Part shown: in pieces, positions 1-34,402 of the stretch | Layout: each line of letters starts with the position of its first letter | How positions within the stretch are numbered: the first letter of the stretch is position 1 | Source: Phascolarctobacterium sp. | GTDB taxonomy: Bacteria; Bacillota; Negativicutes; Acidaminococcales; Acidaminococcaceae | Reading direction: 5' to 3' | Assembly: GCA_021201965.1 (NCBI GenBank) | Contig: JAJQDY010000015.1 | Coordinates: 1 to 34,402, forward strand | Length of the DNA: 34,402 nt | Notes under the pieces: generated by a model | What the model was told of the DNA's origin: nothing | Database searches by the model: none | Seen by the model: the letters and a program-made list of their open reading frames with translations, nothing else | Program-made: the position numbers and the translations under genes

Positions 1-1
1 C

Positions 2-97
2 TGTGGACTGTCTCGTAAGGAACTGGGCTACCGTACACCGGAAGAACTCTTTGACCCTGCCAAATGGCTCTGCTGTTGGGTAATCAAGCCCAGCTAA
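2..97 (+). mobile_element. 3' end of an IS30-like transposase (partial)
   Basis: An open frame runs in from the window edge and stops at TAA 95-97. Its peptide contains RKELGYRTPEELFD, which resembles the conserved C-terminal RK-x-LGYRTPEELF segment of IS30-family transposases. The last residues (tryptophan- and cysteine-rich) do not look like a typical family end, so the copy may be decayed. Only about 31 codons are visible, so neither an intact catalytic domain nor the left end can be checked. The family assignment is from memory of the motif. Confidence 0.45.
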
Positions 98-127
98 GCT
101 GGACTCTATTAAACTTTTACACGGATG

Positions 128-153
128 TGTTCAACTTGCACTTGCAATTTTCG
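128..153. repeat. possible terminal inverted repeat of the IS30-like element
   Basis: The stretch at 128-153 reads TGTTCAACTTGCACTTGCAA followed by TTTTCG. It lies 30 bases after the transposase stop and resembles IS30-family ends (AACTTGCACTTGCAATT-like). The partner repeat would lie upstream of the window, so this is a guess from position and resemblance. Confidence 0.3.
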
Positions 154-215
154 TCTGAAAACTATTTAATCAGAATGGAAAATGGAAGAGGAGACTTAAT
201 GCTGTAGAGGGAAAT

Positions 216-1523
216 ATGAACTATAATGAAACTTTGGGTTATCTGGAAAATCTGGGGAAATTCGGTATTAAGCTTGGCATGGAAAGAATTGAGTGTTTGC
301 TGAAAAGGCTTGGAAATCCAGAACGAAAAATAAAAACTGTACACATTACAGGGACTAACGGTAAAGGTTCTGTTACTAGTATGATTGTCGATATTTTACT
401 TGCAGCTGATTTAAAGGCAGGTAAATTTATCTCTCCTCACCTGCTGAAATATAATGAACGCATCAGTGTTAGCGGACAGGATATTAGCGATGCTGATTTT
501 GCTGCCATAATTACCTCTGTTAAGGAAGCAGCCGATAATATTGTTGAAAATGGGCTTTGTGGACAGCCGACTCAGTTTGAAGTCCTGACAGCGGCAGCTT
601 TTTTGTATTTTCATCTATGCAACGTTGATTATGCTGTCATTGAGGTTGGTATGGGCGGCTTATGGGATTCGACTAATGTCATTACTCCTGTGGTTTCCGT
701 CATTACTAATGTAGCATTAGATCACACTGATCGTTGCGGAGCAACTGTTTCAAGTATTGCTATGCAGAAAGCAGGCATCATTAAGGAAAAAGTGCCTCTG
801 GTAACTGCTGCCGAGGGTGATGAAGCTTTAGGACTGATAGTTTCAATGGCTATGTGTAAGGAAGCACCGGTATATCTTTATGGCAAGGCCTTTTATGGAA
901 CAGAAGAAGAAAGTACTATTGATGGGCAAATATTTACTTTGCATGCGGGAGATTCTTATAATTCAGAGTATAAAATCAGAATGCCAGGAGCGCATCAGAT
1001 TAAAAATGCCAGTCTGGCCATTGTTGCAGCTAAACTGCTTTCAAAACAGGATGCGCGAGTGGATGAAACAGCACTACATACTGGTATAGCCAATACTTTA
1101 TGGGCAGGCAGGTTAGAACGCATTTGTAGAACACCAGATGTTATTTTAGATGGAGCACATAATCCTGACGGAGCGGTGGCTTTACGCAATGCTTTAGATA
1201 AATATTATCCTGGTCAGTCAATAGTTTTTATTTTTGGCATGATGCACGACAAGGATATAGACGGAGTTATTAAAGCTTTAATTAAATTTAAAGATATAGT
1301 CTATACGGTACGCGTAGGGAATGCAGGATCCAGGGCAGCTACGGCAGAGATGTTAGCTGATTCAATAGGTAAACAGGCAACCGCTACAGAACGCTTAGGG
1401 GCTGCTTTTAAAAGTGCTGTAGCAGCTGCTGGAACAAATGGCGTTGTATGCGTTTGTGGCAGCCTTTATTTGGTAGGAGAATTTAAAACTATGCTATTGC
1501 AGGAGAAAAAACAATGTTATTAA
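216..1523 (+). CDS. folC: folylpolyglutamate synthase / dihydrofolate synthase (FolC)
   Basis: A 435-aa cytoplasmic ATP-dependent ligase that adds glutamate to folates and may also make dihydrofolate from dihydropteroate. The Mur-ligase fold is visible: P-loop GTNGKGS at residues 46-52, SPHLLKYNERI near 73-83, the EVGMGGLWDSTNV segment at 143-155, NVALDHTD near 165-172, WAGRLERI near 296-303, and the C-terminal DGAHNPDG at 312-319. The length is normal for the family. ATG 216 is preceded by AGAGGG at 206-211. In many Firmicutes folC follows valS, but here an IS30-like remnant lies immediately upstream. The last 10 bases overlap the next gene, so the two are probably co-translated. Whether the enzyme is bifunctional (DHFS plus FPGS) cannot be told from this reading. 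Confidence 0.95.
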   Translation: MNYNETLGYLENLGKFGIKLGMERIECLLKRLGNPERKIKTVHITGTNGKGSVTSMIVDILLAADLKAGKFISPHLLKYNERISVSGQDISDADFAAIITSVKEAADNIVENGLCGQPTQFEVLTAAAFLYFHLCNVDYAVIEVGMGGLWDSTNVITPVVSVITNVALDHTDRCGATVSSIAMQKAGIIKEKVPLVTAAEGDEALGLIVSMAMCKEAPVYLYGKAFYGTEEESTIDGQIFTLHAGDSYNSEYKIRMPGAHQIKNASLAIVAAKLLSKQDARVDETALHTGIANTLWAGRLERICRTPDVILDGAHNPDGAVALRNALDKYYPGQSIVFIFGMMHDKDIDGVIKALIKFKDIVYTVRVGNAGSRAATAEMLADSIGKQATATERLGAAFKSAVAAAGTNGVVCVCGSLYLVGEFKTMLLQEKKQCY

Positions 1524-2806
1524 AATCCTGTGCAGAAAAGCTAGATGGCTATGTGTATTACTTGTTGCTGTTCACTGTTGCCATAATCCCATTGGAGCAA
1601 AAATTCGCGGCTATTTGTGTTGGGATTACTTTTGTAGGTGCTTTATTTGCGGCTTTTGGCGACATACATAGGGAAAAAGTCCTAAAGGGGTGGGAACAGG
1701 TAGCTTTATACCTGCTATTCATTTTTGCGTGGGTATCTTTGCATTTTTCTAAGAATGTCTTTATTTCTTCTTACAATTTTATTTATGTTGTTGGGCAATA
1801 TGTTGCAATAATTTTTGTATTATTAAGATATGGGTGGCAGCGCCCGCAGCCTTTTCCCCCAGATGGGAAAGGGACTGCAGATGCAGGATGGAAGGCCACT
1901 TTCAATAAACTGCCGCGACCATTGCAACTGTTAAGTATATTTTTTCTTATGTCCGTGCCTGTAAGTCTTGTTGGCCTTGCGCAGAATTTTTTTTGCGTAG
2001 CAGGTGAATTCGTCTGGGTAGATCCACAAGAGTTTCCTGATTTAAAAGTACGAGTTTTTTCTACTTTAAAAAATCCTAATATTCTGGGTGGTTATCTCGT
2101 TTTGGTTATTGCATATGCGATAAGTTTTTATGGTATTTGCAGTACTAAAAAAGCACGGTGTGTTATGCTGGCAGTAGTTTTTTTAGCTGGAATCTGTTTG
2201 CTTTATACTTATTCCCGTGAAAATTGGCTGGCTTGTTTGACAATGTTATTGGTCTTCTGCTTGTTCTTTTGTCACAAGGCCATTTTACCGCTTGCAGCTG
2301 CAAGTGTAGTGGGAATGATTATTGGCGGCCCCTCTATGCTGCATAGACTAGTTTCCATTTTAAACGGACAGGATACTTCTGCTGCTTTGCGTATTGCTTA
2401 TTTGCGGAGTACAGAATGGATTATTGAAGAATTTCCTTTTGGTGTTGGTTGGTATGGATACCAGTTTGTGTATCCTGCTTATAATTACTATCTTGTGGAT
2501 ACTAGCGTAATAATGTATCATTGTCATAATCTGTTTTTAAATATACTGGCTGAGTTAGGATGGCACGGGCTCTTTGCATTTCTTTTAGTTTGGTGGATTT
2601 TTATATTTAATGGAATAAAATTATTGCGTTTCGGAAGGCAAAATTGGCTTCGCGCCATGGGGCGCGGTTATATACTTGCAGTAATAAGCATAACCATAAG
2701 TGGACTCACGGATCATGTGTACTTTAACAGCCAAATGGGGATATTATTTTGGTTTTTCGGAATATTGATAATGCTATGTCGGAAACTAAATAATTATGTA
2801 GTATAA
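1514..2806 (+). CDS. O-antigen ligase / Wzy-type polymerase-like membrane protein
   Basis: A 430-aa polytopic inner-membrane protein with about ten or more hydrophobic segments. It has the features of the Wzy_C/O-antigen ligase family: a YTYSRENW segment at residues 231-238 and a large loop after FPFGVGWYGY ending in HCHNLFLNILAELGWHG, with the conserved loop histidine probably H338. The family transfers or polymerises undecaprenyl-linked glycans on the periplasmic face, which fits a Firmicute with an outer membrane. ATG 1514 lies inside the end of folC and has AGGAGA at 1501-1506, so translation is probably coupled. No other polysaccharide genes are adjacent, so the substrate is unknown. It could act as a WaaL-like ligase or as a glycan polymerase. 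Confidence 0.8.
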   Translation: MLLKSCAEKLDGYVYYLLLFTVAIIPLEQKFAAICVGITFVGALFAAFGDIHREKVLKGWEQVALYLLFIFAWVSLHFSKNVFISSYNFIYVVGQYVAIIFVLLRYGWQRPQPFPPDGKGTADAGWKATFNKLPRPLQLLSIFFLMSVPVSLVGLAQNFFCVAGEFVWVDPQEFPDLKVRVFSTLKNPNILGGYLVLVIAYAISFYGICSTKKARCVMLAVVFLAGICLLYTYSRENWLACLTMLLVFCLFFCHKAILPLAAASVVGMIIGGPSMLHRLVSILNGQDTSAALRIAYLRSTEWIIEEFPFGVGWYGYQFVYPAYNYYLVDTSVIMYHCHNLFLNILAELGWHGLFAFLLVWWIFIFNGIKLLRFGRQNWLRAMGRGYILAVISITISGLTDHVYFNSQMGILFWFFGILIMLCRKLNNYVV

Positions 2807-2815
2807 AAGTATAGC

Positions 2816-2845
2816 ATTACAGATAGGATTAATGCTACCTGTAAT
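2816..2845 (+). terminator. hairpin after the O-antigen ligase-like gene
   Basis: ATTACAG (2816-2822) pairs with CTGTAAT (2839-2845). Inside it TAG (2824-2826) pairs with CTA (2835-2837) around an eight-base loop. An A/T-rich stretch follows, but no immediate U-run. It may be a weak terminator or just a 3' end structure. Confidence 0.35.
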
Positions 2846-2910
2846 AAAATAAATTTAATTTTTAGCGACCTGAATGGTGATGAGCAATGTGCAGCAATGC
2901 ATAGAATTAT

Positions 2911-2939
2911 TTTTAAATTGCTGGCTAAAATGTTATAAT
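2911..2939 (+). promoter_or_regulatory. candidate promoter of hndABCD
   Basis: A perfect -10 TATAAT is at 2934-2939, about 50 bases before the first hydrogenase gene. The best -35 at 17-base spacing is only TTTTAA (2911-2916). The -10 is convincing and the -35 is poor, so an activator is possible. Confidence 0.4.
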
Positions 2940-2991
2940 AAGAAAAATAGTTTTTTCACATTTATTTTATTTGTTGGAAAGGAGAAATATT

Positions 2992-3489
2992 ATGGATATT
3001 ATTGAGCATAAATCTGGTTGCTGTGATAGCGATAATCCTGAAAAGGCTGAAGTGGATGCTATTTTAGCAAAATATATCGGAGAAAAGTGGACCCTGATTC
3101 CAATTCTCCAGGAAATTCAAAATTTATATAATTATTTACCCAAAGATGTGTTAGAATATGTTGCTATACAGACAGGAATACCTATTGCAGATATCTATGG
3201 AGTGGTTACTTTTTATTCGTTATTTCATCTAAATCCCCGTGGGCGTAATATTATACGTGTTTGTCAAGGTACGGCCTGTCATATATGCAGCGGTAAAACT
3301 ATTTTGGAAACAGTGGAAAAAGAGCTCGGCGTTAAAACTGGAAATGCAACAGCGGACTTACGTTTTACCTTAGAAACCGTTGTTTGTGTTGGAGCGTGCG
3401 GGCTAGCTCCTGTTATGCAGGTTAATGAAGAAACTTACGGTAGACTTACAGCGGATCGAGTAGCTGAGATTCTGCAAAAGTATCAATAA
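2992..3489 (+). CDS. hndA: NuoE-like [2Fe-2S] subunit of NAD(P)-linked [FeFe] hydrogenase (HndA/HydC type)
   Basis: A 165-aa cytoplasmic electron-transfer subunit of the NuoE/HydC family. It has an N-terminal helical part and a thioredoxin-like domain. The [2Fe-2S] ligands are seen as CQGTAC (C91, C96) and CVGAC (C132, C136). The frame extends upstream to a TTG at 2971, but ATG 2992 has the well placed ribosome site AAAGGAG (2977-2983), so I start there. It is the first of four genes whose order (NuoE-like, small 2Fe-2S protein, NuoF-like, hydrogenase) matches the NADP-reducing hydrogenase HndABCD of Desulfovibrio and the HydABC bifurcating enzymes. It should pass electrons between the flavin subunit and the hydrogenase. 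Confidence 0.92.
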   Translation: MDIIEHKSGCCDSDNPEKAEVDAILAKYIGEKWTLIPILQEIQNLYNYLPKDVLEYVAIQTGIPIADIYGVVTFYSLFHLNPRGRNIIRVCQGTACHICSGKTILETVEKELGVKTGNATADLRFTLETVVCVGACGLAPVMQVNEETYGRLTADRVAEILQKYQ

Positions 3490-3637
3490 TAGTGACAGTA
3501 TTATTGACTATATAGGCGTGTCTGGATTCTGATCAAAATTCCGTAGTCGATGTTGCAAAAATATTGCCACTGATCTAAATTTTACTTTGTCTGGAATTTA
3601 TTTAAATCAGGAAATTATGGAAGGCGGAAGATATAAA

Positions 3638-4000
3638 ATGAAAAGTTTAGCTGATTTAAATGATTTACGTGATAAACTACAAGAAAGTATTAATTTAAGA
3701 AAAAAAGGAGGCACAGTGATCATTGTAGGAATGGGTACTTGCGGTATTGCTGCTGGTGCTCGCGAGGTGATGAGAGCTATTTTGGATGAACTGGCAGCCC
3801 GTAATTTAAACGATGTAAAGGTGATTCCAACAGGATGTATTGGTATGTGTGACAAAGAAGTATTGGTTGATGTTATGAGGCCTGGCGAGTCGCGTATTAC
3901 TTATGGTAACGTAAAATTAGCGGATGTAAAAAAAATAATAGACGATCATATAGTAAATGGACGTATTGTTGCAAATTTGGTTGTAAAGAGAAAAGCATAA
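3638..4000 (+). CDS. hndB: small thioredoxin-like [2Fe-2S] subunit (HndB type)
   Basis: A 120-aa protein lying between the NuoE-like and NuoF-like genes, as HndB does. It has the HndB-like segments GMGTCGIAAGAREV (residues 31-44) and PTGCIGMC (64-71). Only three cysteines are obvious (C35, C67, C71), one fewer than a classical CxxxxC/CxxxC thioredoxin-like ferredoxin, so the fourth cluster ligand is unclear. Start ATG 3638 is preferred (MKSLADLN, with GGCGGA nine bases upstream). An in-frame ATG at 3617 would add seven residues and has a poorer site. A 148-base gap with no recognisable gene separates it from hndA. The predicted role is an electron relay in the hydrogenase complex. Confidence 0.85.
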   Translation: MKSLADLNDLRDKLQESINLRKKGGTVIIVGMGTCGIAAGAREVMRAILDELAARNLNDVKVIPTGCIGMCDKEVLVDVMRPGESRITYGNVKLADVKKIIDDHIVNGRIVANLVVKRKA

Positions 4001-4023
4001 TTAAATTTTTGGAGGAGAAAATT

Positions 4024-5814
4024 ATGCAGCATATTAGAGCGCATGTTTTAGTTTGTGGTGGGACTGGTTGCAAATCGTCAGGCTCAAAGGAGATCCAGCT
4101 TAATTTTGCTAAGTATTTAAAAGAATTCAGCATAGAGGATGAGATAATGATAGTGGAAACCGGCTGTCATGGTTTTTGCGCGAATGGGCCGTTAGTGACT
4201 ATATATCCTGAAGGAACTTTTTACTGTCGCGTTAAGCCGGATGGTGTGAAGGAAATAGTGGAAAGCCATTTATATAAAGGGCAGATTGTCGACAGGCTTT
4301 TGTACAATGAACCGCAGACGCAGGGGGCAATTCGCAATCATTCCGATATTGCTTTTTATAAAAAACAGCACCGCCTAATTTTAGCACACTGCGGACTTAT
4401 TAATCCTGAAAAAATTGAAGAGTATATTGCTTTTGGCGGTTATATGGCACTTGCCAAGGCAGTGACTACTATGACTTCTGATGAGGTCGTAGACGTGATT
4501 AAAAAATCTGGATTGCGCGGCCGTGGTGGCGCTGGGTTTTCTACTGGCACAAAATGGCAATTTGCTAGAAATTCTGTCAGTGATAAAAAATATGTTATTT
4601 GCAACGCCGACGAAGGAGACCCAGGTGTATTTATGGATCGCAGCGTGTTGGAAGGAGATCCTCATAGAGTGCTTGAAGGCATGGCTATTTGTGGATATGC
4701 CATCGGGGCTGACGAAGGCTACATTTATGTACGTGCTGAATATCCGCTGGCTGTCAAACGTTTGCGCATAGCCATCGAACAGGCAGAAAAAATGGGGTTA
4801 CTTGGAAATAATATTTTCAATAGCGGATTTAATTTTAGATTGCAGATTAAGGAGGGAGCAGGAGCTTTCGTTTGTGGGGAAGAAACGGCGCTTATGGCCT
4901 CTATAGAAGGGAAAAGAGGGATGCCCCATCCACGCCCCCCATTCCCGGCTTCTTCAGGGCTATGGGGTAAACCTACTAACATAAATAATGTAGAAACATT
5001 TGCCAATGTGTCAGAGATTATTAAAAATGGTGCTGAATGGTATTGCCAGTTTGGCACAGAAACTTCAAAGGGTACTAAAGTATTTGCCCTTACTGGAAAA
5101 ATTAACCATACGGGATTAGCTGAAGTTCCTATGGGCATTAGCATGCGCGAAATTATTTTTGATATTGGCGGCGGCATTACTAATGGTAAAAAATTCAAAG
5201 CCGTCCAGATAGGTGGGCCTTCGGGCAGATGCCTGCCGGAATCCATGCTTGATTTGTCAGTTGATTATGATTCTTTGACTGCTGCTGGGGCTATGATGGG
5301 TAGCGGTGGGTTGGTTATAATGGATGAAGATACTTGTATGGTTGATGTAGCGAAATTCTTTTTAAATTTCACACAGTCTGAATCATGTGGGAAATGTACA
5401 CCTTGCCGTGAAGGAACTGAGCGAATGCTGGAAATTCTTACACGTATTACTGAAGGGCAGGGGCGTGAAGGCGATATAGAGTTACTTGAAAATTTAGCTA
5501 AAAATATAAAAGAGACTGCTTTGTGTGGCTTGGGACAAACAGCTCCTAATCCAGTACTCAGTACCATAAAATACTTCCGCCATGAATATGAAGTCCATAT
5601 CCAGGAAAAACGTTGCCCAGCGGGAGTTTGTGAGAAATTGACAAATTATGTTGTCACCGAGACATGTAAGGGCTGTGGGCTGTGTGCTCGCAATTGTCCT
5701 GTAAAGGCTATATCCGGTGCTGTTAAACAAAGACATGTCATAAATACTGCGGTATGTATAAAATGCGGCACTTGTATGACGAATTGCCCATTTAAAGCAA
5801 TAAAAAAAGCTTGA
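4024..5814 (+). CDS. hndC: NuoF-like FMN/NAD(P)-binding subunit of bifurcating hydrogenase (HndC/HydB type)
   Basis: A 596-aa flavoprotein subunit, the likely site of NAD(P)H oxidation and electron bifurcation. In order: an N-terminal thioredoxin-like [2Fe-2S] domain (C11, C16, C48, C52); the NuoF core with the glycine-rich GLRGRGGAGFSTGTKW at 163-178 and CNADEGDPGVFMDR at 193-206; an SLBB-like region; the N3-type [4Fe-4S] motif CGKCTPC (C455, C458, C461) with C501; and two C-terminal ferredoxin motifs (C548/551/554/558 and C578/581/584/588). This layout matches HydB of Thermotoga-type bifurcating hydrogenases. The frame could extend to TTG 4009, but the strong site GGAGGAG (4011-4017) places the start at ATG 4024. 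It lies 23 bases after hndB and 15 before hndD. Confidence 0.95.
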   Translation: MQHIRAHVLVCGGTGCKSSGSKEIQLNFAKYLKEFSIEDEIMIVETGCHGFCANGPLVTIYPEGTFYCRVKPDGVKEIVESHLYKGQIVDRLLYNEPQTQGAIRNHSDIAFYKKQHRLILAHCGLINPEKIEEYIAFGGYMALAKAVTTMTSDEVVDVIKKSGLRGRGGAGFSTGTKWQFARNSVSDKKYVICNADEGDPGVFMDRSVLEGDPHRVLEGMAICGYAIGADEGYIYVRAEYPLAVKRLRIAIEQAEKMGLLGNNIFNSGFNFRLQIKEGAGAFVCGEETALMASIEGKRGMPHPRPPFPASSGLWGKPTNINNVETFANVSEIIKNGAEWYCQFGTETSKGTKVFALTGKINHTGLAEVPMGISMREIIFDIGGGITNGKKFKAVQIGGPSGRCLPESMLDLSVDYDSLTAAGAMMGSGGLVIMDEDTCMVDVAKFFLNFTQSESCGKCTPCREGTERMLEILTRITEGQGREGDIELLENLAKNIKETALCGLGQTAPNPVLSTIKYFRHEYEVHIQEKRCPAGVCEKLTNYVVTETCKGCGLCARNCPVKAISGAVKQRHVINTAVCIKCGTCMTNCPFKAIKKA

Positions 5815-5829
5815 GAGGAGTTATGGATT

Positions 5830-7572
5830 ATGAATATGGTAAATATAACTATTGACGGTAAGCAGATTCAAGCTCCTCATGGCTCAACTGTTTTAGAAGC
5901 AGCGCATAGTGCTGACATATATATTCCTACATTGTGCTATTATCCCGAATTGTGCGCCGAAGGGGCCTGTCGTTTATGCATGGTAGAAGTTTCAGGATCA
6001 CGTTCTCTGGTGGCGTCTTGTGTTTATCCGATAAGTGAAGGCATGATTGTCAAGACCAATACCGCTAAAGTTCGTGAAGCGCTAAAAACAGTAGTTGAAC
6101 TTTTATTGGCTAATCACCCTAAGGACTGTTTGTGCTGTCAGAAAAGTGGCGATTGTGAATTGCAAAAACTTGCCGCTGATTTAGGAGTTAGGAAAATCCG
6201 TTTTAATGGTGATGGACGAAAAATAAATGTCACAGATAATAGCAATCCATCACTCGTAATAGATCATGGAAAATGCGTTTTATGTGGACGTTGTATACGT
6301 ATATGCCGTGATATACAGGGGATGAATGTTTATAGCTACGCAGGCAGAGGATTTACTGCTATTGTTTCTACAGCATTTGAGCGTGGCTTAAAAGATTCTG
6401 GGTGCACTTATTGTGGGCAATGTTCTACTGTATGTCCAACAGCAGCCATCATGGAGAAAGACGATACTGAGAAGGTTTGGGAAGCAATTAACAATCCTGA
6501 AAAAATTGTTATCGTACAGACAGCTCCTGCCGTGCGTGTAGCTTTAGGGGAAGAACTTGGTATTCCTGTGGGTAACGTGGTGACAGGGAAAATGGTTACT
6601 GCATTACGCCGTCTTGGGTTTGATAAAGTATTTGACACAAATTTCTCTGCAGATTTGACCATTATGGAAGAGGGACATGAGTTTATTCATCGTCTGCAGA
6701 ATGGTGGCGTATTGCCAATGATAACATCCTGTTGCCCAGGATGGGTTAACATGGTAGAACTGAAATATCCGGAACTTTTGCCATATCTTTCAACTGCTAA
6801 ATCTCCTCAACAAATGTTTGGAGCTGTCGCAAAAACATATTTTGCAGAAAAGGCAGGTATTGATCCAGACAAAATTGTGAGTGTTTCTGTTATGCCGTGT
6901 ACTGCTAAAAAAGCAGAGGCAATACGAGAAGAAATGTGTGACAGCGGATATAGGTATGTTGATATTGTAATAACTACGCGCGAACTGGGCCGCATGATTC
7001 GTGAAGTAGGTCTAGATTTTGCCAACTTGCCAGAGGGAAACTATGATTCGCCATTGGGAACTGGAACCGGTGCCGGAGTTATATTCGGTACGACAGGAGG
7101 TGTAATGGAAGCAGCATTGCGTACAGTAGCGGATGTCCTGACGGGGAAGGATCTGCCTAAGGTATATTATAATGAGATAAGGGGTATGGCTGAAACTCGC
7201 GAGGCCACAATTAAGATTGGCGATGCTGAAGTGAAGATTGCTGTTGTCAACACTTTATCATCTGCACAGAGATTGCTGGAACGTGTTGAGGCTGGAAAGG
7301 CAGATTATCAGTTTATTGAAGTTATGGCATGTCCAGGAGGTTGTATTGGCGGTGGTGGACAGCCAGTGCCTGTAAACAGGCAGATTAGGGAGGCGCGACG
7401 GGCAGCGTTGCTTGATTGTGACAGGCGTAGCGAATTGCGTAAATCTCATGAAAATCCAGAAATAAAAATCCTTTATGATACCTGGATGGGTAAGCCTCTT
7501 GGAGAAAAAGCGCATCATCTATTACACACACACTATTCTTCTAAATCAGTAAAGGTGAATGAGAAAGAATAA
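5830..7572 (+). CDS. hndD: [FeFe] hydrogenase catalytic subunit (HndD/HydA type)
   Basis: A 580-aa catalytic subunit that makes or oxidises H2 at an H-cluster. The N-terminus has a [2Fe-2S] domain (C36, C47, C50, C64), a His-Cys [4Fe-4S] motif (H96, C100, C103, C109) and two ferredoxin motifs (C149/152/155/159 and C192/195/198/202). The three H-cluster signatures are intact: TSCCPGW at 299-305, MPCTAKKAE at 355-363, and EVMACPGGCIGGGGQP at 497-512. A small-subunit-like tail ends in HHLLHTHY. The start ATG 5830 has AGGAG nine bases upstream. With the three upstream genes it forms a cytoplasmic NAD(P)H- and ferredoxin-linked hydrogenase, so the cell can dispose of electrons as H2. The maturases HydE, HydF and HydG are not in this window. 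Confidence 0.97.
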   Translation: MNMVNITIDGKQIQAPHGSTVLEAAHSADIYIPTLCYYPELCAEGACRLCMVEVSGSRSLVASCVYPISEGMIVKTNTAKVREALKTVVELLLANHPKDCLCCQKSGDCELQKLAADLGVRKIRFNGDGRKINVTDNSNPSLVIDHGKCVLCGRCIRICRDIQGMNVYSYAGRGFTAIVSTAFERGLKDSGCTYCGQCSTVCPTAAIMEKDDTEKVWEAINNPEKIVIVQTAPAVRVALGEELGIPVGNVVTGKMVTALRRLGFDKVFDTNFSADLTIMEEGHEFIHRLQNGGVLPMITSCCPGWVNMVELKYPELLPYLSTAKSPQQMFGAVAKTYFAEKAGIDPDKIVSVSVMPCTAKKAEAIREEMCDSGYRYVDIVITTRELGRMIREVGLDFANLPEGNYDSPLGTGTGAGVIFGTTGGVMEAALRTVADVLTGKDLPKVYYNEIRGMAETREATIKIGDAEVKIAVVNTLSSAQRLLERVEAGKADYQFIEVMACPGGCIGGGGQPVPVNRQIREARRAALLDCDRRSELRKSHENPEIKILYDTWMGKPLGEKAHHLLHTHYSSKSVKVNEKE

Positions 7573-7777
7573 AATTGCTATATTGTATTAAATAATAGAG
7601 TCTTCCTAAATATATTGCATATAATTCACATATAAATGGGGAGGTTTTGCCATATAAAAATTTCATGCAATTCCAAAAAGAAAACTTGATATATTGTTGG
7701 ATTATTGATATTATAATAGCGTAAAGAAATATACAAAAAAGAATAGACGTTAGAATCAAAAAATATATTTCGTAAAA

Positions 7778-7808
7778 TTGTCAACAAAACAGTTGAAATA
7801 TGTTATAG
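7778..7808 (+). promoter_or_regulatory. candidate promoter of the succinate-propionate operon
   Basis: TTGTCA at 7778-7783 resembles a -35, and TTATAG at 7803-7808 resembles a -10, but the spacing of 19 is long. If used, it would give a 5' leader of about 220 nucleotides before the CoA-transferase gene. Confidence 0.35.
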
Positions 7809-7933
7809 CTATGTCAGAAGTCAGATACGGATCTTGTGGTTTTTTGATTTTAGAAGGACCTGTTTTTTAAGTAGAATTAGTTTTATGCGGTGAATACACG
7901 GGAAGGTTTTGCGTTAGGGTATTTTGGTAAAGT

Positions 7934-7983
7934 CTTATCCGTAGTGCTTCCATCTTTCTGGAAGTGTGCTGATAAGTTTTATT
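7934..7983 (+). terminator. terminator-like hairpin in the leader of the succinate operon
   Basis: The outer stem CTTATC (7934-7939) pairs with GATAAG (7971-7976). The inner stem CTTCCA (7947-7952) pairs perfectly with TGGAAG (7959-7964). The outer arm is followed directly by TTTTATT. The shape is that of an intrinsic terminator or attenuator sitting 60 bases before the start codon. A further small AGAG/CTCT stem follows at about 7986-8002. Confidence 0.45.
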
Positions 7984-8038
7984 ATAGAGGGAATAGTTCT
8001 CTTAGTAAAATGACCTAAATACAAGGAGGAAGGTAAAC

Positions 8039-9562
8039 ATGATCGACATTAAAGATCGCATTTGTGATGCGGTAGCTGGCAAAGTTATGACTGCCGAAGA
8101 AGCTACGAAATTCGTGAAAGACGGTGACTATTTGGGTGTCAGCGGCTTTACGCCGTCTGGCTATCCTAAAGCTCTGCCCTTGGCTTTATCTGAAAAAGGC
8201 AAGAAAACTCCTTTTAAAGTAAGCGTATGTACTGGTGCTTCTGTTGGTCCAGAGATTGATCAGGCTATGGTTGAAGCAGGAATAATGAATCGTCGTTTCC
8301 CCTACCAGACTAACGCCACTCTGCGCAAAGCTATCAATGAAAACAAAGTAAAATACGCAGATATTCATCTGAGCCAGTTTGCTCAAATGACACGTTATGG
8401 CTTCCTACCTGGTCGTAAAAAGATAGATGTTGCCATCGTAGAAGCGTGCAAGATTATTGATCTTGGCAATGGAAAAGTTGGTATTATTCCGACTACATCC
8501 ATGGGTAATAGCACTTCTTATATCGCAACGGCTCCGAAAGTAATCATTGAGGTTAATGTCACTCAACCGCTTGCTTTGGAAGGTATGCATGATTCCTATC
8601 TCCCAGCGGATCCACCGGTTCGTAAGGTTATTCCTATAGAAAAACCAGAAGACAGGATAGGCACTACTTATATTCCTTGTGACTTAAGCAAGATTGTAGC
8701 AGTGGTTCCTTGTGATGTTACTGATAAGGTTCGTCCTTTAGGTGCTATTGATGAGGAAGCTAAACAGATGGGCAAAAACCTGGTTAATTTCCTGAAAGCT
8801 GAAGTTGCAGGGGGCCGTTTACCGAAGAATTTATTGCCGTTGCAGTCTGGTGTAGGTTCTGTTGCCAATGCTGTAATTAATGGCTTGGTAAATTCAGACT
8901 TTGAAGATTTAACCGTTTACACAGAAGTTATTCAGGACGGCATGCTTGATTTGATTGACGCTGGCAAACTGCGCATTTGCTCTGGCACTTCACTGACCCC
9001 GTCTCCGGAAGGGCAGAAGAGGCTCTATGATAATGTTGAAAAATATAAGAAATATATTATTTTGCGTCCTCAGGAAGTTTCCAATAACCCTGAAGTAGCA
9101 CGCCGCATTGGTGTTATCGCTATGAACACTGCAATTGAAGTTGATATTTATGGTAACGTAAACTCCACTCATGTTACTGGCGTTAAACTGATGAATGGTG
9201 TTGGCGGCAGCGGTGACTTTGCTCGCAGCGGTTTCATGACAGTATTCTTCACTAATTCCTTGGCTAAGGGTGGGGCCATAAGTTCAGTTGTTCCTTTCTG
9301 CAGCCATATTGACCATCCGACTCTGGACGTTGACGTAATCGTTTCTGAGCGCGGAGTGGCCGATTTGCGTGGTTTGACCCCGAAAGAAAAAGCTCCGATT
9401 ATTATAGATCAGATTGCTAACCCGAAATATCAGACCTTGCTGTACGATTACTTCAAGAGAGCATGTGAAGCCTGCGGCTACAGCCAGACTCCACATCTGC
9501 TGACGGAAGCTTTTGATTTCCATAATCGCTTCAATGCAACGGGAACTATGGAGAAAAAATAA
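8039..9562 (+). CDS. scpC: succinyl-CoA:propionate (acetyl-CoA hydrolase/transferase family) CoA transferase
   Basis: A 507-aa class I CoA-transferase of the acetyl-CoA hydrolase/succinate CoA-transferase family (Cat1, AarC, ScpC relatives). The catalytic glutamate lies in the VYTEVIQDGM segment (E296, close to Glu294 of AarC). The oxyanion/CoA-loop signature SGVGSVANAVINGL is at 270-283. Start ATG 8039 has the strong site AAGGAGGA. It is the first gene before methylmalonyl-CoA mutase, epimerase and decarboxylase. This suggests that it moves CoA from propionyl-CoA to succinate, releasing propionate and priming the cycle. Substrate preference cannot be proven from the sequence, and an acetate-using variant is possible. 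It is followed by three hairpins before the mutase gene. Confidence 0.9.
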   Translation: MIDIKDRICDAVAGKVMTAEEATKFVKDGDYLGVSGFTPSGYPKALPLALSEKGKKTPFKVSVCTGASVGPEIDQAMVEAGIMNRRFPYQTNATLRKAINENKVKYADIHLSQFAQMTRYGFLPGRKKIDVAIVEACKIIDLGNGKVGIIPTTSMGNSTSYIATAPKVIIEVNVTQPLALEGMHDSYLPADPPVRKVIPIEKPEDRIGTTYIPCDLSKIVAVVPCDVTDKVRPLGAIDEEAKQMGKNLVNFLKAEVAGGRLPKNLLPLQSGVGSVANAVINGLVNSDFEDLTVYTEVIQDGMLDLIDAGKLRICSGTSLTPSPEGQKRLYDNVEKYKKYIILRPQEVSNNPEVARRIGVIAMNTAIEVDIYGNVNSTHVTGVKLMNGVGGSGDFARSGFMTVFFTNSLAKGGAISSVVPFCSHIDHPTLDVDVIVSERGVADLRGLTPKEKAPIIIDQIANPKYQTLLYDYFKRACEACGYSQTPHLLTEAFDFHNRFNATGTMEKK

Positions 9563-9612
9563 TTTAAAAATTTTTGATAACTTCAAGAAAACAGTTTAAA
9601 CTAAGTTCACAA

Positions 9613-9653
9613 TTGTATTTACCTGCAGAGAGTTTGTCTGCAGGTAAATACAA
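9613..9653 (+). other. 16-bp perfect hairpin without U-tract after the CoA transferase
   Basis: TTGTATTTACCTGCAG (9613-9628) pairs perfectly with CTGCAGGTAAATACAA (9638-9653) around a nine-base loop. What follows is AAACTATG, not a U-run, so it is not a standard terminator. It could protect the 3' end of the upstream message or act as a processing or pausing site inside the operon. Confidence 0.75.
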
Positions 9654-9713
9654 AACTATGTTGACGAAGCCTTGTGCTTTGGCATATACCGTCCTTGGCG
9701 GACACTCTCACCA

Positions 9714-9742
9714 ATATTTCGGATCTGTCCAATCCGGAATAT
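9714..9742 (+). other. second intercistronic hairpin before the mutase gene
   Basis: ATATTTCGGAT (9714-9724) pairs with ATCCGGAATAT (9732-9742) with one G-U pair and a seven-base loop. It lies 17 bases before the mutase ribosome site. A smaller GTCC/GGAC stem lies just upstream, near 9691-9703. Confidence 0.6.
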
Positions 9743-9773
9743 GCAAACAAAATATTTTAAGGAGGATTTGAGA

Positions 9774-11420
9774 ATGGCATTTGAAAACATTAAAGCTGGG
9801 TTTGACAAGTATACTGCTGATGTAGAAGCTAAACTTGCAAAAACCCCTGAACGCGTAAACATTGCAGCTAACAGGCTGTACACCCCGCTGGATCTTGGTG
9901 AAGGCTTTGATTACACTGAGAAACTTGGATTCCCTGGTGAGTATCCTTATACTCGTGGAGTACAGCCCACCATGTATCGCGGCCGTTTCTGGACCATGCG
10001 TATGTACGCTGGTTTCTCCACAGCCGAAGAATCCAACAAACGTTACCGTTACCTGTTAGCTAATGGCGGCAGCGGCCTGTCCTGCGCATTTGACCTCCCA
10101 ACCCAGATCGGTTATGATTCTACCGATGCTATGGCTGAAGGCGAAGTTGGCAAAGTAGGCGTTGCTATTGACTCTTTGGCTGACATGGAAATTCTTTTCG
10201 ATCAGATTCCTCTCGATAAGGTTTCCACTTCTATGACTATCAATGCTCCTGCATCTGTGCTGCTCGCTATGTACATTGCAGTTGCTGAGAAACAGGGAAT
10301 TACCCCTGATAAGCTGCGCGGAACCATTCAGAATGATATTCTGAAAGAATACGCAGCTCGCGGAACGTACATTTTCCCACCGACTCCGTCCATGCGTCTG
10401 ATTACCGACATTTTTGAATATTGCTCCAAAAATGTTCCGCAATGGAATACGATTTCCATTTCCGGTTATCATATCCGTGAAGCAGGTTCTACCGCTTCTC
10501 AGGAAATTGCATTTACCATCGCTGATGGTATTGCTTATGTAGAAGCAGCTATTAAAGCTGGTATGGACGTTGACGCATTTGCTGGCCGTTTGTCTTTCTT
10601 CTGGAATGCTCATAACAACGTACTCGAGGAAGTTGCTAAATTCCGTGCTTCACGCCGCATATGGGCCAAAGTTATGAAAGAACGTTTCGGTGCTAAGAAA
10701 CCGAAATCCCAGATGCTCCGTGTGCATAGCCAGACTGCAGGTTCAATGCTGACCGCTCAGCAGCCGAATAACAATATCGTTCGTGTTGCTCTGCAGACCG
10801 CAGCTGCTGTAATGGGCGGCACCCAGTCCTTACACACCAATTCCAAAGACGAAGCATTAGCTCTGCCGACTGAAGAATCCGTAGCCATCGCTCTGCGTAC
10901 CCAGCAGATTGTTGCCTATGAATCCGGTTTGGCTGATACTGTTGATCCGTTGGGCGGTTCCTACTATGTAGAAGCTCTTACCGATAAGATCGAAGCTGAA
11001 GCTTGGGATTACATTAAGAAAATTGATGAACTTGGCGGAGCCCCTGAAGCAATCGCTAAAGGTTACATCCAAAAAGAGATTCAGGATTCTGCTTACAAAT
11101 GGCAGATGGAAATTGAAAAAAATGAACGTATCATCGTTGGTGTTAACAAATTCCAGCAGGAAGAAGAAGCACCGAAAAACCTGCTGCGCGTAGACACTTC
11201 TGTAGGCAGACAGCAGGCAGATAAAGTTAATAAGCTGAAAGCTAGCCGTGATAATGCCAAAGTTAAAGCAGCTCTGGCAGCTCTGGAAGCCGGCTGCGCA
11301 AGTGATACAAACTTGATGCCTCTGATCCTTGACGCTGTTCGCGCATATGCAACCGAAGGTGAAATCTGCGGCGTTATGAGAAAGGTATTCGGCGAATATC
11401 AGCCTCATACAAGCCTTTAA
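9774..11420 (+). CDS. mcmA1: methylmalonyl-CoA mutase, catalytic (large) chain of the split type
   Basis: A 548-aa TIM-barrel chain that interconverts succinyl-CoA and (R)-methylmalonyl-CoA using adenosylcobalamin. It lacks a B12-binding domain, which is the next gene, as in archaeal and Negativicute split mutases. The N-terminal signature [19 protein letters not shown] is present with the following [13 protein letters not shown]. Substrate-specificity positions favour a true methylmalonyl-CoA mutase: the tyrosine in PTMY and the arginine after [12 protein letters not shown], where isobutyryl-CoA mutases differ. The frame extends upstream, but the strong AAGGAGG (9759-9765) fixes ATG 9774. 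Codons here are rich in C-ending forms, suggesting high expression. Confidence 0.95.
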
Positions 11421-11458
11421 TTTGTAAACATTAAACAATAATACGGAGGTAACACATA

Positions 11459-11848
11459 ATGGCAAAAGTGAAAGTTTTAGTTGCTAAACCAGGTCTTGAT
11501 GGTCATGACCGCGGTGCAAAAGTTATAGCTCGCGCATTGCGTGATGCTGGTTTTGAAGTAATTTATACTGGTATTCGGCTTACTCCGGAGCAAATCGCTG
11601 AAGCTGCTCTACAGGATGACGCAAACGTTGTTGCTTTGTCTCTGCTGTCTGGCGCTCACAACACTCTTTTCCCGAAGGTAGTTGAACTGCTGAATGAGAA
11701 GGGCATGAAGGACGTTCTGGTTATCGGCGGCGGCGTTATTCCAGATTCCGATGTCCCTGGACTGAAAGCTGCTGGGATTAAAGAAATATTTACTCCTGGT
11801 ACTCCGACTAGTGCTATTGTTGACTACATTAATGCTAACGTAAAATAA
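11459..11848 (+). CDS. mcmA2: methylmalonyl-CoA mutase, cobalamin-binding small chain
   Basis: A 129-aa flavodoxin-like B12-binding domain expressed as a separate chain. It carries the DxHxxG motif as DGHDRG (residues 14-19), with H16 as the expected lower cobalt ligand. SLLSG lies near the middle and the nucleotide-tail pocket GGGVIP is in the C-terminal half. Length and motifs match the C-terminal domain of mutases such as human MUT. It follows the catalytic chain after 38 bases with the site CGGAGG, and pairs with it to form the holoenzyme. A very strong hairpin follows the stop codon. Confidence 0.96.
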
Positions 11849-11857
11849 TCTGATTAA

Positions 11858-11900
11858 TTTTATAGTGCAGGCCGGGTTTGTCCCGGCTTGCACTATAAAA
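11858..11900 (+). other. 19-bp hairpin between the mutase and MeaB genes
   Basis: TTTTATAGTGCA (11858-11869) pairs with TGCACTATAAAA (11889-11900). GCCGGG (11871-11876) pairs with CCCGGC (11882-11887), joined by one G-U pair (11870/11888), with a five-base loop. No U-tract follows (TATTCGC). It probably caps the 3' end of the highly expressed mutase message or tunes read-through into meaB. Confidence 0.75.
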
Positions 11901-11932
11901 TATTCGCTGATTCAAACAAGGCGGTGTGAAAC

Positions 11933-12871
11933 TTGAATATAGTTGAAGAGTTATTGAATCATTCTCGTCTTGCATTATCTAAGGCAATTACTGCCGTTGA
12001 AAATGAATATGACGATGCTGTAAAAATAATGACGGAAATATATCCCAATACTGGCAATGCATATGTAGTTGGTATTACTGGTGCTCCGGGCACTGGTAAA
12101 AGTACTTTAACTGATAAACTGGCGAAAGAATATCGTAAACGTTGTAAAACAATTGGTATTGTAGCTATTGATCCTACAAGCCCGTATTCTGGCGGTGCTA
12201 TTTTAGGTGATCGTATCAGAATGATGGATCTTACTGCGGATGAAGGAATTTTTGTTCGTTCTATGGCAACACGCGGCAGTCTTGGCGGATTATCACAAAA
12301 AGCCGGCGATGTCGTAAAACTTATGGATGCTTATGGCATGGATATTATTATTGTTGAAACTGTAGGTGTAGGGCAGTCTGAGGTAGATATTGTCAAGACT
12401 GCAGATACAACCATGGTTGTTGTAATTCCCGGCATGGGCGATGATATTCAGGCTATTAAAGCTGGTATACTTGAAATTGGTGATCTTTTCACAATTAATA
12501 AAGCTGACCGTGAAGGTACTGACAAGCTTAACATTGAGATCGAAATGATGCTTGAATTAAATCCCGAACATGTTGCTTGGCGTCCTCCGATTAACAGGAC
12601 GGTAGCTAGTAATGGTGAAGGTATAGAGGCTGTTGTGGACTCTATTGAGGCACATAGGGCATATTTAATTGAATCGGGGAAATTGAGTGATATTCGCAAA
12701 GCCCGTATTAAAAATGAGGTTACCGCTATGCTTAATGAGCGCGTAAACCGTTACATCGACAAGAATGTTGTTTCAACGGAAAAATTTGAGCAAATAGTTC
12801 TAAAATTGCAAACCCGTGAATTGGAACCATATTCTGTCGTTGATGATATTGCTGGTAAAGTTTTGAAATAA
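11933..12871 (+). CDS. meaB: MeaB/ArgK-type GTPase, methylmalonyl-CoA mutase chaperone
   Basis: A 312-aa G3E-family P-loop GTPase that loads and protects adenosylcobalamin in methylmalonyl-CoA mutase. It has Walker A GAPGTGKST near residue 50, the DPTSPYSGGAILGDR switch segment, VETVGVGQSEVD in the Walker B/switch region, and NKAD as the base-recognition motif. The start is TTG 11933, preceded by AAGGCGGTG at 11918-11926. No upstream in-frame ATG fits. Its place directly after both mutase chains supports the chaperone role rather than the older name arginine kinase (ArgK). Confidence 0.95.
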   Translation: MNIVEELLNHSRLALSKAITAVENEYDDAVKIMTEIYPNTGNAYVVGITGAPGTGKSTLTDKLAKEYRKRCKTIGIVAIDPTSPYSGGAILGDRIRMMDLTADEGIFVRSMATRGSLGGLSQKAGDVVKLMDAYGMDIIIVETVGVGQSEVDIVKTADTTMVVVIPGMGDDIQAIKAGILEIGDLFTINKADREGTDKLNIEIEMMLELNPEHVAWRPPINRTVASNGEGIEAVVDSIEAHRAYLIESGKLSDIRKARIKNEVTAMLNERVNRYIDKNVVSTEKFEQIVLKLQTRELEPYSVVDDIAGKVLK

Positions 12872-12903
12872 AACACCAAAAATAAAATTTAGGAGGAATT
12901 ATT

Positions 12904-13332
12904 ATGGCATTCAAAACAATTTGTGTTGATCACATTGGTATTGCATGTGCTGATCTGGACGCCGCTGCAAAGCTCTATACTGAGGTTCTTGGACTTTCGG
13001 TTACTGATCGTGAAAAGGTTCTTGATCAGGGTGTAGAAACTGTATTTGTTCCCTGTGGCGAAACTCTTATTGAGCTTCTCGTTGATATTACCCAGAACAA
13101 TGATGGTCCTATTGGCAAGTACATTGCTAAAAACGGGCCTGGAATCCAGCATATGGCTCTTCGTGTGGATGATCTGAAAGCTGCTATTGCTGCTTGCGAG
13201 GCTGCTGGAGTTAGGATGATTGATAAGGTTGCTCGCGATGGCGCTGGCAAGATGAAGATAGCTTTCGTTCACCCGAAATCTGCTGGCTTGCTGCTCGAGC
13301 TGTGCCAACCGGCTGCAACCTTTGTGGATTAA
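12904..13332 (+). CDS. mce: methylmalonyl-CoA epimerase
   Basis: A 142-aa vicinal-oxygen-chelate (glyoxalase-fold) metalloenzyme that interconverts (R)- and (S)-methylmalonyl-CoA, linking the mutase to the decarboxylase. Visible marks are DHIGIACADLDAA at the N-terminus with metal ligand H10, the second-half IQHMALRVDD histidine, and LLLELCQP near the end with the glutamate ligand. Start ATG 12904 has AGGAGG at 12891-12896. Length and motif spacing match the family, and the operon position makes the assignment firm. A hairpin and the mmdA ribosome site follow. Confidence 0.95.
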   Translation: MAFKTICVDHIGIACADLDAAAKLYTEVLGLSVTDREKVLDQGVETVFVPCGETLIELLVDITQNNDGPIGKYIAKNGPGIQHMALRVDDLKAAIAACEAAGVRMIDKVARDGAGKMKIAFVHPKSAGLLLELCQPAATFVD

Positions 13333-13364
13333 TTCTGCAAAAGCCGTATGACTAGGTTACATTA

Positions 13365-13397
13365 TGCTGGGAATGTACACGAGATGCATTTCCAGCA
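13365..13397 (+). other. intercistronic hairpin between epimerase and decarboxylase genes
   Basis: TGCTGGGAATG (13365-13375) pairs with CATTTCCAGCA (13387-13397), 11 bp with one G-U pair. No U-run follows, like the other hairpins of this operon. Confidence 0.6.
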
Positions 13398-13440
13398 CGT
13401 GTAAATAAATTGTTCTCCCAAAATGATGGAGGTGTAAGAT

Positions 13441-14967
13441 TTGTCTACTCAAGAAAGAATTGAGAAAATGCTCAAAAAGTCCGAAGTAATTCTGGCTGCA
13501 GGCGGTGAAAAACGCGTTGCAAAACAGCACGAGTCCGGCAAAATGACCGCTCGTGAAAGAATTGGTGCATTGCTTGACGAAGGTTCCTTTGTGGAATTGG
13601 ATCGTTTCGTTCGGCATCGTTGCACAAACTTCGGTCAGGACAAGAAAGAACTTCCTGGTGAAGGCGTGACCACTGGTTATGGCACCATAGACGGACGTCT
13701 TGTCTATGTATTCGCTCAGGACTTCACCGTTGAAGGCGGTTCTCTTGGCGAAATGCACGCTGCAAAAATCGTCAAGGTTCAGCGCCTTGCTCTCAAAATG
13801 GGTGCTCCGCTTGTTGGCCTGAATGATTCCGGCGGTGCTCGTATTCAGGAAGCTGTTGATGCTCTGGCAGGCTATGGTAAGATCTTCTTCGAGAATACCA
13901 TCGCTTCCGGTGTTGTACCGCAGATTTCCGCAATCATGGGACCTTCTGCTGGCGGCGCTGTTTATAGCCCGGCATTGACAGACTTCATTTATATGGTAAA
14001 GAACACTTCAAAGATGTTCATTACCGGACCTGCAGTTGTCAAGTCCGTTACCGGCGAAGATGTAACTCAGGAGCAGTTGGGTGGAGCAATGACCCACAAC
14101 TCTACTTCTGGTGTTGCTCATTTTGCTGCGGAAAACGATGAAGACTGCCTGCGGCAGATTCGCTATTTGCTCTCTTTCCTGCCTTCCAATAATATGGAAA
14201 GTGCTCCGATTGTAGAGACTGGTGACGATCCTATGCGTACAGAGGATTATCTGAACACATTATTGCCAGATGATTCCAACAAGGCATATGACATGTATGA
14301 TGTTATTAAGGCTATTGTTGATAACGGTGAATTCTATGACTCTCAGAAATATTGGGCAACCAATATTATTACTTGCTTTGCACGTATGGATGGTCAGACC
14401 GTCGGCATTATTGCAAATCAGCCGAAAGTTATGGCAGGCTGCCTTGATATTAACGCTTCTGATAAAGGTGCCCGCTTCATCCGCTTCTGCGACGCATTCA
14501 ACATTCCTCTGCTGAATCTAGTTGACGTTCCTGGCTTCCTGCCTGGCTGCAATCAGGAATATGGCGGAATCATCCGTCACGGCGCTAAATTGCTGTATGC
14601 TTACTCTGAAGCAACTGTTCCTAAGGTAACCATGGTAACTCGTAAAGCTTACGGCGGATCTTACCTGGCAATGTGCTCCCAGGATCTCGGTGCTGATCAG
14701 GTTATTGCTTGGCCGACTGCTGAAATCGCAGTTATGGGACCTGCTGGCGCAGCTAACATCATTTTCAAGAATGATCCTGACGTTAAAGCTAAGACTGAAG
14801 AGTATATTGATAACTTTGCAACTCCTTACCAGGCAGCTATGCGCGGTATGGTTGATATGGTTATTGAGCCTAAAAACTCTCGTCCCACCATCATTAACGC
14901 TCTGCAGATGCTCGAGAGCAAACGCGAAACCCGTCCGGCAAAACGCCACGGCAATATTCCGTTATAA
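13441..14967 (+). CDS. mmdA: methylmalonyl-CoA decarboxylase alpha subunit (carboxyltransferase)
   Basis: A 508-aa carboxyltransferase, almost the length of Veillonella MmdA. It moves the carboxyl group of (S)-methylmalonyl-CoA to biotin on MmdC, releasing propionyl-CoA. The two crotonase-like halves are evident: [18 protein letters not shown] near 33-50 and [12 protein letters not shown] with [17 protein letters not shown] in the N-half; then [33 protein letters not shown] and [13 protein letters not shown] in the C-half. The start is TTG 13441 after GGAGGTG (13428-13434). No better ATG is near. The propionyl-CoA carboxylase beta subunit is the closest look-alike, but the neighbouring MmdB, C and D decide for the Na+-pumping decarboxylase. 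Confidence 0.96.
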
Positions 14968-15020
14968 TTTGAGAGAAGCTGTATAGCGCTTAATTTGAGT
15001 AAAAGATGAGGTGAAATAAA

Positions 15021-15362
15021 ATGGGCCCTGTTACCACTAATCCTTGGTTGATTGCCTTTATCAATATGACCATTGTTTTTGGTGTATTGATTGCATTGGG
15101 TATACTCATGAGCCTGATTCAGGTAATTGACCCGACCAAGAAAAAGGTTGCAAAACCGGCAACTCCTGCTCCTGCAGCAGCTCCTGCAGCCGTTGCAGCT
15201 CCTGTAAAGGATGACAGCGAAGTTATCGCTGTTATTGCAGCAGCAGTGGCAGCACTTGGTTACAGTTCTGAGCAAATTGCATGTGTACGTCGTCTGCCTA
15301 ATACAGGATGGACGGCAAATGCGCATATAGAAGCTATTAGCGTTCGTAAAGAGTGCTTCTAA
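15021..15362 (+). CDS. mmdD: methylmalonyl-CoA decarboxylase delta subunit (OadG/MmdD family)
   Basis: A 113-aa membrane-anchored assembly subunit. One transmembrane helix spans about residues 8-30, followed by a basic turn (DPTKKK), an Ala/Pro linker (about 42-62) and a conserved C-terminal segment with WTANAHIEAI. In the family the helix holds MmdB and the tail binds the carboxyltransferase MmdA. ATG 15021 has GAGGTGA at 15008-15014. It lies between mmdA and mmdC as in Veillonella, but the small mmdE gene found there is missing: only 61 bases separate this stop from mmdC. Confidence 0.9.
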   Translation: MGPVTTNPWLIAFINMTIVFGVLIALGILMSLIQVIDPTKKKVAKPATPAPAAAPAAVAAPVKDDSEVIAVIAAAVAALGYSSEQIACVRRLPNTGWTANAHIEAISVRKECF

Positions 15363-15423
15363 ACTCTTTTTAGTATTTCAGATTCTATTTATAAAAACGA
15401 GATTTTAAGGAGGATTCATATCC

Positions 15424-15810
15424 ATGAAAAAGTACACTATCACCGTTAATGGTACTGCGTATGAAGTTGAAGTTGAAGAAGTAGGCGGCGTTGCTGCTCC
15501 TGCTCCTAGAGCTGCTGCTCCTGCTGCCGCTCCTGCTCCAAAAGCCGCTCCTGCTTCAAAAGCCGCTCCTGCTCCGGCTGCAAAACCAGTTGCCGCTGGT
15601 GCTGCAACTGTTAGCGCTCCTATGCCTGGCAAGGTATTGGAAGTTAAATGCAAAGTTGGCGACGCTGTAAAATCCGGCGACGTTCTCATGATCCTCGAAG
15701 CTATGAAGATGCAGAATGAAATTATGGCTCCGTCTGACGGTACCATTTCCGATGTTTTCGTTGCTGCAGGCCAGACCGTTAACACCGGCGATGTTATGAT
15801 CGTTCTGTAA
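15424..15810 (+). CDS. mmdC: methylmalonyl-CoA decarboxylase gamma subunit (biotin carboxyl carrier)
   Basis: A 128-aa biotin carrier. It has a short N-terminal strand segment, a flexible Ala/Pro/Lys linker (about residues 24-58), then a biotinyl domain with EAMKMQNEI. K95 in AMKM is the biotinylated lysine, 33 residues from the C-terminus as usual. It carries CO2 from MmdA to the membrane subunit MmdB. ATG 15424 follows AAGGAGG (15407-15413). The linker is built from repeated GCTGCTCCTGCT-like codons, a low-complexity stretch that can vary in length between strains. Confidence 0.96.
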   Translation: MKKYTITVNGTAYEVEVEEVGGVAAPAPRAAAPAAAPAPKAAPASKAAPAPAAKPVAAGAATVSAPMPGKVLEVKCKVGDAVKSGDVLMILEAMKMQNEIMAPSDGTISDVFVAAGQTVNTGDVMIVL

Positions 15811-15820
15811 TATAGGTTCA

Positions 15821-15839
15821 AACAGTCAGATTGACTGTT
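15821..15839 (+). other. small hairpin between mmdC and mmdB
   Basis: AACAGTC (15821-15827) pairs with GACTGTT (15833-15839) around a five-base loop. A weaker GGGAA/TTTCC-type structure follows before the mmdB ribosome site. No U-tract is present. Confidence 0.5.
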
Positions 15840-15897
15840 CCTCGGGAAGCCTGTTCGCAGAGGGTTTTCCGTAATCTGAAAATTGGGAGGATATTAA

Positions 15898-17028
15898 ATG
15901 GAAGCTTTCTTAGTTGCTTTAGTATCCGTTTGGGACGATTCCGGCTACGTAGCATATAATATGGGCAATTTTATTATGATGTTAGTAGGATTTGTGCTCC
16001 TCTACCTTGCTATTGGCAAAGGTTTTGAGCCGTTGCTGCTGTCACCGATTGCATTTGGGTGCTTGCTGGCAAACGTTCCTAAAAACGGATTTGAGGAACC
16101 TGGTGTAATGGCCGTTATTATGTACGGTATCCACCACGAGGTATTCCCTCCGTTGATCTTCATGGGTGTAGGTGCAATGACGGACTTTGGTCCGTTGCTT
16201 GCTAACCCTAAAACATTGCTGCTGGGAGCAGCTGCTCAGGGCGGCGTATTCATTGCCCTGCTTGGCGCAATGCTTCTTGGCTTTACTGTACAGGAAGCTG
16301 CTTCCATCGGCATCATCGGCGGTGCCGATGGCCCGACGGCAATTTATCTGACGGCGAAAATGGCCCCGCATTTGCTGGGTGCTATAGCGGTTGCCGCATA
16401 TTCATATATGTCTCTGGTACCGCTGATTCAGCCGCCAATCATGAAATTGTTTACTACTAAAGCTGACCGTAAAATTGTTATGTCTCAGCTTCGTACAGTA
16501 ACACATTTTGAAAAAGTAGTATTCCCGATTATGTCTACCGTAATGATTTCTCTGCTGTTACCTCCGGTAACCGCATTGATTGGTATGCTTATGCTGGGTA
16601 ACCTGTTCAGGGAAGCAGGTTGTCTGGACCGTCTGTCCGATACTGCTCAGAATGCATTGATGAATACGGTAACCATTATGCTGGCTACCGGTACTGGTCT
16701 GACGATGAAGGCTGAGTCCTTCCTGACCTATCAGACCATACTTATTATCTGCTTAGGTTTGGTAGCTTTTGCTGCTGGTACTTTGATGGGTGTTGTTTTC
16801 GGAAAAATCATGTGTATTGCAGACGGCGGAAAGACAAATCCGCTTATTGGTTCTGCAGGAGTATCTGCAGTACCTATGGCTGCCCGTGTGTCTCAGCGTA
16901 TTGGGCAGCAGTATAATCCAGCCAACTTCCTGCTTATGCATGCCATGGGTCCGAACGTTGCAGGCGTTATTGGTACTGCAGTAGCTGCAGGCGCGATGCT
17001 TGCCATGATAGGCCCTGTTGGGAAATAA
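15898..17028 (+). CDS. mmdB: methylmalonyl-CoA decarboxylase beta subunit, Na+-translocating
   Basis: A 376-aa polytopic inner-membrane protein of the OadB/GcdB/MmdB family. It decarboxylates carboxybiotin and exports Na+. The conserved IIGGADGPTAIYLT segment sits at 139-152, with D144 equivalent to the aspartate used for Na+ and proton handling in OadB. Further signatures are GIHHEVFPPLIFMGVGAMTDFGPL near 78-100 and the C-terminal NPLIGSAGVSAVPMAARV and NFLLMHAMGPNVAGVIG segments. ATG 15898 has GGGAGG at 15885-15890. It is the last gene of the operon, and an intrinsic terminator begins 13 bases after the stop. The sodium gradient it makes is probably the main energy yield of succinate fermentation. 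Confidence 0.97.
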   Translation: MEAFLVALVSVWDDSGYVAYNMGNFIMMLVGFVLLYLAIGKGFEPLLLSPIAFGCLLANVPKNGFEEPGVMAVIMYGIHHEVFPPLIFMGVGAMTDFGPLLANPKTLLLGAAAQGGVFIALLGAMLLGFTVQEAASIGIIGGADGPTAIYLTAKMAPHLLGAIAVAAYSYMSLVPLIQPPIMKLFTTKADRKIVMSQLRTVTHFEKVVFPIMSTVMISLLLPPVTALIGMLMLGNLFREAGCLDRLSDTAQNALMNTVTIMLATGTGLTMKAESFLTYQTILIICLGLVAFAAGTLMGVVFGKIMCIADGGKTNPLIGSAGVSAVPMAARVSQRIGQQYNPANFLLMHAMGPNVAGVIGTAVAAGAMLAMIGPVGK

Positions 17029-17041
17029 TTTATTGGTTTCA

Positions 17042-17078
17042 AAATAACCGATACGTTCGTATCGGTTATTTTTTTATT
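17042..17078 (+). terminator. Rho-independent terminator of the succinate operon
   Basis: AAATAACCGATAC (17042-17054) pairs perfectly with GTATCGGTTATTT (17059-17071) around GTTC, followed by a run of T to 17075 and ATT. It is the first hairpin with a proper U-tract since the start of the operon, so it marks its end. Confidence 0.92.
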
Positions 17079-17213
17079 GTACGTAGTACGCGTGATAGCC
17101 TGCTTTTTATAACAGGAGCAATGAAGTACTATAAATATATAAAAATTATCCGTTGTATATTTAATTTTCACGAACGTTGTTAAAAAAGAAATATGTCTAT
17201 TTGTATACTGGTT

Positions 17214-17242
17214 TTGACCATATGGTAATATAGATGTATAAT
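17214..17242 (+). promoter_or_regulatory. promoter of the macAB-like genes
   Basis: TTGACC (17214-17219) and TATAAT (17237-17242) are separated by exactly 17 bases, close to the sigma-70 consensus. A perfect ten-base palindrome ACCATATGGT (17217-17226) overlaps the -35 end and could be an operator. The transcription start would be near 17249. Confidence 0.75.
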
Positions 17243-17294
17243 AAACAATAAAGTCCAGTATTAATATGTAAATGTATGTAAATGAGGGATATGG

Positions 17295-18374
17295 GTGTTT
17301 AATTTTTTCAAAAGGAATAAATATGCTTTATTTTTTTTGATTTTTCTTATTGTAAGCGGTTATGCTGGCTATATGTACTATGAAAGTACTGTAGCGGAGA
17401 ACCATCCCATAAAGCTTGCGCAAGTAGGAAAAGGTAATTTGATGAAGACTGTATCGGCGACAGGCAGTTTAAGTGCTGTTGATAATGTTGATATCAGTTC
17501 AAAAATCACTGGACGTATTGTGGAAGTTAATGTGAGAGAAAATCAGCATGTCAATGCAGGGGATGTTCTGGTGAGACTGGACGATACCGCCCTTAAGGCT
17601 ACACTCATGGAGATGCAAGCCAAGCTGGACAATGCTGAAACTAACTATAGAAGATACAGTGAATTGTTAGCGCATGGGGCTATTTCAAAATATGATTATG
17701 ACAGCGTATATACTGATTATTTGGTAGCAAAAACAAATTACGATAAAGCAGCTTCTGATGTACATGATACTGTCATTACGACCCCCATAGATGGATATAT
17801 TATTGGTGAGCCTACACCTGTAGGGCAAACTATCAGTTCAGGTATCAGCGAGCCCCAGGTTATTATGTCCGTGGCAACTCTCGATAATATGCAGATTGAA
17901 GCAAAAGTTGATGAATCAGACATAGGACAGGTAATGGTAGGACAGAAAGTGGAATTTTCTGTTGATGCCTATCCTAACGAAATTTTCAAAGGTGTTGTAA
18001 GACTTATTTCACGCGCTGCAGAAACCGAGAATAACGTAGTCTATTATACGGTGTATGTCAATGTGGATGATGCTAAAGGGAAATTATTGCCGAAAATGAC
18101 CGCAAGAACGGAAATTATTGTAAATAAAATTGAAAATACGCTGATAATTCCTATAAACTGTATTTATGTTGAAGGACAGCGCCGCTATGTACAGGTATAC
18201 GATGAAAAAACAAAAAAAAGCAGAGAGGTTAATGTACAGATTAAACTGGGCAACGATAGTGAGTTTGCCGTTACGGCACCTGACCTGCAGCAAGGAGACA
18301 TGCTGGTAGTAAAAAAGGCTATAGCTACTCAGAGCGGCAATAGTGGCGGCCGTATGGGACCACCGCCGATGTGA
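17295..18374 (+). CDS. macA: MacA-like periplasmic adaptor (HlyD/RND-MFP family)
   Basis: A 359-aa membrane fusion protein. The N-terminal anchor spans about residues 10-29 after a basic start. It is followed by the lipoyl/barrel-sandwich halves (SATGSLSAVDNVDISSKITG, then TTPIDGYIIGEPTPVGQ), a short alpha-hairpin between them (about residues 90-145), a beta-barrel domain and a membrane-proximal domain. The start is GTG 17295 with GAGGG upstream. The ATG at 17291 is out of frame and stops at once. Followed by an ABC ATPase and a MacB-type permease, it should bridge the inner-membrane transporter to an outer-membrane channel. No TolC-like gene is in the window. The cargo is unknown (drug, peptide or envelope component). 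Confidence 0.85.
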   Translation: MFNFFKRNKYALFFLIFLIVSGYAGYMYYESTVAENHPIKLAQVGKGNLMKTVSATGSLSAVDNVDISSKITGRIVEVNVRENQHVNAGDVLVRLDDTALKATLMEMQAKLDNAETNYRRYSELLAHGAISKYDYDSVYTDYLVAKTNYDKAASDVHDTVITTPIDGYIIGEPTPVGQTISSGISEPQVIMSVATLDNMQIEAKVDESDIGQVMVGQKVEFSVDAYPNEIFKGVVRLISRAAETENNVVYYTVYVNVDDAKGKLLPKMTARTEIIVNKIENTLIIPINCIYVEGQRRYVQVYDEKTKKSREVNVQIKLGNDSEFAVTAPDLQQGDMLVVKKAIATQSGNSGGRMGPPPM

Positions 18375-18393
18375 TGAAATGGAAGAGGCGGTT

Positions 18394-19077
18394 ATGAGCA
18401 CGGTAATTGAACTTAAAGATATCGTAAAAACATACGTGATGGGTGACAGTATCGTACATGCGCTTGATCACGTAGATGTTATAATAGAATTCGGGGAATT
18501 TACTTCAATAATGGGACCTTCCGGCAGTGGCAAATCAACGATGATGAATATTTTGGGATGCTTAGATCGCCCTACGTCTGGAGAATATTATCTGGATGGG
18601 AAGGAAATTGCAGGATATAACGATGATGAATTGGCGCGTACACGCAATGCTAAGATAGGTTTCGTTTTCCAAAATTTTAATCTTTTGTCGCGGCTTACTG
18701 CGCAGGAAAATGTGGCTCTGCCTTTGATTTATGCAGGGGTAGAGGAAGATGAGCGTATGGAGCGTGCTCATCAGGCATTGGTTGCAGTGGGACTCGGTGA
18801 CAGACTGGACCATAAGCCCATGGAAATGAGTGGCGGGCAGCGCCAGCGGGTGGCTATAGCACGGGCCATAGTTAATAATCCGGCTATCATTATGGCTGAT
18901 GAACCTACAGGTAACTTGGATACAAAATCAAGTTATGAAGTCATGGATATTTTCAAGTCCATGAATGACAGCGGTAAAACAGTGGTAATGGTAACTCACG
19001 AACCAGATATCGCCGAGCAGACCAAGCGAATTTTGGTTATGAGAGATGGAAAATTGATGAGTGATGAACGGAGGTAA
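18394..19077 (+). CDS. MacB-like ABC transporter ATP-binding protein
   Basis: A 227-aa ABC ATPase of the LolD/MacB class. It has Walker [10 protein letters not shown], a Q-loop in FVFQNFNLL, signature [15 protein letters not shown], Walker [13 protein letters not shown] and the switch histidine in VTHEP. ATG 18394 has GAGGCGG directly upstream. An in-frame ATG at 18379 is poorer, though the frame is open further back. It starts 19 bases after the adaptor gene and ends five bases before the permease gene. Unlike E. coli MacB, the ATPase and permease are separate genes, the usual arrangement in Gram-positives and many Negativicutes. Confidence 0.93.
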
Positions 19078-19082
19078 GCAGG

Positions 19083-20297
19083 ATGCTGAATGAGTCCATA
19101 AAAATGGCTTTAGCTGGCATAACCTCAAACAAACTGCGTACCTTTTTAACTCTATTGGGCATAATTATTGGCGTGGGAGCCGTAATAGCCATGGTTAGTC
19201 TTGGCTTTGGCGTGAAGGATAGCATAAAGAATAACATTTCTCGATTGGGCAGTAATCTACTGATTGTAAGTTCTGGTGGGCGTACTACCACAGGAGCACG
19301 CATTGCTGCTGGCGAAGGTGCAAGGCTTACATTCGAGGATGCTCAGGCCATTGAAAAACAGGTGGATGATATTGCAGGTATTTCTGCCAGTGTCAACAGC
19401 AGTTATCAACTGGTGGTCGGTAACCAGAACTGGGCGGCAAGGGTAGAAGGCACTACTCCCAGTAATTTCGAGATACAGAATTATGAACTTAATAACGGAC
19501 GTATTTTTACGGAACGCGATTTAAACAGCCGTGCTAGGGTATGCGTTATTGGTAAAACAGTTGCCGATAATCTATTTCCCGATGAAAATACCGTAGGCAG
19601 TATTATGCGGATAAATAAGGCGCCATTTCAGGTGATAGGCTTGCTCAAAAGTAAAGGGCAGTCTGGCGGCGGTATGGACCAGGATGACATCGTCTTTATA
19701 CCATTGACTACTGCACAGAACAGGATGATGGGTATTACCCATGTGCAGCGCATAACCATACAGGCGGTGAATGAAAATGTTATAAACGATGTACAGGCAG
19801 GTGTAGAACAGGTATTGCGGCAGCGGCATAGAATTAAAGCCGGAGAGTACGATGATTTTACTATAGGCAATATGGCGGCCATTATGGAAACCATGATGGA
19901 AACGGCCAATACCATTACGGTACTTCTTGGTTGCATTGCCGCAATAAGTCTGCTGGTAGGTGGTATTGGAATTATGAATATTATGCTTGTTTCCGTTACG
20001 GAACGTACTAGGGAAATAGGGATCAGGAAAGCCTTGGGCGCTACATATGATAATATTTTATTGCAGTTCCTTATTGAAGCCATGGTTATTGGCATTGTAG
20101 GTGGTTTTTTTGGGGCAGTTCTGGGTGTGGGCGCCTCTTTTGCCATTAGTTATTTTGCAGGCTGGAATACTGCGATTTCTGTTTCCGCAATAATTGTTGC
20201 AGTAGTATTTTCAGTAGGAATAGGATTATTCTTTGGAATTTATCCAGCCCGAAAGGCAGCTTTGCTTGATCCTATTGATGCTTTGCGCTATGAATAA
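19083..20297 (+). CDS. macB: MacB-like ABC transporter permease (FtsX family)
   Basis: A 404-aa inner-membrane permease with four predicted helices: one N-terminal (about residues 20-43) and three C-terminal (about 275-300, 330-355, 365-390). Between them lies a large periplasmic MacB_PCD domain. The N-terminal ALAGITSNKLRTFLTLLGIIIG and the later VTERTREIGIRKALGA are standard FtsX/MacB signatures. ATG 19083 has GGAGG at 19070-19074. With the ATPase it would use ATP to drive mechanotransmission-type export across the envelope with the MacA-like adaptor. The final codons overlap a small ORF in another frame. Confidence 0.92.
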   Translation: MLNESIKMALAGITSNKLRTFLTLLGIIIGVGAVIAMVSLGFGVKDSIKNNISRLGSNLLIVSSGGRTTTGARIAAGEGARLTFEDAQAIEKQVDDIAGISASVNSSYQLVVGNQNWAARVEGTTPSNFEIQNYELNNGRIFTERDLNSRARVCVIGKTVADNLFPDENTVGSIMRINKAPFQVIGLLKSKGQSGGGMDQDDIVFIPLTTAQNRMMGITHVQRITIQAVNENVINDVQAGVEQVLRQRHRIKAGEYDDFTIGNMAAIMETMMETANTITVLLGCIAAISLLVGGIGIMNIMLVSVTERTREIGIRKALGATYDNILLQFLIEAMVIGIVGGFFGAVLGVGASFAISYFAGWNTAISVSAIIVAVVFSVGIGLFFGIYPARKAALLDPIDALRYE

Positions 20298-20481
20298 TAC
20301 TATGAACAATAAAAGAAATTCAACCCCAAAAACGACATATAAAGAATATTTGAAGGCCTTCTTGGAATATCTGAGAAGGCTTAAAACAGTTTTCGATTTT
20401 AAGGATCGTTTTAAAGCCCTATTGCTGCTGATGGCGATAATTGTTGTATTGCATAAAGTTGTACAAATACTTACGGATTGA
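20290..20481 (+). CDS. small membrane protein, unknown function
   Basis: A 63-aa ORF beginning at an ATG that overlaps the macB stop codon, suggesting translational coupling since no good ribosome site precedes it. The N-terminal two thirds are polar and basic (lysine- and arginine-rich, with YKEYLKAFLEYLRRLK). The C-terminus is a single hydrophobic helix, about residues 42-60. I do not recognise a family. Position and topology suggest a small accessory membrane protein, but the frame could be chance. The promoter of the next operon overlaps its end. Confidence 0.45.
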   Translation: MNNTMNNKRNSTPKTTYKEYLKAFLEYLRRLKTVFDFKDRFKALLLLMAIIVVLHKVVQILTD

Positions 20482-20487
20482 TATAAT
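20459..20487 (+). promoter_or_regulatory. promoter of the nadD operon
   Basis: TTGTAC (20459-20464) and TATAAT (20482-20487) are 17 bases apart. The element overlaps the 3' end of the small ORF and would start transcripts near 20494, just before nadD. Confidence 0.65.
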
Positions 20488-20523
20488 AAAATAATAAGAT
20501 AAATATCACTAGGGAGGATGTCT

Positions 20524-21165
20524 GTGTATAAAAAAAAGCTGGGCATTTTGGGCGGAACATTTGATCCTGTCCATAACGGCCATATACGTCTGGCACAGGC
20601 TGTGTACAGATATTTGCAACTGGAAAAAGTTATTTTTATTCCTGCGTATACAGCTCCGCATAAAGTTGGAATGGACTGCGCTTCGGCATTGGATCGATAT
20701 AATATGACTGCTCTTGCAGTGGAAAAATATCCATATTTTACTGTATCGGATTTGGAAATAAAGCGCAGCGGGATATCTTATACTATTGATACAATTACGG
20801 AGATGCAGCAACTGTATCCTGAATACTTGCTGTATTTTATTATTGGAGCTGATTCGGTGCCGCTGCTATATACTTGGAACAGAATTGAACAGCTTCTGCA
20901 GAGGGTGACGTTTGTAGCTGCTGGAAGGCCAGGCTATGGACATGTAATTGAAAAAGCTAGTCGGCAATTGGGGCCTGCGGCAAAAGATAAGATTATTTTA
21001 CTTAATATTCCTGAATATGCTGTATCATCAACTGATATACGCTGTCGTGTAAAAGAATGCAAAAGTTTGGAAGGGCTTGTGCCTGTCAGGGTTGAAAAAT
21101 ATATACATGGGCATAGATTGTATTTATTTGATAGCAGTGAGGTAAATAAAGATGTTAAAATTTAA
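20524..21165 (+). CDS. nadD: nicotinate-nucleotide adenylyltransferase
   Basis: A 213-aa nucleotidyltransferase that adenylates nicotinate mononucleotide in NAD synthesis. It has the GGTFDPVHNGH motif (about residues 10-20, with the HxGH signature) and the C-terminal SSTDIR motif. An ATG at 20518 is in frame, but it abuts the ribosome site AGGGAGG (20511-20517). GTG 20524 has the normal six-base spacing, so I take GTG as the start, two residues shorter. It is first in the common Firmicute order nadD-yqeK-LCP-rsfS and overlaps yqeK by 14 bases. Confidence 0.95.
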   Translation: MYKKKLGILGGTFDPVHNGHIRLAQAVYRYLQLEKVIFIPAYTAPHKVGMDCASALDRYNMTALAVEKYPYFTVSDLEIKRSGISYTIDTITEMQQLYPEYLLYFIIGADSVPLLYTWNRIEQLLQRVTFVAAGRPGYGHVIEKASRQLGPAAKDKIILLNIPEYAVSSTDIRCRVKECKSLEGLVPVRVEKYIHGHRLYLFDSSEVNKDVKI

Positions 21166-21757
21166 CGAGATGAAAAGCCTTTTAAAAATGTCATTACCGT
21201 TAAAACGATATAAACATTCGCTTGCAGTGTATGAAACAGCTTTGAAACTGGCTGCGGCTCATGGGATTGATAAAGATAAAGTTGGAGTGGCTGCTCTGCT
21301 ACATGACTGCGGACGGCAGATACCAAGTCGGGAAAGTCTGGGCAAAATGACAGAATTTGGCTTGGAAGTGGATCCAGTTGAAGCGGCACAGCCAGTACTA
21401 CTTCATGCTAAACTTGGGGTTTATTATGCCAGGAATAAGTATGGGGTTACTGATAGAGAAATCCTTGACGCAATTAGATATCACAGTATCGGAACAGATA
21501 ATATGACTCCTTTGGCCATGGCAGTATATCTGGCTGATTTGTTGGAGCCGAGTCGTGATTTTGCAGGAATCGAAGAGCTACGTAAGCTGGCAATGAAAAA
21601 CATGGAAGAAGCCATGATTTGCGCTTACAGGAAAACTATTTGTTATTTATTGAAATATGATCTTTTGATACATACTGGCTGCATTGCTGGGTACAATCAG
21701 CTGGTAGCTGCAAAAAAGGAAATAAGTAGGAGAGCTATGGCTAATGGAAGGAAATAA
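21152..21757 (+). CDS. yqeK: YqeK-type HD-domain phosphohydrolase (probable Ap4A hydrolase)
   Basis: A 201-aa HD-domain protein. Metal-binding residues are visible as H22 in KRYKHSLAVY, H51-D52 in LLHDCGRQ, later histidines in LLHAKLG and YHSIGTD, and YLADLLEPSR near residue 129. Characterised YqeK proteins are symmetrical diadenosine tetraphosphate hydrolases. ATG 21152 lies inside nadD with GTGAGG nine bases upstream, and the 3' end overlaps the next gene by 14 bases, so the three are translationally linked. Confidence 0.9.
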   Translation: MLKFNEMKSLLKMSLPLKRYKHSLAVYETALKLAAAHGIDKDKVGVAALLHDCGRQIPSRESLGKMTEFGLEVDPVEAAQPVLLHAKLGVYYARNKYGVTDREILDAIRYHSIGTDNMTPLAMAVYLADLLEPSRDFAGIEELRKLAMKNMEEAMICAYRKTICYLLKYDLLIHTGCIAGYNQLVAAKKEISRRAMANGRK

Positions 21758-22766
21758 TAATATACGGCCTGGCAAAAAGCGAAAACTGCGTTGGGGAAGA
21801 CTGTTGCTTTTACTGGTTAGTTATTCCGTATTGTTGACTGTAGCATTTTGGAGCAGTGTTTGGATATATGATAACCTTATAAACCCGCCGCATGTAAATG
21901 TTACTGTTGCTGAAGAGAGTAAGGTCAGTGAGGAAAAACTGAGAGATCGCATTAATGTTCTGCTCTTGGGAGTTGATGATGGAGACAGCGAGGCCGGAGA
22001 ATCGGAGCCTAAGAGGACGGATGCTATTTTACTGTTAAGCTTCGATCCGCAGAAAAATGATGTGGCATTATTATCAATTCCCCGCGATACTAATGTTGTT
22101 TTGCCTGGGCACAGGGACACTGATAAAATAAATGCAGCTTACGCTTATGGCGGGGTAGTTATGGCTAAACAAACAGTGGCCAATCTATTGAAAGTTCCTG
22201 TTCATTACTACGTACTGGCTAACTGGCGGGGATTTATTGACTGCGTAAATCTTATTGGCGGTGTCGACATATATGTGGAAAAAGATATGTATTATGAGGA
22301 TCCATACGCAGATTTACTGATTAATATAAAGCATGGATATCAGCATATGGATGGGAAAACGGCTGGTGAATACGTCCGCTTCCGTGAGGATGAACTTGGG
22401 GATATTGGGCGCGTGCAACGGCAGCAGAAGTTTTTAAAGGCAGCTGCGGAACAGATATTTTCTATCCAGAATCTTCCTAAAATAAGCAGTCTTATGGCTA
22501 TGCTTGGTAAATATGTCGAGACGGATTTGAATACGCTTACTTTGCTGAAAGCAGTCAACAGTTTTAAATTTTTTGGTGATGATAAAATAAGAAGCGGTAT
22601 GTTATACGGTCAATTTGACGATACTACGGGAATAAGTTATTGGAATACGGACAGAGAGTCCGTGAATAGATCACTGGATGAACTGAAGATACCTCATATG
22701 GATGATAGTGACAAAGACGAAAAAGAAAGTGATGAAAAATCACAGGAAAAAGGCGAGGAAACTTAG
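21744..22766 (+). CDS. LytR-CpsA-Psr (LCP) family cell-envelope glycan transferase
   Basis: A 340-aa membrane-anchored protein with a basic N-terminus, one transmembrane helix (about residues 18-40) and an extracytoplasmic LCP domain. The domain shows INVLLLGVDDGD, RTDAILLLSFDP, LSIPRDTNV with the conserved arginine and aspartate, INAAYAYGG, LIGGVDIYVEKDM, and YVRFRED followed by GRVQRQQKFLKA. LCP enzymes attach lipid-linked glycans to the envelope. The last 25 residues are charged and low-complexity (Asp/Glu/Lys). ATG 21744 has AGGAGAG at 21728-21734. Its true substrate in a diderm Firmicute is unknown. Confidence 0.9.
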   Translation: MEGNNNIRPGKKRKLRWGRLLLLLVSYSVLLTVAFWSSVWIYDNLINPPHVNVTVAEESKVSEEKLRDRINVLLLGVDDGDSEAGESEPKRTDAILLLSFDPQKNDVALLSIPRDTNVVLPGHRDTDKINAAYAYGGVVMAKQTVANLLKVPVHYYVLANWRGFIDCVNLIGGVDIYVEKDMYYEDPYADLLINIKHGYQHMDGKTAGEYVRFREDELGDIGRVQRQQKFLKAAAEQIFSIQNLPKISSLMAMLGKYVETDLNTLTLLKAVNSFKFFGDDKIRSGMLYGQFDDTTGISYWNTDRESVNRSLDELKIPHMDDSDKDEKESDEKSQEKGEET

Positions 22767-22793
22767 AATGTTGTAATAGGGGGTTTTAAATTA

Positions 22794-23147
22794 ATGGATA
22801 GTAAAGAGAAAGCAGGGAGTATTGCTAAATTTGCTAGTGACAAAAAAGCCAAGAGTATTCTGCTGCTGGACATGGAAGGATTATCGTCTGTAACTAATTA
22901 TTTTGTTATCTGCAGTGCTTCTAACAGTATATTAGTACAGGCAATTGCAGATAATGTTGAAGATAAAATGGCTGAATTAGGAATATTCCATGCCCATAAG
23001 GAAGGATATGCAGGGGGACGTTGGATTTTATTGGATTACGGCGACGTGGTAACGCATATTTTTCTGGATGAAGAGAGGGATTTCTATAACCTTGAACAGC
23101 TCTGGGCAGATGCACCTTCAGAAGCTTTCGAGGAGAAGAAGGAATGA
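22794..23147 (+). CDS. rsfS: ribosomal silencing factor RsfS
   Basis: A 117-aa RsfS/YbeB/iojap protein. It binds ribosomal protein uL14 and blocks subunit joining when nutrients run out. Characteristic segments are LLLDMEGLSSVTNYFVICSA (about 25-44), the following SNSILVQAIADNVEDKM, and WILLDYGDVVTHIFLDEERDFYNLEQLW near 77-104. The length is typical. ATG 22794 follows a GGGGG-type site, and the gene overlaps the next by four bases (ATGA). Confidence 0.95.
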   Translation: MDSKEKAGSIAKFASDKKAKSILLLDMEGLSSVTNYFVICSASNSILVQAIADNVEDKMAELGIFHAHKEGYAGGRWILLDYGDVVTHIFLDEERDFYNLEQLWADAPSEAFEEKKE

Positions 23148-24052
23148 AAAACAAAGAAACACTAAATACTGTGTGGAAATACCGTCCTGGAGATGTGGTT
23201 ACACTTAGAGTAGCCCGTTTGAGTGAATTGGGAGCTTTCCTTGATGCAGGAACAGGAAGTACCAGTGATGACATTTTATTACACAGGCTGCAGCAGACTG
23301 GAGATATTAAGGAAGGCGATAAAGTTCGCGTATATCTTTATCTAGATCCCAGCAGGCGTTTAACTGCCAGTATGAAATTGCCAAAAATGCGAGAAGGTCA
23401 ATTGGCTTATGCTAAAGTGCTTAGTGTGACAAAAGATGGCGGATTCGTGGATATTGGCGCGGAGCGTGGAGTGTTTTTGCCATATAGACAGATGCGTGGA
23501 CACGTAAGTCCTGGACAGATGGTATGGATTAAACTGTATCGTGACAAAAGCGGACGTCCTGCTGTAACTATGCGGGTTGAAGATGATATTGTAAAAGCTT
23601 CCCGACCTGCAGAAGGAATTAAAGTCGGAGATGAAGTTTCGGGTACAGTTTACAATATTCTTGGAGATGGTTTTTTTATTTTTACTAAGCAAAGATATAT
23701 AGCTTTCCTTCATTCCAGCGAGGTACCAAGAGGAAAACTAGATTTCGGACAGGAGATAACAGGCCGTGTAACCTATATACGTGAGGACGGTAGAATTAAT
23801 ATATCCCTGCGCTTACAAAAAGAAGAAGCCTTAATTAGTGATACTGATAATATTTATAAATTTTTATTAATACGTAACGGTAAAATGCCATATTGCGATA
23901 GCACACATACGGAGATAATAAAACAGAAATTTGGTATCAGCAAAGCAGCCTTTAAAAGGGCACTTGGGCATTTAATGAAGGAAGGGAAAGTGTGTCAGGA
24001 TTGCGGATGGACTTATCTGGCTGGAGTAATCGACGAAGATAACGGCAGATAG
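23144..24052 (+). CDS. cvfB: CvfB/YitL-like S1 RNA-binding protein
   Basis: A 302-aa protein with tandem S1-like OB folds and a C-terminal winged helix. The first S1-like unit contains GDVVTLRVARLSELGAFLDAG and the second GQLAYAKVLSVTKDGGFVDIG (read in parts). The C-terminal KFGISKAAFKRALGHLMKEGKV region matches the winged-helix half of CvfB, a post-transcriptional regulator in Staphylococcus. ATG 23144 overlaps the rsfS stop, so translation is coupled. It closes the nadD operon, with a weak A/T-rich terminator after it. The exact RNA targets are unknown. Confidence 0.85.
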   Translation: MKNKETLNTVWKYRPGDVVTLRVARLSELGAFLDAGTGSTSDDILLHRLQQTGDIKEGDKVRVYLYLDPSRRLTASMKLPKMREGQLAYAKVLSVTKDGGFVDIGAERGVFLPYRQMRGHVSPGQMVWIKLYRDKSGRPAVTMRVEDDIVKASRPAEGIKVGDEVSGTVYNILGDGFFIFTKQRYIAFLHSSEVPRGKLDFGQEITGRVTYIREDGRINISLRLQKEEALISDTDNIYKFLLIRNGKMPYCDSTHTEIIKQKFGISKAAFKRALGHLMKEGKVCQDCGWTYLAGVIDEDNGR

Positions 24053-24063
24053 GTCTATAATGT

Positions 24064-24090
24064 AACATATTTTACATTTAATATGTTTTT
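24064..24090 (+). terminator. weak A/T-rich terminator after cvfB
   Basis: AACATATT (24064-24071) pairs with AATATGTT (24080-24087), running into a short T-run. A second A/T stem, AAAAAG/CTTTTT, follows near 24104-24120. Both are low in G+C, so termination may be partial. Confidence 0.5.
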
Positions 24091-24122
24091 ACGCAATAAG
24101 TAAAAAAAGTTACGCTTTTTGC

Positions 24123-24151
24123 TTGACGTTTATATTTAAAAAGGCTAAAAT
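24123..24151 (+). promoter_or_regulatory. promoter of the aromatic amino acid operon
   Basis: TTGACG (24123-24128) and TAAAAT (24146-24151) with exactly 17 bases between. The expected start is near 24158, giving a leader of about 300 nucleotides before the first enzyme gene. An inverted repeat TCTCCA/TGGAGA (24153-24158, 24167-24172) spans the start region and might be an operator. Confidence 0.7.
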
Positions 24152-24206
24152 GTCTCCAGACCTGCTTGGAGAAATACAGGTGGGGAATATTTTGCAGGTG
24201 AACTTA

Positions 24207-24353
24207 ATGGACTCTAGTACGAGAAAAACTGTAGCTGAATATGGATTTTATTATGTACCGGGCTTTAGCTTTTATTTTAGCGCCGGTTATTTTGGATGGC
24301 AAAGTTCAGTTAGCAGTTTGTTCGTAAATAGATGTCTTTTAGACGGTATGTAA
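24207..24353 (+). CDS. aromatic-rich leader peptide of the aro operon
   Basis: A 48-codon ORF with ATG 24207 and a good ribosome site AGGTG(A) at 24196-24201. Residues 12-31 contain 11 aromatic residues: Y12, F14, Y15, Y16, F20, F22, Y23, F24, Y28, F29 and W31. It lies between a strong promoter and an intrinsic terminator, upstream of DAHP synthase. This is the architecture of leader-peptide attenuation: shortage of charged Phe/Tyr(/Trp) tRNA would stall the ribosome and allow read-through. The frame is open further upstream to 24123, but that part overlaps the promoter. It is long for a leader (48 residues), so a functional small protein cannot be excluded. Confidence 0.75.
   Translation: MDSSTRKTVAEYGFYYVPGFSFYFSAGYFGWQSSVSSLFVNRCLLDGM
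24257..24288 (+). promoter_or_regulatory. possible 1:2 and antiterminator segments of the attenuator
   Basis: ACCGG (24257-24261) can pair with CCGGT (24283-24287). The same region GCCGGTT (24282-24288) can instead pair with AACGGGC (24380-24386), the 5' arm of the terminator, with one G-G mismatch in seven. The two pairings are mutually exclusive, and the first arm lies within the aromatic codons. The stems are short, so this is a model only. Confidence 0.35.
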
Positions 24354-24378
24354 TCTGTCGTTTATAAAATCGTTACAG

Positions 24379-24412
24379 AAACGGGCTTCTCTTACGAGCG
24401 CCCGTTTTTTTA
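24379..24412 (+). terminator. intrinsic terminator (attenuator) before aroF
   Basis: AAACGGGC (24379-24386) pairs perfectly with GCCCGTTT (24400-24407), with an inner CTC/GAG stem around TTAC, followed by a run of T to about 24411. It sits 25 bases after the leader-peptide stop and about 44 bases before the aroF start. A preceding TCTGT/ACAGA stem (about 24354-24379) adds structure. Confidence 0.88.
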
Positions 24413-24455
24413 TTTTCCGTGTCAACATAAAGAAAGAAAAAAGGAGAGGTAAATT

Positions 24456-25469
24456 ATGGTAATTGTATTCAAACCAGGAGCACCAGAGGAAGCTAAAACA
24501 AGGGTAAAGAATAACCTTAAAAATCAGGGCTTCCAAATCAATGAAATTAATGGCGTAAATATGACAATTTTCGGTATCATTGGTGATACTAGCAGTCTTG
24601 ATATCAACTTACTGCGCGTCGATGATTTCGTGGAAAAAGTCATGCGCGTACAGGAACCTTTTAAACGCGCCAACCGCATGTTTCATCCGGAGGACAGTAT
24701 CATTGATGTGGATGGTATAAAATTCGGCGGGCAAAAAATTCAGGTTATTGCGGGACCTTGTTCCGTGGAAAGCATGGAACAGGTTACCAATGTGGCAAAG
24801 TCCGTCAGGGAGTCAGGCGCAACGCTTTTGCGTGGTGGTGCATTTAAACCGCGCACTTCACCTTATTCTTTCCAGGGACTGAAAGAACTGGGCATAGATT
24901 ACCTGAAGGCGGCAAAAGCTGAAACCGGATTACCTATTGTTACTGAAATAATGTCGGCAGACAAAATCGACCGCTTTGTGGAAGACGTGGATCTGATTCA
25001 GGTGGGTGCACGCAATATGCAGAACTTCGAATTACTGAAGGAGCTCGGCAAGACCAGTAAACCAGTTCTTTTAAAACGCGGGTTATCTGCGACAATAGAA
25101 GAATGGATTATGTCAGCTGAATATATTATGGCTGGCGGTAATGAAAACGTAATTTTGTGTGAGCGCGGAATACGTACATTTGAACATTATACACGTAACA
25201 CATTAGATTTAAGTGCTATTCCTGTAATAAAAAAACTTAGCTATCTTCCGATAATTGTAGATCCAAGTCATGCGGCCGGTATGTGGTGGATGGTAGAACC
25301 ATTGGCAAAAGCTGCCGTAGCTGCAGGAGCAGACGGCCTTTTGATTGAAGTGCATAATGATCCGGAACACGCATTATCTGATGGAGCACAATCCTTGAAA
25401 CCGGAACGCTTTGAGAAGCTAATGAAAGAATTACATGGAATTGCAAAAATTATAGGACGCTATTTGTAA
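24456..25469 (+). CDS. aroF: 3-deoxy-7-phosphoheptulonate (DAHP) synthase, type I-beta
   Basis: A 337-aa enzyme that condenses phosphoenolpyruvate and erythrose 4-phosphate, the first step of aromatic synthesis. The N-terminal 70-80 residues form a ferredoxin-like regulatory domain as in Thermotoga maritima DAHPS, the domain linked to Phe/Tyr feedback there. The barrel has GPCSVES (100-106), LRGGAFKPRTSPYSFQG (125-141), QVGARNMQNFELLKELG, LLKRG and IVDPSHAAG. All four metal ligands are present at the same numbers as in the T. maritima enzyme: C102, H272, E298, D309. ATG 24456 has AGGAGAGG upstream. It is the first enzyme gene after the attenuator. Confidence 0.96.
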   Translation: MVIVFKPGAPEEAKTRVKNNLKNQGFQINEINGVNMTIFGIIGDTSSLDINLLRVDDFVEKVMRVQEPFKRANRMFHPEDSIIDVDGIKFGGQKIQVIAGPCSVESMEQVTNVAKSVRESGATLLRGGAFKPRTSPYSFQGLKELGIDYLKAAKAETGLPIVTEIMSADKIDRFVEDVDLIQVGARNMQNFELLKELGKTSKPVLLKRGLSATIEEWIMSAEYIMAGGNENVILCERGIRTFEHYTRNTLDLSAIPVIKKLSYLPIIVDPSHAAGMWWMVEPLAKAAVAAGADGLLIEVHNDPEHALSDGAQSLKPERFEKLMKELHGIAKIIGRYL

Positions 25470-25522
25470 ATTAAAATTAATATTTAAAGTAGCATGCAGG
25501 CTGCTCAGAGGGGGTGGTTTCC

Positions 25523-26380
25523 TTGGAAAGTAATTTTAAAAGCGGCGTCAGCGAGAAAATTGATACAGTAGTTCCGGCCGAAACAGCAGGATCATTTAAG
25601 TATGTAGGGCGCATGCTCCGCCTAGAGGGAAGTGTTGTTAATGCCGGGGAAATTGAAATAGGAGGCCGTAAACTTCATATCATTGTAAGTGCTATGTCTT
25701 TAGAAAGTGCCGTTCAGGCGGTTGATTTGGCACATACCATTAAATCTGCCGGTGCGTCGATGCTCAGCAACAGGGAGTTTAAACCAATTCCTTATATAAA
25801 TCCTGATCAGATGGAGAGAGAGACGGCATGGTTCTTAGATGCTGGGAAAGCAATAGGAATACCATTTATAGCTGAAGTAACAGCTATGAAAAATATTAAA
25901 AAACTGGCAAGACAAGCAGATATCCTGCAGGTTAGCGGGCGTGATATGCAGAATTTTGAATTGCTTAAAGCATTAGGAAAAGAAAATCGGCCGGTAATTT
26001 TAAAGCGGGGATCAGGAGCGACAATAGAAGAATGGATTTTGGCAGCCGAATATATTATGGCTGGCGGCAATAAAAATGTAGTTTTGTGTGCTGGTGCTAT
26101 AGAAAGTTTTGAGAAATATACAGACAACATGACCATGGATTTGAGCGCCATAATAGCTGTGAAAATGTTAAGTCATCTTCCGGTAATTATGGATCTCAGA
26201 CAGGATGTGGAAAAGCTATGGATGATTAGTTCCTTAGCTAAAGCTGCCATAGCTGCAGGTGCTGACGGATTGATGCTGGAAGTAGGCAATGATTCGGGGC
26301 AGGTACTTACAGGAAAGGGATTCCTGGAACTTATGAATGAACTTAGAACAATTGCTGACAGCATGGGCAGGGAAATGTAG
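25523..26380 (+). CDS. degenerate DAHP synthase paralogue, probable pseudoenzyme
   Basis: A 285-aa intact ORF clearly homologous along its length to the preceding DAHP synthase (shared DMQNFELLKALGK, ATIEEWILAAEYIMAGGNKN, LAKAAIAAGADGL) but stripped of catalytic residues. GPCSVES has become SAMSLES (C102 to M58). LRGGAFKPRTSP has become LSNREFKPIPYI, losing both arginines. DPSHAAG has become DLRQDVE (H272 to Q227), and the D309 position is not Asp. Only the Glu ligand (E253) remains. The N-terminal ferredoxin-like domain is replaced by about 25 unrelated residues. TTG 25523 is chosen because GAGGGGGTG (25508-25516) fits it; GTG 25514 is an alternative. It may be a regulatory partner of AroF or have a new function. 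No frameshift or stop is seen, which suggests selection. Confidence 0.85.
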   Translation: MESNFKSGVSEKIDTVVPAETAGSFKYVGRMLRLEGSVVNAGEIEIGGRKLHIIVSAMSLESAVQAVDLAHTIKSAGASMLSNREFKPIPYINPDQMERETAWFLDAGKAIGIPFIAEVTAMKNIKKLARQADILQVSGRDMQNFELLKALGKENRPVILKRGSGATIEEWILAAEYIMAGGNKNVVLCAGAIESFEKYTDNMTMDLSAIIAVKMLSHLPVIMDLRQDVEKLWMISSLAKAAIAAGADGLMLEVGNDSGQVLTGKGFLELMNELRTIADSMGREM

Positions 26381-26473
26381 GAAAATGTCTGTAGGTATGA
26401 TAAAATAACAGTAGGGAACTTGATAAGTTCTAAGCTTATGTAGTATGGAAGAATGGCTGGAGAGGTGATTTTT

Positions 26474-27346
26474 TTGACAACTGGTTTTAAAAGCACCGAC
26501 TGGAAAAATCTTAATTTTGCAATAGTTGGGTTAGGGTTGATTGGCGGATCCTTTGCCAAAGCTTTGCGGCGTTTACATGTGCGGAGCATTATTGGAATTG
26601 ATATTGATGATAATGTCTTAACTGCGGCGAAGAATCAGGGAATTATAGATGTGCCGTTAAAAGTTGCCGGAGAAGAAATAAGACAGGCAGATGTGGTCAT
26701 TTGCGCTTTATATCCTGAAGCCGTTATCAAATTTGTGAAAGATAGTATTGGCTTTTTGAAAGAAGGAGTTTTATTAACTGATGTTTCTGGTATAAAAAAG
26801 AATTTACCTTTTGAAGTACAGTTATTACTGCGTCCAGGAATGGAATTCATTTCTGGGCATCCTATGGCAGGACGCCAGGGCAGTGGCTTGGATATGTCTG
26901 ATGGAACAATCTTTCAAGGAGCTAATTACATAGTGATACCTGAAAAACATAACAGCGAAGAGGTAATTAAATGGCTTGAGACCCTTGCCATGGCTTTGGG
27001 CTGTAAGCATACAACAAGAATTTCTCCTGAAGAGCACGACAGTATTATTGCTTATACCAGTAATTTGCCACATATAGCGGCAGTTGCGTTGATAGACAGC
27101 GATTCTTTCAGTGAGAAAACTAAATATTTTATAGCGGGCAGCTTCAGGGATGGGACCAGGGTAGCGGATATTAACGAAGAACTATGGAGCAGCTTATTCT
27201 TGGCTAACAAGGACCGAGTGGCCGACGAAGTAGATAAATACATGGAACAGCTGCAACTCTGGAGCATTGCTTTGAGGGCAGGCGATATAGATTCCTTGAA
27301 AGATTTCATGAGAAAAGCAGCTACAAGAAGAAAGGAACTTTACTAA
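26474..27346 (+). CDS. tyrA: prephenate dehydrogenase
   Basis: A 290-aa NAD(P)-dependent enzyme of the tyrosine branch. It has a Rossmann start IVGLGLIGGSFAKAL (about residues 17-31), LTDVSGIKK, the GHPMAGRQGSG segment and EEHDSIIAYTSNLPHI with the catalytic-region histidines. There is no C-terminal ACT domain. The start is placed at TTG 26474 because AGAGGTGAT lies five to six bases before it. The in-frame ATG 26453 has no good site. The last base of its stop is the first base of aroB (TAATG), so the genes are coupled. An arogenate preference cannot be ruled out. Confidence 0.92.
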   Translation: MTTGFKSTDWKNLNFAIVGLGLIGGSFAKALRRLHVRSIIGIDIDDNVLTAAKNQGIIDVPLKVAGEEIRQADVVICALYPEAVIKFVKDSIGFLKEGVLLTDVSGIKKNLPFEVQLLLRPGMEFISGHPMAGRQGSGLDMSDGTIFQGANYIVIPEKHNSEEVIKWLETLAMALGCKHTTRISPEEHDSIIAYTSNLPHIAAVALIDSDSFSEKTKYFIAGSFRDGTRVADINEELWSSLFLANKDRVADEVDKYMEQLQLWSIALRAGDIDSLKDFMRKAATRRKELY

Positions 27347-28410
27347 TGCAGACCATTCATGTTGATTTGGGAAGCCATGCCTATGATGTAGAAATTGGTA
27401 ATGGAATTCTGTCACAGGTAGGAGCAAAACTTAGGGTATTGTTGCCTGGTGTCTGCAAGGTTGCCATCATAAGCGACAGTAATGTTGCTCCGTTATATGC
27501 TGCCCAATTACATGACAGTCTTGCGGTCGCTGGCTTACCGTCTGAATTAATTGTAATAGAGGCTGGCGAACAAAGTAAGAATATGCAGGTATTAAGCGAC
27601 GTTTTAGAAAAAATTGCCGTGGCTGGACTTAGTCGCAGCGATGTGCTAGTAACTTTGGGCGGCGGCGTAGTCGGCGATTTGGGAGGATTTGCAGCGGCTA
27701 GTTATATGCGCGGTATTGCTTTTGTACAGGTGCCAACTTCCTTACTAGCGCAGATAGACAGCAGCGTGGGCGGTAAAGTAGCAGTGGATTTAAAAAGCGG
27801 TAAAAATCTGGCAGGGGCCTTTTATCAGCCCAAAGCCGTGTTTATTGATACAGAACTTTTGCAATCTCTGCCGTTGCGTTTTTTACATGACGGGCTGGCA
27901 GAGGCCATAAAATATGGATGTATTAAAGACAAGGATTTGTTTATCAAGTTGGCAGGATATGTTGATGGCGCAGAGTTGCTGGATGATGCGGAATATATAG
28001 TTGCTCGCTGCTGTGAAATCAAAGCGCGCATAATTGAGCAGGATGAGTTTGACATGGGATTAAGGGCACTGCTAAATTTCGGTCATACCATAGGACATGC
28101 CGTCGAGCAGTATTACAGTTATGGTTATTATACCCATGGGGAAGGTGTTGCCATAGGCATGTATCAACTTACAAGACGTACGGAAGAAATGGGGCTTACG
28201 CTAATAGGTACAGCAGCCAAAATTGCAGAGGTTCTGCAAAAATATAATCTGCCAATGGAGGCAGATGTGGAAAAAAGAGTTTTGCTGGCCACTATGGAAA
28301 GGGATAAGAAGAAAAATGGCAACAGCATTACTCTGGTTATTTTGAATGATCTTGGTAGCGGAAAACTGCAGAAAATATACTGGCAGGATATAACGGAGTA
28401 TTTGGGGTAG
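27346..28410 (+). CDS. aroB: 3-dehydroquinate synthase
   Basis: A 354-aa NAD- and metal-dependent enzyme for the second step of the shikimate pathway. The NAD-binding GGGVVGDLGGF lies at residues 105-115, followed by QVPTSLLAQIDSSVGGKVAVDL (read in parts), the metal/active-site segments DGLAEAIKYG and LLNFGHTIGHAVE with its histidines, and the HGEGVAIGM motif. The length is standard. The ATG overlaps the tyrA stop by one base, and aroA starts four bases after its stop. Confidence 0.97.
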   Translation: MQTIHVDLGSHAYDVEIGNGILSQVGAKLRVLLPGVCKVAIISDSNVAPLYAAQLHDSLAVAGLPSELIVIEAGEQSKNMQVLSDVLEKIAVAGLSRSDVLVTLGGGVVGDLGGFAAASYMRGIAFVQVPTSLLAQIDSSVGGKVAVDLKSGKNLAGAFYQPKAVFIDTELLQSLPLRFLHDGLAEAIKYGCIKDKDLFIKLAGYVDGAELLDDAEYIVARCCEIKARIIEQDEFDMGLRALLNFGHTIGHAVEQYYSYGYYTHGEGVAIGMYQLTRRTEEMGLTLIGTAAKIAEVLQKYNLPMEADVEKRVLLATMERDKKKNGNSITLVILNDLGSGKLQKIYWQDITEYLG

Positions 28411-28414
28411 AAGA

Positions 28415-29710
28415 ATGAAAAAGATCCGCATCATTCCGGCTAAATTAAAGGGTACAATATGCGTGCCGTCTTCCAAAAGCATGGGACATAGGGAAATAAT
28501 CTGTGCCGGCTTAGCAGCAGGTATGGGCATTATTGATAATATTAGCATGTCCAAGGACATCGAAGCAACTATCCGTTGCTTGCGGGCTCTGGGTGTACAG
28601 GTTGATGACATGGTAGGAAAGATTCCCGGGCGCAGTGCACTGAAAATAACTGGCAGTGGCAGATTATATAAGGCGGAAGATGTAGCTGATTGCGGTGAAT
28701 CAGGTTCAACATTGCGTTTTTTTATTCCTCTAGGAATGCTGCTGAATGAGCCGTTTACCTTCAGCGGACACGGTAAGCTGGTAAGTCGCCCTTTGCAGGC
28801 GTATTACGACATTTTTGACAGTCAAGGACTGGAATATTCTTTAAAGGACGGTCAGCTACCTCTGACGATTAACGGGAGGTTAAAGGCAGGTACTTATAAA
28901 TTACCGGGAAATGTGAGTAGCCAGTTTGTCAGTGGCCTGCTCTTTGCACTGCCACTACTGGAAGGAGACTCAATAATTGAGATTACATCACATTTGGAGT
29001 CATCAGCTTATGTGGATATGACCCTGAGCTGTTTGAATAAGTATGGTGTTAAGGTAAAAAATAACGGACACCGCAGTTATGAGATAAAAGGCGGACAGCA
29101 CTATATACCACAAGATAGCTATGTGGAAGGTGACTGGTCACAGGCGGCATTTTGGCTGGTAGGTGGAAGTATGGGAGATTCCGTTACCTGCAAGGGCATG
29201 GATTTTAAGTCTTTGCAAGGTGATAAGGCTATAGTGGAAATTATGCAGTGCATGGAAAGTCAATTTACATTTGATGTGAGTGGAATTACTGCTTGCGGAT
29301 CTCACACCAAAGCTGCTATAATTGATGGCTCTGGATGTCCTGATATTATTCCCGTATTGGCAACCTTAGCGGCGGTAAGCGAAGGAACTACGGAAATAAT
29401 TAATGCCGGTCGGTTGCGAATCAAGGAATGTGACAGACTTTCGGCCACGACTGACGGACTGAACAGGCTCGGTGGGAAAGTGACAGAATTACAGGATGGC
29501 CTGCACATAGAAGGTTGCCCTAGTGGGTTGTCTGGTGGGGTTGAAGTGGATGCGTGGAATGATCACCGCATTGCGATGAGTCTGGCCATAGTGGCACAAA
29601 AATGCAAGGAACCGATAATTCTGACCGGGGGAGACAGTGTGCAGAAGTCGTATCCGGATTTCTGGAAGGATTATATAGCAACAGGCGGAAGAATAGAGGT
29701 GCTGGCGTGA
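28415..29710 (+). CDS. aroA: 5-enolpyruvylshikimate-3-phosphate synthase
   Basis: A 431-aa enzyme that joins phosphoenolpyruvate to shikimate 3-phosphate. The two-domain signatures are present: SSKSMGHREI near the N-terminus (Lys of SKS and the following Arg), GESGSTLRFFIPL near 92-104, GNVSSQFVSGLLFALPLL, DWSQAAFWL, RLRIKECDRL (the RxKExDR motif) and DHRIAMSLAI. The serine/glycine pattern GESGSTLR differs from class I NAGTAMRPL, so it resembles class II-like enzymes. The ribosome site is weak (about four bases after aroB), implying coupling. It ends in a GTGA overlap with aroC. Confidence 0.96.
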   Translation: MKKIRIIPAKLKGTICVPSSKSMGHREIICAGLAAGMGIIDNISMSKDIEATIRCLRALGVQVDDMVGKIPGRSALKITGSGRLYKAEDVADCGESGSTLRFFIPLGMLLNEPFTFSGHGKLVSRPLQAYYDIFDSQGLEYSLKDGQLPLTINGRLKAGTYKLPGNVSSQFVSGLLFALPLLEGDSIIEITSHLESSAYVDMTLSCLNKYGVKVKNNGHRSYEIKGGQHYIPQDSYVEGDWSQAAFWLVGGSMGDSVTCKGMDFKSLQGDKAIVEIMQCMESQFTFDVSGITACGSHTKAAIIDGSGCPDIIPVLATLAAVSEGTTEIINAGRLRIKECDRLSATTDGLNRLGGKVTELQDGLHIEGCPSGLSGGVEVDAWNDHRIAMSLAIVAQKCKEPIILTGGDSVQKSYPDFWKDYIATGGRIEVLA

Positions 29711-30801
29711 GCGGTATTTATGGAATTAACGTAAAAATGAGTATATACGGTGAATCCCACGGCACATCAATAGGAATGATTGTTGACGGATTGCCTCCAG
29801 GACTAAAACTTGACCTTGCTGCAATAGAAATGGAAATGTTGCGTCGTGCACCAGGGCAGAATCAATTGTCGACCCAGCGCAGAGAAAATGACAGTTTTGC
29901 TATCCAGAGTGGTTTTTTCGATGGATATACCACGGGTACTCCGCTATGTGTCGTGATAAAAAACAGTGACCAGCATTCAAAAGATTATAGCATTTTAAAA
30001 GACAAAATGCGGCCTGGGCATGCGGATTATGCCGGGTATGTTAAATATAAAGGCTATAATGACTATCGCGGTGGAGGGCATTTTTCCGGTAGGCTTACGG
30101 CGCCACTGGTATTTATTGGAGCAGTGGCCAAACAGGTGCTGAAGGAATATGGTATTCTGGTTGGCGCACATATTTTCAGTATCGGCAATATTAAAGATAA
30201 AGCATTTAATCAATTAGGTGTTGGCGATAAATTGTTTAAGGAACTGCAAAGGAAAGCCTTTTGCGTTATAGATGACGTAATTGGCAACAGGATGCAGGAG
30301 AATATCCTGAAAGCAAAAGAAGCCATGAACAGCGTTGGCGGTATTGTTGAATGCATGGTATTGCATATTCCAGCAGGAATTGGAGCTCCATATTTTGATT
30401 CACTGGAGAGCCATCTGAGCCATGCATTATTTTCCGTGCCAGCGGTTAAAGCAGTGGAATTTGGTGATGGATTCGATATAACAAGGCTTACCGGAGCCGA
30501 AGCTAATGATGAGATGAATTATGTAAATGGAGAAGTGCAGACGCTTACTAACCATAATGGTGGGATTACAGGCGGCATTACCAACGGAATGCCTGTTGTT
30601 TTTAGGGTTGGTATTAAGCCGACACCGTCTATTGGAAGGGAGCAGCACACAGTAAGTATTGGCGGCCAATGCAACACTACTCTTGCAGTAAGTGGAAGAC
30701 ATGATCCCTGCATTGTTCCGCGAGCCGTACCTGCTATTGAGGCTGTGACTGCTTGGATAGTATTGGACTTGCTTTTGGAAGCTAAGAAATTGGAGCGTTA
30801 A
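29707..30801 (+). CDS. aroC: chorismate synthase
   Basis: A 364-aa FMN-dependent enzyme that makes chorismate from EPSP. Conserved parts include GESHGTSIG near residue 15, RRAPGQNQLSTQRRE, YRGGGHFSGRLTAPLV, MNYVNGEVQTLTNHNGGITGGI (in parts) and the C-terminal HDPCIVPRAVPA. The frame is open back into aroA, but GTG 29707 (GTGA overlap with the aroA stop) has GAGGTG at 29696-29701 and gives the standard N-terminus. The pathway order aroB-aroA-aroC fits the genes on either side. Confidence 0.96.
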   Translation: MSGIYGINVKMSIYGESHGTSIGMIVDGLPPGLKLDLAAIEMEMLRRAPGQNQLSTQRRENDSFAIQSGFFDGYTTGTPLCVVIKNSDQHSKDYSILKDKMRPGHADYAGYVKYKGYNDYRGGGHFSGRLTAPLVFIGAVAKQVLKEYGILVGAHIFSIGNIKDKAFNQLGVGDKLFKELQRKAFCVIDDVIGNRMQENILKAKEAMNSVGGIVECMVLHIPAGIGAPYFDSLESHLSHALFSVPAVKAVEFGDGFDITRLTGAEANDEMNYVNGEVQTLTNHNGGITGGITNGMPVVFRVGIKPTPSIGREQHTVSIGGQCNTTLAVSGRHDPCIVPRAVPAIEAVTAWIVLDLLLEAKKLER

Positions 30802-30802
30802 A

Positions 30803-31921
30803 ATGTGGAGGCTGGATTTGGATAATATTCGTGAAGAAATCGACAAACTGGATAAACAATTGGCGAAGATTTTGGAAGCTAGGCTGACACTGGTTTCGAA
30901 AGTAGCAGTTTACAAAAAAGAACGTGGTATAAGCGTTAAAGATGCAAAACGCGAAGAAATGGTTATCAATCGCGTAATTAGCCAATTGGAAAACGAAGAA
31001 TTTATTCCGGCAGTTAAAAATATTATGCACAATATTATTGATGTTGCTTGCGAGATGGAAGAAGGGGTATTGAAAAAACAAAATCAGTACACTCTGAAGA
31101 TTGCCTGTTTTGGACCTCCAGGTTCTTTTACCCACCAGGCCCTGGAAGATTATTTTGCAGGACAGGATTATAAACGGTATTATTACAATCTTTCCGAAGA
31201 AGTAATTGCAGCTGTTAGCAGTGGTGAACTTGATTATGGAGTATTGCCTATAGAAAATTCCTCAACTGGCGGAATTACTGAAGTTTACGATCTTTTGCGC
31301 CATTATGAATGCAGTATTGTAGGCGAGCGTTGCATAAAAATAGAACAGAACCTTTTGGCTTGTCCTGGTGCTACTTTGAATACTGTAATAAAAGTTTATT
31401 CTCATCCTCAGGGATTTGCCCAAAGCAAGGGTTTCTTTAGAGATCATCCGCATATGGAGCAGATACCTTATTTCAGTACTTCGAAAAGTGCTGAAACGGT
31501 AGCTGAGAAAAAAGATATCACCCTTGCAGCCGTAGGCGGGAAAAAAGCTGCGGAACTATATGGATTGAAAGTACTGGCGGAAAATATTAATTACAATTGC
31601 AATAATTTTACACGTTTTGTTATTATAGGTAAAGAACAAGAAATAATAATAGGTGCGGATAAAATTACATTGGTCTTGGCTGTAAAGCATGAAGCAGGAT
31701 CTTTGTATAAAGTATTAGGCTATTTTAATCACGGCGGCCTGAATTTGATGAATTTGGAATCTAGGCCAATGGATGGCAAGTCATGGGAGTATTTTTTCCA
31801 TATTGATTTAATGGGTAATTTGGCTGATCCTGCAGTACGTGATGCTTTGGAAGATATTCAGCTAAATTGTACTTTTTTCAAAATTCTGGGCAATTACCGT
31901 GCCGATTGTCAAAAGGAATGA
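30803..31921 (+). CDS. pheA: bifunctional chorismate mutase / prephenate dehydratase (P-protein)
   Basis: A 372-aa two-enzyme protein for phenylalanine. Residues 1-85 are an AroQ-type chorismate mutase helix bundle (IREEIDKLDKQLAKILEAR, then VAVYKKERG). The dehydratase follows with CFGPPGSFTHQA, VLPIENSSTGGI and the TRF motif (NNFTRFVII). A C-terminal ACT domain with NLESRP is the usual phenylalanine feedback site. ATG 30803 comes one base after the aroC stop, with GGAG about eight bases upstream. An aromatic feedback loop therefore exists at both enzyme (ACT) and, if the leader is real, transcript level. Confidence 0.96.
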   Translation: MWRLDLDNIREEIDKLDKQLAKILEARLTLVSKVAVYKKERGISVKDAKREEMVINRVISQLENEEFIPAVKNIMHNIIDVACEMEEGVLKKQNQYTLKIACFGPPGSFTHQALEDYFAGQDYKRYYYNLSEEVIAAVSSGELDYGVLPIENSSTGGITEVYDLLRHYECSIVGERCIKIEQNLLACPGATLNTVIKVYSHPQGFAQSKGFFRDHPHMEQIPYFSTSKSAETVAEKKDITLAAVGGKKAAELYGLKVLAENINYNCNNFTRFVIIGKEQEIIIGADKITLVLAVKHEAGSLYKVLGYFNHGGLNLMNLESRPMDGKSWEYFFHIDLMGNLADPAVRDALEDIQLNCTFFKILGNYRADCQKE

Positions 31922-31927
31922 TCTGAT

Positions 31928-32737
31928 ATGCGGTATGGTTTATTAGGTGGTAAATTAGTACACAGCCTTTCTCCGCAAATACATGAAATATTTTTTAATT
32001 ATACTGGAATAAATGGAAGTTATGAACTGCTTGAATCATCTGCAGAAAATCTACCAGTAATTATGAGACAGGTTAAGGAAAAAATGAATGGCTGTAATGT
32101 TACCATTCCCCATAAAATAGCTGTAATGTCATTTCTGGATGATATTGCACCAGAAGCACTTGCCATTGGCGCTGTTAATACCATTGTCATACGAAATGGA
32201 AAGACAACGGGCTATAATACAGATTATTTTGGGTTTGGACGGATGCTGGAATATAACGGAATAAAAATTCCCGGCAAGAAAGTAGCAGTGCTTGGCAGTG
32301 GAGGTGCGGCCAGAGCAGTAATTAAATATTTGGCGGACAAGAATGTAGGAGAACTTTATCTGGTTACTCGTACTCCGGAAAACATTGATAATCATTTTAA
32401 GGAAATGGCACCTTCTTGCAATGTCATTGATTATACACAGCTGGAGAAAATAAATGGCAACGTGCTGATTAACTGTACACCTGTTGGCATGTATCCGAGG
32501 ATGGATGCCAGTCCTGTAAAGAGAAAAGTTGTGGAAGCTTTTGGTGTAGCGGTAGACATCATATATAATCCTGCACAAACGATTCTTTTGCAGCAGGCTG
32601 CTGCTGGCAAGAAAACTGTTAACGGACTTTTCATGTTAGTAGCGCAGGCAGTCGCAGCACAGGAGATCTGGCAGGGAAGACAATATGACAGCAGTCTGAT
32701 ACTAAAAATTATGAAGGATTTAGAGCGGAATATATGA
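31928..32737 (+). CDS. aroE: shikimate dehydrogenase
   Basis: A 269-aa NADP-dependent enzyme that reduces 3-dehydroshikimate. The N-terminal shikimate pocket KLVHSLSPQIHE, the NVTIPHK motif with its catalytic lysine, and GAVNTIV are present. The Rossmann GSGGAARAV lies near residues 123-131, and the C-terminal NGLFMLVAQAVAAQEIW segment is typical. ATG 31928 is six bases after pheA. The end overlaps aroK by four bases (ATGA). Quinate dehydrogenase is the only near alternative, and the operon argues against it. Confidence 0.96.
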   Translation: MRYGLLGGKLVHSLSPQIHEIFFNYTGINGSYELLESSAENLPVIMRQVKEKMNGCNVTIPHKIAVMSFLDDIAPEALAIGAVNTIVIRNGKTTGYNTDYFGFGRMLEYNGIKIPGKKVAVLGSGGAARAVIKYLADKNVGELYLVTRTPENIDNHFKEMAPSCNVIDYTQLEKINGNVLINCTPVGMYPRMDASPVKRKVVEAFGVAVDIIYNPAQTILLQQAAAGKKTVNGLFMLVAQAVAAQEIWQGRQYDSSLILKIMKDLERNI

Positions 32738-33234
32738 AAAACATTATTTTGATTGGAATGCCAGGTTGTGGAAAAACCACTTTTGGAAGACTGCTCAGCA
32801 AAGAACTGAACCGAGATTTCCACGATTCTGATGAAGTATTGGAAATGAGGGAGAGAAGGACTATCAAAGACTTTTTTGCCGAAAGCGAAGAAGCATTCAG
32901 GCAGGCGGAGACACGTACGCTTAAATATCTGGCTGGCCTTGATGGCGTAATAATAGCTACAGGCGGCGGTGCCGTGAAAAATCAGGAGAATATGGAAATA
33001 CTTGGGGAAAATGGGGTTATTATTTTTATAGACCGTAAGCCGGAAAATATTGTTGCCTGTATTGATGGTACTGTACGGCCGTTGCTTGCAGAGGATAAAA
33101 TGAAAGTATATGATGTATATGAACAGCGTATCAAACTATACCAGAAATACGCCGATTATATTGTAGGCAATAACGGCAGGACAGCGGAAACTATGGATAG
33201 ACTGCTGAAATATGTCAGGGGGACCGAACAATGA
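32734..33234 (+). CDS. aroK: shikimate kinase
   Basis: A 166-aa NMP-kinase-fold enzyme that phosphorylates shikimate. It has Walker A GMPGCGKTT at residues 8-16, DSDEVLE with the shikimate-binding aspartate, FRQAETRTL in the substrate lid, and ATGGGAVKN near residue 79. The length is typical. The start overlaps aroE and the end overlaps aroQ by four bases each, so aroE-aroK-aroQ is a translationally chained block. Confidence 0.96.
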   Translation: MKNIILIGMPGCGKTTFGRLLSKELNRDFHDSDEVLEMRERRTIKDFFAESEEAFRQAETRTLKYLAGLDGVIIATGGGAVKNQENMEILGENGVIIFIDRKPENIVACIDGTVRPLLAEDKMKVYDVYEQRIKLYQKYADYIVGNNGRTAETMDRLLKYVRGTEQ

Positions 33235-33668
33235 AAAAAATTTTGGTGTTAGACGGACCCAATATCAATCTTTTGGGTCTGCGTGAGAAAAATATTTATG
33301 GTAAACGTGATTTTGCCAGTCTCTGTACTTATGTAAAAGAGGAAGCGGCAAAACTGGGACTGCAGGTTGAAATAATGCAGAGCAATCATGAGGGGGAAAT
33401 TGTGGATGCAATACAGAAAGCTTACGGAGTATATGACGGTATAGTCATAAATCCTGCGGCACTTACGCATTACAGCATTGCCGTTCTGGATGCTTTAAAG
33501 GCCGTAAGTATTCCTGTAATTGAAGTGCATTTAAGCAATATCTATGCCCGTGAAGAATTTCGGCATAAGTCTGTTACGGCTTCAGCATGTATCGGACAGA
33601 TTTGTGGATTTGGTTTTACTGGTTACGCACTGGCACTGAGAGCTATGGTTGAATATGAAGCAGAGTGA
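33231..33668 (+). CDS. aroQ: 3-dehydroquinate dehydratase, type II
   Basis: A 145-aa flavodoxin-like dodecameric dehydroquinase. It has DGPNINLLG at 8-16, R18, the catalytic-loop tyrosine Y23 in NIYG, SNHEGEIVD, INPAALTHYSIAVLDAL (active-site Asn and His), and VHLSNIYAREEFRHKS. With this gene all seven steps from erythrose 4-phosphate to chorismate are encoded in one run: aroF, aroB, aroQ, aroE, aroK, aroA, aroC. It is the last gene, and a terminator follows after about 47 bases. Confidence 0.97.
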   Translation: MKKILVLDGPNINLLGLREKNIYGKRDFASLCTYVKEEAAKLGLQVEIMQSNHEGEIVDAIQKAYGVYDGIVINPAALTHYSIAVLDALKAVSIPVIEVHLSNIYAREEFRHKSVTASACIGQICGFGFTGYALALRAMVEYEAE

Positions 33669-33714
33669 ATTTACCATTTTTTGAAACAGGAAACTTAATT
33701 ATTTATATTTTCTT

Positions 33715-33751
33715 AATTTGGCGGATATTAAAAATCCGCCAAATTTTATTA
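33715..33751 (+). terminator. terminator of the aromatic amino acid operon
   Basis: AATTTGGCGGAT (33715-33726) pairs perfectly with ATCCGCCAAATT (33734-33745) around a seven-base loop, followed by TTATTATG. It lies 47 bases after the aroQ stop. Confidence 0.85.
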
Positions 33752-33777
33752 TGTATATAGGGTAATTTAAAATTCCC

Positions 33778-33806
33778 TTGATATATCCTCCGCTGATTAG
33801 TATAGG
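33778..33806 (+). promoter_or_regulatory. candidate promoter in the distal intergenic region
   Basis: TTGATA (33778-33783) and TATAGG (33801-33806) are exactly 17 bases apart. Transcription would start near 33813, ahead of the structured segment that ends at 34001. Confidence 0.4.
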
Positions 33807-33812
33807 TATACA

Positions 33813-34001
33813 AAGAAAATACTGAAATGGTTTTCGCAATACCAGAAAAACACCTCTGGAAAAATGCACATCGGCAATGCACACTGTGCGCATTGCCGAT
33901 GGATCCCTGAAAGGTCGGGAAACAGCATGGCTTCTAGGGAAAGCTGATAAAAAGTGAAGAATGTGGAAAAATGCACACCAAAGGAATGGTGTGCATTTTT
34001 T
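33813..34001 (+). ncRNA. candidate structured RNA of unknown type
   Basis: No credible ORF is present. Within 190 bases there are four nested or serial stems: CCAGA/TCTGG (33842-33846, 33855-33859), CATCGGCAATGC/GCATTGCCGATG (33869-33880, 33890-33901, perfect), TCCCT/AGGGA (33904-33908, 33936-33940), and a terminal 14-bp hairpin with a U-run. A plausible promoter precedes it. I do not recognise a known riboswitch or small-RNA family. Confidence 0.4.
33967..34001. terminator. intrinsic terminator, symmetric
   Basis: AAAAATGCACACCA (33967-33980) pairs perfectly with TGGTGTGCATTTTT (33987-34000) around a six-base loop. An A-run on one side and a T-run on the other make it a possible bidirectional terminator. 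Confidence 0.75.
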
Positions 34002-34040
34002 ATGTTCAAGTATTTTAAATTCACAGCAGTATTTAGAGCA

Positions 34041-34070
34041 TTGAGTGGTGCGCTTTTCATGAGATATAAA
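34041..34070 (+). promoter_or_regulatory. weak candidate promoter
   Basis: TTGAGT (34041-34046) and TATAAA (34065-34070) with 18 bases between. It would drive the small ORF at 34134 or lead into the hairpin at 34169. Confidence 0.3.
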
Positions 34071-34133
34071 AGAATGAAAAAAGCTGTTTTTAAGAAGAGA
34101 AAATGCACACTATAAAAAAGGGTGTGTAGAAAA

Positions 34134-34307
34134 ATGCACATGTGTGCATTATGCTATAAAAATGAAAACCGCAGACTCGTGGGAGTTTGCGGAATTTTTA
34201 TTTCACTTTTTGTGGTCTCTACTGTATTTTCCAACGCGCCCGCACTTACAGGAAATCTAGATGAGAATGATAAGGAAGTGGGAAAGATGGAATTCAGGGA
34301 AACGTAA
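34134..34307 (+). CDS. doubtful small ORF with one hydrophobic segment
   Basis: A 57-codon frame from ATG 34134 with AAGGGTG about nine bases upstream. Residues 14-36 are hydrophobic after two arginines (RRLVGVCGIFISLFVVSTVF), like a signal anchor, and the tail is acidic and polar. However, the first codons are made of the repeated AATGCACA element, and a terminator-like hairpin lies inside the frame at 34169-34199. I recognise no family, and it may be chance. Confidence 0.22.
   Translation: MHMCALCYKNENRRLVGVCGIFISLFVVSTVFSNAPALTGNLDENDKEVGKMEFRET
34169..34199 (+). terminator. terminator-like hairpin near the window end
   Basis: CCGCAGACTC (34169-34178) pairs with GAGTTTGCGG (34183-34192), ten bp with one G-U pair and loop GTGG, followed by AATTTTTATTT. 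Confidence 0.55.
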
Positions 34308-34334
34308 TGTTAGTCTGGAGAGAATTTTGAATAT

Positions 34335-34402
34335 ATGACAGCATTTTCGCTATTAACGTTTGTAGGATTATTTTTACGTTATTTGGGAATATATTCTATT
34401 TC
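34335..34402 (+). CDS. start of a possible membrane protein, truncated by the window
   Basis: A frame opens at ATG 34335 and stays open to the window end (22 codons). It is hydrophobic (begins MTAFSLLTFVGLFLRYLG). The nearest ribosome-like site, GGAGAG (34317-34322), is 12 bases upstream, rather far. Too short to identify. Confidence 0.3.
   Translation, partial: MTAFSLLTFVGLFLRYLGIYSI

Follow-up and report, generated by a model that had tools for sequence, protein, structure and literature searches.

A conserved aromatic leader peptide and a predicted attenuator upstream of the chorismate, phenylalanine and tyrosine operon of Phascolarctobacterium

Genes and features of the aro locus

The window, by which we mean the whole 34,402-nt stretch of Phascolarctobacterium sp. 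DNA that was analysed, carries an operon of aromatic amino acid genes on the forward strand. The first gene, aroF (24456-25469; PF00793, PF18152), encodes a DAHP synthase with a ferredoxin-like domain and is followed by a degenerate DAHP synthase paralog (25514-26380; PF00793). Then come tyrA, encoding prephenate dehydrogenase (26453-27346; PF02153, PF20463), aroB, 3-dehydroquinate synthase (27346-28410; PF01761, PF24621), aroA, EPSP synthase (28415-29710; PF00275), aroC, chorismate synthase (29728-30801; PF01264), pheA, chorismate mutase-prephenate dehydratase (30803-31921; PF01817, PF00800), aroE, shikimate dehydrogenase (31928-32737; PF08501), aroK, shikimate kinase (32734-33234; PF01202), and aroQ, a type II dehydroquinase (33231-33668; PF01220). 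The operon thus encodes the whole pathway to chorismate together with the Phe and Tyr branches, without Trp genes. The original prediction, which had called it a complete aromatic operon, is right for chorismate, Phe and Tyr and wrong for Trp, whose genes lie elsewhere in the genome. Just 3' of aroQ, an inverted repeat, GGCGGATATTAAAAATCCGCC and then AAATTTTA (33720-33749), is a likely end of the operon.

The paralog at 25514-26380 is 43-44% identical to aroF over the matched part. It has no N-terminal ferredoxin-like domain, and the AGPCSVE and DPSHAAG motifs of aroF read VSAMSLE and DLRQDVE. It looks catalytically dead, and a role as a regulatory partner is conceivable. In a sister genome (G001, locus L003), aroF is likewise followed by such a gene.

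The region 5' of aroF has the parts that one would look for in an attenuator. A promoter-like site, TTGACG-17-TAAAAT (24123-24151), matches the consensus at 10 of 12 positions, in keeping with the near-consensus promoter first proposed. The Shine-Dalgarno (SD) sequence AGGTGA (24196-24201) precedes a leader ORF of 48 codons, MDSSTRKTVAEYGFYYVPGFSFYFSAGYFGWQSSVSSLFVNRCLLDGM, that runs from an ATG at 24207 to a stop codon at 24351-24353 (24207-24353 overall) and has homologs in relatives. Codons 12 to 31 (24240-24299), hereafter the sensing block, include 11 Phe, Tyr or Trp codons, in the order Y, F, Y, Y, F, F, Y, F, Y, F, W; the claim of an ORF with its own ribosome site and 11 aromatic residues is borne out codon by codon. 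None of the other frames among the 925 in the window has so dense an aromatic cluster, and 11 aromatic codons in 20 were reached in only 4 of 3,000 dinucleotide shuffles of the intergenic region. Downstream, as had been noted, an intrinsic terminator, GAAACGGGCTTCTCTTACGAGCGCCCGTTTT plus a U tract (24378-24412), separates the leader from the aroF start at 24456. Its hairpin (24378-24408) has a stem of about -15 kcal/mol and is followed by the U run.

Selection on the leader codons and on hairpin P1

In the alignment of relatives that the original prediction had proposed, the aromatic codon cluster is conserved 5' of aroF. The leader therefore has the short ORF rich in codons for the pathway's own products that attenuation calls for, with translation itself predicted. 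A comparable promoter site lies within 140 nt 5' of 99 of 111 homologous leaders, versus 13 of 111 in shuffles, and an SD-like motif precedes 69 of the 74 that start with ATG, versus 8 in the control. Two homologous columns, 22 and 23, are always Phe or Tyr (111/111 and 114/114, respectively); both synonymous codons are in use, and Leu, Ser and Cys never appear.

Columns 22 and 23 fall in the unpaired loop of a hairpin that we call P1. The leader RNA is more stably folded than shuffled sequences (z -3.7), and the core of P1 (24257-24287), with sensing codons inside it, forms the apical part of a longer hairpin, hairpin 1. The pairing of 24257-24261 with 24283-24287 noticed at the outset is real and belongs to P1. 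Across the homologs, 87.4% of P1 cells are paired, versus 22-49% when the partner is slid by one to three columns, and double changes occur in 48 cells, versus 14 in shuffles. The P1 loop is 6 or 9 nt long in 79 of 90 well-paired cases, so its length is mostly a multiple of three. Together, columns 22 and 23, the P1 loop lengths and the SD-like and promoter-like sites argue that the leader ORF is translated and that its Phe and Tyr codons are under selection.

The same evidence bears on whether the RNA might act by itself, as a translation-independent structured element or riboswitch in which the ORF is incidental. P1 is a conserved RNA element, as are the terminator and the antiterminator strand AT1 described below, which is what such an element would have. 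However, the SD and start codon are retained, and neither loop lengths in steps of three nor loop columns confined to Phe and Tyr would be expected of an incidental frame; moreover, Rfam gave no match at the gathering threshold and no relevant one at E<=5. We regard this explanation as extremely improbable.

A different possibility is an arrest peptide of the TnaC/Trp type, in which the nascent aromatic peptide would bind free Phe or Tyr, or the exit tunnel, and stall in a sequence-specific manner. The homologous leaders do share a strongly conserved peptide core, S-x-G-Y-F, non-aromatic residues included. However, Phe and Tyr exchange freely at the same columns while the aromatic codons are retained, and base pairing in P1, with its compensatory changes, accounts for the conserved codons for S, W, Q, G and A (in S-W/Q-G and S-A-G). 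The sign is also wrong for a biosynthetic operon: a stall brought on by plentiful amino acid would leave AT1 free, and synthesis would go up when product is ample. An arrest peptide is therefore very unlikely.

The terminator and its antiterminator

The comparison with relatives extends to the terminator, which is kept at the equivalent place in 97 of 109 homologous leaders. Its competitor is a segment 3' of P1. In the window, AT1, TCGTAAATAGATGTCTT (24322-24338), can pair at -10.6 kcal/mol with AT2 (24384-24397), which lies inside the 5' arm and loop of the terminator. In 103 leaders, AT1 starts a median of 13 nt (IQR 11-14) after the aromatic match. It lies wholly 3' of the leader stop codon in 10 of these 103, with its position still fixed, so what is conserved is the RNA and not the peptide.

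The sequence of AT1 is lineage-specific, and the partner strand varies along with it. In the Acidaminococcaceae, CGUAANAGANGCC pairs with GGCUCUUUUACG; in Clostridium and Pelosinus, AAUGAGU with ACUCAUU; in Tepidanaerobacter, AGUGAGGUU with AAUCUCACU; and in some other Negativicutes, AGAACCU with AGGUUCU. We ran an exchange test with 77 distinct terminators: AT1 and AT2 strands from the same leader paired at -10.5 kcal/mol, versus -8.1 kcal/mol for foreign combinations (z -9.0; 0 of 20,000 permutations), co-variation being judged here by exchange and pair counts and not by a covariance model. A fixed position and co-variation with the terminator arm are what a mutually exclusive antiterminator should display.

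The antiterminator originally drawn was a different one, 24282-24288 (the 3' arm of P1) with 24380-24386. These strands can form a duplex of -9.0 kcal/mol that includes a mismatch, but in the exchange test the P1 3' arm does not co-vary with the terminator arm (z 0.2), and we rejected this pairing; the co-varying segment lies about 35 nt further 3'. The 5' arm of P1 likewise gave no co-variation with the terminator arm in that test (z 0.4). Compensatory change, the test put forward for the stems, is thus found in P1 and in AT1:AT2 and is missing from the antiterminator originally drawn.

In an unrestricted duplex search, AT1 of the window is not the top site (z 0.75), and the best site is non-homologous; our assignment of AT1 in the window comes from homology and from the stalled-state fold. 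The AT1:AT2 pairing is weak in some leaders, for instance L147 and L022. Three relatives missed by the peptide profile (L011, L012 and L023) retain, by eye, AT1-like and terminator sequences.

Folding states and a model for regulation

Regulatory states were modelled by folding the nascent, ribosome-blocked RNA up to the terminator loop. For the window, the probability of AT1:AT2 pairing was 0.00 without a ribosome, 0.50-0.85 with a ribosome at codons 12-31, and 0.00 with a ribosome at the stop codon. The medians over 103 leaders were 0.07, 0.83 and 0.00, respectively, and in some leaders the antiterminator stayed highly probable even with no ribosome (mean 0.315). These values count register-specific pairs, since a looser measure of any AT2 pairing did not separate the states. 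In the ribosome-free prediction, long hairpin 1 (24209-24337; -43.7 kcal/mol) conceals AT1. The RNA folding suggested at the outset thus gives what the logic of attenuation expects, an antiterminator in the stalled state and a masked AT1 at the stop codon. When the whole terminator of the window is present at equilibrium, the terminator is favoured in every state (antiterminator probability 0.02 or less), so the switch requires that the antiterminator form first, and the order of synthesis must decide. The same order is held to be decisive in known attenuators.

The explanation that we consider very probable is that ribosome-mediated attenuation governs transcription of the chorismate/Phe/Tyr operon, with charged tRNA-Phe and tRNA-Tyr as the signals sensed. 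With Phe and Tyr in good supply, the ribosome would pass codons 12-31, reach the stop codon and cover AT1 (24322-24338), allowing the terminator (24378-24412) to form. When either is scarce, the ribosome would stall within the aromatic block and open hairpin 1. AT1, left free, would capture AT2 (24384-24397) during its emergence and so keep the terminator from forming, and RNA polymerase would enter aroF. Without translation, hairpin 1 is predicted to conceal AT1, leading to termination. Computation shows the ORF, P1, the AT1:AT2 co-variation, the terminator, the conserved context and the predicted states; from these we infer that the ribosome stalls, which way the operon responds, which amino acids are sensed and in what kinetic order the structures form. 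On comparative evidence, the observed leader is real and the central idea of leader-peptide attenuation of the aro operon, which that evidence strongly supports, is right.

Which amino acids are sensed

All three aromatic amino acids had been named as signals, and the leader in the window does contain one Trp codon. On average, aroF leaders contain 6.3 Phe, 4.3 Tyr and 1.2 Trp codons. None is without Phe or without Tyr codons, whereas Trp codons are absent from 24 of 114 leaders overall. Moreover, trpE and the trp genes following it in this genome are preceded by a T-box whose specifier, read by eye from the alignment, is UGG; the genome has 11 T-box matches outside the aro leader. Optional Trp codons and a UGG T-box before trp point to Phe and Tyr as the likely signals, and to Trp as a doubtful one, minor at most. 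Sensing of all three through an antiterminator built on the P1 3' arm, which has both the codon counts and the missing co-variation against it, is accordingly very unlikely; we retain the Phe/Tyr attenuator that works through AT1.

Single examples suggest that codon content is tuned to the downstream gene. One leader before tyrA (L149) has six Tyr and no Phe codons, and one before pheA (L168) has nine Phe and two Tyr codons. Other tyrA and aroA leaders are mixed, which makes tuning a lead and not a rule.

In the trp operon (L208, G000:C55:15900-23500; also L206), trpC is seemingly shortened and trpA has an in-frame stop, either by decay or by assembly error.

Distribution of the leader

The nearest named relatives of the window are Phascolarctobacterium and other Acidaminococcaceae, and nearly all genomes of the family with a complete region carry an aromatic leader 5' of their first DAHP synthase gene. 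Other genera with the leader include Megasphaera, Pelosinus, Lucifera, Clostridium and Tepidanaerobacter. The peptide profile matched 80 of 200 Negativicutes genomes and 17 of 398 genomes sampled across the phylum, 14 of the latter outside the Negativicutes. All identified downstream genes belong to the shikimate, Phe or Tyr pathways. Most are aroF; the others are aroA (L115, L147, L157), tyrA (L145, L149), aroK (Pelosinus), aroE (L164), pheA (L168) and aroB (L192). For a few weak profile matches, such as the second copy in L159, L190 and L195, no aromatic gene was identified 3' of the leader.

Mapped onto a tree of DAHP synthases, leaders cluster strongly (9 changes needed versus 26 in shuffles) and are spread over both Negativicutes and Clostridia, which fits old inheritance with losses, or transfers. 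It is reasonably likely that these leaders form one homologous attenuator family across the Negativicutes and many Clostridia, defining a shikimate/Phe/Tyr regulon with codons tuned to each operon (Tyr before tyrA, Phe before pheA) beside trp T-boxes in the same cells.

Some genomes have two leaders before different aromatic genes: L143 and L144 (Pelosinus) and L147 (aroF with aroK; aroF with aroA). In genome G039 (L162/L209), three tandem DAHP synthase matches each have a leader 5'; at least one of the matches is broken by stops, and two of the leaders share the same listed peptide.

Relation to known regulators

In its mode of working the aro leader resembles the trp, phe and his attenuators. 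As in the enterobacterial pheL/pheA and trpL systems, a stall on product codons would select between antiterminator and terminator. In contrast to those, the sensing codons here are apical in hairpin 1, and the antiterminator strand is at the base of the same hairpin, about 13 nt 3' of the codon block. The Rfam models Phe_leader and Trp_leader gave no match to the aro leader at the gathering threshold, and none was listed up to E=5.

T-boxes are a usual kind of amino acid sensor 5' of biosynthetic operons in Firmicutes. A T-box in the aro leader was considered and rejected, the RF00230 covariance model (Stem I, AGAG element, T-box sequence) giving no match; unlike T-box leaders, the aro leader would sense by translation, in a genome where T-boxes are present, before the trp operon among other places. 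Peptide-based attenuation within the Firmicutes has a precedent in the histidine leaders of bacilli, which replace T-boxes and differ in amino acid, in genes (hisS/hisZ) and in peptide (PMC2965389).

A precedent, by description, is AroR of Corynebacterium glutamicum, an aromatic leader peptide 5' of the DAHP synthase gene aroF for which a Phe-Tyr-Phe motif is reported (PMC11802643, PMC4046766). There, Phe limitation is described as causing ribosome stalling and increased transcription of the operon (Neshat et al. 2014, as given in PMC11802643), and Tyr availability is reported to have no effect (PMC11802643). AroR differs in coming from an Actinobacterium and in having only Phe-Tyr-Phe described.

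Our search, which covered the open literature, found no description of the aro leader family, which from its sequences seems to be a new and broadly conserved set of a known type of regulator. Leader-peptide attenuation is thinly documented in Firmicutes, where T-boxes are expected to be the main amino acid sensors. That a conserved family precedes as many as two or three aromatic operons in one genome suggests that sensing by the ribosome can be old and stable in the phylum. With paralogs that include at least one Tyr-only and one Phe-rich leader, the family lends itself to a natural test of how specificity depends on codon content, and through the leader the control of aromatic amino acid supply becomes testable in gut commensals such as Phascolarctobacterium.

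One reported element may be related. uORFC-13-1 is a predicted uORF 5' of aroF with at least one Phe codon, a promoter, an RBS and an adjacent terminator, and all 24 sequences reported for it come from Acholeplasma or environmental DNA; the text gives neither an antiterminator nor a peptide family (PMC8632094). It shares with the aro leader the position 5' of aroF, the promoter, the RBS and the terminator, a comparison made by text description.

Three metagenome-assembled genomes labelled Acholeplasmataceae (L042, L050, L051) are placed by the DAHP synthase tree, with strong support, inside the Acidaminococcaceae, so the two sets of leaders may overlap. Their labels are therefore probably wrong, which bears on the reported host range of uORFC-13-1.

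Follow-up and report, generated by a model that had tools for sequence, protein, structure and literature searches.

A catalytically dead DAHP synthase paralogue, predicted from its residues, is under purifying selection beside the active aroF gene in Phascolarctobacterium

DAHP synthase controls the flux into the aromatic amino acids and serves as a model for the gain and loss of regulatory domains. The closest described relatives of the protein reported here, which we call pseudo-AroF, are the type I-beta DAHP synthases (PF00793/TIGR01361; T. maritima 1RZM, P. furiosus 4C1K). Pseudo-AroF shares their barrel family and elements of their dimer face, but it lacks C102, H272, R126, R133, T134 and R237 and scores under the NCBIfam DAHP synthase cut-offs (209.7 bits for TIGR01361, where 267.75 are required). 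The type I-beta enzymes of P. furiosus and A. pernix likewise consist of the barrel only, with no FL regulatory domain. However, those enzymes are active, whereas pseudo-AroF has lost catalytic residues and sits at the position of an FL-containing copy in sister genera.

Dead paralogues that activate or stabilize their active sisters are already known, and act as partner subunits in trypanosomatid DHS (PMC3663545), in the AdoMetDC prozyme (PMC5201418) and, as a barrel pseudoenzyme, in PDX1.2 (PMC6829848). In trypanosomatid DHS (DHSp) and the AdoMetDC prozyme, as with pseudo-AroF, a dead paralogue is kept beside an active one, but these are eukaryotic systems from other enzyme families in which hetero-oligomerization is proven, while for pseudo-AroF it is proposed. 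PDX1.2 of eudicots assembles with its catalytic paralogue as we propose for pseudo-AroF but, unlike it, belongs to a different barrel family and is stress-induced. Hetero-oligomeric activation of DAHP synthase has not been reported (PMC12202928), and a literature search, with most subscription papers outside its reach, found no pseudo-DAHP synthase. A dead DAHP synthase twin that is under selection and is a likely partner subunit is an arrangement unreported for this enzyme.

The window, by which we mean the whole 34,402-nt stretch of the Phascolarctobacterium sp. genome (G000) that was analyzed, contains an aromatic biosynthesis cluster in the order aroF - paralogue - tyrA - aroB - aroA - aroC - pheA - aroE - aroK, where pheA was named from its chorismate mutase domain and the remaining operon genes by inspecting their translations. 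The first gene, aroF (24456..25469, + strand), encodes a 337-aa DAHP synthase of type I-beta that has the full catalytic set. Profile searches identified its FL regulatory domain (PF18152, 7.4e-20) as well as its barrel (PF00793, 4.4e-79). The third PF00793 match in the genome is KdsA, as judged from its own sequence and its kds-type neighbors, and the genome yielded no DAHP synthase of type II, so AroF is the only intact DAHP synthase found in this 96%-complete assembly. Just 5' of aroF, at 24379-24413 of the window, lies an inverted repeat with a run of Ts behind it (AAACGGGC...GCGCCCGTTTTTTT), which is also present in the second species of the genus (G027) and is a candidate terminator of the upstream cluster or attenuator; comparison of the window with Rfam gave no match, this repeat included.

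The paralogue, pseudo-aroF (25523..26380, + strand), is an open frame of 285 codons that begins 54 nt after aroF in the same direction, and no terminator-like site was seen on the + strand between the two genes. Its TTG start is preceded by an A/G-rich ribosome-binding region that we read from the sequence (AGAGGGGG, 25506..25522, + strand). Both start and ribosome-binding site are conserved in the orthologue of G027, which has AGGAG at the equivalent place. The frame is intact, as a preliminary description of this DNA had stated. Directly 3' follow tyrA, aroB and aroA (26474..29710, + strand), which come in identical order after the aroF pair of sister genera. Pseudo-AroF is 44% identical to the adjacent AroF and matches the barrel alone (DAHP_synth_1, PF00793, 1.3e-34). 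The idea in the preliminary description that the paralogue might act in place of an N-terminal domain missing from AroF does not fit this arrangement, as AroF has its FL domain and it is the paralogue that lacks one.

Most of the active site is gone from pseudo-AroF. Residue numbers are those of T. maritima, to which AroF aligns without gaps, and for most of these residues we follow the functional annotation in PMC6362186. Compared with AroF and other family members, the pseudo-AroFs of the two species have C102 replaced by M/V, R126 by S, G127 by N/C, G128 by R, S135 by I, G184 by S/N, E236-R237 by A-G and H272 by Q/S, and R133 and T134 are deleted. K131, Q182, R186, K207 and E298 are retained (5/16 active-site residues in both proteins), and the losses are common to both species. 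The loop around D309 is about 7 residues shorter, and D309 cannot be placed in it with certainty. Pseudo-AroF keeps the homology to the DAHP_synth_1 barrel without the complete set of four metal ligands of an active type I-beta enzyme (C102, H272, E298 and D309) and without an intact RGG..KPRTS motif for binding PEP and E4P (substitutions at R126 and G128, deletion of RT). In an alignment of about 135 DAHP synthases, drawn from the family and from 80 genome contigs, the catalytic set is missing solely in pseudo-AroF and its orthologue; one other sequence, from Atribacterota, lacks four of the checked positions. The preliminary description had reported the metal ligands lost except the Glu, and the arginines of LRGG and KPRTSP lost as well. 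The arginines are indeed gone (R126 to S, R133 deleted), as are C102 and H272, and E298 is kept, with D309 not placeable. Its wording that only the Glu remains holds for the metal site but not for the PEP site, part of which survives (K131, R186, K207 and Q182).

Pseudo-aroF is nevertheless under purifying selection. Between the two species, both represented by fragmented assemblies, its dN/dS is 0.16 (omega 0.159) at a dS of about 0.9, and omega = 1 is rejected (2dlnL 95.5). For the identical species pair, omega is 0.035 for aroF, 0.121 for tyrA and 0.110 for aroB, which places pseudo-aroF close to tyrA and aroB and above aroF. Neutral evolution over the observed synonymous distance would be expected to introduce ~13 in-frame stops, of which none is seen, and in a neutral simulation 0/2000 copies stayed open at that distance. 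The omega together with this simulation speaks for rejecting a recent pseudogene. Frameshifts in relatives and a dN/dS near 1, the signs of decay that the preliminary description had proposed looking for, were not found, and its reading of a pseudoenzyme under selection is borne out by the orthologue in the sister species and the omega of 0.16. Pseudo-AroF shows the marks of a functional pseudoenzyme, namely the loss of catalytic residues, purifying selection and presence in more than one species.

The orthologue in G027 is 74% identical and likewise lies between aroF and tyrA. No other orthologue turned up elsewhere in the order (63 genomes), in a 300-genome sample of the class or in the top 80 of a genome-contig scan, and conservation in more than one species is thus seen in G000 and G027 only. 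In eight further genera of the family this place is occupied by an intact aroF-aroF' tandem, both copies full-length with the catalytic set and the second copy before tyrA (e.g. L037, L041, L043, L048, L049, L052, L054 and L059). From their sequences these pairs are predicted to be active and are possibly differently regulated isoenzymes. The pseudo-copy sits at the second position of the pair. In the gene tree the two pseudo-AroFs form a clade whose branch measures 6.4 changes per site; this long branch prevents the parent copy from being read from the tree, which leaves the second-copy position in the operon as the sole guide. The simplest history starts from an old tandem pair, the second copy of which turned into a pseudoenzyme in this genus only.

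Other irregular aroF copies were also observed. In G027, an 81-nt relic of an aroF 3' end lies 5' of aroF (L034:204-284) and is 81% identical to the intact end (1273-1353); no such relic was seen in the window. A genome of the same order (G062) has three tandem aroF copies on the - strand of L156 (4587-5591, 6724-7735 and 8115-8754), one intact, one frameshifted near its 3' end and one full of stops. The barrels of the first two copies are nearly identical while their FL domains differ, a barrel-wide homogenization that suggests gene conversion between the copies. The only aroF found in another, 99%-complete genome (G003, L158, 6095-6628) is without about residues 122-295, reflecting either assembly collapse or loss of DAHP synthase.

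What pseudo-AroF has kept is unevenly distributed over the barrel. In P. gingivalis, the barrel-barrel dimer interface is formed by the beta2-alpha2, beta4-alpha4, beta5-alpha5 and beta6-alpha6 loops and helix alpha5, and corresponds to the P. furiosus AB interface (PMC12202928). We mapped this interface onto AroF by motif rather than by structure, and element boundaries were likewise set by motif. On this mapping, both pseudo-AroFs have preserved 20/21 of the family-invariant residues that lie in alpha4, the beta5-alpha5 loop and alpha5, compared with 59/116 over the remainder of the barrel (Fisher p=7e-5). The retained parts, namely the beta4-alpha4 loop with helix alpha4 (GRDMQNFELLKALGKE, 25940..25987, + strand) and the beta5-alpha5 loop with helix alpha5 (KRGSGATIEEWILAAEYIMAGGNK, 26003..26074, + strand), would therefore include much of a dimerization face, although its beta2-alpha2 part is damaged.

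Selection may not be the sole cause of this likeness to AroF. Across codons 156-200 (beta5 to beta6), synonymous divergence between aroF and its paralogue is 0.8 to 1.2, whereas elsewhere it exceeds 2.3 or is saturated, and in the window identical amino acids share identical codons at 20/29 sites as opposed to 40/89 elsewhere (p=0.02), an excess that is weaker in the other comparisons. Given this pattern, old gene conversion from aroF may explain part of the alpha5 similarity. The alpha4 segment is highly diverged from aroF at synonymous sites, so recent gene conversion is not the cause of its retention, nor does gene conversion account for dN being low across both of these segments when the two pseudo-AroFs are compared. 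For the ATIEEWILAAEYIMAGGN block, which the preliminary description had singled out as well kept, old gene conversion may be part of the cause. A further constrained segment is beta3 with its following loop and helix (GIPFIAEVTAMKNIKKLARQADIL, 25853..25924, + strand). Over its beta3 stretch, GIPFIAEVTAM, the two species agree at 11/11 positions but match the AroF consensus at only 3/11, and omega is about 0.03 over codons 111-130. In addition, 61 sites carry a residue that is common to both pseudo-AroFs and absent from 53 AroF sequences. Beta3 and these sites look like new, paralogue-specific constraint rather than a leftover.

We hypothesize that pseudo-AroF associates with AroF as a non-catalytic subunit and alters the activity or feedback of that enzyme, a reading we hold with about even confidence. 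Descended from the second gene of a tandem aroF pair, pseudo-AroF would have shed both the active site and the FL (feedback) domain and would have been retained since its barrel dimer face still permits assembly, most likely with the AroF encoded 54 nt upstream. Loops that build the dimer interface contribute to the active site as well (PMC12202928), so an inactive barrel could sustain or modulate an active one. Within a mixed dimer or tetramer, dimer contacts that shape the active-site loops of AroF would come from the pseudo-subunit. It would bring no FL partner, which would tune the activity, stability or feedback of AroF, and weaker inhibition is the probable outcome since AroF in such an assembly would itself be left without an FL partner. 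In T. maritima, the FL partner is said, from the work of Shumilin in 2004 and later studies, to help form the tyrosine site. Support for mixed oligomers is indirect and comes from the selectively kept dimer face; dimerization with AroF, its stoichiometry and the direction of the effect are what we infer. Against AroF as the partner, a homodimer would keep the dimer face equally well, R133 and T134 of the E4P loop, which are also partner contacts, are lost, and pseudo-aroF occurs in only two genomes. No obvious compensating change was seen in AroF itself.

The main rival to this reading, which we regard as somewhat unlikely, is a repurposed barrel that acts alone, either as a homodimeric sensor of a new phosphorylated ligand or as a new enzyme. 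The paralogue-specific constraint described above keeps it alive, above all the 61 specific residues and the strongly conserved beta3 at the barrel mouth, and part of the PEP site is kept; any new catalysis could draw on the surviving K131, R186, K207 and E298 together with the new R128, E129 and R271. However, the metal site is gone, and several parts of the mouth (beta1, beta2, beta7 and, most of all, beta8-alpha8) rank with the less conserved regions between the two species, which would be unusual around an active or binding site under selection. Metal-independent KDO8P synthases have Asn in place of the metal-binding Cys, and together with the retention of E298, K131, R186 and K207 this precedent could favor a still-working DAHP synthase with altered metal or substrate chemistry. 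We consider this the most improbable of the alternatives, as most metal ligands, the E4P-binding RT pair, R126 and R237 are lost together and the activity is already supplied by AroF.

The location of pseudo-aroF between aroF and tyrA in one cluster, along with known DAHP synthase-chorismate mutase assemblies (PMC12202928), would also be consistent with a non-catalytic partner of TyrA, AroB or PheA instead of AroF. This seems very improbable to us because the surface that has been kept is the one through which barrels dimerize, and the partner known for it is a second DAHP synthase barrel. A slow pseudogenization, in which a surplus tandem copy is being lost and is intact by chance, would account for the loss of the FL domain and for an omega above that of aroF, and in this order redundant aroF copies are indeed seen to decay, as the frameshifted and stop-filled copies of G062 and the aroF-end relic of G027 illustrate. 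Rejection of omega = 1, the absence of the ~13 stops expected under neutrality and the start and ribosome-binding site kept in both species make it very improbable here.

A second, putatively partly inactivated DAHP synthase was observed in an Atribacterota MAG, where an intact-frame DAHP synthase paralogue (L094:5791-6828, + strand) carries C102S, K131Q, P132S and R133L, and the same aro cluster holds a complete copy (9955-10989). The four changes are also present in a 96%-identical relative (L164, G301), with a dN/dS of 0.14 to 0.18, though divergence is low; the full catalytic set is present in relatives that are more distant. The variant retains the FL domain, R126, R237, H272, E298 and D309 and is of independent origin. 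From its sequence, it looks like an independent, earlier-stage, partly dead DAHP synthase. More tentatively, and at less than even confidence, the FL-less dead barrel may represent the dedicated regulatory subunit of a hetero-oligomeric DAHP synthase, serving the only active enzyme, and this arrangement at the entry to aromatic biosynthesis may have arisen more than once and, in another form, in Atribacterota too. If true, this locus would offer a direct test case for regulation by a pseudo-subunit in bacteria, with the intact tandem pairs of sister genera providing the 'before' state for comparison.
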